Shown here: positions 1-64,000 of the stretch, one piece after another
How the letters are laid out: every line of letters begins with the position of its first letter
Position numbering within the stretch: the stretch's first letter is position 1
Origin: Campylobacteraceae bacterium
GTDB lineage: Bacteria; Campylobacterota; Campylobacteria; Campylobacterales; Sulfurovaceae
Direction of reading: 5' to 3'
DNA: 64,000 nucleotides
Assembly: GCA_027065385.1 (NCBI GenBank)
Contig: JAMOOP010000009.1
Span: 1 to 64,000, forward strand
Notes under the pieces: model-generated
The model's database searches: none
The model's input: only the letters and a program-made list of their open reading frames with translations
Told to the model about the DNA's origin: nothing
Translations under genes and position numbers: made by a program

Positions 1-1
1 C

Positions 2-52
2 AAAAAAGAATCTATAAAATTTATTCTTGAAGACTATTACAGGGTTGCCTGA
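2..52 (+). CDS. C-terminal tail of an unidentified protein truncated by the window edge (KKESIKFILEDYYRVA*)
   Basis: Open frame from the window start to TGA at 50-52; too short to assign. Confidence 0.35.
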   Translation, partial: KKESIKFILEDYYRVA

Positions 53-330
53 CTATAACTTTTTTTTATAATTAGTTATAGTTACAGCTAGAACATTGTT
101 TATTTTGTGCTAGTTTTGGTGACTCTAGCAAAAGATAACTATGCAGTTATTTCAAGAGGTGCATCTAAAATGGATTTACTTCAAGGCACAGCAGGAGTTG
201 ACTCAGATAGTAAAAATAGTACAAATGGTATCGGTTTTAGAGCAGTTACACTATATCTTAAGTAATTTTTTCTCTTTTTAAGTTAATTGAGAGTAAAATA
301 CTCTTAATTAAATTTCAAAGGATTAAAACC

Positions 331-705
331 ATGATGGGAATACCACAACCAGCATTCTATATTTTTAAATGTCAGCAGTCAGCACCTCCAGGAATGCCAA
401 AACCTAGCTGTGTAAGTCAAAATAACCCCGAGTCACAACAACTTATGCAACATCTTTCACAACAACTTATGATGAAAGGGATTATCGCTACAGCTACACC
501 AATTCAAACCTCATGTCTAAATAGATGTCAACAAGGTCCAGTAGTATTAGTAGAACCAGGTCACACTATGTATGTTAACTTAACTAAAGAGAAGATAGAT
601 AGAATTATAGATGAACATATAATAGGTGGAAATGTAGTTAATGAGTATGTTATAGATGAGAGTGCATGGGGTGAACCTATCTCTCCTGCTTCTATGGCTA
701 GATAG
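331..705 (+). CDS. (2Fe-2S) ferredoxin-like, thioredoxin-fold small protein
   Basis: 124 aa with Cys motifs and a 'GPVVLVEPGHTMYVNLTKEKIDRIIDEHI' segment typical of thioredoxin-like [2Fe-2S] ferredoxins. Confidence 0.65.
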   Translation: MMGIPQPAFYIFKCQQSAPPGMPKPSCVSQNNPESQQLMQHLSQQLMMKGIIATATPIQTSCLNRCQQGPVVLVEPGHTMYVNLTKEKIDRIIDEHIIGGNVVNEYVIDESAWGEPISPASMAR

Positions 706-719
706 TTTAGTTTTAAACT

Positions 720-740
720 GTTCCACTTTTATAGTGGAAC
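720..740. terminator. Bidirectional hairpin between convergent genes (GTTCCACT-tttat-AGTGGAAC)
   Basis: Perfect 8-bp inverted repeat in the 43-bp gap between convergent ORFs, flanked by T/A-rich tracts. Confidence 0.65.
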
Positions 741-748
741 TTTATATC

Positions 749-1489
749 TTAATTTACACAAGGGTCAATAACTGAATCTTGATTAGGATAAAGATAAACT
801 TCAACTCTTCTATTTAAAGCCCAATTTGTAGGGTTTGTATTTGGAGCTATTGGTTTAGAGAATGAACAACCTTTTGAATATATAGGATTTGGAATTCCTC
901 CACTTTTTAAAATATTCGCCACACTCATAGCACGACCTTCTGAAAGTCTTTGATTATACTCATATCCACCTCTATTATCTGTATGTCCAACTGTTTGAAT
1001 AATCATATTTGGATATTTTCTAAATACAGGTAACATATTTCTAATTTCAGCTCTAGCTGATGCTGTAGGAGTTGGTGAATTGGTTGCAAACATCATAGGA
1101 GAACGGAACATAATTTTAACAAACTTATCAGTATTAGATACAACTAACTGTTTATCAGGATTTTTCTCTGCTGTTGGGTTATTATCAACATTTGTATTAA
1201 GTACTTGTGCTACCTCTTTAGCTTGTTGATCTAAACTATATCCAATAGCTGCACCAATAGCTGCACCTGCTCCAGCACCAATAGCCATTCTTCTTCCTCT
1301 ATGGGTTCTTTTAGTATCAGTAGCCCCTCCAACAACAGCACCAAGCAGTCCACCAGCTATTGCTCCTATTTGTGCCTTATTCATACCACTACTTCCAGTT
1401 CCTGTTCCACCTTGTGGTGCTGTACAACCTACCATCATTAAAATAGTTAAAGATGATGCAATAATGGGACTTAATATTTTTCTTTTCAT
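749..1489 (-). CDS. OmpA-family lipoprotein with glycine-zipper segment
   Basis: Lipobox 'MMVGCTA', Gly-zipper 'GAIAGGLLGAVVGG', C-terminal OmpA-like domain 'VGHTDNRGGYEYNQRLSEGRAMSVANIL'. Confidence 0.85.
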   Translation of the reverse strand: MKRKILSPIIASSLTILMMVGCTAPQGGTGTGSSGMNKAQIGAIAGGLLGAVVGGATDTKRTHRGRRMAIGAGAGAAIGAAIGYSLDQQAKEVAQVLNTNVDNNPTAEKNPDKQLVVSNTDKFVKIMFRSPMMFATNSPTPTASARAEIRNMLPVFRKYPNMIIQTVGHTDNRGGYEYNQRLSEGRAMSVANILKSGGIPNPIYSKGCSFSKPIAPNTNPTNWALNRRVEVYLYPNQDSVIDPCVN

Positions 1490-1545
1490 TTATATATCCT
1501 TGTTTTATTTTATTGTAATATATTTTTGTTAATTAATTGTGAAAA

Positions 1546-2154
1546 TTAACTACTTCTACTACCAGGTTTAATAGCTACACTTCCCTCTTTACACATTGGA
1601 CACTCATTTGGCGTAAACATCTCAAAAGTAAAATCAGCTAAAGCAAAAAAAGGTATATTTGATGGAAGTTTACACTCCTCTTTAGGTGTAATATCTGTTC
1701 CCTCTCTTCTACAAAAACCTCTATTTGCTAAAGAGGCAAAAGCCACAACTTTAGCACCTAACTCTTCTATGATTTTAGATGCCTCCATAGCAGAGCCACC
1801 TGTAGTTATAATATCCTCACAGATAAGAACTCTCTCTCCATTTTTTACTTCAAAACCACGGCGAAGCTCCATCTGTCCCTCTTTTCTCTCTACAAAAATT
1901 GAACGAACACCTAAAGCTCTTGCTAATTCATATCCTGCAAGTATTCCACCAAGTGCAGGAGCGCATACTGTATCTATTTCTATATCACTTTTTTTTATTA
2001 TATCAGCTAAAGCAGATGCTAATTTTTCTGCTCTTTTAGGCTCTTCAAGTACTTTTGCACTCTGAAGATAACGGTTTGAGTGATTACCACTAGATAAGAT
2101 AAAATGCCCCTCCAATAAGGCATTTGCCTCTTTATATATCTCCTCTACATTCAT
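1546..2154 (-). CDS. pyrE: Orotate phosphoribosyltransferase
   Basis: PRPP-binding motif '[14 protein letters not shown]'; 202 aa, adjacent to frr. Confidence 0.93.
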
Positions 2155-2156
2155 AT

Positions 2157-2714
2157 TTATACCTTTAATATATCAGCTTGTTTAGTAGATAAAATCTTAT
2201 CAACCTCTGCAACATTTTCGTCTGTTATTTTCTGAATTTGAGTATGAGCTTTTTTTGACTCATCTTCACTTATCTCTTTCTCTTTTTCCAAATCTTTAAT
2301 ATCATTATTAGCATCTTTTCGAATATTTCTAATAGCAATCTTAGCTTTTTCAGACATAGATTTTGCTTGTTTAACAATCTGTTGTCTCTGCTCACTTGTC
2401 ATTGCAGGGAAATATAATTTTATAAAGTCACCATCGTTATTAGGATTTACACCAATATTAGCACTTTGAATTGCCTTTTCAATTGGTGCTAACATTGTTT
2501 TTTCCCAAGGTGTAATAGAAATAGTTGTAGCGTCCATTGCTAGAACATTTCCAACCTGATTTAATGGTGTAGGTGTTCCATAGTAGTCAACTCTGATATG
2601 GTCAACAATATTAGTAGTAACTTTCCCAGTTCTAAGTGTAGAAAAATCCCTTTTTAAAGCCTCAATACTTTTTTTCATCTGCTCTCTAGCATTATCATAA
2701 ATCTCATTTAACAT
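2157..2714 (-). CDS. frr: Ribosome recycling factor
   Basis: 185 aa '[36 protein letters not shown]...[23 protein letters not shown]'. Confidence 0.96.
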
Positions 2715-2836
2715 TATTATTTCCTTATTGTTAAGTTTAAATAGTGAATTTTAGCGTTTTTTTGCTTGATAAAGAGTTTGAGTTGGTGGATTTAAAAAAA
2801 GCTTATATCTATGTTATTGATAGGGGTAAATCACCC

Positions 2837-4297
2837 CTAAATCTCACAAAGTGAGCTATTTTTTCTATTTAGCATACTTTTTCGTTTGGTTAGATACTCA
2901 TCAACCTCTACAGCACACTCTCTACCCTCATGAATTGCCCATACTACTAAAGATTGTCCTCTTCTACAATCTCCTGCACTAAATACTCCATCTATTGATG
3001 TGGTAAATCCTTTAGTTTTTATATTGCTTCTTTGGTCTGTTTCTAGTTTTAACTCCTCTATTACATCATCTTGTTTTGGACCTAAAAAGCCCATAGCTAG
3101 AAGTATTAAATCAGCCTCTAATATAAATTCACTGCTCTCTATCTCTTTAAAACCTCTACCTTCCCACTCAATTCTAACGCAATTTATCCCCTTTACTGTT
3201 CCATTCTCATCTTTTATAAAAGATTTAGATAAGACATTAAAATCTAAAATTGCCCCCTCCTCTTGTGAAGTTGAAAGTTTAAATATTCTAGGGTATGTAG
3301 GCCATGGCATATCTTTAGTTCTTTCGGTTGGAGCTTTGGGAAGTAGCTCTATTTGGGTTACACTTTTTGCTCCTTGTCTAATGGAAGTTCCTACACAGTC
3401 ACTTCCTGTATCTCCTCCTCCAATTACTACAACTTTTTTATTGGTTGCTAATATCTCTTTTTCTTTTGGTATCTTTTCACCCTCAACACGGCTATTGTTT
3501 TGTCCTAAAAACTCCATTGCAAAATGGATACCTTTTGCATCTCTATTTTCTATTGGTAAATCTCTTGGATTTCCTGCACCTGTTGTAATAACTACTGCAT
3601 CATATCTATCTTTTAACTCTTTTATAGATATATCTACACCAATATTGGCATTGGTTATAAACCTAATACCCTCTTCTATCATAATATTTACTCTTCTTTG
3701 AACCACTTTTTGTTTATCTAGCTTAAAGTTTGGAATTCCATATCTAATTAAACCACCAACTCTTGACTCTTTTTCATATACTGTTATATTGTGTCCTGCC
3801 TTATTTAATTGGTGTGCCACAGCAAGTCCTGCTGGTCCACTTCCTATAACTGCTACACTCTTACCACTCTTTACAGCAGGAATAATCGGTCTTATCCAAC
3901 CCTTTTTATATGCTTTTTCTATAATTGAGTACTCTATATTTTTAATTCCGACTGCTGTCTCATTTAATCCTAATACACAAGCATACTCACAAGGTGCTGG
4001 ACATATTCGCCCTGTAAACTCTGGGAAGTTATTGGTACTCATAAGAGTTCTAAAGGCACTCTCCCACTCTCCTCTATAGACTTGGTCATTAAATTGTGGA
4101 ATAATGTTTCCAACAGGACACCCATAGTTACTGTGACAAAAAGGAACACCACAATCCATACATCTAGCACCCTGCTCTTCTATCTCTTCTTTACTAAGAG
4201 GAGTTATAAACTCATTATAGTGTTTAATTCTCTCCTCAACTGGTGCTAGTGTAAAGTTTTTTCTCTTATACTCTTTAAATCCTGTAATTTTTCCCAT
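2837..4297 (-). CDS. gltD: Glutamate synthase small subunit
   Basis: N-terminal Fe-S region 'GARCMDCGVPFCHSNYGCPVGN', FAD/NAD motifs 'VIGSGPAGLAVAHQL' and 'VVVIGGGDTGSDC'. Confidence 0.95.
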   Translation of the reverse strand: MGKITGFKEYKRKNFTLAPVEERIKHYNEFITPLSKEEIEEQGARCMDCGVPFCHSNYGCPVGNIIPQFNDQVYRGEWESAFRTLMSTNNFPEFTGRICPAPCEYACVLGLNETAVGIKNIEYSIIEKAYKKGWIRPIIPAVKSGKSVAVIGSGPAGLAVAHQLNKAGHNITVYEKESRVGGLIRYGIPNFKLDKQKVVQRRVNIMIEEGIRFITNANIGVDISIKELKDRYDAVVITTGAGNPRDLPIENRDAKGIHFAMEFLGQNNSRVEGEKIPKEKEILATNKKVVVIGGGDTGSDCVGTSIRQGAKSVTQIELLPKAPTERTKDMPWPTYPRIFKLSTSQEEGAILDFNVLSKSFIKDENGTVKGINCVRIEWEGRGFKEIESSEFILEADLILLAMGFLGPKQDDVIEELKLETDQRSNIKTKGFTTSIDGVFSAGDCRRGQSLVVWAIHEGRECAVEVDEYLTKRKSMLNRKNSSLCEI

Positions 4298-4298
4298 T

Positions 4299-7200
4299 TT
4301 ACACCTCCTCTGCTTCTAGCTCTCTTAATGCTCTTTTATAATCTATTGGCATAACTTTTATAAATTTATCCTTGCTCTCTTTCCAATTTTCAATTATATC
4401 TTTTGCCTCTTTTGAAGAGGTGTATTTAATATATCTCTCAATCATAGATTTTACCTCCTCTTCCTCTTTTTTATCTTCTATACTCTCTAACTCTACCATT
4501 CCCATATTAATTCTACTAGATAGCTTATTATCTTTATCGTAAATATAGGCAATTCCACCACTCATTCCAGCTCCAAAGTTTTTACCAATCTCACCTAAAA
4601 TAATAGCTTTTCCACCTGTCATATATTCGCAACCGTGGTCTCCAACGGCAGATACAACAACATTCACGCCAGAGTTTCTAACACAAAATCTCTCACCTGC
4701 TACTCCATAAATATAAGCCTCTCCACTTGTTGCTCCATAAAAAGATACATTTCCTAAAATAACTGTATTGTGAGCATCAAAAGAGGAGTTTTTAGGTGGA
4801 TATAGTATAAGTTTTCCTCCACAAAGCCCTTTTCCAAAGTAATCATTTGCATCTCCCTCTATCTCAAAGGTTATACCACTATTTACAAATGCTCCAAAAC
4901 TCTGTCCTGCTGTTCCTTTGGCTTTAATATATATAGTATCATCATCTAATCCACTCTCTCCATGAACTCTTGTCATTTGAGCTGAAAGCATAGTTCCTAC
5001 AGTTCTATTTATATTTTTAATGGTTATCTCTTTTTCTATAGGCTTTTTATTATAAATTGCCTCCTGCATAGACTCTATTAACTCATTATCAATAGCCTTA
5101 TCTAGTGCGTGGTCTTGTTCTATACTTTTAAATGTATTATCCTCCTCTCTTACATACATTCTATATAGAAGTTTATCAAGTTGTAGATGTTTAGCTTTCC
5201 AATGTTTTACACCCTCTTTTGCTTTTAGTTTATCTACTCTTCCTACCATCTCATTTACTGTTCTAAATCCAAGCTCTGCCATTATCTCTCTTAGCTCTTG
5301 GGCTAAAAACTTTACAAAATTTACAATATGTTCGGCTTGACCTCTATATTTTGCTCTTAAATCTTTATCTTGTGTGGCAATTCCTACAGGACATGTATTT
5401 AAGTGACACTTTCTCATCATAATACACCCCTCAACAATTAAAGCACTTGTAGCAATTCCCCACTCTTCAGCACCTAGAAGGGTAGCAATAGCTATATCTC
5501 GTCCTGTTCTAAGTTGTCCATCAGTTTGTAGTACTACTCTACCTCTTAGACCATTTTTAACTAAAGTTTGGTGAGTTTCAGCAAGTCCTAACTCCCAAGG
5601 AAGCCCTGCATGTTTAATAGAGGTTTGTGGAGATGCTCCTGTTCCTCCATCATATCCTGAAATTAATACCACATCAGAGTGAGCTTTGGCTACACCTGCT
5701 GCTATTGTTCCAACTCCCACTTCTGAAACCAATTTTGTATTAATTCTTGCATATTTATTACTATTTTTTAAATCATGGATTAACTGTTTTAAATCCTCAA
5801 TACTATAAATATCATGATGAGGTGGAGGTGAAATTAATCCTACTTTTGGTGTTGAGTGTCTAGTTTTTCCAATAATCTTATCTACCTTATGAGCTGGTAG
5901 CTGTCCACCCTCACCGGGTTTTGCACCTTGTGCTAATTTTATCTGTATCTCTTCTGAATTTACTAAATAGTTTGCAGTTACTCCAAATCTACCTGATGCT
6001 ACCTGTTTAATTTTAGAGTTTTTATTTGTTCCAAACCTAGAGGCATCTTCTCCACCCTCTCCTGTATTACTTTTTGCTCCAATACTATTCATTGCCATTG
6101 CTAAAGTCTCATGTGCCTCTTTAGAGATAGAGCCGTAACTCATAGCACCTGTAGCAAATCTAGTAATTATACTCTCAACAGACTCAACCTCATCAATAGG
6201 TATGGGTTGAATTTTTTTAAACTCTAATAGACCTCTTAGGGTTATAAAATCCTCATTAGGGTTATCTATAATTTTACTATACTCTTTAAATAGGTTAAAA
6301 TCATTTAGTTTGGTTGATTGTTGAAGCAAAAATATAGTTTCAGCAGTTAATAGATGTTTTTGTCCTCTCTGTCTAAAGGCATACTCTCCACCAACACTTA
6401 AACCATTTGTCTCTATTATCTGTTTTGGATAGGCTACGCTATGGCAAAGAAGAGTCTCTTTTTCTATAGTATCTATATCAATCCCACCAACTCTTGATGG
6501 TGTCTTTTTAAAGTACCTATTAACTAATCCATCACTAAGCCCTACAGCTTCAAATATTTGAGCGCCTGTATATGAACGGATAGTAGAAATTCCCATTTTA
6601 GACATAATCTTATATATACCCTTACCAATGGCTTTAATATAGTTCTCTACTGCCTCTTCATAACTTAAATCTTCTCTAGTTAAGTTTCGTCTTCTCATAT
6701 CTTCAATAGTCTCAAATGCTAAAAATGGATTAATTGCATTTGCACCATATCCAATAAGTGTAGCAAAGTGGTGTATCTCTCTAGCTTCTGCTGTCTCTAT
6801 AACTAAACCACAACTTGTTCTTGTACCTTTTTCTATAAGGTGTTGATGTACTGCACTTGTGGCTAGAAGTGTTGGAATTGGAGCTAAATCCTCACTAACT
6901 CCTCTAGTAGATAAGATAATAACCTCATAACCACTCTCTACAGCACTACTTGCCTCTTCCATAACACTCTCAAGTGCTTTCTCCATAGCACCCTCTTTTT
7001 TAGCATTAAAGAGTATCTTAATAGTTTTTGCTTTAAAGTTAAATCTACTAACACCTCTTAGTTTCTCTAACTGAACATTAGTTAAAATTGGAGATGATAG
7101 TTTAATAAAGTTTCTATTCTCGTCAACCTCTTGAAATAGATTTCCTTGTGAACCAATATAAGAGGTTAAAGACATAACAGACTCTTCTCTTATCGGGTCT

Positions 7201-8801
7201 ATTGGAGGGTTAGTAACTTGTGCAAATAGTTGATGGAAATAGTTATATAGATTAACTGATTTGTGAGATAAAACAGCCAAAGAGGCATCATTTCCCATAG
7301 AACCAGTGGCCTCATAGGCATCATTAGCCATAGGTGTTAAAATCGTTTTTAAATCCTCTATGGTATAGCCGTAACACTTCTGTCTTTGTAAAATTGTCTC
7401 ATGATTTGGCTGTTTTACCTCTCTATTTAGTGGTAAATCATCTAAATTTATCTTTTGGTTCTTAATCCACTCCTCATAAGGGTAAGATGATGCTATTTGC
7501 TCTTTTATCTCCTCATCTGATATAATTCTACCATCTTCTAAATCGGCTACAAATATTTTACCTGGTTGCAATCTCCCTTTCATTACTATATCTTCACTAG
7601 GAAACTCTAAAGCCCCTTGTTCTGATGCCATAACTAAAATGTTATCTTTAGTTAGAGAGTATCTTGATGGTCTAAGTCCATTTCTATCAAGTGTAGCACC
7701 TACTATTTTCCCATCTGTAAATGCCACAGAAGCTGGACCGTCCCAAGGCTCCATAAATGTAGCATGATACTCATAAAATGCTTTTAACTCATCACCCATC
7801 TCATCATCTTTCCAAGCCTCTGGTATCATCATCATCATAACATGAGGCAAAGACCTACCAGCTAAAGTTAAAAGCTCCACTACATTATCTAAAATAGAGC
7901 TATCACTACCTTTTGCTTCATTTATTAAATATGGATAGATTTTATCTAACTCATCTTTTGTAAATAGTTTTGAACGAAGAAGTGAAGTTCTAGCTTTTAT
8001 CCAATTAATATTTCCTCTAAGAGTATTTATCTCCCCATTATGAGCAATATATCTAAATGGTTGAGCTAGTGACCAAGATGGAAATGTATTGGTTGAAAAC
8101 CTACTATGAACTAAAGCTATAGCTGATTTATAATCTTTATCTCCTAAATCTGGAAAGTATAGTGGAAGTTGATTTGTAATTAATTGACCTTTATAGGAGA
8201 TAGTTTTATATGACATAGATGGCATATAGAAATATCCCGTACCTCTAATTGGTGATGCTGTAACTCTAGCTTGTGCATATTTTCGTATAACAAATAGTTT
8301 TCTCTCAAATGTTTCACTATCAATATCATCTGCTTTTTTTATAAATACATGTTTTATAATAGGCTCAGTTGCCTTTACACTATCACCCAATGAGTCATTA
8401 ATAGAGGGTACTCTTCTCCACCCTAAACACTCTTGACCCATCTCATATATAGATTGTTCTACTATACTTTGGGTTTCACTATAGGCATCTGGGTCTCTAG
8501 GGATAAATACAACTCCAACACCATAAGAACCAAATTCGGGTAAATCAATTCCCACCTCTTTAGCTACTCTTCTCATAAATTTATCAGGCATTTGTGTTAA
8601 AACCCCTGCCCCATCACCTGCATTTTTTTCAGCTCCAACAGCTCCTCTATGTTCTAAATTTGCTAAAAGCTCTAACCCTTTTTCTAGTATATTATGAGAT
8701 TTTTCACCCTTTAAATGGGCTACAAATCCAACACCACAAGCATCTTTTTCAAACTCTGGGTCATATAGACCCTCTTTACATGGATAGCACTTTAAATTCA
8801 T
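4299..8801 (-). CDS. gltB: Glutamate synthase large subunit
   Basis: Start after the SD 'AGGAGA' at MNLKCYPCKEGLYDPEFEKDACGVGF (catalytic Cys 'DACGVG'); the ORF-track start at 8861 adds 20 unlikely codons. FMN/Fe-S region 'CHLNTCPVGIATQD'. Confidence 0.95.
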   Translation of the reverse strand: MNLKCYPCKEGLYDPEFEKDACGVGFVAHLKGEKSHNILEKGLELLANLEHRGAVGAEKNAGDGAGVLTQMPDKFMRRVAKEVGIDLPEFGSYGVGVVFIPRDPDAYSETQSIVEQSIYEMGQECLGWRRVPSINDSLGDSVKATEPIIKHVFIKKADDIDSETFERKLFVIRKYAQARVTASPIRGTGYFYMPSMSYKTISYKGQLITNQLPLYFPDLGDKDYKSAIALVHSRFSTNTFPSWSLAQPFRYIAHNGEINTLRGNINWIKARTSLLRSKLFTKDELDKIYPYLINEAKGSDSSILDNVVELLTLAGRSLPHVMMMMIPEAWKDDEMGDELKAFYEYHATFMEPWDGPASVAFTDGKIVGATLDRNGLRPSRYSLTKDNILVMASEQGALEFPSEDIVMKGRLQPGKIFVADLEDGRIISDEEIKEQIASSYPYEEWIKNQKINLDDLPLNREVKQPNHETILQRQKCYGYTIEDLKTILTPMANDAYEATGSMGNDASLAVLSHKSVNLYNYFHQLFAQVTNPPIDPIREESVMSLTSYIGSQGNLFQEVDENRNFIKLSSPILTNVQLEKLRGVSRFNFKAKTIKILFNAKKEGAMEKALESVMEEASSAVESGYEVIILSTRGVSEDLAPIPTLLATSAVHQHLIEKGTRTSCGLVIETAEAREIHHFATLIGYGANAINPFLAFETIEDMRRRNLTREDLSYEEAVENYIKAIGKGIYKIMSKMGISTIRSYTGAQIFEAVGLSDGLVNRYFKKTPSRVGGIDIDTIEKETLLCHSVAYPKQIIETNGLSVGGEYAFRQRGQKHLLTAETIFLLQQSTKLNDFNLFKEYSKIIDNPNEDFITLRGLLEFKKIQPIPIDEVESVESIITRFATGAMSYGSISKEAHETLAMAMNSIGAKSNTGEGGEDASRFGTNKNSKIKQVASGRFGVTANYLVNSEEIQIKLAQGAKPGEGGQLPAHKVDKIIGKTRHSTPKVGLISPPPHHDIYSIEDLKQLIHDLKNSNKYARINTKLVSEVGVGTIAAGVAKAHSDVVLISGYDGGTGASPQTSIKHAGLPWELGLAETHQTLVKNGLRGRVVLQTDGQLRTGRDIAIATLLGAEEWGIATSALIVEGCIMMRKCHLNTCPVGIATQDKDLRAKYRGQAEHIVNFVKFLAQELREIMAELGFRTVNEMVGRVDKLKAKEGVKHWKAKHLQLDKLLYRMYVREEDNTFKSIEQDHALDKAIDNELIESMQEAIYNKKPIEKEITIKNINRTVGTMLSAQMTRVHGESGLDDDTIYIKAKGTAGQSFGAFVNSGITFEIEGDANDYFGKGLCGGKLILYPPKNSSFDAHNTVILGNVSFYGATSGEAYIYGVAGERFCVRNSGVNVVVSAVGDHGCEYMTGGKAIILGEIGKNFGAGMSGGIAYIYDKDNKLSSRINMGMVELESIEDKKEEEEVKSMIERYIKYTSSKEAKDIIENWKESKDKFIKVMPIDYKRALRELEAEEV

Positions 8802-8929
8802 ATATTGTATTCTCCTCATATTAGATATGTATCTATTTGTTATAGTTATATATCTTATCACAATTAAATTATATTACGATAAATTTTAATAATTAATCAG
8901 ATACAATGCTATATTAAAGGAGTTTTATT

Positions 8930-9196
8930 ATGAATTTGTATCTACTATTTTTTCTATTAATTATAATTATTGGTTTAGTTGTAAGTTATATCTATTTTAT
9001 GAAAGAAAAAAAAGCTATGCTTTTAGCAATAGAGAGAGGTATATGTCCTAAATGTCATAAACCAACTATAGAGATTATAGACCAAAGAAGTACAGGTTGT
9101 TCATCTCCTAGAATGGTAACTTTTGAGTGTAGAGAGTGTAAATATATAGATACATTTCATATAGATAGTAGAGGGTGTGGTGCAAAAAGAAATTAA
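8930..9196 (+). CDS. Small membrane-anchored zinc-ribbon protein
   Basis: N-terminal TM helix, then CPKC...CREC; RBS AAAGGAG upstream. Confidence 0.6.
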   Translation: MNLYLLFFLLIIIIGLVVSYIYFMKEKKAMLLAIERGICPKCHKPTIEIIDQRSTGCSSPRMVTFECRECKYIDTFHIDSRGCGAKRN

Positions 9197-9205
9197 TCTT
9201 TTTGC
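9182..9205. terminator. Hairpin GCAAAAAGA-aattaa-TCTTTTTGC at a convergent gene junction
   Basis: Perfect 9-bp inverted repeat; the stop codons of both convergent genes lie in the loop. Confidence 0.55.
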
Positions 9206-9921
9206 TCTTTTTTATTAATTTTATCTCTAGGAATAAACTCTAAGATTGTAGCATTAATACAAAAGCGTTTTTTGCCCTCTGGTGCATCATTAAAAACATG
9301 TCCTAAATGAGCTCCACTTTTTTTAGCAATGACCTCTACTCTTTTTACTTTACTACTATTATCATCTTTTAAAATAGTTGCTCCATCTATTGGTTTATAG
9401 AAACTTAACCAACCTGAATTTGAATTAAATCTATCTTTACTATCAAATAGTGGCTCTCCTGATATTTTATCTACAAAAACACCATCTCCTACATCTTTAA
9501 ACTTCTCATACTCTTTAGAAAATTTATTATCGGTATGGTTTTTAAATGCTACTTTAAACGCTTCACTCTTTAAACCTAGTTTATGAATAGCTAAAGCTTT
9601 ATAGAATAGTTTCTCTTCCATATATCCTCTATAAGAGTAAACCTCTTTACCATCTCTTATTAAAATAATAGTTGGTGTTCCTTTTATTTTATTAAGTTTA
9701 AAACCTTTTCCCCTTATATCACTTCTATTTACCACTCTTAAAGGTATTGTTCCTTGATATTTACTTAGTACATCTTTTTCAAATTCTTTACAAAATTTAC
9801 AATCTTTTGATTCTACTACTAAAACCTCTTTTCCTCCTAGTGGAGATATAACGGTTCTGTTTGTCTCTTGTTCAGCCATAAGTAGTAGGCTCATTGCTAA
9901 AAATAGTATGATTTTTCTCAT
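9193..9921 (-). CDS. Secreted thioredoxin-fold / methionine-R-sulfoxide reductase (MsrB) fusion
   Basis: Signal peptide, CKFC thioredoxin motif, C-terminal MsrB signatures 'GWLSFYKPI', 'GAHLGHVFNDAPEGKKRFCINATILEFIP'. Confidence 0.85.
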   Translation of the reverse strand: MRKIILFLAMSLLLMAEQETNRTVISPLGGKEVLVVESKDCKFCKEFEKDVLSKYQGTIPLRVVNRSDIRGKGFKLNKIKGTPTIILIRDGKEVYSYRGYMEEKLFYKALAIHKLGLKSEAFKVAFKNHTDNKFSKEYEKFKDVGDGVFVDKISGEPLFDSKDRFNSNSGWLSFYKPIDGATILKDDNSSKVKRVEVIAKKSGAHLGHVFNDAPEGKKRFCINATILEFIPRDKINKKEQKD

Positions 9922-9984
9922 ATTTTTTCCTTTTTAAAATATAATTTGAAATTATACTATAGTTTATAAAAAAGATATGATATA

Positions 9985-12900
9985 TTATCCACATTTTTCC
10001 AATTTTTTAGAAATCTCATTAATATTACCTGATTGTGTTAGTGTTTCACATGATGAACTCTTTTCACCGTTATCAACAAAGGCAATAGGTGTTGCTCCAC
10101 TATCTTTTATAAGATTAATTACAAAATCATCACTATTTATTCTTTGAAATGGTTTTACATCAAATAGTGCAAATTTATAATCATTATCTAAATGTTCTAA
10201 AAACTCATCTTCAGAACTATACATATCGACTTTATATCCTAAATTATTTAAAACAGCAGAGTATATTTTAGCTGTTAATGCTGTCTCTTTATATAATATA
10301 ATTTTAGACTGTTTATTACTATCAAGTCTATTTTGATTATCTAATGGAATAGAGTCTCTTATATCATTAATGGGAAAATACTCCTCTAATATACTAGTTA
10401 ACTCTTCAACATTTATAGGTTTTTTTAAATATCTATCCATACCAGCAGATAGATATTTTTCTCTATCTCCTGTAATAACATTAGCAGTTAATGCAATAAT
10501 AGGTATATGTTTTTTACTATTTTCCTTTTCCCACTCTAAAATATTTTGTGTAGCCTCAACACCACTCATAATTGGCATCTGTATATCCATAAATATTATA
10601 TTATAAGAGTTCTCTTTTCGTAAATTAAACCCCTCTAAACCATTAGATGCAACTGTAACTGTAATACCAAAATTATTTAATATATTTTTAATTAATTTCT
10701 GATTTATAATATTATCTTCAACCACTAAAGCATCTATATTTTCAAATGCTTGATTTAAATTTCTATCATTTACTTTACTAATTTTCTGTTCTAATAATAT
10801 ATTATGCTCATCAACAAGTTTTAATGCTCGTAGCGTTTTACTATAGTTTAATGGTTTATATAATACTTTTGATAAATTCTCTTTAATTAGACAGTTACAA
10901 CTCTCTATTTCAGCAGTACTTATAAGTACTACTTTTGTATCTAATTTACTAAGTTTAGATATTATTTTTTCCTCTTTAATATAGTGATGGTCAATAAATA
11001 TAATATTAGGAAGAGATAAAGAGTCTGTATTTAATATAGTTTGATAGCTATATGTTTCAAATTTAGCACTCAAATACTCAATATATCGTTTAAGATTATT
11101 ATCAATTTGTATATTACCTTCTAATATTATATACCCTACAGTTATATCTTTTAGATTAGGTTTTACTCTCTCTTCTAACCCTTCAGGTTTTTTCATATTT
11201 AATGAGAAGAAAAATGTTGCCCCATCATTCTCTTTACTCTCAACTTCCAATTTTCCACCCAGAAGTGATACAAATTTGCTAGATATAGTTAATCCTAAAC
11301 CCGTTCCACCAAATTTTCTACTTGTAGAAGCATCTGCTTGTGAGAAAGCATCAAATATTTTACTCTTTTGTTCATCTGTTATACCAATTCCAGAGTCTGT
11401 AATAGAGAATTTTATAGTAACTAAATCTCCTATCTCTGAAATTTTTTCAATATTAACAGATATAGTACCATGCTTATCTGTAAATTTTACAGCGTTACTT
11501 AATAGATTAATAAGAATTTGAGAAATTTTTGTAGCATCTCCAATAAGCTCTAATGGTAGAGTTGGGTCTATAAATAGCTCTAAATTTATATTTTTTTGAG
11601 CAGATTTAGCTGAATATGAATCAATTGTAGCTTCAAATTTTTCTATTACATTAAATGGTATATTTTCAAACTCAATTTTACCAGATGATGCTTTAGAGAA
11701 GTCTAATATATCATTTACAATATTAATTAGATTATTTGAACTCTCTTCTATAATATTTAGAAACTCTTTTTGGTCTTCTTTTAAATCGGTCTTTTTTAAA
11801 ATATTAGTAAATCCAATAATACCATTTAGTGGTGTACGAATTTCATGTGACATATTGGCTAAAAAATAATCTTTTGCACGACTTGGCTCTTTTATGGCAT
11901 TTGCTAAAAATTTATATATCTCTATAATATCATTTTTTTTAAGAACTCTTTTTATCTCTTGTTTCTGCTTCTCATCAAGGTCTGACTCTATATCTTTTAA
12001 GGTATCAACTAAAATACGATTATTTTTAATATTATTTCTAAAAAGATAGATTAGTATAAATAGCAGTAGTAGATTAGCAATAGATATATATATTAAATTA
12101 AAAGTTCTACTTTTTAAATCCTCTTTTTGAATATTAAATCCATTTTTAATATTAAATAGTAATAACTCTTGTGCTTGTTTAACCTTAGTAACTTTTTTTC
12201 TGCTCTGTTTAATCCAATCTACTGCTGATATATGATACCTACCATCAACAGAACTCATAAATATTTTAGCTCTTAAATTATCTGTAATATGAGAAAAGTT
12301 TTTTGTATTCATTATTTTATGAAGTTTTGCTATAATAATAACATCGTCTAATTTAGTATAAAAATTTGGTATCATATCGCCTTTTATTAACTTATCCCAC
12401 AAAGATAAATCATGCTCATTCATACTTCTTGAACTACTTAACATATATGATATAAATGCTATCTCCATATTTAAATTTTCTTTTAAGTTGTAAAGGTCTA
12501 TATAGTAATAAAACTTACTATTATTTTTCATTGAGTTATCTTCACTCATATCTTTCAATAGTTTAATTAATGGTTTTGTTATTCGTAAAAAATAGTTTTC
12601 AAATATAATTCTTGTATAGTTACTATTTAATGCATCAACTTGGCTTCTTGTATAGTTTATAACTTTAAATATATCTTTTATCATAACTTTATTATGAGAA
12701 AGTTCTTTATTTTTAGAGATAAGTATAATCATCTCTTTTATATCTAAATCTACTAAATCTCTATATACTTTTAATTTTTCTAAATCATTTTTATTTCTAC
12801 TTCCTAAATATATTGCACTATATAATTTTTCTTTATCTATTCTATCTATAGTTAAATCTATCTTCTCTATTAATTTAATATCATTTAGGCTATGTTCTCT

Positions 12901-13014
12901 ATCTAAATATCCATAGTAGTTAATAACTAAATGATAAAATAGTATAAATGTTATAGATATAACAACTAAAATAACAAAAAGAAAAGAGATACTTTTACTA
13001 TTTTTCATTTTCAT
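9985..13014 (-). CDS. Hybrid sensor histidine kinase with receiver domains and a periplasmic NIT-like sensor
   Basis: Two TM helices, H-box 'FLANMSHEIRTPLNGIIGF', HATPase 'FGGTGLGLTISSKFV', receiver 'VVEDNIINQKL...IIFMDIQMPIMSG...KKPIN'; N-terminal 'IDRIDKEKLYSAIYLGSRNKNDLEKLKVYRDLVD' resembles NIT domains. Confidence 0.88.
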   Translation of the reverse strand: MKMKNSKSISFLFVILVVISITFILFYHLVINYYGYLDREHSLNDIKLIEKIDLTIDRIDKEKLYSAIYLGSRNKNDLEKLKVYRDLVDLDIKEMIILISKNKELSHNKVMIKDIFKVINYTRSQVDALNSNYTRIIFENYFLRITKPLIKLLKDMSEDNSMKNNSKFYYYIDLYNLKENLNMEIAFISYMLSSSRSMNEHDLSLWDKLIKGDMIPNFYTKLDDVIIIAKLHKIMNTKNFSHITDNLRAKIFMSSVDGRYHISAVDWIKQSRKKVTKVKQAQELLLFNIKNGFNIQKEDLKSRTFNLIYISIANLLLLFILIYLFRNNIKNNRILVDTLKDIESDLDEKQKQEIKRVLKKNDIIEIYKFLANAIKEPSRAKDYFLANMSHEIRTPLNGIIGFTNILKKTDLKEDQKEFLNIIEESSNNLINIVNDILDFSKASSGKIEFENIPFNVIEKFEATIDSYSAKSAQKNINLELFIDPTLPLELIGDATKISQILINLLSNAVKFTDKHGTISVNIEKISEIGDLVTIKFSITDSGIGITDEQKSKIFDAFSQADASTSRKFGGTGLGLTISSKFVSLLGGKLEVESKENDGATFFFSLNMKKPEGLEERVKPNLKDITVGYIILEGNIQIDNNLKRYIEYLSAKFETYSYQTILNTDSLSLPNIIFIDHHYIKEEKIISKLSKLDTKVVLISTAEIESCNCLIKENLSKVLYKPLNYSKTLRALKLVDEHNILLEQKISKVNDRNLNQAFENIDALVVEDNIINQKLIKNILNNFGITVTVASNGLEGFNLRKENSYNIIFMDIQMPIMSGVEATQNILEWEKENSKKHIPIIALTANVITGDREKYLSAGMDRYLKKPINVEELTSILEEYFPINDIRDSIPLDNQNRLDSNKQSKIILYKETALTAKIYSAVLNNLGYKVDMYSSEDEFLEHLDNDYKFALFDVKPFQRINSDDFVINLIKDSGATPIAFVDNGEKSSSCETLTQSGNINEISKKLEKCG

Positions 13015-13027
13015 AACATAATCCTTT

Positions 13028-13786
13028 TTATTGCTTCTGTTTATGATATAAGGCTATCTCTTTTATACTTTCTTCAAATTTAGTGGTTGAGACCAATATA
13101 AGATTTGGAATGGAGAGTTCTTTAACTTTATAGAAGAATTTTTTATGTTTAATCCAACTACTATTCATATTTTTTACCTCCATAAATACCGTTTTAGGAT
13201 AGTTATAGCTATTTATCTCTTTTAGTATATCTTCAATTTTTGAAATTGCATAGACCATATTATTAAAATTAAGATTTTTATCAACACCTAATATATATGC
13301 CATATAGTATTTAGATATTTTCTGTAAAAGATACTCTATATCTTTAAGTGACATCAGTATCTGCTCTTCAGTAGAGAACTTATATCTATGTGAATTCTCA
13401 ATAAAGTTTGCACCTTCTAAAAAACTTTCACTATAATCAAGCATTAAAATAGCTTTTTTTTTACTAACACTCTTATCAATTAATTTTTTAACATCGTTTT
13501 TATTATAGGTGAGGAAATCTAGGATATTTTTACTCTCTTTATTATTGGCAATTGTTTTTATATCTAGTATAGACTGTTCAAGCCGTTTAATATTTTCATA
13601 AAGTTGCTCTTTAATCTCTACTTTTTGTGGATTTTGATAAAGATATAGATACTCTTTAGTTATTTTCTGACCAAGGTATCTAATATTTTCTGAAGCCTCA
13701 ATAATCTTAACATCACCTCTTGTAGAGGCTAAGGTGTAGATAGATAATAAAAACAGTATTAATAATATATTCAATAATCGTTTCAT
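13028..13786 (-). CDS. Periplasmic PilJ_N/NarX-like helical sensor protein
   Basis: Signal peptide, 'IIEASENIRYLGQKITKEYLYLYQ' resembling the PilJ_N/NarX 'QRMLSQRIAKAYL' helix; no TM or signalling domain; 13 bp upstream of the hybrid kinase. Confidence 0.55.
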   Translation of the reverse strand: MKRLLNILLILFLLSIYTLASTRGDVKIIEASENIRYLGQKITKEYLYLYQNPQKVEIKEQLYENIKRLEQSILDIKTIANNKESKNILDFLTYNKNDVKKLIDKSVSKKKAILMLDYSESFLEGANFIENSHRYKFSTEEQILMSLKDIEYLLQKISKYYMAYILGVDKNLNFNNMVYAISKIEDILKEINSYNYPKTVFMEVKNMNSSWIKHKKFFYKVKELSIPNLILVSTTKFEESIKEIALYHKQKQ

Positions 13787-13886
13787 AATAGTACCTATTT
13801 TTTTATTTTTACATCAAATATTAAATTTTATATTTAAAAATTATATTTAAAATAATATTAAGTTTCCCTTATTATTTTTACTATGT

Positions 13887-13892
13887 TATAAT
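13887..13892 (+). promoter_or_regulatory. Extended -10 promoter element (TGTTATAAT) upstream of dcd
   Basis: TG-T-TATAAT 24 bp before the ATG. Confidence 0.55.
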
Positions 13893-13916
13893 GTTAAAAA
13901 AGAAAAAAGGTCTTTA

Positions 13917-14486
13917 ATGGGATTAAAAGCAGATAGTTGGATACGAGAAAAATCGTTAAATGAGGAGATGATAACACCGTTTTGTGAAGCATTAGTAGGT
14001 GAAGGTGTTGTATCTTATGGACTTAGCTCTTATGGCTATGATATTAGGGTTAGTGATGAGTTTAAAATTTTTACAAATATAAATGCAGAGGTTGTTGACC
14101 CAAAAGATTTTAATAATAATAATGTAGTTGATTTTAAAGGTGATATTTGTATAGTTCCCCCAAACTCATTTGCACTTGCTAGAACTGTAGAGTATTTTAA
14201 AATGCCAAAAGATACATTAGCTATCTGTTTAGGTAAAAGTACCTATGCTAGATGTGGAATTATAGTAAATGTCACACCATTTGAGCCAGAATTTGAAGGT
14301 CATATAACCATAGAAATATCAAACACAACTCCACTTCCAGCTAAAATATATGCAAATGAGGGGATTGCACAGGTTCTATTTTTACAAGGAGATGAGCAGT
14401 GTGAGACAACTTATGGAGATAGAAAAGGTAAATATCAAAAACAAAAAGGTATAACTTTACCTAGAATTTTGGTATCTAATAGTTAA
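13917..14486 (+). CDS. dcd: dCTP deaminase
   Basis: '[20 protein letters not shown]', '[50 protein letters not shown]'. Confidence 0.95.
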
Positions 14487-14597
14487 ATAATTATAGAAAA
14501 TATAGTAATTATAAACAAAAATAAATTTTATTTTGGATAAAGTTATATATTGGTTATTTTTATTAGACTACCAATATATAAAAAACAAGGAATATGA

Positions 14598-14933
14598 ATG
14601 AACATAGATTTAACTCCAGAAGCACTACTTTTGCAATTAGGATACTCAAAAACAGAACACTCTATTCAACAGATGGAGAAGATTATTAATAACACTAATA
14701 AATTTGAAAAATTTTCAAATCATATACTATCACTTCATGATAATCTAGCTCCAATAAAAGGGTTTGTGGCTATGTCAAACTCCCAAGATAGTCTTAAAAT
14801 TAAAGGAAGTCAAGATACATCAAATGAAGTATCTAAGGAGTTTCAAGAAAAAGTAGAAAAATGGGCTACAAAGTATAAAGTACAAATCAAAAAAGTATCA
14901 AATAAACCAACCTATTATATTCTTGGACAATAA
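14598..14933 (+). CDS. Hypothetical protein (111 aa)
   Basis: Intact ORF 5 bp upstream of uvrD-like gene; no family recognised. Confidence 0.6.
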   Translation: MNIDLTPEALLLQLGYSKTEHSIQQMEKIINNTNKFEKFSNHILSLHDNLAPIKGFVAMSNSQDSLKIKGSQDTSNEVSKEFQEKVEKWATKYKVQIKKVSNKPTYYILGQ

Positions 14934-14938
14934 TATAT

Positions 14939-16978
14939 ATGCCACTTAGCACCCTTAATGAGGAGCAGTTAAGTGCTGCTACTGCACCAATGGGCAATAA
15001 TTTAATTATTGCTAGTGCAGGAACTGGAAAAACCTCTACTATTGTTGGACGAATAGCAAACTTAATAAAAAGTGGGGTTGACCCATCTAAAATAGTTCTA
15101 CTAACCTTTACAAATAAAGCCTCTGCTGAGATGTTAGAGAGAGTTGGAAGATATTTTCCCTCTAGCGTAGTAAGTCAAATCGAGTCTGGAACTTTTCATG
15201 CTGTAAGTTATAGATGGCTAAAAAAGATGAAAAAAGAGGTTATTTTAAAACAGCCAACTGAACTAAAAACTCTTTTTAGAAGTATATATGAAAAAAGACA
15301 ATTTAAAAGATTAAACCATGACACAGAAGCTTTCTCTTCAACCTATCTTTATGAACAGTATAATCTATATCAAAACGCATCATTTGATGGTTTTGATATA
15401 TGGTTTATAGAAAAATATCCTGAACATAGAGAGCTTATTGATATATATATGAATATTATAGATGAGTATGAAGAGACAAAAGATAAATTTGGTTTTGTAT
15501 CATTTAATGATTTGCTTTTAAAAATGCGTCAATCTCTTTTAGAAGATAAAATTGATATTAATGAAGTTTTAGTTGATGAGTACCAAGATACAAACACTCT
15601 TCAAAATGCTTTAATAGATGCAATGAATGCTAAATCTCTATTTTGTGTAGGAGATTATGACCAAAGTATATACGCTTTTAATGGGGCAAATATAGAGAAT
15701 ATTGCCACCTTTCCAAAAAGATATAAAAATGCTAGTGTATTTACACTAAGTAAAAATTATCGCTCAACTGCCTCTATTTTATCACTTGCCAATAGAGTAA
15801 TTGAGAAAAATGAGAGAATTTATCCTAAAAAATTGGAGGTTACAAAAAAGGGTAAAAATTATGCTCCTAGACTTATTGTATATAATGAACTATTTGACCA
15901 ATACCAAGCCATAGCTAAAAATATTAAAAACTCATACACTCCAAATAGTCAAATAGCTGTTATATTTAGAAATAATGCTAGTGCTGATGGAGTGGAAGCT
16001 AGTTTAAGAGAGTTAGGAATTAGTAGTAAAAGAAAGGGTGGAAATAGTTTTTTTGAGGCTAAAGAGGTTAAATTTCTATTAGATACACTATCACTTATAG
16101 TAAATCCAAAAGATATGATGGCATTTATTCATATATTTGAATATGGACGAGGAATTGGAACAGCTTTAGCTAAAGAGATGTTTGAGTGTTTTATCTACTT
16201 TGGGGAGGGACACCTATTTACAGGAGTGTTATCTCCTAGAGTCTATACTTTACCTAAACTAAATCCTACTAAAAATATGCAGTTAGGTCTTTTTGATGAT
16301 GATACACAGATAGGCTCAATGAGTAGATTTTCTGCTCTTCCTTTAAATGAGAAACTAAAATCAAATCCTATTTTAAAACACCCAAAAATTACATCTGATG
16401 GAGTACTATTTTTTAAAGAGTTCTATGACTTTTTACAATCAATTAGAGGTGTAAAACAGCCAAAAACTATGTTATTAAAACTTATAAATTCACCTTTATA
16501 TGAAAATATAGTTCAAACGCTATCAAATCAAAGAGGAAAACTGAAATCTGGTGAGATAGATAGAGATAAAAAGGCTTTAGCAAAAGAGAGAATAGTAAGA
16601 AAAGCTAGACTTTTAAGTGATTTAGCATCACACTATAAAGAGATAAGAAGATTTGTAAATGCTATGGTATTAGGTGGAAATGAGTTAAGCGAAGGAGATG
16701 GAGTAAATCTTTTAACAGTTCATGCAAGTAAAGGTTTAGAGTTTAGCGAAGTTTATGTAACTGATTTAATGGACGGTCGTTTTCCAAATAGAAAACTAAT
16801 GAGTAAAGGTGGAAGTTTAGAAGAGGAGAGAAGACTATTTTATGTAGCAGTTACTCGTGCAAAAGAGAGGTTATATCTCTCTTTTGCTAAGTCCGATAGA
16901 GTTAAAAAAATGGACTTTGAACCATCACCTTTTCTTTATGAAGCAGGATTATTAAAGAATTTAGATAAAATTAGATAA
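14939..16978 (+). CDS. UvrD/Rep/PcrA-family ATP-dependent DNA helicase
   Basis: Walker A 'ASAGTGKTSTI', 'LVDEYQDTNTLQ', 'VGDYDQSIYAFNGAN', 'LLTVHASKGLEF', 'RRLFYVAVTRAKERL'. Confidence 0.94.
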   Translation: MPLSTLNEEQLSAATAPMGNNLIIASAGTGKTSTIVGRIANLIKSGVDPSKIVLLTFTNKASAEMLERVGRYFPSSVVSQIESGTFHAVSYRWLKKMKKEVILKQPTELKTLFRSIYEKRQFKRLNHDTEAFSSTYLYEQYNLYQNASFDGFDIWFIEKYPEHRELIDIYMNIIDEYEETKDKFGFVSFNDLLLKMRQSLLEDKIDINEVLVDEYQDTNTLQNALIDAMNAKSLFCVGDYDQSIYAFNGANIENIATFPKRYKNASVFTLSKNYRSTASILSLANRVIEKNERIYPKKLEVTKKGKNYAPRLIVYNELFDQYQAIAKNIKNSYTPNSQIAVIFRNNASADGVEASLRELGISSKRKGGNSFFEAKEVKFLLDTLSLIVNPKDMMAFIHIFEYGRGIGTALAKEMFECFIYFGEGHLFTGVLSPRVYTLPKLNPTKNMQLGLFDDDTQIGSMSRFSALPLNEKLKSNPILKHPKITSDGVLFFKEFYDFLQSIRGVKQPKTMLLKLINSPLYENIVQTLSNQRGKLKSGEIDRDKKALAKERIVRKARLLSDLASHYKEIRRFVNAMVLGGNELSEGDGVNLLTVHASKGLEFSEVYVTDLMDGRFPNRKLMSKGGSLEEERRLFYVAVTRAKERLYLSFAKSDRVKKMDFEPSPFLYEAGLLKNLDKIR

Positions 16979-16997
16979 AAAATATAGGTTTTGATAT

Positions 16998-17861
16998 ATG
17001 AGAAAAATAGAACTAGCTCACTCTCCTGATGCTGATGATATATTTATGTATTATGCAATTAAATTTGGTTGGGTTGATACTAAAGATTATGAGTTTGAAA
17101 ATATAGGTTTAGATATAGAGACACTAAATGTTGAGGCTCTAAAGGGGACTTATGATGTAACAGCTATTAGTTTTGGAGTCTATCCACTTATTAAAAATGA
17201 GTATGCACTTTTAAGAACAGCTGTTAGTTTTGGAGATGGTTATGGTCCAAAACTTATAAAACAAAAAGATAAAATGCTAAAACCAAATTTTAAAGTGGCA
17301 CTATCAGGAAAATATACAACTAATGCTATGCTATTTAGACTATATTACCCTAATGCAAGACCTATATATATGGATTTTTTAGAGATAGAAGATGCTGTTA
17401 TTAGTGGAAAAGCTGATGCAGGAGTACTTATTCATGAGTCTATTTTAGATTTTGACAGTAGTTTAGAAGTAGAAAAAGAGATATGGGATATTTGGGTTGA
17501 ATTAGCAGGTGATTCTCTTCCTCTACCTCTAGGTGGTATGGCAATTAGGCGTTCAATTCCTCTTAATCGTGCTATAGAGATAGAAGATATTTTAATAGAT
17601 GGTGTAGAGGTAGCTAATTCTAAAAAAGATGAACTTTGTAAAAGATTAGAAGATAATAAATTAGTAAGAATTTCAGATAAAATGCTAAATAAATATCTTG
17701 ATATGTACGCCTCTAATGAGTCTATAGAACTATCATCTCTTCAATTAAAAGCATTAGATAGACTATATGAGTTAGGATATAATAAAGGAATTTTCTCTGA
17801 ACCTATAAAAACCGAAGATTATCTTATTCCTAGAGAATATAAAGAGTTAAGATATAATTAG
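16998..17861 (+). CDS. mqnD: 1,4-dihydroxy-6-naphthoate synthase-type protein (futalosine menaquinone pathway)
   Basis: 'MRKIELAHSPDADDIFMYYAIKFGWVDT' matches the campylobacterotal MqnD-like N-terminus; periplasmic-binding-protein-like fold. Confidence 0.8.
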   Translation: MRKIELAHSPDADDIFMYYAIKFGWVDTKDYEFENIGLDIETLNVEALKGTYDVTAISFGVYPLIKNEYALLRTAVSFGDGYGPKLIKQKDKMLKPNFKVALSGKYTTNAMLFRLYYPNARPIYMDFLEIEDAVISGKADAGVLIHESILDFDSSLEVEKEIWDIWVELAGDSLPLPLGGMAIRRSIPLNRAIEIEDILIDGVEVANSKKDELCKRLEDNKLVRISDKMLNKYLDMYASNESIELSSLQLKALDRLYELGYNKGIFSEPIKTEDYLIPREYKELRYN

Positions 17862-17890
17862 ATTAAACTATAGATTAAAAGGTATTTTTT

Positions 17891-18343
17891 ATGAAAAAAC
17901 TTATGTTTATTATACTACTCTCTTTAACTCTTTTTGGTAAAAATAACCAATCATTTTTTTCTGCTGGGATTATTCATCAAAATATAGATAATTATGAGAA
18001 TACACAAGCTCTACATCTATGTTATAGCTATATGAATTTTAGTAGATTTGGATTTGATATGGGTTATGCACAAAGTTTTTTTAAAAGTAAAAATAAGAAA
18101 ACAAGAGAAGAGAGAAATTTTTCATCAGCCTATATTTTTCCAACATATCTAATTCCACTTAGTAGCTCTATGGCATTTAAAGCAAAAGCTGGATATACAC
18201 AAAATCAAAGTGCAGATGATGGTTTAGGTTATGGGGTTGATATTATTTTTCAAGTAAATCAAAGAAGTGGATTTAGTTTAGGATTTCAAAAGATGAATAA
18301 AGAGATTAACTACTTTATGGTTAACACTATCTATAAATTCTAA
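17891..18343 (+). CDS. Small outer-membrane beta-barrel-like protein
   Basis: Signal peptide, alternating beta-strand pattern, C-terminal aromatic 'NTIYKF'. Confidence 0.5.
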   Translation: MKKLMFIILLSLTLFGKNNQSFFSAGIIHQNIDNYENTQALHLCYSYMNFSRFGFDMGYAQSFFKSKNKKTREERNFSSAYIFPTYLIPLSSSMAFKAKAGYTQNQSADDGLGYGVDIIFQVNQRSGFSLGFQKMNKEINYFMVNTIYKF

Positions 18344-18384
18344 TATAATCTTTTTTAAACTAAATTAACACTAAATTAACACTA
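18321..18384 (+). promoter_or_regulatory. Operator-like array: three TTAACACTA copies at 18321, 18365 and 18376
   Basis: Two 11-bp tandem units (ACTAAATTAAC x2 plus ACTA) at 18359-18384, and a further TTAACACTA exactly 44 bp upstream of the first. Confidence 0.5.
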
Positions 18385-18429
18385 CTTCTATATTATAAGC
18401 TTATAATTAATATAAAAGGAGTGAGAAGT

Positions 18430-20454
18430 ATGAAAAAAACAGTCTGTCTATCATTAGTTTGTATTGGATTTTTAAGTGCATCAGAGCAGTTGGAGGATAT
18501 TGATATAGTAGGAGAGACCACAAGTGAGATGGTTCAAAATGTTTATAGTGAGGAGATACAGAGTGCCGATTTAGCAGATGCCTTACAGAGAAATATTCCT
18601 AGCATATCAATAATAAGAAGAAGTGGAATTGCTAATGATATTATTTTAAGGGGTCAAAGTAGAGATAATATTAATGTAATTGTTGATGGTGCAAAGGTTT
18701 GTGGAGCGTGTGTTAATAGAATGGACCCACCAACATCTCATGTAGTTACAAGTATTATAGATGATGTAGAGGTAACAGAAGGTCCTTTTGATGTTGAAGA
18801 TTTTGGAACTTTAAGTGGTGCAGTAAAAGTTACAACTCAAAAACCAACAAAAAATTTAAGTGGAGAGATAGGTACAAATATCGGTTCATTTGGATACCAA
18901 AAATTTTCAGGAACAATAAGTGGTGGAACAGATAAAGTTAGAGTACTTTTAACAGGTTCTACTGAAAAGGGTGAACAGTATAAAGATGGTGATGGGAATG
19001 ATTTAGCTACTCAATTAGAAAACTATACAAAAGATAGAGGATTATCTGGATTTAACTACACTTCAAGATATAAAGATATGGACGCATTTGAAAAAAGTGT
19101 CATAATGGGTAAAATATTTATTGATATTACTGATAATCAGGAGTTAAGATTAAGTTATACAGCTAATAGAAGTGATGATATTCTATATCCATCAAGTAAA
19201 ATGGATGCTATATATGATGATAGTGATATAATGAATTTAGAGTATAGTGCTGAAAATTTAGGAAAATTCTCTAAAAAATTAGATTTTCAACTATATAACT
19301 CTACAGTAGAACACCCAATGAGTACACAGTATCGTAATGTAGGACAAGATAAGTTTATGACTCATAAATTAACAACTGAAATGACAGGAATTAAACTAAA
19401 AAATAGTATTGATGCTTTTGATAGAGAGTTTACTTATGGAATTGATAGTAGCAAACGAAATTGGGACGGTCATTATTATATGACAATGATTAAAAAAGGT
19501 ATAATAAAAGAGACAGGAACGAGTATTAATGATATTGATACAGATAATATTGGTCTCTTTATAAAGTGTAAAAGAGATATAGGAGATGTAAAGATTGCAT
19601 GGGGTGCTAGATATGATGATACATCAATAGATACTAAATCTAAAACAGAAAAAGATAATGATTATAGCTCATTTTCTGCTAATATCTTTACAACATATAA
19701 ATTAAACCAAGATGTAAATATATTTGGAGGAGTTGGAAAATCAAGCAGAGTACCAGATGCAAGAGAACTTTATAATACCAAATATGCAAAACAGACAGAT
19801 GGAACACTAAAAAGAGTAGTTAATGGTAATCCAAATTTAAAACAGACAAAAAACTATGAAGTTGATTTAGGAGTGGAAAAATACTTCTCAAATGGAAAAA
19901 TAAAAGTAAAAACATTCTACTCAAAACTAGAAGATTATATATATTATAATAGTAGTAAAATGATAAATAGTTTTGAAAATATTGATGCTCATATATATGG
20001 TGCTGAACTTAATGGAAACTATTTATTAACAGATACAGTAAGTTTTGATACAGGATTAGCCTATAAAAAAGGGTATAAAGACAGCCAACCACAAGGACAG
20101 AAAGATAAAAACTTAGCAAATATATCACCAATAAAACTAAATGCTTCACTAAATTATGATTACGACGACCAAGGATTTATTCAACTATCGCTTATTTCAG
20201 CTGGAAAATGGGAAGATATTGATAGTGAAAATGGAGAACAAAAACTTGATGGATACACTATTTTAAATCTAAAAACAAGTAGAGAGTTTAATAACGGTGT
20301 TGTACTAACAGCAGGAGTTGATAATATATTAGATGAGACTTATGCTATAACAAATACATATAAAGATTTAATATTAATGACAGACAATAGTGATACTATG
20401 CTTATTAATGAGATGGGAAGATACCTATATCTTAATGCCAAATATAAATTTTAA
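18430..20454 (+). CDS. TonB-dependent outer-membrane receptor, copper (OprC/NosA) type
   Basis: Plug 'DIILRGQSRDNINVIVDGAKVCGACVNRMDPPTSHV', C-terminal barrel '...RYLYLNAKYKF'; ATG at 18430 has an AAAGGAG SD (the track starts at GTG 18421). Confidence 0.85.
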   Translation: MKKTVCLSLVCIGFLSASEQLEDIDIVGETTSEMVQNVYSEEIQSADLADALQRNIPSISIIRRSGIANDIILRGQSRDNINVIVDGAKVCGACVNRMDPPTSHVVTSIIDDVEVTEGPFDVEDFGTLSGAVKVTTQKPTKNLSGEIGTNIGSFGYQKFSGTISGGTDKVRVLLTGSTEKGEQYKDGDGNDLATQLENYTKDRGLSGFNYTSRYKDMDAFEKSVIMGKIFIDITDNQELRLSYTANRSDDILYPSSKMDAIYDDSDIMNLEYSAENLGKFSKKLDFQLYNSTVEHPMSTQYRNVGQDKFMTHKLTTEMTGIKLKNSIDAFDREFTYGIDSSKRNWDGHYYMTMIKKGIIKETGTSINDIDTDNIGLFIKCKRDIGDVKIAWGARYDDTSIDTKSKTEKDNDYSSFSANIFTTYKLNQDVNIFGGVGKSSRVPDARELYNTKYAKQTDGTLKRVVNGNPNLKQTKNYEVDLGVEKYFSNGKIKVKTFYSKLEDYIYYNSSKMINSFENIDAHIYGAELNGNYLLTDTVSFDTGLAYKKGYKDSQPQGQKDKNLANISPIKLNASLNYDYDDQGFIQLSLISAGKWEDIDSENGEQKLDGYTILNLKTSREFNNGVVLTAGVDNILDETYAITNTYKDLILMTDNSDTMLINEMGRYLYLNAKYKF

Positions 20455-20467
20455 TAGAGGATAAAAG

Positions 20468-20944
20468 ATGAAAATAAAAATATTTATAGTCTCTTTACTA
20501 TTATCAATATTGGTAATAGTAGGTTGTTCAAACAACCAAGCAAAACCAAAAGTAGAAGATAGCGTAGTACTTTTACAAACAGGTAAAAATAAAAACCACT
20601 GTATTATATGTGGTATGAAATTGGATATGTTCTATAAAACAAATCACGCTTCAACTGTAAATGGAAAAGCTAGACAATACTGTTCAATTCACTGTTTAGC
20701 CGAAGATAAAAGTATTAAAAAGAGTAATGTAAAAGATATAAAAGTAGTAGCATTAGATACGCTAAAATTTATACCTGTAGAAGATGCTACCTATGTAGTA
20801 GGAAGTGATATGAAAGGTACTATGAGTAATATTAGTAAATATGCCTTTAGTGGTAGAATGAGTGCTAGAAGATTTGCACAAAAACATCAAGGTAGAGTTA
20901 TGAATTTCGAAAAAGCTTATGAGTATGCTTTAAAGGATTTTTAG
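20468..20944 (+). CDS. NosL-like copper-binding lipoprotein
   Basis: Lipobox 'VIVGCSN', 'HCIICGMKLDMFYKTNHAS', 'ARQYCSIHC'; 13 bp after the receptor. Confidence 0.78.
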   Translation: MKIKIFIVSLLLSILVIVGCSNNQAKPKVEDSVVLLQTGKNKNHCIICGMKLDMFYKTNHASTVNGKARQYCSIHCLAEDKSIKKSNVKDIKVVALDTLKFIPVEDATYVVGSDMKGTMSNISKYAFSGRMSARRFAQKHQGRVMNFEKAYEYALKDF

Positions 20945-20982
20945 GTTTTGAACTTAGGTAATGTTTTAAGGAGGTTTAAGAA

Positions 20983-21068
20983 TGGTGCGGATGAGAGGAC
21001 TCGAACCTCCACGCCGTGAAGCACTAGATCCTAAGTCTAGCGTGTATACCAATTTCACCACATCCGCA
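20983..21068 (-). tRNA. tRNA-Leu (UAG)
   Basis: Minus-strand cloverleaf TGCGGATG...CATCCGCA-CCA; anticodon loop CTTAGGA; long variable arm; encoded CCA. Confidence 0.93.
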
Positions 21069-21085
21069 TAACATTAAAAAAGTAG

Positions 21086-21162
21086 TGGTACACCCGTCAG
21101 GATTCGAACCTGAGACCGCCCGCTTAGAAGGCGGGTGCTCTATCCAGCTGAGCTACGAGTGC
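21086..21162 (-). tRNA. tRNA-Arg (UCU)
   Basis: Minus-strand GCACTCG...CGGGTGT-A-CCA; anticodon TCT. Confidence 0.93.
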
Positions 21163-21186
21163 ATAAATATAATAATTAAATCAAAA

Positions 21187-21263
21187 TGGTACGCCAGAGA
21201 GGACTCGAACCCCTAACCCTCAGATCCGAAGTCTGATGCTCTATCCAGTTGAGCCACTAGCGC
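21187..21263 (-). tRNA. tRNA-Arg (UCG)
   Basis: Minus-strand GCGCTAG...CTGGCGT-A-CCA; loop CTTCGGA gives anticodon TCG. Confidence 0.9.
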
Positions 21264-21295
21264 TTCTTCATTTTAGGTTGCTACCTCATCAATAA

Positions 21296-21372
21296 TGGGG
21301 TAGGCGACGGGACTCGAACCCGCGACAACCAGTGCCACAAACTGGCGCTCTACCAACTGAACTACGCCTACC
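21296..21372 (-). tRNA. tRNA-His (GUG)
   Basis: Minus-strand G-1 GTAGGCG...; anticodon GTG; G-1/C73 pair and CCA encoded. Confidence 0.93.
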
Positions 21373-21413
21373 ATCAAATCTTTGATTTAACTATTCTATT
21401 TTAAATATCTAAA

Positions 21414-21490
21414 TGGTCGGAGTGAAAGGACTCGAACCTTCGACCCCCTGGTCCCAAACCAGGTGCGCTACCAGACTGCGCTACACTCCG
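21414..21490 (-). tRNA. tRNA-Pro (UGG)
   Basis: Minus-strand CGGAGTG...CACTCCG-A-CCA; loop TTTGGGA gives anticodon TGG. Confidence 0.93.
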
Positions 21491-21587
21491 AAATCACCTC
21501 TATTAAGACAACTCTGTCTTAAAAAGGAATGCAATTATAGTCAAAAAATATTAAGATGTCAAGAGTTTTTTTAAAAAAATTAAAAAT

Positions 21588-22133
21588 TTACTCTAATTGA
21601 GTATCTCTTATCTTTAAGACTTCGGAAATAGAGCCATTTTCATTTCTATATAGATATACAATTCCCTCATCATATCCATAGTAAATATCACTTATAACAC
21701 CACTATTACTAATACAATGAACTTTTATAACATTATAAAACTCCATATCTTTAGTTCTAAAATTTTCAAAAAAGTCATCTATAGTACATAAACGAATTGA
21801 AGGTGATTGAAATACATTTTTATCTCCAACATAAACTAATCGTTTAATCTCAACTCTATCTCCATTTGGCTCTTCTTCTAATATTTTATCTGAATATGGA
21901 ATTAGAGTTGTTTTATCTTCTCCACTAACTCTCTCTACTGTACCAGAAGAGAATACTTTTACAGTTTCTGTAAAAAAGTCTGTCTCTTTTCCATTTTCAT
22001 AAGCTATATAATTAACATCTATACTTCTATCTGGTGTCATATATAACCACATATCTAAAGGATTTTTTTCATAACCAGTACCACCACAACCAATAAATAA
22101 AATAATAATAGATAATAATTTTAATACTTTCAT
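21588..22133 (-). CDS. Lipoprotein of unknown function
   Basis: Lipobox 'ILFIGCGG'; no family recognised. Confidence 0.6.
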   Translation of the reverse strand: MKVLKLLSIIILFIGCGGTGYEKNPLDMWLYMTPDRSIDVNYIAYENGKETDFFTETVKVFSSGTVERVSGEDKTTLIPYSDKILEEEPNGDRVEIKRLVYVGDKNVFQSPSIRLCTIDDFFENFRTKDMEFYNVIKVHCISNSGVISDIYYGYDEGIVYLYRNENGSISEVLKIRDTQLE

Positions 22134-22180
22134 AATAAATCCTTTTCTTCATATAATAACATATTTAAGTGTCGAAAAAG

Positions 22181-23740
22181 TTACCTTCTTCTATAAGATA
22201 GTGCTTCTAATATATGTTTTTTCTCAATTAAATTAGAATTATCTAAATCTGCTATAGTTCTAGCTACTTTTTTAATACTAACTAGAGTTCTATGAGAGAG
22301 ACCAAATCTTTCAATAGCAGAAAATAGTATATTTTCGGCATCTAAAGATAATTTACAAAACTTATCTATCTCATTATCTTTTAGTTTTCCATTAAGGCTA
22401 TTTTGACCTCTCTTTTTTTGAAATATAAATGCACTATTTACCATTTTTTTCATCTCTTTTGAGGTTATATCTTGTCTATCTGTTGCACTAATCTCTTGCA
22501 TTACTACAAAAATATCAATACGGTCTAAAAATGGTTCAGATAATCTATTTTTATATCTTTTTATCTCTCTTTGGCTACATCTACACTCTTTTCTTTTAGA
22601 TAGTAAATTTCCACAAGGGCATGGGTTCATGGCTGATACAAACATAATATCAGCTTCATACTCTACTTTTGAGTTTACCCTTGATATATTTACTTTTCTA
22701 TCTTGAAGTGGCTCTCTTAGTGCTTCTAATATATTTTTGGGAAAGTGTGGAAGTTCATCAAAAAATAGTATTCCATTATGAGCTAATGCAACTTCTCCAA
22801 TTCTAGCTCTAAATGAGCCACCACCAAAAATAGAAGCACTTGTTGCTGTATGGTGAGGTGAACGAAGAGGTCTTTTAGCTTTAAAATCTGGAACTACTCC
22901 ATCTAAAAATTGATGTTTTGCAATAGATAACATCTCCTCTTCTAAAAGAGGTGGCAAAATATCTCTTAATCTTTTTGCTATCATACTCTTTCCACAACCA
23001 GGGTTTCCTTCCATTATAAAGTTGTGCATTCCAGCAGATGCTATAAGTGAAGCTCTTTTTGCTACACTTTGCCCTTTTACATCATAAAAATCACTATCTA
23101 TTGAGTTATCATAATAGTATTTTTGCCCATTAATAGTTAAAATATCTGCTTTATAATTAAATTTTTCTACTGTTGCATCAAAAGATTTCTGCTTAAACAG
23201 TTCTATAGCCTCATTTAGCGTATCGACTGCTATAAAATCAACTCCTGCAATGTGGCTAAGATGCTCCATTGCCATTTTAGGAACTATTGCCCTTTTTAGT
23301 AACCCTTGCTCTTTTAAAGATAGAATAATAGGAAATAGGGTTGAGCTTGATTTTACTTTTCCATCTAATCCCAATTCTCCAAAAACAAAAAGCCCCTCCT
23401 CTTCAATTTTATCTTTATATAAAGCAACTAAAAGTGCCATAGATAAATCAAAATGTGTTCCATTTTTTCTTATATCACTAGGACTTAGATTTATAGTTAT
23501 TTTAAGTGGTGGGAATTTAAAATCATTGGTTAAAAGTGCCGATTTTGACCTCTCTTTTGCCTCTTGAATATCACTACTAACTAATCCTACAATAGAAAAA
23601 GCAGGTAACCCTTTATTAAAAGTAGCCTCCACTTCAATAATCTTAGCACTCAATCCATTAAGTGTTGCACAAGTTAAATGGTTCACAATACGCTTATCTG
23701 ATTTTGGTGGAAGTTTACCACTATTATTTTTTTGACTCAT
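22181..23740 (-). CDS. YifB/ComM-family Mg-chelatase-like AAA ATPase
   Basis: 'LPAFSIVGL', Walker A 'MEGNPGCGKSMIAKRL', 'RPLRSPHHTATSASIFGGG', 'NGILFFDELPHFPKNILEALREPLQD'. Confidence 0.93.
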   Translation of the reverse strand: MSQKNNSGKLPPKSDKRIVNHLTCATLNGLSAKIIEVEATFNKGLPAFSIVGLVSSDIQEAKERSKSALLTNDFKFPPLKITINLSPSDIRKNGTHFDLSMALLVALYKDKIEEEGLFVFGELGLDGKVKSSSTLFPIILSLKEQGLLKRAIVPKMAMEHLSHIAGVDFIAVDTLNEAIELFKQKSFDATVEKFNYKADILTINGQKYYYDNSIDSDFYDVKGQSVAKRASLIASAGMHNFIMEGNPGCGKSMIAKRLRDILPPLLEEEMLSIAKHQFLDGVVPDFKAKRPLRSPHHTATSASIFGGGSFRARIGEVALAHNGILFFDELPHFPKNILEALREPLQDRKVNISRVNSKVEYEADIMFVSAMNPCPCGNLLSKRKECRCSQREIKRYKNRLSEPFLDRIDIFVVMQEISATDRQDITSKEMKKMVNSAFIFQKKRGQNSLNGKLKDNEIDKFCKLSLDAENILFSAIERFGLSHRTLVSIKKVARTIADLDNSNLIEKKHILEALSYRRR

Positions 23741-24036
23741 AGTAGTATTTTAACATAAAAAATTAAATTTTTATTAAGATATAAAAGTATTTATTTTAAC
23801 TCTGTAGAAGTAATAAAGTTAATATAAAATAACACTAAAAGAGGTCAAAAATTACTATAAGTTTTTTTATATTCTCACCTATTCTTTAGTGATAAAGCCC
23901 ATAAAATAATGCTTTGAAAGCACTATTTTTTTTCTTTTTTTCACGATTAGAACACATTTTCATAATATACTTTGAACATGAAAGATATAATTTTTTCCTT
24001 TTTTTATTATTTTTCTTTCATACTTTTAAAATTAAT

Positions 24037-24096
24037 ATAGCTTTTACCTCATATTTTTATTTATGCCCAAAACCGATTAGGTACAGTAAAAGCTAT
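24037..24096. repeat. 11-bp inverted repeat ATAGCTTTTAC / GTAAAAGCTAT (stem-loop)
   Basis: Perfect arms at 24037-24047 and 24086-24096 in the 365-bp non-coding gap between yifB and the PPIase gene. Confidence 0.6.
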
Positions 24097-24105
24097 CCTT
24101 TTTAA

Positions 24106-24936
24106 TTAATATATAATTTCAGAATTTCCATAAAGATTATTAACTTTATCTTGTAATTCTTCTATTACCTTTTTCTTTTTAAGCATATTTCTTATATTCT
24201 CTTTTGACTCTTTAAATGATAGTTTACCAGCTTTTTTCTTATTTAAAAGATATACTACATGATACCCATATTTAGTTTTTACAGGTGTAGAGATAAGTGT
24301 CTTAGATTTTGCTTTATATGAAATATTAAAAAGATTAGGTGGTGTCATTCCTTCTCCAAACCAACCCATATAACCATTTTGTTTATGCTCTCTTGCTATT
24401 TTAATAAAATCTCTATCTAAATTGGAAGATTTTTTTAACTCTCTTATAATATTTTTTGCCTCTTGTTTTGTTTTTACAATAATATTTGCTATTTCTATAG
24501 AGTTTGGATAGTTAAATTTATCTTGATTATTATTATAAAAATTCTTAACTTCCCTATCACTAACTTTTACTTTTTGTAGCTCTTTTTGTTGATATAACAT
24601 TAATGCTATTGAGCCTTTTATATTTCTAATTTGTGCTTTAGTTAGATTTTTTCCTGAAGCTTTTTTATACTCTTTTTGTGCTAGTTTTTTCTGTTTTTCA
24701 AAAACCTCTTTAAATTGGGGGTCTTTTACTAAATTGCTTTTTAAGAGTTCAGCATGAATTAGCTCCTCTTTAATAAGCCGTTCCATAAGATTAGCTCTCT
24801 TTTCGTCATCTAGTCTCTCATACCCTTTTGGAATAATAGAGTCATCAATCTTATGACCATTGACTGTTACTAGTGTTTTTCCAAAAAGTAGAGAACTACT
24901 TAATATTAAAATAAATATAAATAGCTGTTTTTTCAT
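24106..24936 (-). CDS. Periplasmic parvulin-type peptidyl-prolyl isomerase (PEB4/SurA-like)
   Basis: Start at MKKQLFIFILIL (SD AAAGGA); 'FNYPNSIEIANIIVKTKQEAKNIIREL...GWFGEGMTPPNLFN...TKYGYHVVYLLNKK'. Confidence 0.88.
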   Translation of the reverse strand: MKKQLFIFILILSSSLLFGKTLVTVNGHKIDDSIIPKGYERLDDEKRANLMERLIKEELIHAELLKSNLVKDPQFKEVFEKQKKLAQKEYKKASGKNLTKAQIRNIKGSIALMLYQQKELQKVKVSDREVKNFYNNNQDKFNYPNSIEIANIIVKTKQEAKNIIRELKKSSNLDRDFIKIAREHKQNGYMGWFGEGMTPPNLFNISYKAKSKTLISTPVKTKYGYHVVYLLNKKKAGKLSFKESKENIRNMLKKKKVIEELQDKVNNLYGNSEIIY

Positions 24937-24976
24937 ATTTTTCCTTTTAAATAAAATTAATTTTAGCATAAGTTGG

Positions 24977-25723
24977 TTAATCAATGGTTTCTGCTATAAA
25001 TGTTTTTGTAACTTTTCCACCAAATTTATATATTCCATCTTCTAAACTCACATATAACTCATCACCAGAGCGAGGAAAAACTTTTACCATACTATCTAAA
25101 AGCCCCTCTTTATGACATCTTACAAAACATGCCACCATTCCAGTACCACATGCCAAAGTTTCATCTTCTACACCTCTTTCATAGGTTCTTACATATAGGG
25201 TGTCTTTCTGGGGTTTACAGATATTAACATTACAATTATATTTTTCTCTTAATCTTCTAGCCTCATCTATATCAAAATTATCTATATTATCTCTAATTGC
25301 TACTAAATGAGGAACACCTGTATCTATAAGCCACCAGTTTTCACCGTTCTCTTGAAATTTAGTCTCTATAATTTTAGGAGGTATCATATCACTTACCACA
25401 TATAATCCATTAATCGTAGCTCGAATAACTCCTGCACCTGTTAAAAATTCGGCTACTCCATTTTTAGATATTCCTTTTTCATGAGCAAAGTGAGCTACAG
25501 CCCTAGAGGCATTTCCACACATACTAGCTACACTTCCATCAGAGTTATAAAACTCCCACTCAAAGTCATAATCTTTATGAGGAACAAGTACAACAAGTCC
25601 ATCAGCACCCACTCCATTTTGTCTATGACAAAGTTTTTTTGCTAATGCTCTTCTATCTTTTTTCTCTTTTGATATAAATAGAAGAAAATCATTTCCATTG
25701 GCTGAATATTTTGTTAAAGTCAT
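24977..25723 (-). CDS. dapF: Diaminopimelate epimerase
   Basis: 'KYSANGNDFLLF', 'NSDGSVASMCGNASRAVAHF', 'YERGVEDETLACGTGMVA'. Confidence 0.95.
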   Translation of the reverse strand: MTLTKYSANGNDFLLFISKEKKDRRALAKKLCHRQNGVGADGLVVLVPHKDYDFEWEFYNSDGSVASMCGNASRAVAHFAHEKGISKNGVAEFLTGAGVIRATINGLYVVSDMIPPKIIETKFQENGENWWLIDTGVPHLVAIRDNIDNFDIDEARRLREKYNCNVNICKPQKDTLYVRTYERGVEDETLACGTGMVACFVRCHKEGLLDSMVKVFPRSGDELYVSLEDGIYKFGGKVTKTFIAETID

Positions 25724-25814
25724 AATTTGCCTTTTTTAGTTGGAATTATATATAGATTTGCTTTCCTAAAATTTAAATGCTAAAATTTCACAAATTTATA
25801 AAAAAGAGTGCTAG

Positions 25815-26393
25815 ATGGATAAAAACAGAGAGTTTGAAGAGTTAATACGAAAAGTATTAGAGCAATTAGGAGAAGACCCAACAAGAGAAGGGCTAATTAA
25901 AACACCATCTCGTGTAGCTAAATCATTGCAATTTTTAACAGAGGGTTATAGCCAGGACCCAAAAGAGATATTAAATCAAGCTCTATTTACAAGTAGTAAT
26001 GATGAGATGGTTGTAGTAAGAGATATAGAATTTTATTCTATGTGTGAACATCATATTTTACCTATTATAGGAAGAGTTCATGTAGCATATATTCCTGATG
26101 GTAAAGTAGTAGGATTATCTAAAATACCTAGAATAGTTAATGTTTTTGCTAGAAGATTACAAATTCAAGAGCAGATGACAGAACAGATAGCAGATGCTAT
26201 ATTAGAGACTATTAAACCAAAAGGTGTAGCTGTAGTAGTTCATGCAAGACACATGTGTATGGAGATGAGAGGAGTTCAAAAAATAAACTCTACAACAGTA
26301 AGTTCTGCACTTAGAGGACTATTTAAAAGCGACCAAAGAACAAGAACCGAGTTTTATAATATAATTAATACTCCTGCTCCTTCTAATTTTTAG
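25815..26393 (+). CDS. folE: GTP cyclohydrolase I
   Basis: '[39 protein letters not shown]', '[11 protein letters not shown]'. Confidence 0.96.
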
Positions 26394-26399
26394 AAGGAG
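26377..26399. terminator. Bidirectional hairpin CTCCTTCTAA-ttt-TTAGAAGGAG across both convergent stop codons
   Basis: Perfect 10-bp inverted repeat containing the folE TAG (26391-26393) and the opposing stop (26383-26385). Confidence 0.7.
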
Positions 26400-28110
26400 A
26401 ATTATTTAATAGAATATTACAATCTATATTTGTAATATTATTATCTTGTGATATAGTAATAGAGTTAAATAGTATTTTAACTTTAACTCTTTTATTACTA
26501 TAGATATACTCCATTTTATTTTTTGAAATTGTATTATATCTATTTTTTGTTTTAGTATCTAAAGAGTTTATAAAATTGGTTAGGTCTATATTAAGAATTA
26601 ATTCTTTATCTTTTTTTATCTCTAAATTACTATTTTTAACTTTTATATTTATATTTATATTTTTATCTATCTTCTCTTTTATAAAATATGTATCATAATT
26701 AAATTTTATTAACCAGTTGTAATCTTTAATATTAATAATTTTTCTATCTTTTGATATATGGAAAAATCTATCTCTATTTTTCTTTAAACTGTAAATATTG
26801 CCTAATCCTAACTCTTTTGTAGCAAATATAGGAAAATAGCCCTTCTTTTGATATTTTTCTATAATATTAGGCATAATAGTTTTTAAACTCTCTATTCCAT
26901 GTTTTGAGTATAAATAATCTATAGTGTTATAGATATTTTTTTTCTTCTTTATATCTATATTTGTAAGATTATTATCTTCTAACATCTTTTGTAATCTTAT
27001 AATTTGATTATTTTTACTTACATTTGTAGCACTATATTTACCAAATTGTGAACCAATAAGTAATAGTGTTAGTGTTACAAATAGCCACTTATAACTAGCC
27101 TCTTTTCTAAATATAAAATATATTGACATTAAAACAAGCCAAGCACCAAATAGTGCAATAAAATATCTACTCTCTGTAAAACCATACTCCTCTACTCTTA
27201 TCCATATTGACATACCTAACATAAAGGTTTGAAATAGTATAGCAGTCCATATTGTTCTTTTAAATTTAATATTCTCTTTATCCCATAAAGGAGTCCAAAA
27301 TAGATATGTTGTAATTGCTATAACTGAAAATATTATAGAAATCCAAGCTACAATTCCAACAGGCCACTGCATAGTTATTAAAATTTTTGCACTATATGTA
27401 AAGAGAATAATAAAATATCCTATAGTAAGAGATGTTAATATATATTTTGTAAAAATAACTTCTGCTTTTGTATAAGTTCTAACTTGAAGTAAAAGTATAT
27501 ATTTTGGTATTTGGGCTAAAAAAAGATTAACTCCATATATACCAAATATAATAATTGCAAGCTGAGCATATCTTTTACCATCTATATGAACATTAAAAAG
27601 TTTTTCTATAGAGTATAGAGCTAATACAATCCCTATATATAGTAAAAAAGAGAAAAAGATTGTAGCAACAAGTGCTAAAATTAGATTTTGTGTCCACTCC
27701 CAAATATTTTTATTACTAATTTTTACAAAAAGAAATGGAGCCCAAAGGAATATTAAAAAAGTTGCTAATATTAAAATAGTGTGTCTAAATATAATATTAT
27801 TCTCCATATTTATATTATGAGGTAATATATAGTAGTATCCAACCAATAATCCAACTCCTAAAAGAGTCATAAAAAAGTTTGACCAAAAAAGACGAAGTGC
27901 AGGAAATAAAACAACTCCTAATGATGCAACAAAAGCTACCTTAATAGCAATAGTTACTATTTCATTCTCTTGATTAGTATAACCTAACTCAATTAAACTT
28001 ATAAGTATAATTGTTACTAAAAAAGCTGATAGACTAGCCATAGGAAATCGTTTTAATGAATTAATTATATTTTGAGATAAATCATCAACTCTTTCAAGAT
28101 TAAAAATCAT
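26383..28110 (-). CDS. DUF4153-like polytopic membrane protein
   Basis: Many TM helices in the first ~370 aa and a soluble C-terminus; resembles DUF4153 proteins. Confidence 0.6.
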
Positions 28111-28648
28111 TTCTTATCCTTTTTAAATAAATTTCTGTGCGAGTACCCTTTGTTCTATTATTATCTTTAGAAGAGAACTCTTTTCCATAACCTATAGAGT
28201 ATATAAATCTTGCATTACATCTTCTCTTTATATAATTAGATATAGTATCAGAGCGTTTTTGTGTTAAAAGTCTATTATAGCTTCTTGAACGATTATTATC
28301 ACTATAGGAGGCAATTTTAATAACTATATTATTATCTATCTGTTTTATAGTTGATATTATGCTATTTAAAGTTTGATTACTCTCCTTAGTTAAATTATAA
28401 CTATTACTAAAAAAAATAATAGGTTTTTTTAGTAAAATAGTGTTTATCTCTTTTTGTATTTGTGGCAAAGTTTTTTTTATAACCTCTACTCTATCTACCT
28501 CTTTATGTATAGGTATAGGTGTTGGAGTATCTACTATTTTATTAAAATTTTTAAAGGAAAAAGTATCTTTTTTATTGATTAAAATACATAATAGAATTAA
28601 AAGTAGAGTTGTAAAAAAGAGTGTTAAAAATATATATTTTGGCTTCAT
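28100..28648 (-). CDS. OmpA-like C-terminal domain protein with N-terminal TM anchor
   Basis: 'IVIKIASYSDNNRSRSYNRLLTQKRSDTISNYIKRRC...SIGYGKEF' fits the OmpA/MotB pattern; overlaps the DUF4153 gene by 11 bp. Confidence 0.7.
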   Translation of the reverse strand: MKPKYIFLTLFFTTLLLILLCILINKKDTFSFKNFNKIVDTPTPIPIHKEVDRVEVIKKTLPQIQKEINTILLKKPIIFFSNSYNLTKESNQTLNSIISTIKQIDNNIVIKIASYSDNNRSRSYNRLLTQKRSDTISNYIKRRCNARFIYSIGYGKEFSSKDNNRTKGTRTEIYLKRIRNDF

Positions 28649-29022
28649 TGTTTTCCTATTCTCAAAAATTATTAAATTAAGTTTTTTTATATTTTACCAT
28701 AAAAACAATTTTCAATATATTTAATTTTAATAAATTTTAAAAAAACTTATGAATAAGTAATAAAAACATAATAAAACATAAAAATAAAATTTTTCTATTT
28801 TAGTGAAATCACTATTTTATGGGATTGAGATAAGTTTCAAAAAAGTATCTTAATAAAACTTTAAATAAAAAATATAATTATTAAGTTAAGTTTTTATTTA
28901 AATGTTATAAAATTACAGTTATACTTATTGATAGAACTAACAAAAATAGTTAGATTTTGAAATAGGTGGTATTCATAGGTATCATAAGATAAAAACAGAA
29001 TAATAATGAGAGGACAAATAAG

Positions 29023-29472
29023 ATGAAAATTAGTGTAATTGGCATAGAGCAAAATGAATTAATTAGTGGTAAAAATCTAGCAGAAATGGGGAATGAAGTT
29101 ATATATGTTTGTAAAGATTATGAGCATGTAAATAATATTAAAAAGGGTTATTACACTCATAGTGAAAAGGAGATATTAGAAAAGATAAAAAGAAAAAACA
29201 GTATTGACTTTACAGCCGATTTAAGAGAGGCATTAGATGGGGCTAATATGTGTTTTATATCAGAGAGTAATAAATATGATGTATTTAATATATTGGCAAA
29301 TGCAAAAGAGGTTGGTGCTAATATGAGTAATCATACATTTGTTGTTGACCGTTCAGAATTACCTATAAATAGAAGAGAACAGATAAAGGAGACTATTCAG
29401 AGTGAACTAAATAAAAGAGCCTCAAATTTAACTTTTGAAGTAATCTCTGACCCAAGGTTTTTAAGAGCCTAA
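29023..29472 (+). CDS. Stand-alone, degenerate UDP-glucose/GDP-mannose dehydrogenase N-terminal-domain protein
   Basis: Collinear with the UGD N-domain ('MKISVIG...GKNLAEMGNEVIYV...FTADLREALDGANMCFI...VVDRSELPI...ELNKR...FEVISDPRFLRA*') but GxGYVG is lost and the protein ends at the NPEFLREG position. Confidence 0.7.
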   Translation: MKISVIGIEQNELISGKNLAEMGNEVIYVCKDYEHVNNIKKGYYTHSEKEILEKIKRKNSIDFTADLREALDGANMCFISESNKYDVFNILANAKEVGANMSNHTFVVDRSELPINRREQIKETIQSELNKRASNLTFEVISDPRFLRA

Positions 29473-29551
29473 ATAGTAAAAAACTTTTTTTGTGCATAAA
29501 AATTTAAATTTTATAATATAATATCAAAAAAAATGGGCAAAAAGAGTTTTA

Positions 29552-30052
29552 ATGATTTCTAAATTAATAATCAAATTTATTCCTTCACTTCTATACAGTA
29601 TAGTTTTTTTAGGACTTTTTTATTGGCAATTTATATCAGCTTATAGTTTTATTATTAACTATTTTATGCAATATAAACTATTTATACTTTATGGATATAT
29701 ATTTATATATCTTTTTGGAATACAGATAGTATCAACAACTGTTATTAATCTACTTAATAATTATCTAATTAAAAAAGCAAGTTTTGTGGTTATTACAATA
29801 GCTACTATACTTATCTTTTATATTTTATCTTTTCATGATTTTTATCATGTTATAGAGTATTTTATAAAATACCCACTACCATCTAATTCTATTATGGGAA
29901 TGGTTTTCTTTATAATATTATCTTTAGGATATAGTCTATATAGCATAATAGTACTATTTTTTAGAGATAATATTCCACTCACTCACATACTAATTTTTCT
30001 TATATTAGGGTTACTTTATAGTAGTGGATTTATCTATTACTACTTAAAATAG
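29552..30052 (+). CDS. Small polytopic membrane protein
   Basis: 166 aa, about 5 hydrophobic helices; 10 bp upstream of tamB. Confidence 0.55.
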   Translation: MISKLIIKFIPSLLYSIVFLGLFYWQFISAYSFIINYFMQYKLFILYGYIFIYLFGIQIVSTTVINLLNNYLIKKASFVVITIATILIFYILSFHDFYHVIEYFIKYPLPSNSIMGMVFFIILSLGYSLYSIIVLFFRDNIPLTHILIFLILGLLYSSGFIYYYLK

Positions 30053-30062
30053 GAGAACTATT

Positions 30063-33000
30063 TTGAAAGGAGAACTCTATTATCTATATTTTCTATTGCG
30101 TTGGTTAATTTTAATAGTTTTAATTTTATCTATAGGTGGACTTTTTATTATTGAAAAGCCTTATATTCCATTAAAATTAGTAGCCGAACCTCTTAAAAAA
30201 GAGGGTATTACATATAAAAGTATAGAAGGTGGATTAATATCAGGATTTACTCTAAAAGGTTTTAATTATAAAAATAAAATAGAGGCTAAAGAGGTTAAAT
30301 TAAAAGTTAGATGGGAAGAGCTAGAGAATAGAGTTTTATATATAGATAATATTCAATTAGATAATATTTATATTGATAAAGATTATTTAGCATCTCTAAT
30401 AGATAGCAATAATAGTGAAGACAAAGAGAATAATAGCTCTTTACCTTTTGATAAAATTATTATTAATAACTCTAATATATCTCTAAAAAATATTATATAT
30501 AAAGATTATAATATAAAATATGCTTCTTTAAAAATTAAAAATTTTACTACAAATATAAAAAATAAATATAAAGGTAATATAAAACTAACTCTTGATAGTA
30601 ATATTACTAAAGCAGATATTAATGCTTCTATTAATAATGATTTTATAAAACTTTTAGGAGATATTGAGTTAAATAAAAAGTTTTTAGCACCTTATCTAAT
30701 AGATAGCAATATTACTCTATTAGATAATCCAAAATTTATAATAAATGGTAGTGGCAATTTAGAAAATATTAAATACCATTTAATAACTAACTGTTTAAAT
30801 ATTAAAAGAGGTCAATACACTATTAATAGTAAAAAATTAATACTGCAAGGAGACTATAGAGATAAACGGTATATAGATTTAAAAATAGATACTATATTAA
30901 ATGGTAATATGGGAAATTTAAAATTAAATGGTAGTAGTTCATTTGATTTAGATGATTTAAATAGAACTCTAAAATATAATGCCACTTTAAATAGTTCTAT
31001 AAATAGAGAGTTCTTATCACCTTTAGTAGATAAAAATATAATTTTTGAAAAAGACCCAAATATAAAATTAAAAGCTATAGGTAGTTTAAGAGAGGTTAAA
31101 TATGATTTAGATATTAATAGTTTAAAAGTAAAAAATAATATATATAAAATTAATAGTAAAAAGCTAATAGTTAAAGGGGTTTATAATATAGATAAAAACT
31201 ATTTAGATAATAAACTTAGTACTATATTAGATAGTAATCTAGCCTATTTAAAATTAAATGGAGATACTACATTAGATTTAGATGATATAAATAGAACTCT
31301 TAAATTGAAACTAAATGCTAATCTTACACCAAATAGAGAGTTTATAGAGTCTAAAATTAGTGAGCAAAATATATCTATAAAAAGGCTCTCTACTATTAAT
31401 TTAGATTTAAAAGGAAATTTAAAAAAGAGTCTATTTAGTATAGATTTTAAAAATTTAAAAGTTAAAAAAGATAATATTAATTTAAATATCTTATCTTCTA
31501 AAATAAAAGGTGATAGTAATATTTTAAAAGGAGATATAAACTTAAATCTACTAACATCTTTTAACTCAAACTTAGCTAATGGAAATATAGAAAATAAGAT
31601 GAAATTAAATTTTTATAATTTAAATAAGACTCTAAAATATAATGTAAAAATAAAATTAGATGCAAAAGCTAAATATCTAAATAGTCTATTAAAAGATGAA
31701 AATATAACTGTTATTAATAGTCCTAAAATAAATATTAAACTAAATGGTGGATTAGAAAAAGCTACTTTTAAAACCTACTCTAATATAAGCTTTTTAAAAA
31801 ATAAAAAGCGTTCAGATATGAAATTAATAACAACACCAATTACTATTGATATTAATAAACACTATATAAATGGTAGTTTAACTTTAGTAAATAAATCTCA
31901 AAATATGGGATTTTCTTTAAATAGTAAATTTAATGGAGACTATACAAAACCAAAAGAGTTAAAAACATCTACTAGAGCTTCTATTAAAAACTTTAATGAT
32001 TTTGGTGTAAATTTAAATCCATTAACGCCTCTTAATTTAAAAATAGTAAATAGTAAAAATGGAGCATATTTAAAATTAAACTCTAAAAGAGTAAATCTTA
32101 ATATAAAAACAGAAGATTATGACCATATTACATTTAATATAAAAACTAGAAATCTATATCTATATAAAATAATTCAACTTCCAGTTGAGCTATATCATAA
32201 ATTTATAAAGCTTGATTTAAAAGGTGATGCTCTACTTTCTAAAAAATATTTTAATATAAATGGATATATCTACTCTAATAAAAAATTTGAGGCTAAAATA
32301 GATGCAAAAAATAGTAAATTGGGTCTAAATGCTTTAATAGATACCCAGTATCTAAAAATGGTAGCAAAAGGGAATATAGATAAAAAAGATATAAAAATAG
32401 ATATTAAAACAGACTCTATAAAGAATTTACAAAAAGAGATAAATAAATTATATCCATTTAATATAGCTAAAGTTGATGGAGCAATGGATACAAATATAAA
32501 AGTAAAAGGTAAAAAAGCTTGGCTTAATATCTCATCTTCTAAAATAGAACTAAATGGATTTAATATAGAAGATATTGATATTGATGCTAAATATAATAAA
32601 GATTTAATTACTATCAATAGATTTAATCTAAAAACTACAGGATTTAAAGATAAAAAACTTAATAAAAATATACACCTAAATAGAAAAGGGACAATATATT
32701 TAGGAGAGAGACGAGATATATTAATAGATATGCTTCCTAATATTTTAATAGTAGCCAAAGGGGATAGAGAAAACTTTAATGGAAGAGTAGTAATTAGAAA
32801 ATTACCATTAGGACACCCTGATTATGGTAGTATGTTTTTAAGTTCAAATATAAATTATAATCAAACTAGAGAGAAAAAAAGAATAACAGGAAATATAGAT
32901 ATAAAAAAGATGAAACTATTTTATGAAGCAAAATTTTTAGATGTTGATTATGACCCAGATGTAGTTATTGTTACTAAAAAATCTAAAAAGTTAAAAGAAA

Positions 33001-33725
33001 AATTAGATAGTGACTCTTTTTTACAAGATACATATATAGATATAAATATAAATGCAAAACAGGCAAATTATAAAACTCCTGATATTGACCTAGGTTTTGA
33101 TATTAAACTTGATATAAATAAAAATTTTGGAAAACCAATAGCATTAATAGGAAGGGTTGAAGATATAAATGGACGGTTTGACCAAGTACCAAAAAGATTT
33201 AAAATTCAAAACTCAACTATAGTTTTTGATGGAGGAGAGGATATTAATCCACTATTAGATATAAATGTAGAGTATGAACTACCACAAGTACTTATTAAAA
33301 TATCAATAGGTGGATATGCTAAAAGACCAAAAATAGAGTTTACTTCAGAACCACCAATGCCTAAAAAAGATATTATGTCCTATCTACTTTTAGGTGTATC
33401 AACTGCCAATCTAACCAATGGTGAAGGCTCTTTAGGACGAGAAGCAGAGCTATTTATATTAAATCAAGCAGCTAGAGATTTTGCTTATGATTTTGATTTA
33501 GATAGACTATTTATTAAAGATGATGGAACAGGAGAGGGGTATATTATTGAAGTAGGTAAAAAAGTTACAAAAAGAGATATGGTAATTATTGAAAGTTCTC
33601 AAACTGGAAATAGCTATATAGTAGAGCATGATTTTAGTAGAAATATTAAACTAAGAGTTGGGCAACATCAAAAAGAACACCCATCTCAAAGTATTGACCT
33701 ATTTTTTAGAAAGAAGTTTAAATAA
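30063..33725 (+). CDS. tamB: TamB-like translocation/assembly module protein (AsmA-like repeats)
   Basis: N-terminal TM; long beta-repeat protein; C-terminal DUF490 '[67 protein letters not shown]'; TTG start. Confidence 0.88.
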
Positions 33726-34722
33726 TAACTCGTTTTAAATTAGTAGATAATTGTGTAAGAATTTCATAAGAGATAGTACCTAACTGTTTACTAGCATTTT
33801 CTGCATTATTAAATATGCACACCTCTTTACTACTACTTTCTAAAGATATATAGTCCATAGAGACACGACCTAAAATTGGTAACCCTTCTGCTGTAATAAA
33901 TGGTTTAAAACTATTTGACCTTATCCACCCATCACCATAACCTAAATCATAAGTTGATACTACCATATCTCTTAAAGCTATAAAATCTCCACCATAACCT
34001 ACTCTTTGACCCTTTTTAAGTTCTCTTGTCGATACTCTTTTAGCATATAGAGATAGAACTGGTTTTAATTTTATAGAGTTATATATATTTGGTAATTCAT
34101 TATATCCATAAGCTCCAATTCCTAAACGAATTAAATCTTCGTTTTTACAATTTAAACGAAGAGCCGAGGCTGAATTATATGAGTGAAATCTAATATTTTT
34201 AAATCCAAAAGCTTTAACTCTTCTCTTTACTAACTCAAATCTTTTATTCTGCCAAAATAGTTCACTACTTAACTCATCTGCTGAACGATTATGAGTCATA
34301 ACACCTATTAGATTTAGACCTTTTTTCTTTATTAGACTAAGTGCGTTTTCTAAACTCTCTTCACTTATACCATTTCGGTGCATTCCTGTATCTACTTTTA
34401 ATTCAACCCTAGAGCCTTTTTGAGCATTTTGAATATCATCTAAACTATTTAATGCAAAGGAGCATCTATTATCAACTATAGCTCTATCTCCTAAAATTAA
34501 TATATCTTGGAAATACTCTTTTACTCTTTTAGCTTCACTAAAATTACGAACTACAGCTTTTGTTAAACCAAACTCAAAAGATAGTTTAGCCATTAAGTCT
34601 AATCCATGCCCATAGGCATTATCTTTTAGAACAATAGCTATTTTATCTTTTGAGCCTAATTTCAGTGCAAATTGATTAAGATTATAAAAAAAGTTTTTTT
34701 TATCTATTTTTATATATGCCAT
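33718..34722 (-). CDS. alr: Alanine racemase
   Basis: '[13 protein letters not shown]' PLP-Lys, '[12 protein letters not shown]', '[11 protein letters not shown]', '[10 protein letters not shown]'; likely start MAYIKID at 34722. Confidence 0.94.
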
Positions 34723-35224
34723 TATTCTCAATATCTTTAAATACTTGCATATAATAATTTACATCTTGATAACCAACCATAGTTTTAATAATTTTTCCTG
34801 TTTTGGAGTCTAAAATAAATACACTTGGAACTCCTGTTATACCTATATTACTAGGATAGAAATCTTTATTTCTATCTACTATAACACTTACATAATTTTC
34901 TTCTAATTTATTAATTATTTTTTTATCTTGAAAAACTATATCAATTAGTTTTTCACACCATGGGCAGAACTGTTCAGTTACTAATAGAAATATATATTTG
35001 TTTTCGCTTTTTGCTTGTATTAAAGCCTTATCATAATCTCTTTGAAATTCATAAAAATCACTCTCTTGATTTTCATTAGTTACTATAATGGAAGAGTTGT
35101 TACTCTCTATAATTTGTTGGTTTGAAGATATAATATTATAACCTTCAACTTTATAAATTGAAGATATATTATCTTCAGCCTGTATAAATAGTGTTATATA
35201 TATAATAAACATTAATTTTTTCAA
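34700..35224 (-). CDS. Periplasmic thioredoxin-fold protein (CPWC)
   Basis: Signal peptide, '[19 protein letters not shown]', cis-Pro '[14 protein letters not shown]'. Confidence 0.82.
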
Positions 35225-35307
35225 AATAGCTCCTTATATTTAATATATACTATCATAACTAAAAAAGATGTATAATTTGATTTAAATATAAAATATTAGG
35301 GATAGAT

Positions 35308-36303
35308 ATGAGATATTTACCAGCAGAATGGTACAAACAAAGAGCAATCTTAATGGCATTTCCACATGAAAACACAGATTGGGCAGATGATTTAACAGCC
35401 TCTTTAACACCTTTTATTAGAATAGCACAAGCTATAGCTTACGCTACACCTGTATATGTTTTATGTGATAATAAAGATAAAATATCTTCTATGTTTTGTT
35501 CAACAAGAAATATGAGTTTTATAGAGATACCAACTAATGATACATGGACTAGAGACTATGGATATATATCTATTATTGAAGATGGTAAAGTTAAATTACT
35601 AGATTTTAAATTTAATGGTTGGGGTGAAAAATTTGAAGCATCTTTAGATAATAGCGTAAATAGAATTTTACATAAGAAAGGTTATTTAGGAACTACACCA
35701 ATAGAGAGTATAGATTTTGTATTAGAAGGTGGTTCAATAGATAGTAATGGAGAGGGAACAATACTTACTACTACTAAATGTCTATGTAATTCAAATAGAA
35801 ATGGAGGTTTAACTAAAGATGAGGTTGAAAAAAGATTAAATAAATATTTAGGAGTAGAAAGAATTTTATGGTTAGATTATGGTTATTTAGCAGGAGATGA
35901 TACAGATAGTCATATTGATACATTAGCAAGGTTTGTTTCAAAAGATACTATAGTTTATATTCAATGTTTAGACAAGGACGATGAACATTATATAGAGTTA
36001 AAAAAAATGGAAGCACAAATTAAAACATTTAGAACTTCTGAAAACAAACCTTATAATGTAGTCCCCCTACCAATGCCAACAGCGAAGTTTGATAAAGACG
36101 GTAACCGTTTACCTGCTACCTATATTAATTTTTTAATAACTGATAAAGCATTAATATATCCGACATATTCTGTTAAAGAGGATAAAATCGCTCATAACAT
36201 CTTTAATACAATTTTTTCAAAAAAAGAGATAATCCCTGTAGAGAGTAGCAGACTGATTATTCAAGGGGGAAGTCTGCACTGTTCTACAATGCAAATTATA
36301 TAA
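35308..36303 (+). CDS. aguA: Agmatine deiminase / peptidyl-arginine deiminase family
   Basis: 'MRYLPAEWYKQRAILMAFPHENTDW', 'NDTWTRDYGYISI', 'GGSIDSNGEGTILTTTKCL', C-terminal 'GGSLHCSTMQI'. Confidence 0.9.
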   Translation: MRYLPAEWYKQRAILMAFPHENTDWADDLTASLTPFIRIAQAIAYATPVYVLCDNKDKISSMFCSTRNMSFIEIPTNDTWTRDYGYISIIEDGKVKLLDFKFNGWGEKFEASLDNSVNRILHKKGYLGTTPIESIDFVLEGGSIDSNGEGTILTTTKCLCNSNRNGGLTKDEVEKRLNKYLGVERILWLDYGYLAGDDTDSHIDTLARFVSKDTIVYIQCLDKDDEHYIELKKMEAQIKTFRTSENKPYNVVPLPMPTAKFDKDGNRLPATYINFLITDKALIYPTYSVKEDKIAHNIFNTIFSKKEIIPVESSRLIIQGGSLHCSTMQII

Positions 36304-36318
36304 TACTAAGTATTAAAA

Positions 36319-36900
36319 TTAGTTTAAAAATGTTATTTTTTTTCCACCAAAATTTTGTGTCCAATAAATTCCATACTCACTATCAGGATTAACAACAATA
36401 GATATTCCAACTTCTTGATAGTCGGGGTTCATAATATTTGCACAATGTTTAGGACTATTTAGAAGAGCTTTCATAACCTCTTCTACACTACTTTGTCCTC
36501 CTGCTATATTCTCACCTACTATATGATAATTAACATAGCCATTTGCCTCTATTCTCTCAAAAAATAGACTTTTTTTATCAAGATTACTCCCTGTAATATC
36601 ATATTTTGTACCAGAACCTAAATGGTCAAATGTATTACTATATGCTAAATCACTACTATGTTCATAAGCCGAAGCGTATAAATCTTCATTCCAAATTAAA
36701 GGTTGGCTAGGTGCTATTAACCCTAATCCATTATGACAATCTCTAGGCTCACTTCTAGCCTTATTTATAGCACTAAGAAGTTCTGATTTAAAAGGTTTAT
36801 TAAAATTTATTAAATCTTTATTTGAAGTTGTAGCAGTTTGTTGCTCTCCACACCCAATAAAAGTTGCTACTACTAAAATAAATAAAATATTTTTAAACAT
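36319..36900 (-). CDS. CAP/SCP-domain lipoprotein
   Basis: Lipobox 'ATFIGCGE', 'LLSAINKARSEPRDC', 'HIVGENIAGG', 'YGIYWTQNFGG'. Confidence 0.85.
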   Translation of the reverse strand: MFKNILFILVVATFIGCGEQQTATTSNKDLINFNKPFKSELLSAINKARSEPRDCHNGLGLIAPSQPLIWNEDLYASAYEHSSDLAYSNTFDHLGSGTKYDITGSNLDKKSLFFERIEANGYVNYHIVGENIAGGQSSVEEVMKALLNSPKHCANIMNPDYQEVGISIVVNPDSEYGIYWTQNFGGKKITFLN

Positions 36901-36989
36901 AATAAATCCTTTTTTGTTATTTTTCTATTAAAAGTATAACCAAAAAAAACTTAAAATATTATTTAACATAAAAAAATAATTGAAAATAT

Positions 36990-37715
36990 TTATTTAGAAT
37001 AAAAGAATGTTTTAAATTTAAGCCATAAAAGTCCTAAGTATTCATGCCAAGCCTGTTCAGTTATAAATAGATATTTTCCTTTTGGAGTATGTAAAAAAAT
37101 ATCAAATCCACCTCTTGCTTTAAAATCAGTAGGAGCTGGGATTGGATTTAATCCATACTTTTTAAATAAAATCATAGCTCTTGGCATTTGATAGGCTGAA
37201 GTTACAACAATAAAGGGTTTATCTTTTAATCTGCTCTTTATAGCAATAACCTCCTCTTCAGTATCTTTGGGTTTAATTTGCATTAATATATCATCTTTTT
37301 TAACTCCAACTTTTTCTAAAAATTTAGCTGTAGCTATAGCACCTGATGAGCTACTTATAGATGGGTAACCTGATGTTATAATTTTTGAGTTGGAAATAGC
37401 ATTATATAATCGTAAAGCCTCCCAACCTCTATACTCTTTATCTCCACCTAAAAGTAAAATATATTTAATATCTTTTGGAATTTTATTTAATTTAGGATAT
37501 TGACTCTCTAAAGGCTTTATAATAAAAGTAGCAAAAGGTAAAGATGATACTAAAAAAATCCATAATAGACTAATAGTTAAAAATATTTTAGCTCTTTTTA
37601 TATTTTTTTTACTAAAGTACCATAAACTAACTACTCCTAATATTAAACCAATAGATAAAGGCATAAATATGGCAGATATTACTTTTTTTAAAATAAATCC
37701 AAATCCTAAACTCAT
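36990..37715 (-). CDS. YdcF/ElyC/SanA-family (DUF218) membrane protein
   Basis: Two TM helices then 'YILLLGGDKEYRGWEALRLYNAI...IITSGY...FIVVTSAYQMPRAMILFKKYGL'. Confidence 0.85.
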   Translation of the reverse strand: MSLGFGFILKKVISAIFMPLSIGLILGVVSLWYFSKKNIKRAKIFLTISLLWIFLVSSLPFATFIIKPLESQYPKLNKIPKDIKYILLLGGDKEYRGWEALRLYNAISNSKIITSGYPSISSSSGAIATAKFLEKVGVKKDDILMQIKPKDTEEEVIAIKSRLKDKPFIVVTSAYQMPRAMILFKKYGLNPIPAPTDFKARGGFDIFLHTPKGKYLFITEQAWHEYLGLLWLKFKTFFYSK

Positions 37716-38209
37716 TTTAATCTGCTCTCTAACCCTAATTTTACCTCATAAACCTCATCACATATAGAAGCTAGTTTTTGTCCTATAATACCTGTTAAAT
37801 CAATAAATCTTCTACTCTCTTTATCTAATGGGCTTACTCCATTATTTACACTATTTAAAACAAATACAATATTTGCATCTATTTTACCTATATCTTTTAT
37901 TTCGGCTAATAGTTCATTTTCTTTTTTATCTATAGAGTTTAATATCCACATAGAGATACAATCTATTAAATAGGTCTCCCCCTCTTTTATGCAATTTACT
38001 AAATTAAAACTCTCTTCAATAGTAGTAAATCTATCCTCTCTCTCTTTTTTATGTTTTAATACTCTATCTAACATCTCACTATCACCATAACTACTATTAT
38101 AAGTAGCTATATAATAGGGTTTTCTGTTTTTAGCTAAATTTAATGCTTTTTTTTCTGCTAAGTTACTTTTACCAGATTTTTGTCCTCCATAATATAGTAC
38201 TTTTAACAT
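37712..38209 (-). CDS. cobU: Adenosylcobinamide kinase / adenosylcobinamide-phosphate guanylyltransferase
   Basis: P-loop 'YYGGQKSGKSNLAE', 'PYYIATYNSSYGDSEMLDRVLKHKKER', 'LIDCISMWILN'. Confidence 0.85.
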   Translation of the reverse strand: MLKVLYYGGQKSGKSNLAEKKALNLAKNRKPYYIATYNSSYGDSEMLDRVLKHKKEREDRFTTIEESFNLVNCIKEGETYLIDCISMWILNSIDKKENELLAEIKDIGKIDANIVFVLNSVNNGVSPLDKESRRFIDLTGIIGQKLASICDEVYEVKLGLESRLK

Positions 38210-38212
38210 TAA

Positions 38213-38560
38213 TTATCTCTTTTTTCCTTTATATCTTCGTTTTCTTTTTAGTTTTATATCTGTATTGTAGGTAGTAATAAGGGAGTCTCCCATAATAACA
38301 AGAGTTACTCCCCCTTTATCTAATATCTTTAAAATAATAGAACGAGACTTATTTAAATTTTTTATATGTAAAATATTTCTTAATCGTTTTGCTCTTCTTT
38401 GATAGGTGTCTAATCTTATTAAAATTTTTTTACATCTTTTCTTATTTAGAATTACCTTATCTTTTCTAACAACACCATATATTAAAACCATCTCTAGTAA
38501 CTCTTTATGAATACCTCTTTGAGACATCTTCTCTTTAATATGCCGTGTCAATATTACCAT
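38213..38560 (-). CDS. DUF4258-like small basic protein
   Basis: 'LTRHIKEKMSQRGIHKELLEMVLIYG...GGVTLVIMGDSLITTYN' fits the DUF4258 pattern. Confidence 0.55.
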   Translation of the reverse strand: MVILTRHIKEKMSQRGIHKELLEMVLIYGVVRKDKVILNKKRCKKILIRLDTYQRRAKRLRNILHIKNLNKSRSIILKILDKGGVTLVIMGDSLITTYNTDIKLKRKRRYKGKKR

Positions 38561-38626
38561 TGATGTTCCATTTAATTTTTAAAGATAGTACCTAAATATA
38601 TTTAATGATTAGATAATAAAGGTTAC

Positions 38627-39685
38627 TTAACTTAAGAATGTTTCAACTTTATTGGTAATAGTTTTTTTATCAAGCCCATTTAACACACCATAACATAAAG
38701 CTCCACCAGCTCCAACCCCCTCTTTTGCTTCACCATCATCATATAGTTTTAGAGCAGGGTGAGAGCTTAAAGAGAAATCAAAATCAACAAAATAGCCATT
38801 AATAGGAAAATCTAACATCTCTAAAAGTGCTTTAATATCACTATTTTTATCTTCTGCTACCCATTTAGTCGTACATAGTGCTAAGTTAGAGCTATCCATC
38901 TCTCCACCCATATATTTTAATATACTATTTACTATAAGTAAAACTCCTGCCATCTGTGTACCACCTGCTAAAATTACTTTTAGGCGACCATTTAAACCTA
39001 ATATAAATCCTGCATTAAAAATTAGCATATTATCAGAAACAGAGCCTAATATATCAAATAGGTCACTCTTATCTTTAATATTAGATAGGGCTTTTTCTAT
39101 AGTCTCTTCTCTTATGTTGTTTGGAACATTTTTAAAACTACTACTAAAAAACTCTTTTGCATCATATCCTAAAGCTAAAGCTGTTGTATTTGCTGTTGTT
39201 GTTCCACTTGGAACTGACTCACCCAATATTATATAATCACTCTTACACTCATAACTCTGTCCAAAAGCTACACCCTTTTGAAAAACGGCTTCTGCATCAA
39301 TATTAGCCCCCACATCAATAGAGCCACTAGGTTTAATATTAAAGTTATGTTGAGTAAAATAGTTTAACTTTGGAGTAACCTCTAACCCTAAATTAAGAAG
39401 TTCAATAGATTTAAATGGTCTAAGCAGATGCACACCTCTACTCATTAGTGCAGGAGTTGGAACACCTTTTGGAGTTTCTGCAATATTTTCTAAACATCTA
39501 ACCTCACCAACACAGACAAATTCGGCATCAAGTGTAGGTGTTAGATGGATTAGATTTGGAATTCCAGCTTGTGTAATACCTTTTATATTAATAGTTGCTG
39601 TATTACTTAAAGCCAACATAAAAGTGGCACTCTTACCTCTTAAAGACTCTATAAAATCTATATTTCCTATAATTGTTTTTATCAT
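38627..39685 (-). CDS. cobT: TIGR00303/CobT-like nicotinate-nucleotide-dimethylbenzimidazole phosphoribosyltransferase
   Basis: 'LALSNTATINIKGITQAGIPNLIHLTPTLDAEF', 'ILGESVPSGTTTANTTALALGYDA', 'VILAGGTQMAGVLLIV'. Confidence 0.82.
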   Translation of the reverse strand: MIKTIIGNIDFIESLRGKSATFMLALSNTATINIKGITQAGIPNLIHLTPTLDAEFVCVGEVRCLENIAETPKGVPTPALMSRGVHLLRPFKSIELLNLGLEVTPKLNYFTQHNFNIKPSGSIDVGANIDAEAVFQKGVAFGQSYECKSDYIILGESVPSGTTTANTTALALGYDAKEFFSSSFKNVPNNIREETIEKALSNIKDKSDLFDILGSVSDNMLIFNAGFILGLNGRLKVILAGGTQMAGVLLIVNSILKYMGGEMDSSNLALCTTKWVAEDKNSDIKALLEMLDFPINGYFVDFDFSLSSHPALKLYDDGEAKEGVGAGGALCYGVLNGLDKKTITNKVETFLS

Positions 39686-39743
39686 ATTTCTACCTTTTTA
39701 AATAATGAAATTATATCACTTTTAACTTCTCTATAACTTTTGC

Positions 39744-39749
39744 TATAAT
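39744..39749 (+). promoter_or_regulatory. Extended -10 promoter element (TGCTATAAT) upstream of leuC
   Basis: TTTTGCTATAAT 31 bp before the leuC ATG. Confidence 0.6.
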
Positions 39750-39779
39750 TCGTCTAATTATTTTATTAAGGATTAAACA

Positions 39780-41060
39780 ATGGGACAAACCATTACAGAG
39801 AAAATCTTTTCAGAACATGCAGGGCGTAAAGTTAAAGCAGGAGAGATTGTTAGAGTTGATATTGATATGATTATAGGTAATGATATTACAACACCTATTT
39901 CTATACGAGCATTTGAAGAGAGTGGAGCTAGTAATCTAGCAAGAGCTGATAACTTCTGTATTGTTATGGACCACTATATTCCTGCTAAAGATATAGCAAG
40001 TGCTAATCAAGCAAAAATTTCAAGAGATTTCGCATATAAACATAATTTAAAGCACTTTTTTGATGAAAAAGATATGGGAATTGAACATGCACTTCTTCCT
40101 GAAAAGGGCTTAGTAATACCAGGTGATGTTATTATTGGTGCAGACTCTCACACATGTACACACGGAGCATTAGGTGCATTTAGTACAGGAATGGGAAGTA
40201 CTGATATATCTTTTGGAATGATAACTGGTGGAAATTGGTTTAAAGTGCCTGAAACCATTAAAGTGGAACTTATTGGAAAACCTGCTAAACATATATATGG
40301 AAAAGATATTATTTTAGAGTTAATTCGTCAAATTGGTGTTGATGGGGCTTTATATAAAGCTATTGAGTTTACAGGTGATGGTGTAGCACATCTTGGAATG
40401 GCTGATAGATTTTCTATTGCCAATATGGTAATAGAGGCTGGGGCAAAAAATGGTATATTTGCAGTTGACGAAGTGACAGAAGAGTATTTAAAAGAGAGAG
40501 AAGTGGCAAATGGTGGATTAAGAGACAAACCTAAAATTCACTACTCTGATAGTGATGCTAAGTATTGCCAAACTATTACTATAGATATAGCAAATCTTTC
40601 ACCAGTTATCGCTTACCCTTTCTTACCATCAAATGGGAAAAGCATAGAGAAAGCTGTAGAAGATGATTTAAAAATAGACCAAGTAATGATAGGAAGTTGT
40701 ACTAATGGTAGAATTGAAGACCTTAGAATTGCATCTGAAATTATGAAAGGTAAAAGAGTAGCAAGACACACAAGAATGATAGTAACACCAGCAACTCAAA
40801 AAATTTTTCTTCAAGCTCAAAAAGAGGGTTTAATGGATATTTTAATAGAAGCAGGAGCAGTTGTTAGTAATCCAACTTGTGGTGCATGTTTAGGTGGATA
40901 TATGGGAATTTTAGGAGATGGTGAAAGATGTGTAGCTACAACTAACCGTAACTTTGTAGGAAGAATGGGTGCTAGAACATCAGAGATATATCTAGCAAAC
41001 TCTGCAGTAGCTGCAGCTTCAGCGATTGCTGGAAAGATTGTTGACCCTAGAGATTTATAG
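39780..41060 (+). CDS. leuC: 3-isopropylmalate dehydratase large subunit (aconitase superfamily)
   Basis: 'GADSHTCTHGALGAFSTGMGSTD', 'IGSCTNGRIEDLRIAS', 'NPTCGACLGGYMGIL'. Confidence 0.92.
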   Translation: MGQTITEKIFSEHAGRKVKAGEIVRVDIDMIIGNDITTPISIRAFEESGASNLARADNFCIVMDHYIPAKDIASANQAKISRDFAYKHNLKHFFDEKDMGIEHALLPEKGLVIPGDVIIGADSHTCTHGALGAFSTGMGSTDISFGMITGGNWFKVPETIKVELIGKPAKHIYGKDIILELIRQIGVDGALYKAIEFTGDGVAHLGMADRFSIANMVIEAGAKNGIFAVDEVTEEYLKEREVANGGLRDKPKIHYSDSDAKYCQTITIDIANLSPVIAYPFLPSNGKSIEKAVEDDLKIDQVMIGSCTNGRIEDLRIASEIMKGKRVARHTRMIVTPATQKIFLQAQKEGLMDILIEAGAVVSNPTCGACLGGYMGILGDGERCVATTNRNFVGRMGARTSEIYLANSAVAAASAIAGKIVDPRDL

Positions 41061-41069
41061 AAAAGAATA

Positions 41070-41106
41070 TAGAAGCTAAATATAAAAGCATTATATTTAG
41101 CTTCTA
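41070..41106. terminator. 15-bp perfect stem hairpin TAGAAGCTAAATATA-aaagcat-TATATTTAGCTTCTA
   Basis: Located between convergent leuC and the YqiA-like gene. Confidence 0.75.
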
Positions 41107-41128
41107 CTATATTAAATTAACTATTTTT

Positions 41129-41671
41129 TTAATTTAAAAAATCTGTTATTTTATTAAAAAACCTCTCAAATCCTTTAAATCTATGGTTACCACCCTCTTC
41201 TAAGACCAATTTTACACCATTATAAAACTCTTTTGCTACTCTATAATCAATAACCTCATCACCTGTTTGTAAAAAAAGAAAGTAGTTATTTAACTTTAAA
41301 TCTTTTTGATTTATTTTAAAACTTTTTAACATCTCTAAATGCTCTTCTGTCCATAAAAACTTCTCTCCACTATCTTTAATATTTTCTCCTAAATACTTTT
41401 TAGTTGTATTATAGGGTTTAACTGATGGGTTAATTAGTACTGTTTTTAAGTTATATTTTTCAGATAAATAGGTAGCATAAAATCCACCTAAAGAACTAGC
41501 AATAATTCCTGTAATATTTTTACTTTTAATTATATCTTCTAACTCTGCAATAGCCTCTGTTGGTACTGTTGAGTGGTCAGAGATAAATAGGTCATTTTTA
41601 AAGTGGGATTTTAAATGTTTAGCTTTAAATGAGTTTGGGGTTGTTCTAAATCCATGAATATATAGTATCAA
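41129..41671 (-). CDS. YqiA-like esterase (alpha/beta hydrolase, UPF0227)
   Basis: 'MILYIHGFRTTPNSFKAKHLKSHF', nucleophile elbow 'GIIASSLGGFYATYL', 'GGNHRFKGFERF'. Confidence 0.85.
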   Translation of the reverse strand: MILYIHGFRTTPNSFKAKHLKSHFKNDLFISDHSTVPTEAIAELEDIIKSKNITGIIASSLGGFYATYLSEKYNLKTVLINPSVKPYNTTKKYLGENIKDSGEKFLWTEEHLEMLKSFKINQKDLKLNNYFLFLQTGDEVIDYRVAKEFYNGVKLVLEEGGNHRFKGFERFFNKITDFLN

Positions 41672-41828
41672 TAAATTCCTTTGTTATTTTTTGTGTTGAA
41701 ATTATATCATAAAAAGACTAAATAAGAGTAATATAGTCTGATTAGTTTTAGATAAATATTTTTAAATAAAGCAACCTAATATAACAAATATTATGTAATA
41801 ATATGATAAATATTAAAAAGGTCAAACT

Positions 41829-44800
41829 ATGAAAAAGATACTCTATATACTGCTTATTCTAACTATATTTATAAATGCCCAAAGCTACCAAGCACATTGG
41901 CAAGAGATTAAAAAACTAGATAAAAAAAATCTGCCCAAAAGTGCATTAAAAGAGGTAGAACTTATTTATACAAAAGCCACTAGTGAAAAAAATGATATAG
42001 AGGCTTTAAGAGCTATAGTTAAAAAGATAGAATATATAAAAAGATTAGAAGAGAAAGGGTTAAAAAAGGCTATTTTATTTGTAGAAGAGGAGTTAAAAAA
42101 ACCTTATCAAAATAGTATTAAACTTATATTAAAATCTATTTTGGCTCAAATGTATAGAGAGTATCAGCAGTATTATGGATATAGTAATAGGACACCAATT
42201 AAAGATAATAATAGTACAGATATAGAGAGTTGGAGTGCAGATAAATTTATAGAAAAAGCAGATAATTTATATTGGAACTCTTTAGACAATGAGAGTAAAT
42301 ATATATCTGTAGAAAAATATAAAGATATTTTAACAGAGGCTAAAAATACAGAAGAGTTAAGACCTACTCTATACGATTTACTAGCTTTTAGAGCTTTAAT
42401 AAATTTTAATTCAGATTACACATTTAATGACCCTACTCTATTTTCTAATATATCAACTTTTATTAACTATCCACTCTATGATTTAGATAAAAATTCAGAT
42501 AAATATAGGTCTCTATTTATATATCAAAATCTTTTAAAGCTTCATAAAGAGAGTGGAAATATTAAAGCCTTAAATAGTATAAATCTTGAAAGATTAAGAT
42601 TTATAAATGAACATTTTAAAAATTTAAATAGCAATTACTATATAGAAGCATTAAAAGAGATAAAAGATAATAATAGAGAGGCACTATTTTATTTAGCATC
42701 TTTATATCAAAACAGTAATAATTATAATAAAGCTTTAATGTATGCTAAGGAGGGTATAGAGAGTGGAGATAAATATATTATACCAATTTGTCAAAATATA
42801 ATAAATGATATTACTAGAAAAATAGCTAATATTGAAATAGAAGAGGTTAATTTACCTAATGAAAATATTTTATCTAAAGTCTCATATAGAAATATAGATA
42901 AACTATATATTAAAGTGATTAAATTAACTTCTAAGGAAGAAGATGAACTTCTATCTTTAACTAATAATAAGAACAGTTATATATCTTCTCTAAAAAGCTT
43001 TAAAAATTTCGAGATTGATTTACCAAAAGCAGATGATTATAGAAGACATATTACAGAAGCATCTTTTGGTAGTTATGATATAGGAAGTTATATATTTATT
43101 ATCTCTAAAAGCAGAGATTTTTCAGATAAATTACAATATCAAAAAATTCATATATCTAATATATCTTATCTATATAGAGGTTCAAAATTTATAACTATTA
43201 ATAGATTAACAGGAGAACCATTAGAGGGAGTTAGTGTTAAATTTTATAAACAGAAATATATTAAATCAACCCATAGATATAAAAATATATTTTTAGGAGA
43301 AAAGATAAGTGATAAAAATGGATTTGTATCAACAAATGGTATAGAGAGTATATTTTTTGCAAAGTTTCAAAAGGGTAAAGACAGACTTATTTTTAATGAT
43401 AGATTTAATAGTAGAGTTAATCCCAAAAACCATTGGGTAAGAGATAGTGTTACTTTTTTTACAGATAGAGCAATATATCGTCCATCTCAAAAAATATATT
43501 TTAAAGGTATAGCTATTAGTAAAAGTAACTATAAAGCCCCTAAAATATTAGCTAATAGAGATATAACTGTATCTCTATTTAATACTAATAATCAAAAAGT
43601 GGAGACAAAAAAGTTTAAAACAGATGAATTTGGAAGCTTTTATGGCTCATTTACAGCTCCAAAATCTGGAAGAATGGGGAGAATGCGTATATCTAGCATA
43701 GGTATAAATGGTAGTACAGTAATTAGAGTTGAAGAGTATAAAAGAGCAAAATTTGAGGTAGATTTTAAACCAATTAAGGGTGAATATAGTTTAGGTGATG
43801 AGGTAACCATAAAAGGAAAAGCAAAAGCTTTTAGTGGTTATGGATTGGCTAATGCTAAAGTTCATTATAATATTAGACAAATTGTTAATTTTCCTTGGTT
43901 ATGTTGGGGTGTTGAAAGACCAAATTTTAGACCTCATATTATAAATAGTGGAGATATAAAAACCAATAAAAATGGAGAGTTTACAATTAAATTTGATACA
44001 ACTCTTCAAAACTCAAAATGGCTAAATAGATATAAACCAACTATTACTTATGAGATAAGTGCAGATGTAACAAGCCCTACAGGAGAGACACAGAGTGGAA
44101 CTAGAAATATTACTATTGGGTATGTATCTATTAATGCTGATATAGTAGTAGATAGTGAAATTGATATTAATAGAGATATTAATATAACTCTAAAGACAAC
44201 TAATCTAAATGGAGATTTCCAACCACTAAAAGGTAAAATTGTGGTTGAGATGGTTGACTTACCTAAAAAACATTTTAGAAAAAGATATTGGTCAACTAAA
44301 AATATAGATAAACCTCTATACTCAAAAGAGGAGTTTGAGAGACTATTTAAAGATTATAGATACTATAAAGATAGTAATAAAGAGAAGATATTAGGTGTTA
44401 AAACTATATTTTTTGATACAGCTAACTCCAAAATAGTAAATTTAGATAAATTAAAAGAGGGGAAATATCTGATAAATCTATATACAAAAGATAAAAATGG
44501 AGTTGAGGTTAAAAAAGATAAATATATAACTGTATATGATTTAAATAGTAAAAATATTCCAAACGGAGATGATTTTTGGTTTAAGTTAGATAAAAAAGTA
44601 TATAAACCAAATGGTAAAGCCTTACTTACTTTTAAAAGTGTAGAGCCTAATAGATATGTGCTTTTAGGATTAGAGAGAGATGGAAAGATAAAAGAGGAGT
44701 GGATAAGAGTAGATAGATTAGCTAAAAAGTTAATAGATATTAGAAAAAAAGATTTGGGTAATATTCTATATCAAATTGCTACTATAAAAGATAATAGGGA

Positions 44801-47636
44801 GCATATCTATCATGGTGTTATATCTGTTCCATGGAGTGAAAAATTAAATATTAAACTTATAACATTTAGAGATAAATTAAAACCCAATAGTAAAGAGCAG
44901 TGGAAGATTAAAATTAGTGGAGAGGATAAAAATAGAGTAGTAGCACAGATGGTAGCTACCATGTATGACGCATCTTTAGATAAAATGGTAAAATCTAATT
45001 TCTATCCTCCATATAATCTTTTCCCTTACAATAATAAACTCTATAATATGCTATATAGTAAATATTTTAATAAAACTACAGAACGCTACTCATGGCAAAA
45101 AAGATATATATCTCCTATTAGAAGAGAGTTTTATAATATTAAAGGTTTTAGACCATTAGAAGATGGTTTAGGAGGTGATATTGGAGAAGTTGTTGCTTTT
45201 GAGTCTGCACCTATGCCTGTTGCCTCTCTTGCTGTAGCAAGAGTTAGAGGTGTAGCACCAGAGGGTAGTTATCAAGACTCTTATGCTCAACCACCATCTA
45301 ATAATATAGAGCCTAAAAAACCTATTCATATTCGTAAAAATCTAAAAGAGACTATGTTTTTTAAACCAAATCTTCAAACAGATGAGAATGGAGATATTAT
45401 TATAGATTTTAAAACTAATGATAGTTTAACTAAATGGAACTTTTTAGCCTTTGTTCACAATAAAAAGCTTCAAAATGCAATAATAAAAAGAGAGGTCATA
45501 ACCCAAAAAGAGTTAATGGTTACAACAAATCTTCCAAGATTTTTTAGAGAGGGAGATAAGATAATGCTCTCTGAAAACATAGTAAACTTAAGCAATAAAG
45601 ATTTAGAAGGAGAGTGTGAATTAAAACTAACCAATCCAATAAATGGTTGGAATATTTACGGTAATCATAAATTTATAAAACCTTTTAAATTAAAAAAAGG
45701 TGAAAGTACTACTATTTCTTTTTATATAAAAATACCATCTGTAAATATAGTCCCAGCCATAAAACACACATTTATAGCAAGAACTAAAACACATACAGAT
45801 GCAGAACAGGTAGTAAAACCTATACTTAGTAATAGAGAGTTTATAACAGAGAGTAAAGCTTTATGGCTTAAAGGGAAAGAGAGTAAATCATTTACTTTAA
45901 AATCTCTAAAAGATAATAACTCCCAAACTCTTAAAAACTATAGATTAACTTTAGAGTTTACATCAAATCCAATATGGTATGCTATTACCTCTATGCCGTA
46001 TCTTATGAAATATCCTCATGAGTGTAATGAACAACTATTTAGTAGATTTTTCTCAAATGCAGTAGCCTCTAAACTATTAAATAGTAATCTAAAGATAAAA
46101 GAGGTGTTTGATAATCTAAGAGATAAGGGAGAGTTAAAAAGTAAATTAAATCTAAACCAAGAGTTAAAATCAGCTATGATAGAGGATACTCCATGGCTAA
46201 TAGAGGCTCAAAATAAAGAGCAACAGATGAAAAATATGGCTCTACTTTTTGATTTAAATAAAATGGCACAAGAGGAAAAAGAGGCATTAACTAAACTCTT
46301 TGATAAACAAAATAGTGATGGTGGCTGGGCATGGTTTAGTGGAGGGCAATCTAGTTGGTATATAACCCAATATATATTAGAGGGTTTCTATAAACTAAAT
46401 CGTTTAGGTGTAAAGATAGATAAAGAGTATAAAAATATATATAAAGCTACACGATTTATAGATAAAGAGATGTTACGAGAGTATAATTATCTATTAAAAG
46501 AAGCAGAAAAAGGTTCTATTAAATTAGAAGATAACCATTTGGCTAACTTAATAGTTCAATACCTATATGTAAGAAAAATGCACCATGTTCCATTTACAAA
46601 AGAGGTATCTAAAGCCTATAACTACTATATATCACAAGCTAAAGAGTATGCTGTAACAAAGAGTCTATATGAACAAGGATTATTAGCTTTAACTTTAAAT
46701 AGAAATGGCAATAGAAAAGAGGCATTGGATATATTAAAATCTATAAAAGAGAACTCTCTATCTAATAAAGAGATGGGAATATATTTTAAGAGTAAATGGG
46801 GATATAGATGGTATCAAATGCCAATAGAGACACAATCTTTAATGATAGAGGTTTTTACAGAGATAACAGATGATAGAGACTTTATAGAGGGATTAAAAAT
46901 ATCGTTACTTAAAAATAAGCAAACCACACATTGGAAAACAACAAAAGCTACACTAAATGCTATATATGCTCTACTTTTAAAAAATAGTTCATTAGATAAT
47001 ACTAAATTAGTAGATATATCATTTAATAGTAAAATAGATTATAAACCAATAATCCAAAAGGCAAAAAGAGAGGCTCAAAAAGGTACAGGATATTTTAAAG
47101 CATCTTTTACCAATTTCAATAAATCAATGGCAACAGTTAAAGTAAGCAACCCAAATAATCATATAGTTTGGGGTGGATTATATTGGCAATATTTTGAAAA
47201 TTTAGATAAGATTAAAAGTTTTAAAGAGACACCAATAAGCGTAGAGAAAGAGCTATTTATAAAATCTTCAAATCAACTTCTACCAATATCTTATAACTCT
47301 CTAAAAGTAGGAGATAAAATTATAGTAAAATTAAAAATAAAATCCAATAGAGATATGGAGTTTATTATGTTAAAAGATGGCAGAGCATCAGCATTTGAAC
47401 CAATTAATATAGTTAGTCAATATAAGTGGCAAGATAGATTAGGATATTATGAGAGTACAAAAGATAGTGCAACATACTTCTTTTTTGATTATATTCCAAA
47501 AGGAACTTATATTTTTGAATATCTATTAGTTGTAACACATAAAGGTGAATTTAGTAGTGCAGTAGCTACTATAGAGAGTATGTATGCACCTGAATTTAGA
47601 GGACATAGCCAAGGAGTAAAGGTGAAAATAAAATGA
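41829..47636 (+). CDS. Bacterial alpha-2-macroglobulin family protein with thioester motif
   Basis: 1935 aa, signal peptide without lipobox; MG2 region 'TDRAIYRPSQKIYFKGIA', 'RKNLKETMFFKPNLQTDENGDIIIDFKTNDSLTKWNFLAFVH', thioester 'MKYPHECNEQLFSRFF'. Confidence 0.92.
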   Translation: MKKILYILLILTIFINAQSYQAHWQEIKKLDKKNLPKSALKEVELIYTKATSEKNDIEALRAIVKKIEYIKRLEEKGLKKAILFVEEELKKPYQNSIKLILKSILAQMYREYQQYYGYSNRTPIKDNNSTDIESWSADKFIEKADNLYWNSLDNESKYISVEKYKDILTEAKNTEELRPTLYDLLAFRALINFNSDYTFNDPTLFSNISTFINYPLYDLDKNSDKYRSLFIYQNLLKLHKESGNIKALNSINLERLRFINEHFKNLNSNYYIEALKEIKDNNREALFYLASLYQNSNNYNKALMYAKEGIESGDKYIIPICQNIINDITRKIANIEIEEVNLPNENILSKVSYRNIDKLYIKVIKLTSKEEDELLSLTNNKNSYISSLKSFKNFEIDLPKADDYRRHITEASFGSYDIGSYIFIISKSRDFSDKLQYQKIHISNISYLYRGSKFITINRLTGEPLEGVSVKFYKQKYIKSTHRYKNIFLGEKISDKNGFVSTNGIESIFFAKFQKGKDRLIFNDRFNSRVNPKNHWVRDSVTFFTDRAIYRPSQKIYFKGIAISKSNYKAPKILANRDITVSLFNTNNQKVETKKFKTDEFGSFYGSFTAPKSGRMGRMRISSIGINGSTVIRVEEYKRAKFEVDFKPIKGEYSLGDEVTIKGKAKAFSGYGLANAKVHYNIRQIVNFPWLCWGVERPNFRPHIINSGDIKTNKNGEFTIKFDTTLQNSKWLNRYKPTITYEISADVTSPTGETQSGTRNITIGYVSINADIVVDSEIDINRDINITLKTTNLNGDFQPLKGKIVVEMVDLPKKHFRKRYWSTKNIDKPLYSKEEFERLFKDYRYYKDSNKEKILGVKTIFFDTANSKIVNLDKLKEGKYLINLYTKDKNGVEVKKDKYITVYDLNSKNIPNGDDFWFKLDKKVYKPNGKALLTFKSVEPNRYVLLGLERDGKIKEEWIRVDRLAKKLIDIRKKDLGNILYQIATIKDNREHIYHGVISVPWSEKLNIKLITFRDKLKPNSKEQWKIKISGEDKNRVVAQMVATMYDASLDKMVKSNFYPPYNLFPYNNKLYNMLYSKYFNKTTERYSWQKRYISPIRREFYNIKGFRPLEDGLGGDIGEVVAFESAPMPVASLAVARVRGVAPEGSYQDSYAQPPSNNIEPKKPIHIRKNLKETMFFKPNLQTDENGDIIIDFKTNDSLTKWNFLAFVHNKKLQNAIIKREVITQKELMVTTNLPRFFREGDKIMLSENIVNLSNKDLEGECELKLTNPINGWNIYGNHKFIKPFKLKKGESTTISFYIKIPSVNIVPAIKHTFIARTKTHTDAEQVVKPILSNREFITESKALWLKGKESKSFTLKSLKDNNSQTLKNYRLTLEFTSNPIWYAITSMPYLMKYPHECNEQLFSRFFSNAVASKLLNSNLKIKEVFDNLRDKGELKSKLNLNQELKSAMIEDTPWLIEAQNKEQQMKNMALLFDLNKMAQEEKEALTKLFDKQNSDGGWAWFSGGQSSWYITQYILEGFYKLNRLGVKIDKEYKNIYKATRFIDKEMLREYNYLLKEAEKGSIKLEDNHLANLIVQYLYVRKMHHVPFTKEVSKAYNYYISQAKEYAVTKSLYEQGLLALTLNRNGNRKEALDILKSIKENSLSNKEMGIYFKSKWGYRWYQMPIETQSLMIEVFTEITDDRDFIEGLKISLLKNKQTTHWKTTKATLNAIYALLLKNSSLDNTKLVDISFNSKIDYKPIIQKAKREAQKGTGYFKASFTNFNKSMATVKVSNPNNHIVWGGLYWQYFENLDKIKSFKETPISVEKELFIKSSNQLLPISYNSLKVGDKIIVKLKIKSNRDMEFIMLKDGRASAFEPINIVSQYKWQDRLGYYESTKDSATYFFFDYIPKGTYIFEYLLVVTHKGEFSSAVATIESMYAPEFRGHSQGVKVKIK

Positions 47637-48010
47637 AAAGAGTAATAGCAACATTAATTTTAACAACTATAATATTATTAGCTTATGATTTTGGAGATAT
47701 TCCACAAGTAAGAGTTAAAGATATAAAAATAGATAGAGCTATGATGTTAATGATAGGCAAAACTCACTGTATATGGTGTGGAAGTATGGCTCCTCAACTT
47801 AAAGAGATAAAAGAGGAGTTTCCAAAAACTATTATTTATTATATAAATTCAGATAAAGAACCTCTTTGGGCAATAAATCATAATATAGTAGAGTTACCTG
47901 TACAGATATTTTATAATAAAGATGGTAAAGAGATAGGCAGACATATAGGATATATAGGAAAAGATAATCTATTAGAACTTCTTAAAGAGTCTGGTGTTCT
48001 AGCCGAGTAG
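47633..48010 (+). CDS. Secreted thioredoxin-fold protein (CIWC)
   Basis: Signal peptide, 'MIGKTHCIWCGSMAPQLKEI', 'ELPVQIFYNKDGKEIGRHIGYIG'; 4-bp ATGA overlap with the A2M gene. Confidence 0.82.
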   Translation: MKRVIATLILTTIILLAYDFGDIPQVRVKDIKIDRAMMLMIGKTHCIWCGSMAPQLKEIKEEFPKTIIYYINSDKEPLWAINHNIVELPVQIFYNKDGKEIGRHIGYIGKDNLLELLKESGVLAE

Positions 48011-48039
48011 ATGCTAATACTTTGCTAATACTTTTTTAG

Positions 48040-48045
48040 TATAAT
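48040..48045 (+). promoter_or_regulatory. -10-like element (TATAAT) upstream of the Ser/Asn-rich lipoprotein
   Basis: TATAAT 31 bp before the ATG at 48077. Confidence 0.5.
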
Positions 48046-48076
48046 CCTTTTATTAAAAAAAAATAAAGGATTAGAT

Positions 48077-49573
48077 ATGAGAAAAATAACACTAGGTTCA
48101 ATAGTTACAGCAACACTACTTTTAGTTGGTTGTGGAGGGGGAGGTAGTTCATCTACTCCAACAAATAATTTAGCAGATAATACTAACAGTGGAAATACAA
48201 CTCCTTCAGAGATTAGTAAAAAAATTGGTAGAGGTTATTATGTTGATTCAGCAGTTGAAGGTGTAGATTATAATTGTGGAAATCAAAGTGGAGTTACAGA
48301 TGAAAATGGAACATTTTTATTTGAAGATGGTAAAAATTGTGAGTTTCATTTAGGGGATATAAAATTAAGAGATATTAATGCCTCTAATTTAGAAGATAAT
48401 ATTACTATTATTGAAGATAATATTACTGTAGCAAAACTTCTACAAACCATTGATAAAGATGGAAATGCAACAAATGGTATTCAAATATTAGAAGATACAG
48501 CAGATATTATAAAAGAGAGTAATATTGATACTATTCCAACAGAAGATGCTCTTTTAGATACAATTAGAGAAAATATAAAAGCAAAACATCAAGATGAATA
48601 TAATGGTACAGTTATTACAACAGAAGAAGCTAAAGCACATATTGAACATACACAAACACTATTAGAAGAAGAGGGAAGAAGAACTCAACACTCTCCACAT
48701 AGAGTAAATATAACTAATTCAAATGAAGATAATGGAACTCATAATAGTATAAGAGAAGAGAACAATGAAACTAATCACAATGAAATTCAAAATAGTATGG
48801 AAGAGGGAAGAGAAAATTCAATAAATCAAGGAATACATGAAAACCAAAGTGAAAATGCTGGAAATAGTGCTTCAAGTATTATAAATCAAGGTCAAGAGCA
48901 TGGAAGTAATTCTTCTTTAAATCCTATAAGTGGAAGTATGCAAGGTAATTCATCTAATTCTACTTCAAATGATAATAATGGAAATAAAAACTCTTCAAAT
49001 AATAGTTCATCAAATTCAAATGAAAATGGAAGTCAAGAAAGCTCTTCACACTCATCAAATAATAGTTTCTTTTCAAACCCTATGAACAATAATAATACAG
49101 AAAATAGTTCAGACAATAATAATAGTTCATCTAATTCTGATTCAGATAATAATGAAGATAATAAAGAATCTTCAAATAATAGTTCATCAAATTCAAATGA
49201 AAATGGAAGTCAAGAAAGCTCTTCACACTCATCAAATAATAGTTTCTTTTCAAACCCTATGAACAATAATAATACAGAAAATAGTTCAAACAATAATAAT
49301 AATAATTTATCAAATTCAGATAATAGTGGAGATAATGAAAGCTCTTCAAATAATAGTTCATCAAATTCAGATGATAATGGAGATAATGAAAGCTCTTCAA
49401 ATAACAATTCATCAAATTCAGATGATAGTGGAGATAATGAAGGCTCTTCAAATAGTAGTTCATCAAATTCAGATGATGGTGGAAATAGTGGAAGCTCTTC
49501 TAGTGGTTCATCTAATAGCTCATCAAGCTCAAATGGAAATGGAGGTTCACATACACCTTTTAGTATGAGATAA
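48077..49573 (+). CDS. Surface-type lipoprotein with a low-complexity Ser/Asn/Asp-rich repeat domain
   Basis: Lipobox 'LLLVGCGGGG'; folded N-domain 'GRGYYVDSAVEGVDYNCGNQSGVTDENGTFLFEDGKNCEFHLGDI'; ~270 aa S/N/D/E/G-rich C-terminus. Confidence 0.85.
   Translation: MRKITLGSIVTATLLLVGCGGGGSSSTPTNNLADNTNSGNTTPSEISKKIGRGYYVDSAVEGVDYNCGNQSGVTDENGTFLFEDGKNCEFHLGDIKLRDINASNLEDNITIIEDNITVAKLLQTIDKDGNATNGIQILEDTADIIKESNIDTIPTEDALLDTIRENIKAKHQDEYNGTVITTEEAKAHIEHTQTLLEEEGRRTQHSPHRVNITNSNEDNGTHNSIREENNETNHNEIQNSMEEGRENSINQGIHENQSENAGNSASSIINQGQEHGSNSSLNPISGSMQGNSSNSTSNDNNGNKNSSNNSSSNSNENGSQESSSHSSNNSFFSNPMNNNNTENSSDNNNSSSNSDSDNNEDNKESSNNSSSNSNENGSQESSSHSSNNSFFSNPMNNNNTENSSNNNNNNLSNSDNSGDNESSSNNSSSNSDDNGDNESSSNNNSSNSDDSGDNEGSSNSSSSNSDDGGNSGSSSSGSSNSSSSSNGNGGSHTPFSMR
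48992..49288 (+). repeat. Exact 120-bp direct duplication (48992-49111 and 49169-49288)
   Basis: The two 120-bp segments are identical base by base, offset 177 bp (59 codons). Confidence 0.95.
49340..49492 (+). repeat. Three tandem in-frame 51-bp repeats (SSSNNSSSNSDDNGDNE-type)
   Basis: Units at 49340, 49391 and 49442, each 51 bp, differing at a few bases. Confidence 0.9.
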
Positions 49574-49668
49574 TAATAATATATAATAAATCTTCATTTT
49601 TTAATATGAAGATTTAATTATACTTCTTGTTAAAAATATGTTAAAATATCTAAAAAAAGGTAGTTATT

Positions 49669-50712
49669 TTGGATAAAATCCTTCCTGCATATAATGACCC
49701 TCTATTTAGTATTTTAATTATTACTATACTCATATTAGTTGTTGCTACTGTATCATATCTTATGGGAAACTATAAAGAGGATATGCAACGCAAAAATTTA
49801 AAGACTTTTTTAGGTAAAATAAAATTAGATGAGTGTACACTAGATATTGATAAGTTACCTTTTGAAACAACTCTAATTACACCTCTCTCTCTTCTTGCTA
49901 AAACTTTTAGTACACAAGGGGAGTACCAAAAATCTATAAGTATATATCTATATCTAATTGATAATATTCAAATATTTGCACAAAAAGAGTATCTACTTGA
50001 AGGTTTAGGCGAGACCTATTTAAAGGCTGGTTTTTTAAAACGCTCAGAGTCTCTATTTTTAGAGATATTGAGAAAACACCCTAGAAATAAAACCGTTTTA
50101 TACTATTTAGAGATTGTATATGAACTTCTTAATGAGTATAATAAGGCAAAAGAGACACTTATACCACTTCAAGTTATGGGAGAGAACACCTCATCTATTG
50201 AAGCTCATTTAAAACTTTCAACTCTTTTAAAAGATAAAACTCTAAAAGAGAAATATAAGGTAGAAAAGTTAAAAAAAATTATAAAAAAAGGTTCATATAG
50301 AAGAGTTATTCAAGAACTTTTTAGATTGGATAACCAGAGTGCATGGAGACTTTTAGAGACAAATAAAATTCACTCAATCCTTGATATTTTATGGTTCTTA
50401 CCCTCTTCAAACCTCAATTTTGATATAATCTTATCGAGTAAAATACTTCATAGTATCTATATTGCAAAAGGTCTTCTACCTTTAAATGATAACATTCCTA
50501 AAAGTGGTATATTTGCTATTGATGCTATAAACTCTGCACAAAAAGGTGGAAGTTTTGACTTAGATTTAAATTTTAGTTACGGTTGTAATCAATGTAAACA
50601 ACATTTTCCCATTGCATTTGAGCGATGTCCTAAATGTTACGCTATAGACTCTATACAGGTTAAAGAGAGTATTGGTAAAAAAAGAGCTAATACAGGTTTT
50701 TCTCTACTTTAA
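49669..50712 (+). CDS. LapB/YciM-like TPR protein with C-terminal rubredoxin-type zinc ribbon
   Basis: N-terminal TM, TPR region, C-terminal '[26 protein letters not shown]'; TTG start. Confidence 0.78.
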
Positions 50713-50744
50713 AGAGAAATTTAAAACATATAAAAGGGAAAGAA

Positions 50745-51428
50745 ATGAGTAAATTTAAAGCTTTAGAAGATGCTTTAAACTATAATTTTAAACAAGATAA
50801 CCTCATCACCGAAGCACTTACTCACAAGAGTTATAAGAAACCTTATAATAATGAGAGATTAGAGTTCTTAGGTGATGCTGTTCTTGATTTAATAGTGGGA
50901 GAGTATCTTTTTAAAAAGTTTCCAAAAGAGGACGAGGGGTTACTATCTAAAATTCGTGCTTCACTTGTAAATGAAAAAGGGTTTACAAAACTAGCACTTA
51001 ATATAAATTTGGGTGACTCTATTTTTATATCTTTAGCAGAAGAGAATAATGGAGGAAGGACAAAGCCCTCTTTACTGTCTAACGCATTTGAAGCTGTAAT
51101 TGGAGCTATATATTTAGAGAGTGGATTAGAGGTTACATCTAAAATAGCTATTGATTTAATAGAGAAGAGTTATAAAAGCATAGATTTAAACTCACTATCA
51201 AAAGATTTTAAAACAACTCTTCAAGAGTTAACACAAGCTGATTTTGGAGAGACTCCAAACTATAAGATGGTAAGAGCTTTTGGTCCAGACCATAAAAAAG
51301 AGTTTGAAATAGCAGTTGAGTTACAAAATAGAATTATAGCTTCGGCAATAGGAAGAAGTAAAAAAGAGGCTCAACAAAGAGCAGCCGAAATTGCACTTAA
51401 AAAGCTTCGAGGAGAAAATATTGAATAG
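50745..51428 (+). CDS. rnc: Ribonuclease III
   Basis: '[21 protein letters not shown]', '[15 protein letters not shown]', dsRBD '[21 protein letters not shown]'. Confidence 0.96.
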
Positions 51429-52491
51429 ATTTGGAGAGAGATTTACCATTACAACATTTGGTGAGTCACATGGAAAAGCCTTAGGGTGTATAGTTGATGG
51501 TGTTCCTGCAGGGTTAAAAATAGATGAGGAGTTTATTCAGAGTGAATTAGATAGAAGAAAACCGGGGAAAAGTAAATTAGAAACTGCTAGAAAAGAAGAT
51601 GATAAAGTCGAGATACTATCTGGTACATTTGAAGGAGTAAGCACAGGAACTCCTATTATGATGATTATTTTTAATAGTAATCAAAAGAGTCGTGATTATG
51701 ATAATATTAAAAATCTATTTAGACCTGGTCATGCAGACTTTACCTATTATAATAAATATGGAATTAGAGATTATAGAGGAGGAGGAAGAAGTTCTGCAAG
51801 AGAGACAGTAGCAAGAGTTGCAGGTGGTGCTATTGCTAAATTAATGCTAAAGGAGATTGGAGTAGAGATATATTCTGGTTTATGTGAAGTTGATGGTATA
51901 GAGGCAAAAGAGTATGATTTTGAGTATGCTAAAAGCAGTAAATTATATGCACTAGATAAAAATATGGAAAATATCCAAGAGAGAGCTATTTTAGATGCTA
52001 AAAAGGAACATGACTCTGTAGGTGGTGTTGTATTAACAGTTGCTAAAGGTGTGCCTATTGGACTAGGTGAACCAATTTACTATAAATTAGATGCTATATT
52101 AGCTTCTGCGATGATAAGTATTAATGCGTCTAAAGCTGTAGAGATAGGTGATGGAATTAACTCAACACATCTTAAGGGAAGTGAAAATAATGATGCCATA
52201 ACTACCAATGGCTTTAAAAGTAACCACTCTGGTGGAATATTGGGTGGAATATCTAATGGTGATGATATTATAGTAAAAACCCATTTTAAACCAACTCCAT
52301 CTATATTTCAACCTCAAGAGACTATAACAAAATATAATAAATCAACAATTTGTGAATTAAAAGGACGACACGACCCATGTGTGGCTATTAGGGGTTCTAT
52401 TGTGTGTGAAGCTATGATGGCACTTGTTTTGGCTGATATGTTACTTTTAAATATGGGTAAAAAAATGGAGCATATTAAAAGTATTTATTAG
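51421..52491 (+). CDS. aroC: Chorismate synthase
   Basis: '[26 protein letters not shown]', '[23 protein letters not shown]'; likely TTG start at 51421 behind SD GAGGAG, overlapping the rnc stop. Confidence 0.95.
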
Positions 52492-52503
52492 AAATAGATA
52501 AAG

Positions 52504-53997
52504 TTAAAAATTATATTTTGGAGTTTTCTCAATATCTATAATATTAAGTTTTAAACCATCAGGGGTTTCTATTTCCTCTATTTTCTCTTTTGCTAAATAG
52601 AGTGAGCTATCTGTTTCTATAGTTAATATATTATTATCTAATCTAAAATCAAAATTTTCAATATATGAGTTTTCATGTAAAGAGGTACAAATAGAGTATA
52701 TAAAACTTAATATCTCTAGCTCTTTTTTATGAGGAAGTAGAGATTTATACTTTTTATATGTCTCTTTATCATATAACCCTTTTCCACCAAATCTTAATAG
52801 AAGTGCTGTTAGGATTATCTCTTGATGTGTTACTCTATAGTTAAACTCTTGCATAGTGGCATAAAATGCGTGTTGATATGATTTATAGATATTAAAAGTG
52901 TAACCTATTGGTGTTATCTCTATGGCATGTATTAGAGTTTTTAGATATTTTTCTTTTATTTTCTCTTTGCTTTCAAATAGAAAAAATATCTCTTTTGCAC
53001 TCTCTTTTGCTTTTTGAGTATGGAAAGTGTCTATTTGAAATCTATCTAATATACTTACTATACTTGGATTTATCTCTTTTGGAAATTGAAGATTACTATT
53101 TTTTAAAAAATCACTTAAAAATACGCCCTCTCTAACTCCTACACCACTTGTTATTACTTTTTTGGCTCCAATAAAGTGTAAAATCTCTTGAAATATTAAA
53201 GTTCCTTCTCTAATAGTATCAAAACGACCTTTAGAGAGATATAGATATGGAAGTAGTATTTTTTGAGCAAAAGTTATATTTGAAAAGTATTTATCTTCAT
53301 CTTTTAAACTATAGGTAAATGCGTGAAGTTTATCAAGTGGATACTCTCTTTTTTTCATAATAGCTTTAGCTAATGTTCTAGCAGTTCCACCAATACCAAC
53401 TGCTATATTACTTTTAAATAAAGATGGAAGCTCTTTAAGCTCTTCTATAATAAAATCTTTAGCTTCATTTAGAGGTCTATTTTTATCAAAGAAAAGCTCT
53501 TTCAGTCTTACAGTTCCAATATTTAAAGAGTATGTATCAACTATTTTTGAATTTTTTATAAGTGCTAAATCAGATGAACCACCACCAATATCAATAGTAA
53601 TTCCATTTTCAAAAGGAAGAAGATTAAGACCAGCTACAGCACCATATTTTGCTTCTAGTTTACCATCTATAATTTTTATATCTAAATTAAGTTTATCTTT
53701 TATCCATTTAGTAAACTCTACTCCATTTGGTGCATCTCTTAAGGCTGAAGTTGCTACACATAGTGTCTTTTCTACATTATATAGTTTTATAGTATTTATA
53801 AACTCACTAAGTGCTAAATACGCTCTTTTTATCCCTATTGGTTGAAGGTAACCATTTTTTTCATAAGCACCTTCACCAATACGGACTTTTGATTTTTTTT
53901 CACAAATTAGATGAAAACCATATTTGCTACTTGCTTGATATATAACTAATCTAGCTGAATTAGAACCAATATCTATAATAGCAGTAGCTTTTGACAT
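52504..53997 (-). CDS. Ppx/GppA-family exopolyphosphatase/pppGpp phosphohydrolase
   Basis: 'AIIDIGSNSARLVIYQ', 'ITIDIGGGSSDLALI', C-terminal HD-like extension. Confidence 0.9.
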   Translation of the reverse strand: MSKATAIIDIGSNSARLVIYQASSKYGFHLICEKKSKVRIGEGAYEKNGYLQPIGIKRAYLALSEFINTIKLYNVEKTLCVATSALRDAPNGVEFTKWIKDKLNLDIKIIDGKLEAKYGAVAGLNLLPFENGITIDIGGGSSDLALIKNSKIVDTYSLNIGTVRLKELFFDKNRPLNEAKDFIIEELKELPSLFKSNIAVGIGGTARTLAKAIMKKREYPLDKLHAFTYSLKDEDKYFSNITFAQKILLPYLYLSKGRFDTIREGTLIFQEILHFIGAKKVITSGVGVREGVFLSDFLKNSNLQFPKEINPSIVSILDRFQIDTFHTQKAKESAKEIFFLFESKEKIKEKYLKTLIHAIEITPIGYTFNIYKSYQHAFYATMQEFNYRVTHQEIILTALLLRFGGKGLYDKETYKKYKSLLPHKKELEILSFIYSICTSLHENSYIENFDFRLDNNILTIETDSSLYLAKEKIEEIETPDGLKLNIIDIEKTPKYNF

Positions 53998-54004
53998 AAA
54001 AAGG

Positions 54005-54256
54005 CTACTCTTCTTCTTGCATCTGTTGAAATTTAAATTTTAACTCTTCAACACTCTCCACACTATCAGGGTCAGAAGTTATACAATCAACAGGACAAAC
54101 TGCAATACATTGAGGTTCATCATAATGACCTACACACTCCGTACATCTATCAGAGTCTATTATATATATTGGGTCATTTTCTTCAATCGCCTCATTAGGA
54201 CACTCTTCTCTACACGCATCACATGCTATACAATCATCTGAAATTTTTAAAGCCAT
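54005..54256 (-). CDS. 2x[4Fe-4S] ferredoxin (YfhL-like)
   Basis: 'CIACDACREECPNEAI', 'CTECVGHYDEPQCIAVCPVDCI'. Confidence 0.93.
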   Translation of the reverse strand: MALKISDDCIACDACREECPNEAIEENDPIYIIDSDRCTECVGHYDEPQCIAVCPVDCITSDPDSVESVEELKFKFQQMQEEE

Positions 54257-54369
54257 ATTGTCTCTCTTTATAATTTATAAATTTAGTACCTTTGAACTCC
54301 TAAGTACTTAAGGCATTTTATATCTTATCAAAGCTTATAAATAATTTAAAATTTAAAAAAAAGATTACT

Positions 54370-55659
54370 CTATTGATGTAAAAAACGCTCAAAAGGAAAT
54401 ATAATACTAGCTATTGCTCCCTGTTTATCTGTTCTATTTTTAAGTGTAAGTTGCACTCCCATAGATTCTGCTGCATTTTGTGCAAGGAATAGTCCAAGCC
54501 CAGCTCCCGTTGACTCTGTAGAGCGTTTAAATGGTGCAAATAGGTTTTCTGACTCATCTATACCTTTACCCTCATCTATAATATCAACTATAAAACTCTT
54601 CTCATCAGTATGGACTAAAATTTTTACTAATCCACCCTCTGGTGTAAATCTAAGTGCATTTTGAACAAAGTTTTGGAAAATTTGCATAAATAGAAGTGGT
54701 TGAATACTTATCATAAATCTCTCTGTTTCAAAGTTATATATAAAATCTCTATTTTGTGAATGTGCTAAAAGTTCATACTCTTCAGCCTTTTTTGCTATAA
54801 ATCTAATAATATTAATTCTTTCAGGTTTTTCAAACTGTCCACCCTCTGCTCTTCCATACTCTAAGATGTTATGTATCATATTGTTTAGAGTATCAATAGA
54901 CTCTATATTTTGAAGTAGTGTCTCTTTTATTTTATCATTTTTTTTATACTTCATAAGGGTTATTTGGTTTTTTAGTCTCATAACAGCTAAAGGTGTTTTT
55001 AACTCATGAGCAGTTCCTACATATAACTCTTTTCTATAGTTTATTGATGTTTTTATTTTATTAATTAAAGCATTAAATGAGTTTGCTACTTTTTCAAACT
55101 CAAAAGGTAACTCTTTTGTATCTATAGGTTTTAAAATACTCTCATTCATATTACTAAATTTATAAGTTAGTTTATTAAGAGGTTTCATAAGTTGTGATGA
55201 AAGTTTAGATGCGTAATATAGTATAAATATAAATCCTATAAGGGTAATTATTAACATTGTTAGATATATATTTTCTAATAAATTATTTTGGTCTGTTATA
55301 TCTTTAGTTAAAATAATAGATTTATTAGAGTTTGGGTAAGGGTATGAGGCTTTTAAGTAGTAGTTATTATCTATTTTTACTCTTTTAATTGGAACTTGTT
55401 CTAAAGAGTCTCCAACTGTTACCTCAATATCAAATATTCTTTTTAAATTAAATATATTAAAATCTTTAAAAAACTCTTTCTCATCAGGATAATAACGGAC
55501 AATAGCTTCTGCCTGTTGTCTAAAATTTCTCTCTGTTGTCTTATTTATATAAGATGATAAAAAAAACGATATAAATATAGTAACGGCAATGAGCATAGCT
55601 GTCATAATAACAGCTATCTCTAAAAAAAAACTAATTCCTAAGCTCCTTTTGGAAAGCAA
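54370..55659 (-). CDS. Sensor histidine kinase
   Basis: Two TM helices, H-box 'YVGTAHELKTPLAVMRLK', 'STGAGLGLFLAQNAAESMG'; overlaps the RR gene by 22 bp. Confidence 0.92.
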   Translation of the reverse strand: MLSKRSLGISFFLEIAVIMTAMLIAVTIFISFFLSSYINKTTERNFRQQAEAIVRYYPDEKEFFKDFNIFNLKRIFDIEVTVGDSLEQVPIKRVKIDNNYYLKASYPYPNSNKSIILTKDITDQNNLLENIYLTMLIITLIGFIFILYYASKLSSQLMKPLNKLTYKFSNMNESILKPIDTKELPFEFEKVANSFNALINKIKTSINYRKELYVGTAHELKTPLAVMRLKNQITLMKYKKNDKIKETLLQNIESIDTLNNMIHNILEYGRAEGGQFEKPERINIIRFIAKKAEEYELLAHSQNRDFIYNFETERFMISIQPLLFMQIFQNFVQNALRFTPEGGLVKILVHTDEKSFIVDIIDEGKGIDESENLFAPFKRSTESTGAGLGLFLAQNAAESMGVQLTLKNRTDKQGAIASIIFPFERFLHQ

Positions 55660-56309
55660 AATCTATAACCTCTTCTTCTGACTGTTTCAATAGTCGTAAT
55701 ATTTAATGGTTTATCCATTTTTTGTCTAATCTGATTAATAGCAACCTCAATTACATTAGGAGTTACTAACTCAGGCTCTTCCCAAATAGCATCTAAAAGT
55801 TGCTCTTTTGATACAATTTGGTCTTTGTGCATAGCTAAGTGAGTTAAAACCTCAAAAGGTTTACCTTTAAGTTCAATCTCTTCACCTTCATATATAATTC
55901 TCTCCTCTTCAGGATTAATTACAAGATTTTCTACTTCAATAATATTAGAACCACCAAATCTAAGTTTTGCCTCAATTCTAGTAGTAAGTATCTCAAAATC
56001 AAAAGGTTTTCTAATAAAATCATCAGCTCCAGCTCTTAGAGCTTCAATCTCACTCTCTCTATCATCTCTTGCTGATAGAATTATCACAGAAGTTTTTGGT
56101 GCTTTCTCTTTTAATTTAACAATTATATCAATTCCGTTACCATCTGGTAACATCCAGTCTAAAAGTACTAAATCATAATTTCTAATTCCTAAATAATATT
56201 CACCATCTTTAATATTTGCAGCTACATCATTTTGAAATCCAAACTCTTTTAATCCGTCTGATAATGTCTTGCTTAATGTAATTTCATCTTCAATAATTAA
56301 TATTCTCAT
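55638..56309 (-). CDS. OmpR-family response regulator, HsrA/HP1043-like DNA-binding domain with canonical receiver
   Basis: 'VLLDWMLPDG' phospho-Asp, 'IRKPF' Lys; 'GKPFEVLTHLAMHKDQIVSKEQLLDAIWEEPELVTPNVIEVAINQIRQKMDKPLNITTIETVRRRGYRFCFPK' nearly matches H. pylori HsrA as recalled. Confidence 0.9.
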   Translation of the reverse strand: MRILIIEDEITLSKTLSDGLKEFGFQNDVAANIKDGEYYLGIRNYDLVLLDWMLPDGNGIDIIVKLKEKAPKTSVIILSARDDRESEIEALRAGADDFIRKPFDFEILTTRIEAKLRFGGSNIIEVENLVINPEEERIIYEGEEIELKGKPFEVLTHLAMHKDQIVSKEQLLDAIWEEPELVTPNVIEVAINQIRQKMDKPLNITTIETVRRRGYRFCFPKGA

Positions 56310-56435
56310 TTTATTTAAAGCTCCTAGTTTAATAATATTTTAATATTATAACACAAAAATATTATAGTTTAAAGTTTTTTTAAATATTTTTTAATTATTT
56401 TTTAATTATTTTATATTATAAGGTGTTATTTGAGG

Positions 56436-56759
56436 TTATTTCCACTCTTTTGATAGAGCTACAGAGGCATTTTTTATAATGTTAGGTTTTGATATTTTTA
56501 AGTAAAGTCTATCTATTTGAGGATAATCCGAGATTAGGGAACTCCCTATATCTTCAATGGCATCTTCTAAAAGCCCATATTTGCTTTTCTTTAGCATAGT
56601 TTCTACTCTATTTACCACTATAGAGTAGTCTATAAAGCTTTTAGGACTGTAGTTGTAGTCAATTCTTATCTCAACTATAACTGTCTGTTTTAAAGTACGC
56701 TCAAAATCTAAGATACCAATAATGGTATCTATAGAAAGTCTCTCAATATGTATTGTCAT
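56436..56759 (-). CDS. folB: Dihydroneopterin aldolase
   Basis: 'MTIHIERLSIDTIIGILDFERTLKQTVIVEIRIDYNY'; 4-bp overlap with plsY. Confidence 0.85.
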   Translation of the reverse strand: MTIHIERLSIDTIIGILDFERTLKQTVIVEIRIDYNYSPKSFIDYSIVVNRVETMLKKSKYGLLEDAIEDIGSSLISDYPQIDRLYLKISKPNIIKNASVALSKEWK

Positions 56760-57370
56760 ACTACTTTTTTCTCTTCTTTCTTAAATAATCTTACAATATT
56801 TGGTATATGTTTATAGAAGATTATAAATGCAATAATCCAAACTGGTGCATGAGTATAAATTTCAGGAATGGTAGGGTGAATAATATAAGAAGATGCTATT
56901 AAAGCACCTAAACCAATAAGGGAGGATAGAGAAGATATTTTTAAAACCTTTCCTGCAATATACCATACAGCCATAGCGATAATAGCCTCTATTGGAAGCA
57001 TAACTAAAAGTACTCCAAATCCAGTTGCTACCCCTTTTCCACCCTCAAATCCTAAAAACGGACTAAAGCAGTGTCCTAAAACACTTAATACTGCTAGAGT
57101 CCATAAAATATTATCATCTGCCCCTAGAGCTTTTGCTATAAGCATTACTATAATACCTTTTGTAGCATCTAATGCAAATGTAGCTATAGTTAATTTTTTG
57201 GCTAAATGGGGAGCTTTATCTTTTAACACTCTTAAAACATTAGTTGCTCCAATATTTCCACTCCCCTCTTTTCTTACATCAACTCCAGCAAATAGTTTTG
57301 CTAAAATAAAACCAAAAGGTACTCCTGCTACTAAATAAGCTGTTAAGTATAGTGCTATATTTAAATCCAT
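56756..57370 (-). CDS. plsY: Glycerol-3-phosphate acyltransferase
   Basis: 'AYLVAGVPFGFILAKLFAGVDVRKEGSGNIGATNVLR', 'GHCFSPFLGFEGGKGVATGFG'. Confidence 0.96.
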   Translation of the reverse strand: MDLNIALYLTAYLVAGVPFGFILAKLFAGVDVRKEGSGNIGATNVLRVLKDKAPHLAKKLTIATFALDATKGIIVMLIAKALGADDNILWTLAVLSVLGHCFSPFLGFEGGKGVATGFGVLLVMLPIEAIIAMAVWYIAGKVLKISSLSSLIGLGALIASSYIIHPTIPEIYTHAPVWIIAFIIFYKHIPNIVRLFKKEEKKVV

Positions 57371-57378
57371 TAAGTCTC

Positions 57379-58788
57379 CTATTTATCGTCAATAATTTTA
57401 TCTGCTTCTGCAAATATTTTGTCGATATTATTATGTATCCATTTTTTATCCATCCACTCTTCGGGTCTAACCTCAACACCTTGAACTAAAACACCAAAGT
57501 GTAAATGGTCACCTAAAGCAAGTCCTGTCATACCTGTTTTTGCTATTGGAGTTCCTGCATCTATCTCTGCATCTCTTTGTACTAAAATAGTTGAGCAGTG
57601 ACCATAGATAGTATATAATCCCATACCATGAGAAATCATAGGCATATTACCGTAAATTCCATTATTTTCGGTAAATACAACTTTTCCCCCATTTGAACTT
57701 ATAATAGTAGCCATTTTTGTACTTGCCATATCTAGTCCTACATGAAATGATTGTGATATTTCATTTGATTTATCTTTATAATAGTAGTGTCTATGGTCTC
57801 CAAAACTAGCAACTTTTTTACCATTTCTTAAAGGGTAAAATGGTTTAATATGCCACTCATCAACAATCCCTTCTGGAACTTTAGATGCTAAATCATGTAT
57901 AACTTTTTCATTTGCATCTCTCATATTTTCATTAATAGCTTTTAGTTTTGCTATCCTATCTTCTATTAGAGCATATTGAGGATTACTCTCTGCTAAGTCT
58001 GATATTTTTCCATCTATAAATTTATCAGTTGCTTTTATCCATGATGTTTTATATTTTTTAGAGACTATATAGTATGGAATATTAACAACTCTTTTATTTC
58101 CTGCCATATCAACTGCGACAACTTTAGCTGAGAAGTGTTCTTGATTAAATGGCCAAGCAACAAGCGAAGCGTAATATCCATCTTGTTTATAAGGAACTAC
58201 TCTAAATCTATGTTTTCCCTCTTTTAGATAAAACTCTTTTAAATTATCATCTTTAACTTGAAAAACAACCAAAGCTGAACCACCTTGAGTTATAGAGTAT
58301 GAGTTAGATAAAATATTTACATCTGGTCTATAGTAATCTATATTTACAATAATCTTTTTTACTGCTGTATTTCCTTGTAAAAAACCCCAATTACTTCTAT
58401 CTGTTGCTTTAACTGTTACCCTAAACTGTTTAGATTTTGAGTCTAACATAACACCATCAACAGCTTTACTAGGATATTTTACTTTAATAACTTTCTCTTT
58501 TTGATTTGGTTCAAGGATTAACTCATTTGCAACTGTTATGGTGTGTTTACCATCACTTATATCAACTTCATAAGATTTAAGCCCCATATTATCAGATATT
58601 TTTATTAATAGTGGGTCTCTTCTATTCCAATATATATTATCTTCACTCTGAATAATAGGGTCTTCTCTCTCAAAAGCAGGAGAGGTAAACATATAAGCTC
58701 CAGCCCCTACCATTAGACCTAATATTATAATCCATGCACTTTTAGAATTTCCTCTTTTTCTGCCATAACTACTTCGTCTGTATCTCAT
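57379..58788 (-). CDS. M23-family metallopeptidase with N-terminal TM anchor
   Basis: 'SFHVGLDMASTKMATIISSNGGKVVFTENNGIYGNMPMISHGMGLYTIYGHCS', 'LALGDHLHFGVLVQG'. Confidence 0.9.
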   Translation of the reverse strand: MRYRRSSYGRKRGNSKSAWIIILGLMVGAGAYMFTSPAFEREDPIIQSEDNIYWNRRDPLLIKISDNMGLKSYEVDISDGKHTITVANELILEPNQKEKVIKVKYPSKAVDGVMLDSKSKQFRVTVKATDRSNWGFLQGNTAVKKIIVNIDYYRPDVNILSNSYSITQGGSALVVFQVKDDNLKEFYLKEGKHRFRVVPYKQDGYYASLVAWPFNQEHFSAKVVAVDMAGNKRVVNIPYYIVSKKYKTSWIKATDKFIDGKISDLAESNPQYALIEDRIAKLKAINENMRDANEKVIHDLASKVPEGIVDEWHIKPFYPLRNGKKVASFGDHRHYYYKDKSNEISQSFHVGLDMASTKMATIISSNGGKVVFTENNGIYGNMPMISHGMGLYTIYGHCSTILVQRDAEIDAGTPIAKTGMTGLALGDHLHFGVLVQGVEVRPEEWMDKKWIHNNIDKIFAEADKIIDDK

Positions 58789-59686
58789 TTAATAATTCCA
58801 TCTCTTTTATATTATTTATTAAATCTTTTAAAAAAACCTCTATATTATCTATTTTTATCTCAAAATATGAAGCCATTTTTTCTCCACTTCCACCATAATT
58901 TAAAGCTAAAGATAAAACATCTATATCTTTTTTACCTCGTAAATAGATATAAATACTATTATCTAACTCTATTAAAACAATAGATATTTTAACAGTAACT
59001 AAAGAGATGCCATAATTAACAACTTCTAAGAGGTCACTATATTTAGCTCCACTTTTTTTTATATTCTCTTTTGTTACTATCATAATTGACACTTCACCAT
59101 TACAGTGTAGTGTTAACTCTTGTAGTGTGCTTCCCAATATTCTAAGTGATGATAGAGATTTTCTCTGATTTAGATTATATGATATTTCAGATATATCAAT
59201 ATCATCTGCAATAATATCCGATGATACATCAAAAACCTCTTTAGTTAGACTATTAGTTTTAAAATATTTTATATCTAAGAGAAAAGATGTATAAAAACAA
59301 GTAGCAGAACTTCTATCTATAACAAAATCTGATTTAAAAAGTTTAAATGCAATTTCCCACATAGATATACAATTTTGACTTTTTTTATAAAAATCAAGAT
59401 TTAATATTTCCCTATTATTTAAATTAAATAGATTAACACATCTTTTATCACAATAGATAATTAAACTATTATCAAAATCAATTTTATCTTTTATTTTAGA
59501 AAAATTTGGTAAAAAATCTAAATATATAGGAATATCTTTTTTATTATAACTTACAATTTCAACACTCTTTTTATAGTTTTTTAAGATATTATAAATAGCT
59601 AAAGCAACTCCTGTACTATCTTCATCAAATGAAAAAGAGAATAGAACAGTAACTCTATGGTATTTATTGATTAACTCTTTTAACAT
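58769..59686 (-). CDS. Divergent DHH/DHHA1-family phosphoesterase-like protein
   Basis: 'FSFDEDSTGVALAIYNILKNYKKSVEIVSYNKKD' and C-terminal 'GGSGEKMASYFEI'; canonical metal motifs degenerate. Confidence 0.62.
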   Translation of the reverse strand: MLKELINKYHRVTVLFSFSFDEDSTGVALAIYNILKNYKKSVEIVSYNKKDIPIYLDFLPNFSKIKDKIDFDNSLIIYCDKRCVNLFNLNNREILNLDFYKKSQNCISMWEIAFKLFKSDFVIDRSSATCFYTSFLLDIKYFKTNSLTKEVFDVSSDIIADDIDISEISYNLNQRKSLSSLRILGSTLQELTLHCNGEVSIMIVTKENIKKSGAKYSDLLEVVNYGISLVTVKISIVLIELDNSIYIYLRGKKDIDVLSLALNYGGSGEKMASYFEIKIDNIEVFLKDLINNIKEMELLNEIQTK

Positions 59687-59809
59687 TTACTTTTCCATTT
59701 TGAAATATCAAACTCTATTCTATCTTTTCTTATATCAAGATAAGATAAATATAGATAATTTAAAACTAAGTCAAAGAGTATATGAGTTAAAATCAAGAAA
59801 AGATATAAT

Positions 59810-60499
59810 ATGCAAGAGAAATCAAAATTAATAAAACAGACTATTTTACTACTAGAAGATGACCTACAACTAAGTGATACAATTAAACAGTTTTTAGAGT
59901 ATAAAGATTATAGTGTCTATCCTGCCTATAATGCTTATGAGGCTAAAGATATTTTATATGAGAAAAGAGTTGATTTAATGCTTTTAGATGTAAAAGTACC
60001 ATATCAAAATGGTTTTGATTTTTTAAAGGAAGTAAGAGAAGAGAAAAATAGTGTTCCTGCTATATTTATTACCTCTTTAAATAGTGTTGATAATGTAGAG
60101 AGAGGTTTTGATATTGGGTGTGATGATTATATTAGAAAACCATTTGCCCTAAAAGAGTTACTTGTTAGAATTGAAGCTATATTTAAAAGGCAACTTTCGA
60201 GTTTTAAAAAGAGTATAGAGTTATCAAATGGATATACATTTGATTTAGCTAATAATCTTCTACTTAAAAATGGTAAGAGTGTAACAGTTAGGACAAAAGA
60301 GCTAAAACTTCTTATATTTTTTCTAAAAAATCCAAACAGACTACTTAGTTATAATAATATCTATAATGAACTTTGGGAATATAGTGAGACTCCTAGTCAA
60401 GGAAGTTTAAGAGCATATATTTCAACTATTAGAAATATTATAGGAAAAGATAAAATAGAGACAATTAAACATATAGGTTATAGATATGTTAAGCAGTGA
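59810..60499 (+). CDS. OmpR-family response regulator (TCS-1)
   Basis: 'LLLEDDLQL', 'LMLLDVKVPYQNG', 'DDYIRKPF', wHTH 'YISTIRNIIGKDKIETIKHIGYRYV'. Confidence 0.92.
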   Translation: MQEKSKLIKQTILLLEDDLQLSDTIKQFLEYKDYSVYPAYNAYEAKDILYEKRVDLMLLDVKVPYQNGFDFLKEVREEKNSVPAIFITSLNSVDNVERGFDIGCDDYIRKPFALKELLVRIEAIFKRQLSSFKKSIELSNGYTFDLANNLLLKNGKSVTVRTKELKLLIFFLKNPNRLLSYNNIYNELWEYSETPSQGSLRAYISTIRNIIGKDKIETIKHIGYRYVKQ

Positions 60500-61640
60500 A
60501 AAACGCTCACTGTTTAGATTTTTAACTATCTATTTAAGTTCAACCCTTCTGCTTTTTCTTTTAGCTACTACTATTCTTTACCACTATCAAAAACATAATA
60601 TTTTGGATAAACAGATAGATAGATTACATATAGAAGCTCAAAAGATAACTCAAAAACTAAGAGAACTCCACTCAATATTTAATAAACCTCTAATATATCC
60701 ATATAATAAACCTTTTAAATCAGCAATATATACAATAGATAAAAAGTATATATTTGGTTCATTTAGACCTAAGACTATATTGTGGAATAAGGAGTTTTAT
60801 ATAAAAAATAGAAGTCTATTTCTTATCTATAATATAAAACCATACTATTTAGGTGCATCATATTTAATAGTCTCTAAAAATATTAATGAAAAACCTATTT
60901 TAGACTTAAAAAAACTACTAATACTATTTTTATTAATTGCTTGTATATTTTTCACTATACTTGGACTATTTTTAGGAAAACTTTTTGTAGCACCTATGAA
61001 AGAGTCTATGGAGGGAATGAATAGATTTATTCAAGATACAACACATGAGTTAAATACACCTATTAGTACAATTTTAACAAATATAGAACTACTTGAGACA
61101 ATATATGATTGTGAAGGTAAAAAAGAGATGAAAAGAATAGAGATAGCCTCTAAAACATTAAGTAGACTTTATGAGGATTTAACATATTTAAAATTAAATA
61201 AGAGATACCATAGAGAGATAATATCTCTTGATATTTCAAAACTTTTATATGAAAGAGTAGATTTTTTTTATACTATAATAGAGGCAAAAGAGTTAAACTT
61301 AATATTAGATATCGAACCTAGAGTTATAATTAATATTGATTATAATGATGCTATTCGTCTTATAGATAATATCTTATCTAATGCTATAAAATATAATAAA
61401 AAAGAGGGAGATTTAAAAATATATCTTAATAAAAATATATTTAAAGTCTATAATAGTGGAATTGGAATAGATAAAAAAGATTTAAAAAGGGTAAAAGAGA
61501 GATTTAATAGAGCAAATTTAAGTGAGGGTGGATTTGGTATAGGTTTAGATATAATTGAATATATTGTAAATATCTATAAATTTAAATTCTCTATTGAGTC
61601 TGAAAAAGAGATATTTACAAAGGTAACAATAAAATGGTAA
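60486..61640 (+). CDS. Sensor histidine kinase (TCS-1)
   Basis: TM helices, H-box 'FIQDTTHELNTPISTILTN', 'GGFGIGLDIIEYI'; overlaps the RR by 14 bp. Confidence 0.92.
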   Translation: MLSSEKRSLFRFLTIYLSSTLLLFLLATTILYHYQKHNILDKQIDRLHIEAQKITQKLRELHSIFNKPLIYPYNKPFKSAIYTIDKKYIFGSFRPKTILWNKEFYIKNRSLFLIYNIKPYYLGASYLIVSKNINEKPILDLKKLLILFLLIACIFFTILGLFLGKLFVAPMKESMEGMNRFIQDTTHELNTPISTILTNIELLETIYDCEGKKEMKRIEIASKTLSRLYEDLTYLKLNKRYHREIISLDISKLLYERVDFFYTIIEAKELNLILDIEPRVIINIDYNDAIRLIDNILSNAIKYNKKEGDLKIYLNKNIFKVYNSGIGIDKKDLKRVKERFNRANLSEGGFGIGLDIIEYIVNIYKFKFSIESEKEIFTKVTIKW

Positions 61641-61984
61641 ATTTTTTTCTATTTCTAACTATAATATTATTTGCCAATAGCTCATCTTTAGAGTTAGAAA
61701 AAAACTGTTTAAATTGCCATAAGATACAAAAAATTCCAAGTGAACTTATATATAGGCGTTATCTTATGCACTATAGTAATAAAAAAGTTATTGAAAATAA
61801 GATATTTAAATATCTTAAAAATCCTAAAAAAGAGAACTCTATTATGCCAAATCAATTTTTTCTGAAATTTCCTATGAAAAAAAGAGTTGATTTAAATAAT
61901 AGTCTATTAGAAAATAGTATAAAAGAGTATATAGAGCTATTTGATATTAGAAAAAAGCTGATTTTACCAAAAAAAACAAAGTAA
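61634..61984 (+). CDS. Secreted small monoheme cytochrome c-like protein
   Basis: Signal peptide, single CLNCH heme motif, candidate distal Met 'NSIMPNQFF'; overlaps HK-1 by 7 bp. Confidence 0.7.
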   Translation: MVNFFLFLTIILFANSSSLELEKNCLNCHKIQKIPSELIYRRYLMHYSNKKVIENKIFKYLKNPKKENSIMPNQFFLKFPMKKRVDLNNSLLENSIKEYIELFDIRKKLILPKKTK

Positions 61985-62031
61985 CATTTCTTTAACAATT
62001 TTAGTGTAAAATTGGCTATAAGGAGTATCTT

Positions 62032-62346
62032 ATGAAAAAATATATATTAATATATCTATTTTTTATCACTTTTACTTTTAACCTTTTTGCAGAAGATAGT
62101 GGAGAAATCCAGATTAAATCTCTAATTGAAAAAATACAAAGTGCTAAAGTTGAAGATAGGCGAGAGTTAATGAACCAACTCAAACTTAAATTAAGAGAAA
62201 TAAATAAAGATAGTCGAAAAAAAACAGTAATGGAGCTAAAAAAATCTTTAAGAAGAAAAAATGGTCAAAATTGCAAAGGATTTAATAAAAATAGAGGAGA
62301 AAGAATGCACAGACATAGACATCTACACCTTAGGAGTCATAGATAG
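62032..62346 (+). CDS. Secreted helical protein with His-rich C-terminus
   Basis: Signal peptide, charged helices, 'MHRHRHLHLRSHR' tail; TAGTG overlap with the next RR. Confidence 0.65.
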   Translation: MKKYILIYLFFITFTFNLFAEDSGEIQIKSLIEKIQSAKVEDRRELMNQLKLKLREINKDSRKKTVMELKKSLRRKNGQNCKGFNKNRGERMHRHRHLHLRSHR

Positions 62347-62975
62347 TGAATAGATTACTTTTACTAGAAGATGACCCAAATCTATCAAAAAGCCTTATAA
62401 AATATTTAAAATTTAATGGATATAGCATCGATTGGGCAAAAAATGGGGAAGAGGCAATGGATTTAAGTTATGAGAATAATTATGATTTATACCTTTTTGA
62501 TATAAATGTACCACTACTAAATGGTGTTGATTTACTTACAGCATTAAGAGAGGCAGAGGATTTTACCCCCACTATTATAATATCGGCTATGGTTGATATA
62601 AATTCCGTAACAAGTGGATTTATAGCTGGTGCTGATGATTATGTAAAAAAACCATTTGACCCTGAAGAGTTACTTATACGAATAAAAGCTAAAACAGCTT
62701 CACTTAAAAATAGATTGAAGTTTAGAGATTTTGAAATAGATTTACAAACAAAAGAGATAAGATATAAAAAAGAGTTACTCCATATGGGATTTGTTCAAAA
62801 GAATATACTTATATCACTTATTCAAAACTATCCAAACCCCGTAACAAAAGATGAACTACTTTTACTTCTTGATAAACCAACAGATTTGGCTTTAAGAGTT
62901 AATATTGCAAAATTAAAAAAGAGTTTAGATATTCAAATTCAGAGTATAAGAGGGGTTGGTTATAAAATTATTTGA
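62346..62975 (+). CDS. OmpR-family response regulator (TCS-2)
   Basis: GTG start; 'LLLEDDPNL', 'LYLFDINVPLLNG', 'DDYVKKPF', 'RVNIAKLKKSLDIQIQSIRGVGYKII'. Confidence 0.92.
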   Translation: MNRLLLLEDDPNLSKSLIKYLKFNGYSIDWAKNGEEAMDLSYENNYDLYLFDINVPLLNGVDLLTALREAEDFTPTIIISAMVDINSVTSGFIAGADDYVKKPFDPEELLIRIKAKTASLKNRLKFRDFEIDLQTKEIRYKKELLHMGFVQKNILISLIQNYPNPVTKDELLLLLDKPTDLALRVNIAKLKKSLDIQIQSIRGVGYKII

Positions 62976-63987
62976 AAAAGAGTCTCTTATTAAGGGCTTC
63001 AGTCTATTTTTTATTGTAATTGAACTTTTTTTATCTTTTATTTTCTATAACTACTATAGATTAGAAGAAGAACATCTAAGTGAAGAGATATTTTTGGAGA
63101 TGAAAAATTATAGCTTCTTTTTTGATGATAATAGATTTGATATAAATATTGTTCCAAAGGTAAAAGAGAGTCAGTTATATGAGCTATATTTTGATAATCA
63201 AAATCTATATATATTAGTGCCACTTCTTGATGATAAAGATAACTCTTTAGAGATTATATATCCACTATCTAAATATAAGAGTAAATTAAAAAATATTCAA
63301 TATGAACTTTTAGGTCAGTTTCTTATACTATCTTTTATTGCTATTTTAATATCTCTGCTTTTTGCCTTTTATGCTTTGCACCCATTAAGAAATGCCCTAC
63401 TTCTTTTAGAGGAGTTTATTAAAGATATTATTCATGATTTAAATACTCCAATTACAACTATTCTTATAAATCTAAAAATGATGAAAAGAGATGACGAGGT
63501 TGAAAGTATTGCTCAAAGTGCAAATGCTATTGCTATGTTACATAAAAATTTAGCAATTTATTTAAATGATAGTAACTTTCAAAAAGAGAGTTTTTCTATT
63601 AAAAAGGTTATAGATGAGCAGGTTAAATTTTTCTACTCTCTATATGATTATATCTCTTGGGATATTGATATAAAAGAGCAGACTGTAGTCTCTAATAAAA
63701 ATGCTTTAAGTCGAGTTATATATAATTTATTAAGTAATGCTTGTAAATATAATACAACAAATGGATTTATAAAAATTAAAATGGAAGAAAACTTAACTCT
63801 TACTATTACAAATAGTAGTTATGGCATTAAAAATCCATCAAATGTTTTTAATAGATTTTATAAAGAGAGTGATAGAGGACTTGGTATTGGATTGCATATT
63901 GTTGATAAATTATGTAAAGAGTTAAATATTAATAAAAGATTAGAGGTATCAAAAGATGAAGTAACAGTTACACTTATTTTTAATTGA
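62956..63987 (+). CDS. Sensor histidine kinase (TCS-2)
   Basis: TTG start; TM helices, H-box 'FIKDIIHDLNTPITTILINL', 'DRGLGIGLHIVDKL'; overlaps RR-2 by 20 bp. Confidence 0.9.
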   Translation: MVIKLFEKESLIKGFSLFFIVIELFLSFIFYNYYRLEEEHLSEEIFLEMKNYSFFFDDNRFDINIVPKVKESQLYELYFDNQNLYILVPLLDDKDNSLEIIYPLSKYKSKLKNIQYELLGQFLILSFIAILISLLFAFYALHPLRNALLLLEEFIKDIIHDLNTPITTILINLKMMKRDDEVESIAQSANAIAMLHKNLAIYLNDSNFQKESFSIKKVIDEQVKFFYSLYDYISWDIDIKEQTVVSNKNALSRVIYNLLSNACKYNTTNGFIKIKMEENLTLTITNSSYGIKNPSNVFNRFYKESDRGLGIGLHIVDKLCKELNINKRLEVSKDEVTVTLIFN

Positions 63988-64000
63988 ATTTATATATTTT

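Follow-up and report, generated by a model that had tools for sequence, protein, structure and literature searches.

The 64,000-nucleotide stretch analysed here (the window), from a Sulfurovum-like bacterium, carries, near its end, two response regulator-histidine kinase pairs in close succession, each accompanied by a gene for a small secreted protein. This locus raises the question of whether the genes form one interleaved sensory cluster that arose by local duplication or two separate signalling systems, and what part the secreted proteins play in them.

Organization of the locus

Six open reading frames on the same strand were confirmed at positions 59810 to 63987, at the coordinates given in the initial annotation. 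The features of this stretch are as follows.

59810..60499, + strand: RR1, OmpR-type response regulator of module 1 (Pfam Response_reg, 1.9e-23; Trans_reg_C, 6e-15)
60486..61640, + strand: HK1, membrane sensor histidine kinase of module 1 (HisKA and HATPase_c; family group A)
61634..61984, + strand: CYT, small secreted monohaem c-type cytochrome (CLNCH), found 3′ of HK1-family kinases phylum-wide
61982..62012, + strand: predicted operator and promoter of module 2 (TAACA-N6-TAACA, 9 nt, TAAAAT −10 box)
62032..62346, + strand: HIS-family secreted helical protein with a His/Arg tail, candidate HK2 accessory (HK2 linkage; conserved core)
62346..62975, + strand: RR2, OmpR-like response regulator of module 2 (GTG start; Response_reg, 1.2e-23)
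62956..63987, + strand: HK2, membrane sensor histidine kinase (TTG start; HisKA and HATPase_c; H-box HDLNTPI)

Most of these genes overlap, as had been described, by 14 nt (RR1/HK1), 7 nt (HK1/CYT), 1 nt (HIS/RR2) and 20 nt (RR2/HK2), and a single gap, of 47 nt, lies between CYT and the His-tailed gene. Pfam analysis identified both pairs as two-component systems with a HisKA phospho-acceptor histidine, a HATPase_c domain and a receiver domain; the Trans_reg_C domain of RR2 was degenerate (2.8e-4, score of 21.3 versus the Pfam cut-off of 26.2). Neither CYT nor the HIS-family protein had an accepted match in Pfam or NCBIfam. A −10-like TATAAT is located at 59802-59807, 2 bases 5′ of the RR1 ATG, and hence the true start of RR1 may be slightly downstream.

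The initial annotation treated the genes as a single interleaved module. The 47-nt gap, however, contains a conserved predicted promoter with a direct repeat of the response regulator type, indicating that modules 1 and 2 are two transcription units. The repeat begins within the CYT stop codon and is conserved upstream of orthologues in three other loci (L092, L095 and L096). A DUF2202 gene at approximately 64071-64658 extends the gene set beyond the end of the window, on a contig that ends at 64757. The two modules adjoin in few genomes only. The arrangement of genes is conserved across genomes and is, therefore, not due to chance. The six genes are two separate modules and not one cluster derived from local duplication.

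Separate origins of the two kinases

Local duplication had been suggested as the source of both kinases on account of their similar H-boxes, HELNTPI in HK1 (at H187) and HDLNTPI in HK2; the adjacent, same-strand position of the pairs would also fit a tandem event in this lineage. This box is present in both kinases but is not unusual: H(E/D)(L/F)NTPI is common to four kinases of this genome and is the usual form across the whole HK1 family. In the kinase tree, HK1 and HK2 were not sisters but fell into separate clades, each with order-wide relatives; group A grouped with group B, and the HK2 clade had an SH-aLRT support of 100 and a branch length of 2.09. The two kinases were only 28% identical, whereas each had a closer paralogue elsewhere in this genome, at an unlinked position (about 40% identity for HK1 and about 39% for HK2). 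HK2 orthologues were 56 to 83% identical. As the accessory genes, CYT and HIS, are also unrelated, duplication is very improbable as an explanation of this locus.

The small periplasmic domain of HK1, located between two membrane helices, has a conserved YYLG motif and is predicted to be five-stranded. A fold search with HK1 recognized the kinase core alone among the top matches.

A cytochrome gene accompanies HK1-family kinases

The order RR1-HK1-cytochrome was found to be conserved across Campylobacterota. A cytochrome gene was located 3′ of 82 of 99 HK1-family kinases (21 of 27 in group A and 61 of 72 in group B) versus 4 of 51 other kinases, and followed the kinase in 34 of the 35 best phylum-wide loci, usually overlapping it or lying within tens of bases of it. 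CYT was detected in 122 of 396 near-complete genomes, but searches of three Campylobacter-labelled and two Helicobacter genomes did not find it. It seldom occurred without a nearby kinase; the group B copy lies on a different contig in this genome and a few relatives. CYT stays beside the kinase in loci with a nearby pump and in loci without one, making it a partner of the kinase rather than of the pump. The expectation that each pair would have its own extracytoplasmic partner was thus borne out by the conserved-neighbourhood search, with regulator-kinase-CYT being retained phylum-wide and HIS-regulator-kinase order-wide. A mirror-tree analysis of co-evolution between the kinase sensor and CYT gave no specific signal, all components correlating about equally.

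CYT is a separate, all-helical protein with one CxxCH motif (CLNCH, residues 25 to 29), consistent with its annotation as a monohaem cytochrome c. The motif was invariant in 51 of 51 triads, as was Pro64. The best match of any CYT member to Pfam Cytochrome_CBB3 had an E value of 0.0052, with no match for the window CYT; no match to PDB profiles was better than 0.035, and a fold search against the PDB with a model lacking haem (pLDDT of 87) returned nothing at an E value of 0.001 or better. The candidate axial methionine is Met71, within SIMP, which was present in 20 of 20 group A and 21 of 31 group B cytochromes. Its absence from the other 10 group B proteins suggests that the chemistry of CYT may differ between the groups.

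Linkage to efflux and predicted RR1 operators

An RND permease gene adjoins module 1 in loci L093, L103, L108, L109/L153, L110, L122 and L149. Among 14 genomes with an orthologue of this permease, 10 also have a group A kinase, versus 25 of 100 overall (P = 1e-4, a value that, like the other enrichment P values, takes genomes as independent and ignores relatedness). Most pump-less group A genomes retain module 1, indicating that the pump is not the only task of this module.

The predicted operators of both modules are direct repeats with an 11-base period located 9 to 10 bases before the −10 box. For module 1, the predicted operator is TTMAY-N6-TTMAY, which precedes RR1, TolC, RND pump and second cytochrome genes. 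A genome-wide TTCAY pattern was noisy (one match in this genome versus three for the control), and hence enrichment by gene class was utilized. TTMAY repeats at the proper distance from a −10 box were detected upstream of 7 of 15 second cytochrome, 4 of 9 TolC, 4 of 12 RND and 6 of 24 RR1 genes, as compared to 35 of 1,155 other genes. An unlinked cytochrome-TolC-MFP-RND operon of this genome (G000:C139) has two TTMAY sites of this kind; no TTMAY repeat was found upstream of this genome's own RR1. The assignment of this repeat to RR1 is a prediction from linkage and autoregulation, and half-sites of the form TTAAC coincide in part with those of a further copper-type regulon (TonB receptor/NosL). 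Together, linkage, co-occurrence and operator enrichment suggest a regulon in which RR1-HK1 appears to switch on efflux pumps.

The second monohaem cytochrome is distinct from CYT and heads the pump operon in five loci (L093, L095, L097, L100 and, in this genome, L230), so that cytochromes would be products of the predicted RR1 regulon. This observation favours CYT being an effector, either a periplasmic electron carrier or a protective haem protein, that is made together with RR1-HK1 since the same conditions call for all three; the cytochrome c553 gene carried by group B loci and the retention of the candidate axial methionine throughout group A, as in electron carriers, are consistent with such a role. 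However, CYT lies 3′ of the kinase in both of two ancient, paralogous kinase groups, with or without a pump or c553, is rarely found apart from a kinase and in one third of group B proteins lacks the candidate methionine, making an effector role rather unlikely. A bolder reading, somewhat less probable than not, has CYT as a stand-alone sensory subunit of the HK1 family, forming a three-component family in Campylobacterota that would report on the redox state of the periplasm or on a haem ligand. Of its two ancient subfamilies, the one often without the candidate methionine would be a possible gas or ligand sensor.

Module 2

The initial annotation proposed a His-rich, metal-binding protein as the partner of HK2. 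The window HIS protein (104 amino acids) contains only 5 histidines, all in the last 13 residues, and the conserved part of the family is a helical core, LMNQLKxQLRxMNKESR. As the tail is not conserved, His-rich metal binding was rejected. The combination of a secreted helical protein, an OmpR-type regulator and a kinase recurs order-wide: 44 of 59 HIS-family matches were within 3.5 kb, on the same strand, of an HK2-family kinase, and these loci often include a TSP3/barrel protein and DUF2202 ferritin-like proteins.

The TAACA repeat-promoter pattern had 8 matches in this genome versus 0 for a reversed-pattern control. GTAACA-type sites were detected upstream of 9 of 23 DUF2202 and 4 of 11 HIS genes versus 12 of 1,155 other genes, and the strict form was present in 8 of 9 HK2-carrying genomes and in 0 of 11 that lack HK2.

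Module 2 resembles CpxAR with CpxP/Spy in having a small secreted helical protein whose gene accompanies the system and is apparently under its control. The HIS family, however, had no accepted Pfam match, CpxP/Spy included. A locus of a Campylobacter jejuni-labelled genome (L213) likewise has a small secreted helical protein just upstream of a regulator and a HEINTPL kinase, but that protein is a true DUF1104 member (1e-22); with an hhalign profile probability of 11%, the match of the HIS family to it was too weak, and a relationship by profile was rejected.

Relation to characterized systems

CrdRS of Helicobacter pylori is reported to respond to copper and NO. This system belongs to the same phylum and resembles RR1-HK1 in combining an OmpR-type regulator and a single membrane kinase with a link to tripartite efflux, and CusRS, CopRS and CzcRS (TIGR01386 and TIGR01387) likewise pair an envelope kinase with an OmpR-type regulator that acts on RND/TolC efflux genes, as is predicted for RR1. 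Module 1 could, hence, be the Campylobacterota form of a known metal or NO system, with the cytochrome being incidental, and the phospho-acceptor of CrdS, H173 (PMC9927306), is near H187 of HK1. In contrast to these systems, the RR1-HK1 family has a dedicated secreted cytochrome, and it differs from CusRS/CopRS/CzcRS in its H-box and predicted operator. Scores to the NCBIfam heavy-metal models were far below cut-off (CopR/CzcR, 98.8 versus 279.2 for RR1; CopS/CzcS, 54.3 for HK1 and 57.9 for HK2 versus 292.55). For the adjacent RND permease, the best scores were to multidrug-type subfamilies and did not reach any cut-off. Related kinases from H. cinaedi, a second Helicobacter and Campylobacter-labelled genomes formed a clade separate from groups A and B, in a tree that took in no H. 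pylori sequence and so lacked CrdS itself. Identity with a known system is, therefore, improbable.

The sCache_heme proteins (DUF3365/Tll0287) are periplasmic haem sensors, of which stand-alone forms exist (PMC12889525). They share with CYT a covalent c-type haem, used in their case, and putatively in that of CYT, for periplasmic signalling, but CYT is a separate helical protein rather than a fused Cache domain, and no significant match to PF11845 (Tll0287-like) was found in CYT (3 of 26 members, best E value of 0.085). The literature searched contained no description of module 1, of a Campylobacterota cytochrome with a kinase and RND genes or of DUF2202 with two-component systems, and nothing related on copper, RND and Sulfurovum. 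No characterized system was found, in agreement with the initial view of this architecture.

Proposed mechanism

The reading that we favour, at a probability slightly above one-half (about 0.55), is of two independent envelope-sensing systems, with RR1-HK1-CYT driving RND efflux and HK2-RR2 having HIS as an accessory. RR1-HK1 would be an envelope-stress system, CusRS/CrdRS-like in action, in which the small periplasmic domain of HK1 works with CYT, a dedicated cytochrome that its own operon encodes. Oxidation of CYT, or loss or exchange of an axial ligand, may follow exposure to a toxic metal, to NO or to an electrophile, and the changed state of CYT, possibly through contact with HK1, would result in phosphorylation of RR1. 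RR1 would then bind TTMAY-N6-TTMAY over the −35 region and switch on efflux and protection genes, with putative targets being TolC-MFP-RND pumps, the second cytochrome at the head of the pump operon and, in one close relative, a cation-diffusion transporter. The redox/metal sensory role initially suggested for the whole locus is plausible for module 1, due to its linkage to efflux genes, but does not extend to the HIS protein as a metal binder. In module 2, the small helical protein would be a Spy/CpxP-like accessory of HK2-RR2, which are predicted from the promoter repeats to autoregulate via GTAACA-type sites and may activate genes for secreted, ferritin-like DUF2202 proteins and for a DUF1104/EF-hand protein.

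In known cases of periplasmic sensing by c-type haem, the haem domain is part of the receptor itself. If the proposed role of CYT is correct, a stand-alone cytochrome beside one kinase family throughout free-living Campylobacterota would represent a different way of coupling respiratory or redox state to gene control. Two unrelated pairs, each with its own small secreted partner across relatives, point to a little-studied signalling arrangement rather than an oddity of one genome, and the predicted operators, the pump genes and the cytochrome could be tested directly in genera that grow in culture, such as Sulfurospirillum and Arcobacter.

Gene organization

The window contains all six open reading frames of the initial annotation, on one strand and in two modules.

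59810-60499, +, module 1 response regulator RR1
60486-61640, +, module 1 histidine kinase HK1
61634-61984, +, module 1 putative secreted monohaem cytochrome (CYT)
62032-62346, +, module 2 His-tailed secreted helical protein (HIS family)
62346-62975, +, module 2 response regulator RR2
62956-63987, +, module 2 histidine kinase HK2
54838-56309, -, further two-component pair nearby: OmpR-type regulator (55638-56309) with a HELKTP kinase just past it
Just beyond the window end, DUF2202 gene (PF09968, 4e-39); the contig ends at 64757

Neighboring frames of the six overlap by 14, 7, 1 and 20 nt, and a single gap (47 nt) separates the His-tailed gene from CYT. According to Pfam, both regulators are OmpR-type and both kinases are HisKA kinases; neither Pfam nor NCBIfam gave an accepted family match for CYT or the His-tailed protein. 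A TATAAT within 59802-59812 stops 2 bases short of the annotated RR1 ATG and lies similarly near the start of the orthologue in locus L091; hence, these start codons may be misplaced. The window lies on contig C9 of the source genome, a 2.66-Mb draft (96% complete, 5.8% contaminated). Among its named relatives, a Sulfurovum MAG is the closest (76% for HK1).

Origins of the two kinases

The H-box shared by HK1 and HK2 had been taken as a sign of local duplication, but the kinases are only 28% identical, compared with ∼40% between HK1 and a kinase on contig C122 and 39% between HK2 and one on C91. In a 107-row tree, generated by a quick method with long branches flagged and CrdS left out, HK2 fell in a separate clade (16 rows, SH-aLRT 100, branch 2.09), while HK1 fell in group A (23 rows, support 94) beside the paralogous group B (38 rows, 99). 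As H(E/D)(L/F)NTPI is common to four kinases of the source genome and HELNTP occurs in most HK1-family loci, this motif marks wide families rather than recent duplication. HK1 and HK2 belong to old, separate families of independent origins. Close HK2 orthologues co-occur with group A HK1 (10 of 12 HK2 genomes; P = 9e-6, a count that, like others across genomes here, ignores shared ancestry). Adjacency as in the window was found only in G031, with the modules a few kilobases apart in G032.

Linkage of CYT to HK1-family kinases

The proposed RR-HK-CxxCH neighborhood is conserved. In 100 related genomes, many of them fragmented drafts with mechanical gene calls, the gene immediately 3′ encodes a CYT homologue for 21/27 group A, 61/72 group B and 4/51 other kinases (Fisher, 8e-20, relatedness of genomes ignored); several kinases without an adjoining CYT sit at contig ends. 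Phylum-wide, 122 of 396 near-complete genomes carry CYT, as do 36 of 68 genera when every genome sampled is counted, and the kinase abuts CYT in 34 of 35 loci examined. No CYT was detected in the five genomes searched whose loci bear the labels C. jejuni, C. showae, another Campylobacter, H. cinaedi and another Helicobacter.

The CxxCH motif, a signal-like N terminus and weak profile matches to cytochromes suggest that CYT is a c-type cytochrome. CxxCH is invariant in the family, and Met71 is present in 20/20 group A and 21/31 group B proteins. An AlphaFold model, in which haem is absent, had a pLDDT of 87 and no PDB fold match.

The source genome's group B kinase (C122:2431-3618) has lost its adjoining CYT, which is present on another contig (C163:53980-54300), an arrangement also seen in a few relatives (G004, G015, G017 and G028). 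The interval from CYT to a cytochrome c553 gene in group B loci holds a gene for an undescribed ∼105-aa secreted protein (CGFSGxKFAxxHTQDEWE; L171:8553-8870, L168:8603-8923 and similar), which has no Pfam match.

Predicted regulons

In several relatives, TolC, MFP and an ACR_tran RND permease lie before or after the module 1 triad; the permease scored under every NCBIfam cut-off, its top scores being to multidrug-type subfamilies. Group A kinases are commoner than expected in pump genomes (10/14 versus 25/100). The orthologous pump of the source genome is on C139, its first gene encoding a 137-aa monohaem protein. A direct repeat, TTMAY-N6-TTMAY, followed after ten bases by a −10 box, is the predicted module 1 operator. 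It was detected upstream of the second cytochrome (7/15), TolC (4/9), RND (4/12) and RR1 (6/24) and of 35/1155 other genes, enrichments that are partly circular because the motif forms were picked after inspection of some of the same promoters. Less circular are the sites upstream of the cytochrome and TolC in the unlinked C139 operon and the GTAACA split described below. The source genome's RR1 promoter has no such repeat. The close relative G002 has more sites, upstream of a cation-diffusion transporter (PF01545) and near a MacA/MacB-like pair.

The His-rich-RR-HK arrangement also recurs, with a HIS-family protein within 3.5 kb, on the same strand and upstream or downstream, of 44/72 HK2-family kinases. 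In relatives, HIS and RR2 are often separated by a TSP3/barrel protein, with DUF2202 proteins close by. In the tail of the HIS-family paralogue at L089:4200-5078 (C91), NTHQEPINQPTIT is repeated exactly about ten times. The 47-nt gap contains TAACA-N6-TAACA, nine bases and a −10 box, kept in three relatives, and module 2 is, therefore, probably a separate transcription unit. The whole pattern had 8 matches in the source genome versus 0 for the reversed control. Strict GTAACA sites, the predicted module 2 operators, were present in 8/9 genomes with HK2 and 0/11 without it, upstream of DUF2202 genes and genes for a DUF2202 lipoprotein, a DUF1104/EF-hand protein and the TSP3/barrel protein; the source genome's HIS gene has a TTAACA variant. 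One strict site (L341:2089-2119, on C81) has no clear reading frame behind it and may mark a small RNA or the remnant of a gene.

A TAACACTAAATTAACA repeat with a −10 box (18366-18396, +) precedes a TonB-dependent receptor gene (18421-20454, PF00593). Sites of this class are also present upstream of genes for NosL-domain proteins, both on C130 and in relatives, including genomes without HK2, and point to a second, copper-like regulon.

Possible mechanism

No description of this system was found in the open-licence papers searched, which is weak evidence of novelty. Proteins of both modules miss the family cut-offs of heavy-metal systems. In its predicted output, module 1 works most like CusRS/CrdRS (for CrdS, PMC9927306), and CpxP is the nearest parallel for an HK2 accessory. 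CYT would act as a periplasmic sensor for HK1, and the small helical secreted protein may be an accessory of HK2.
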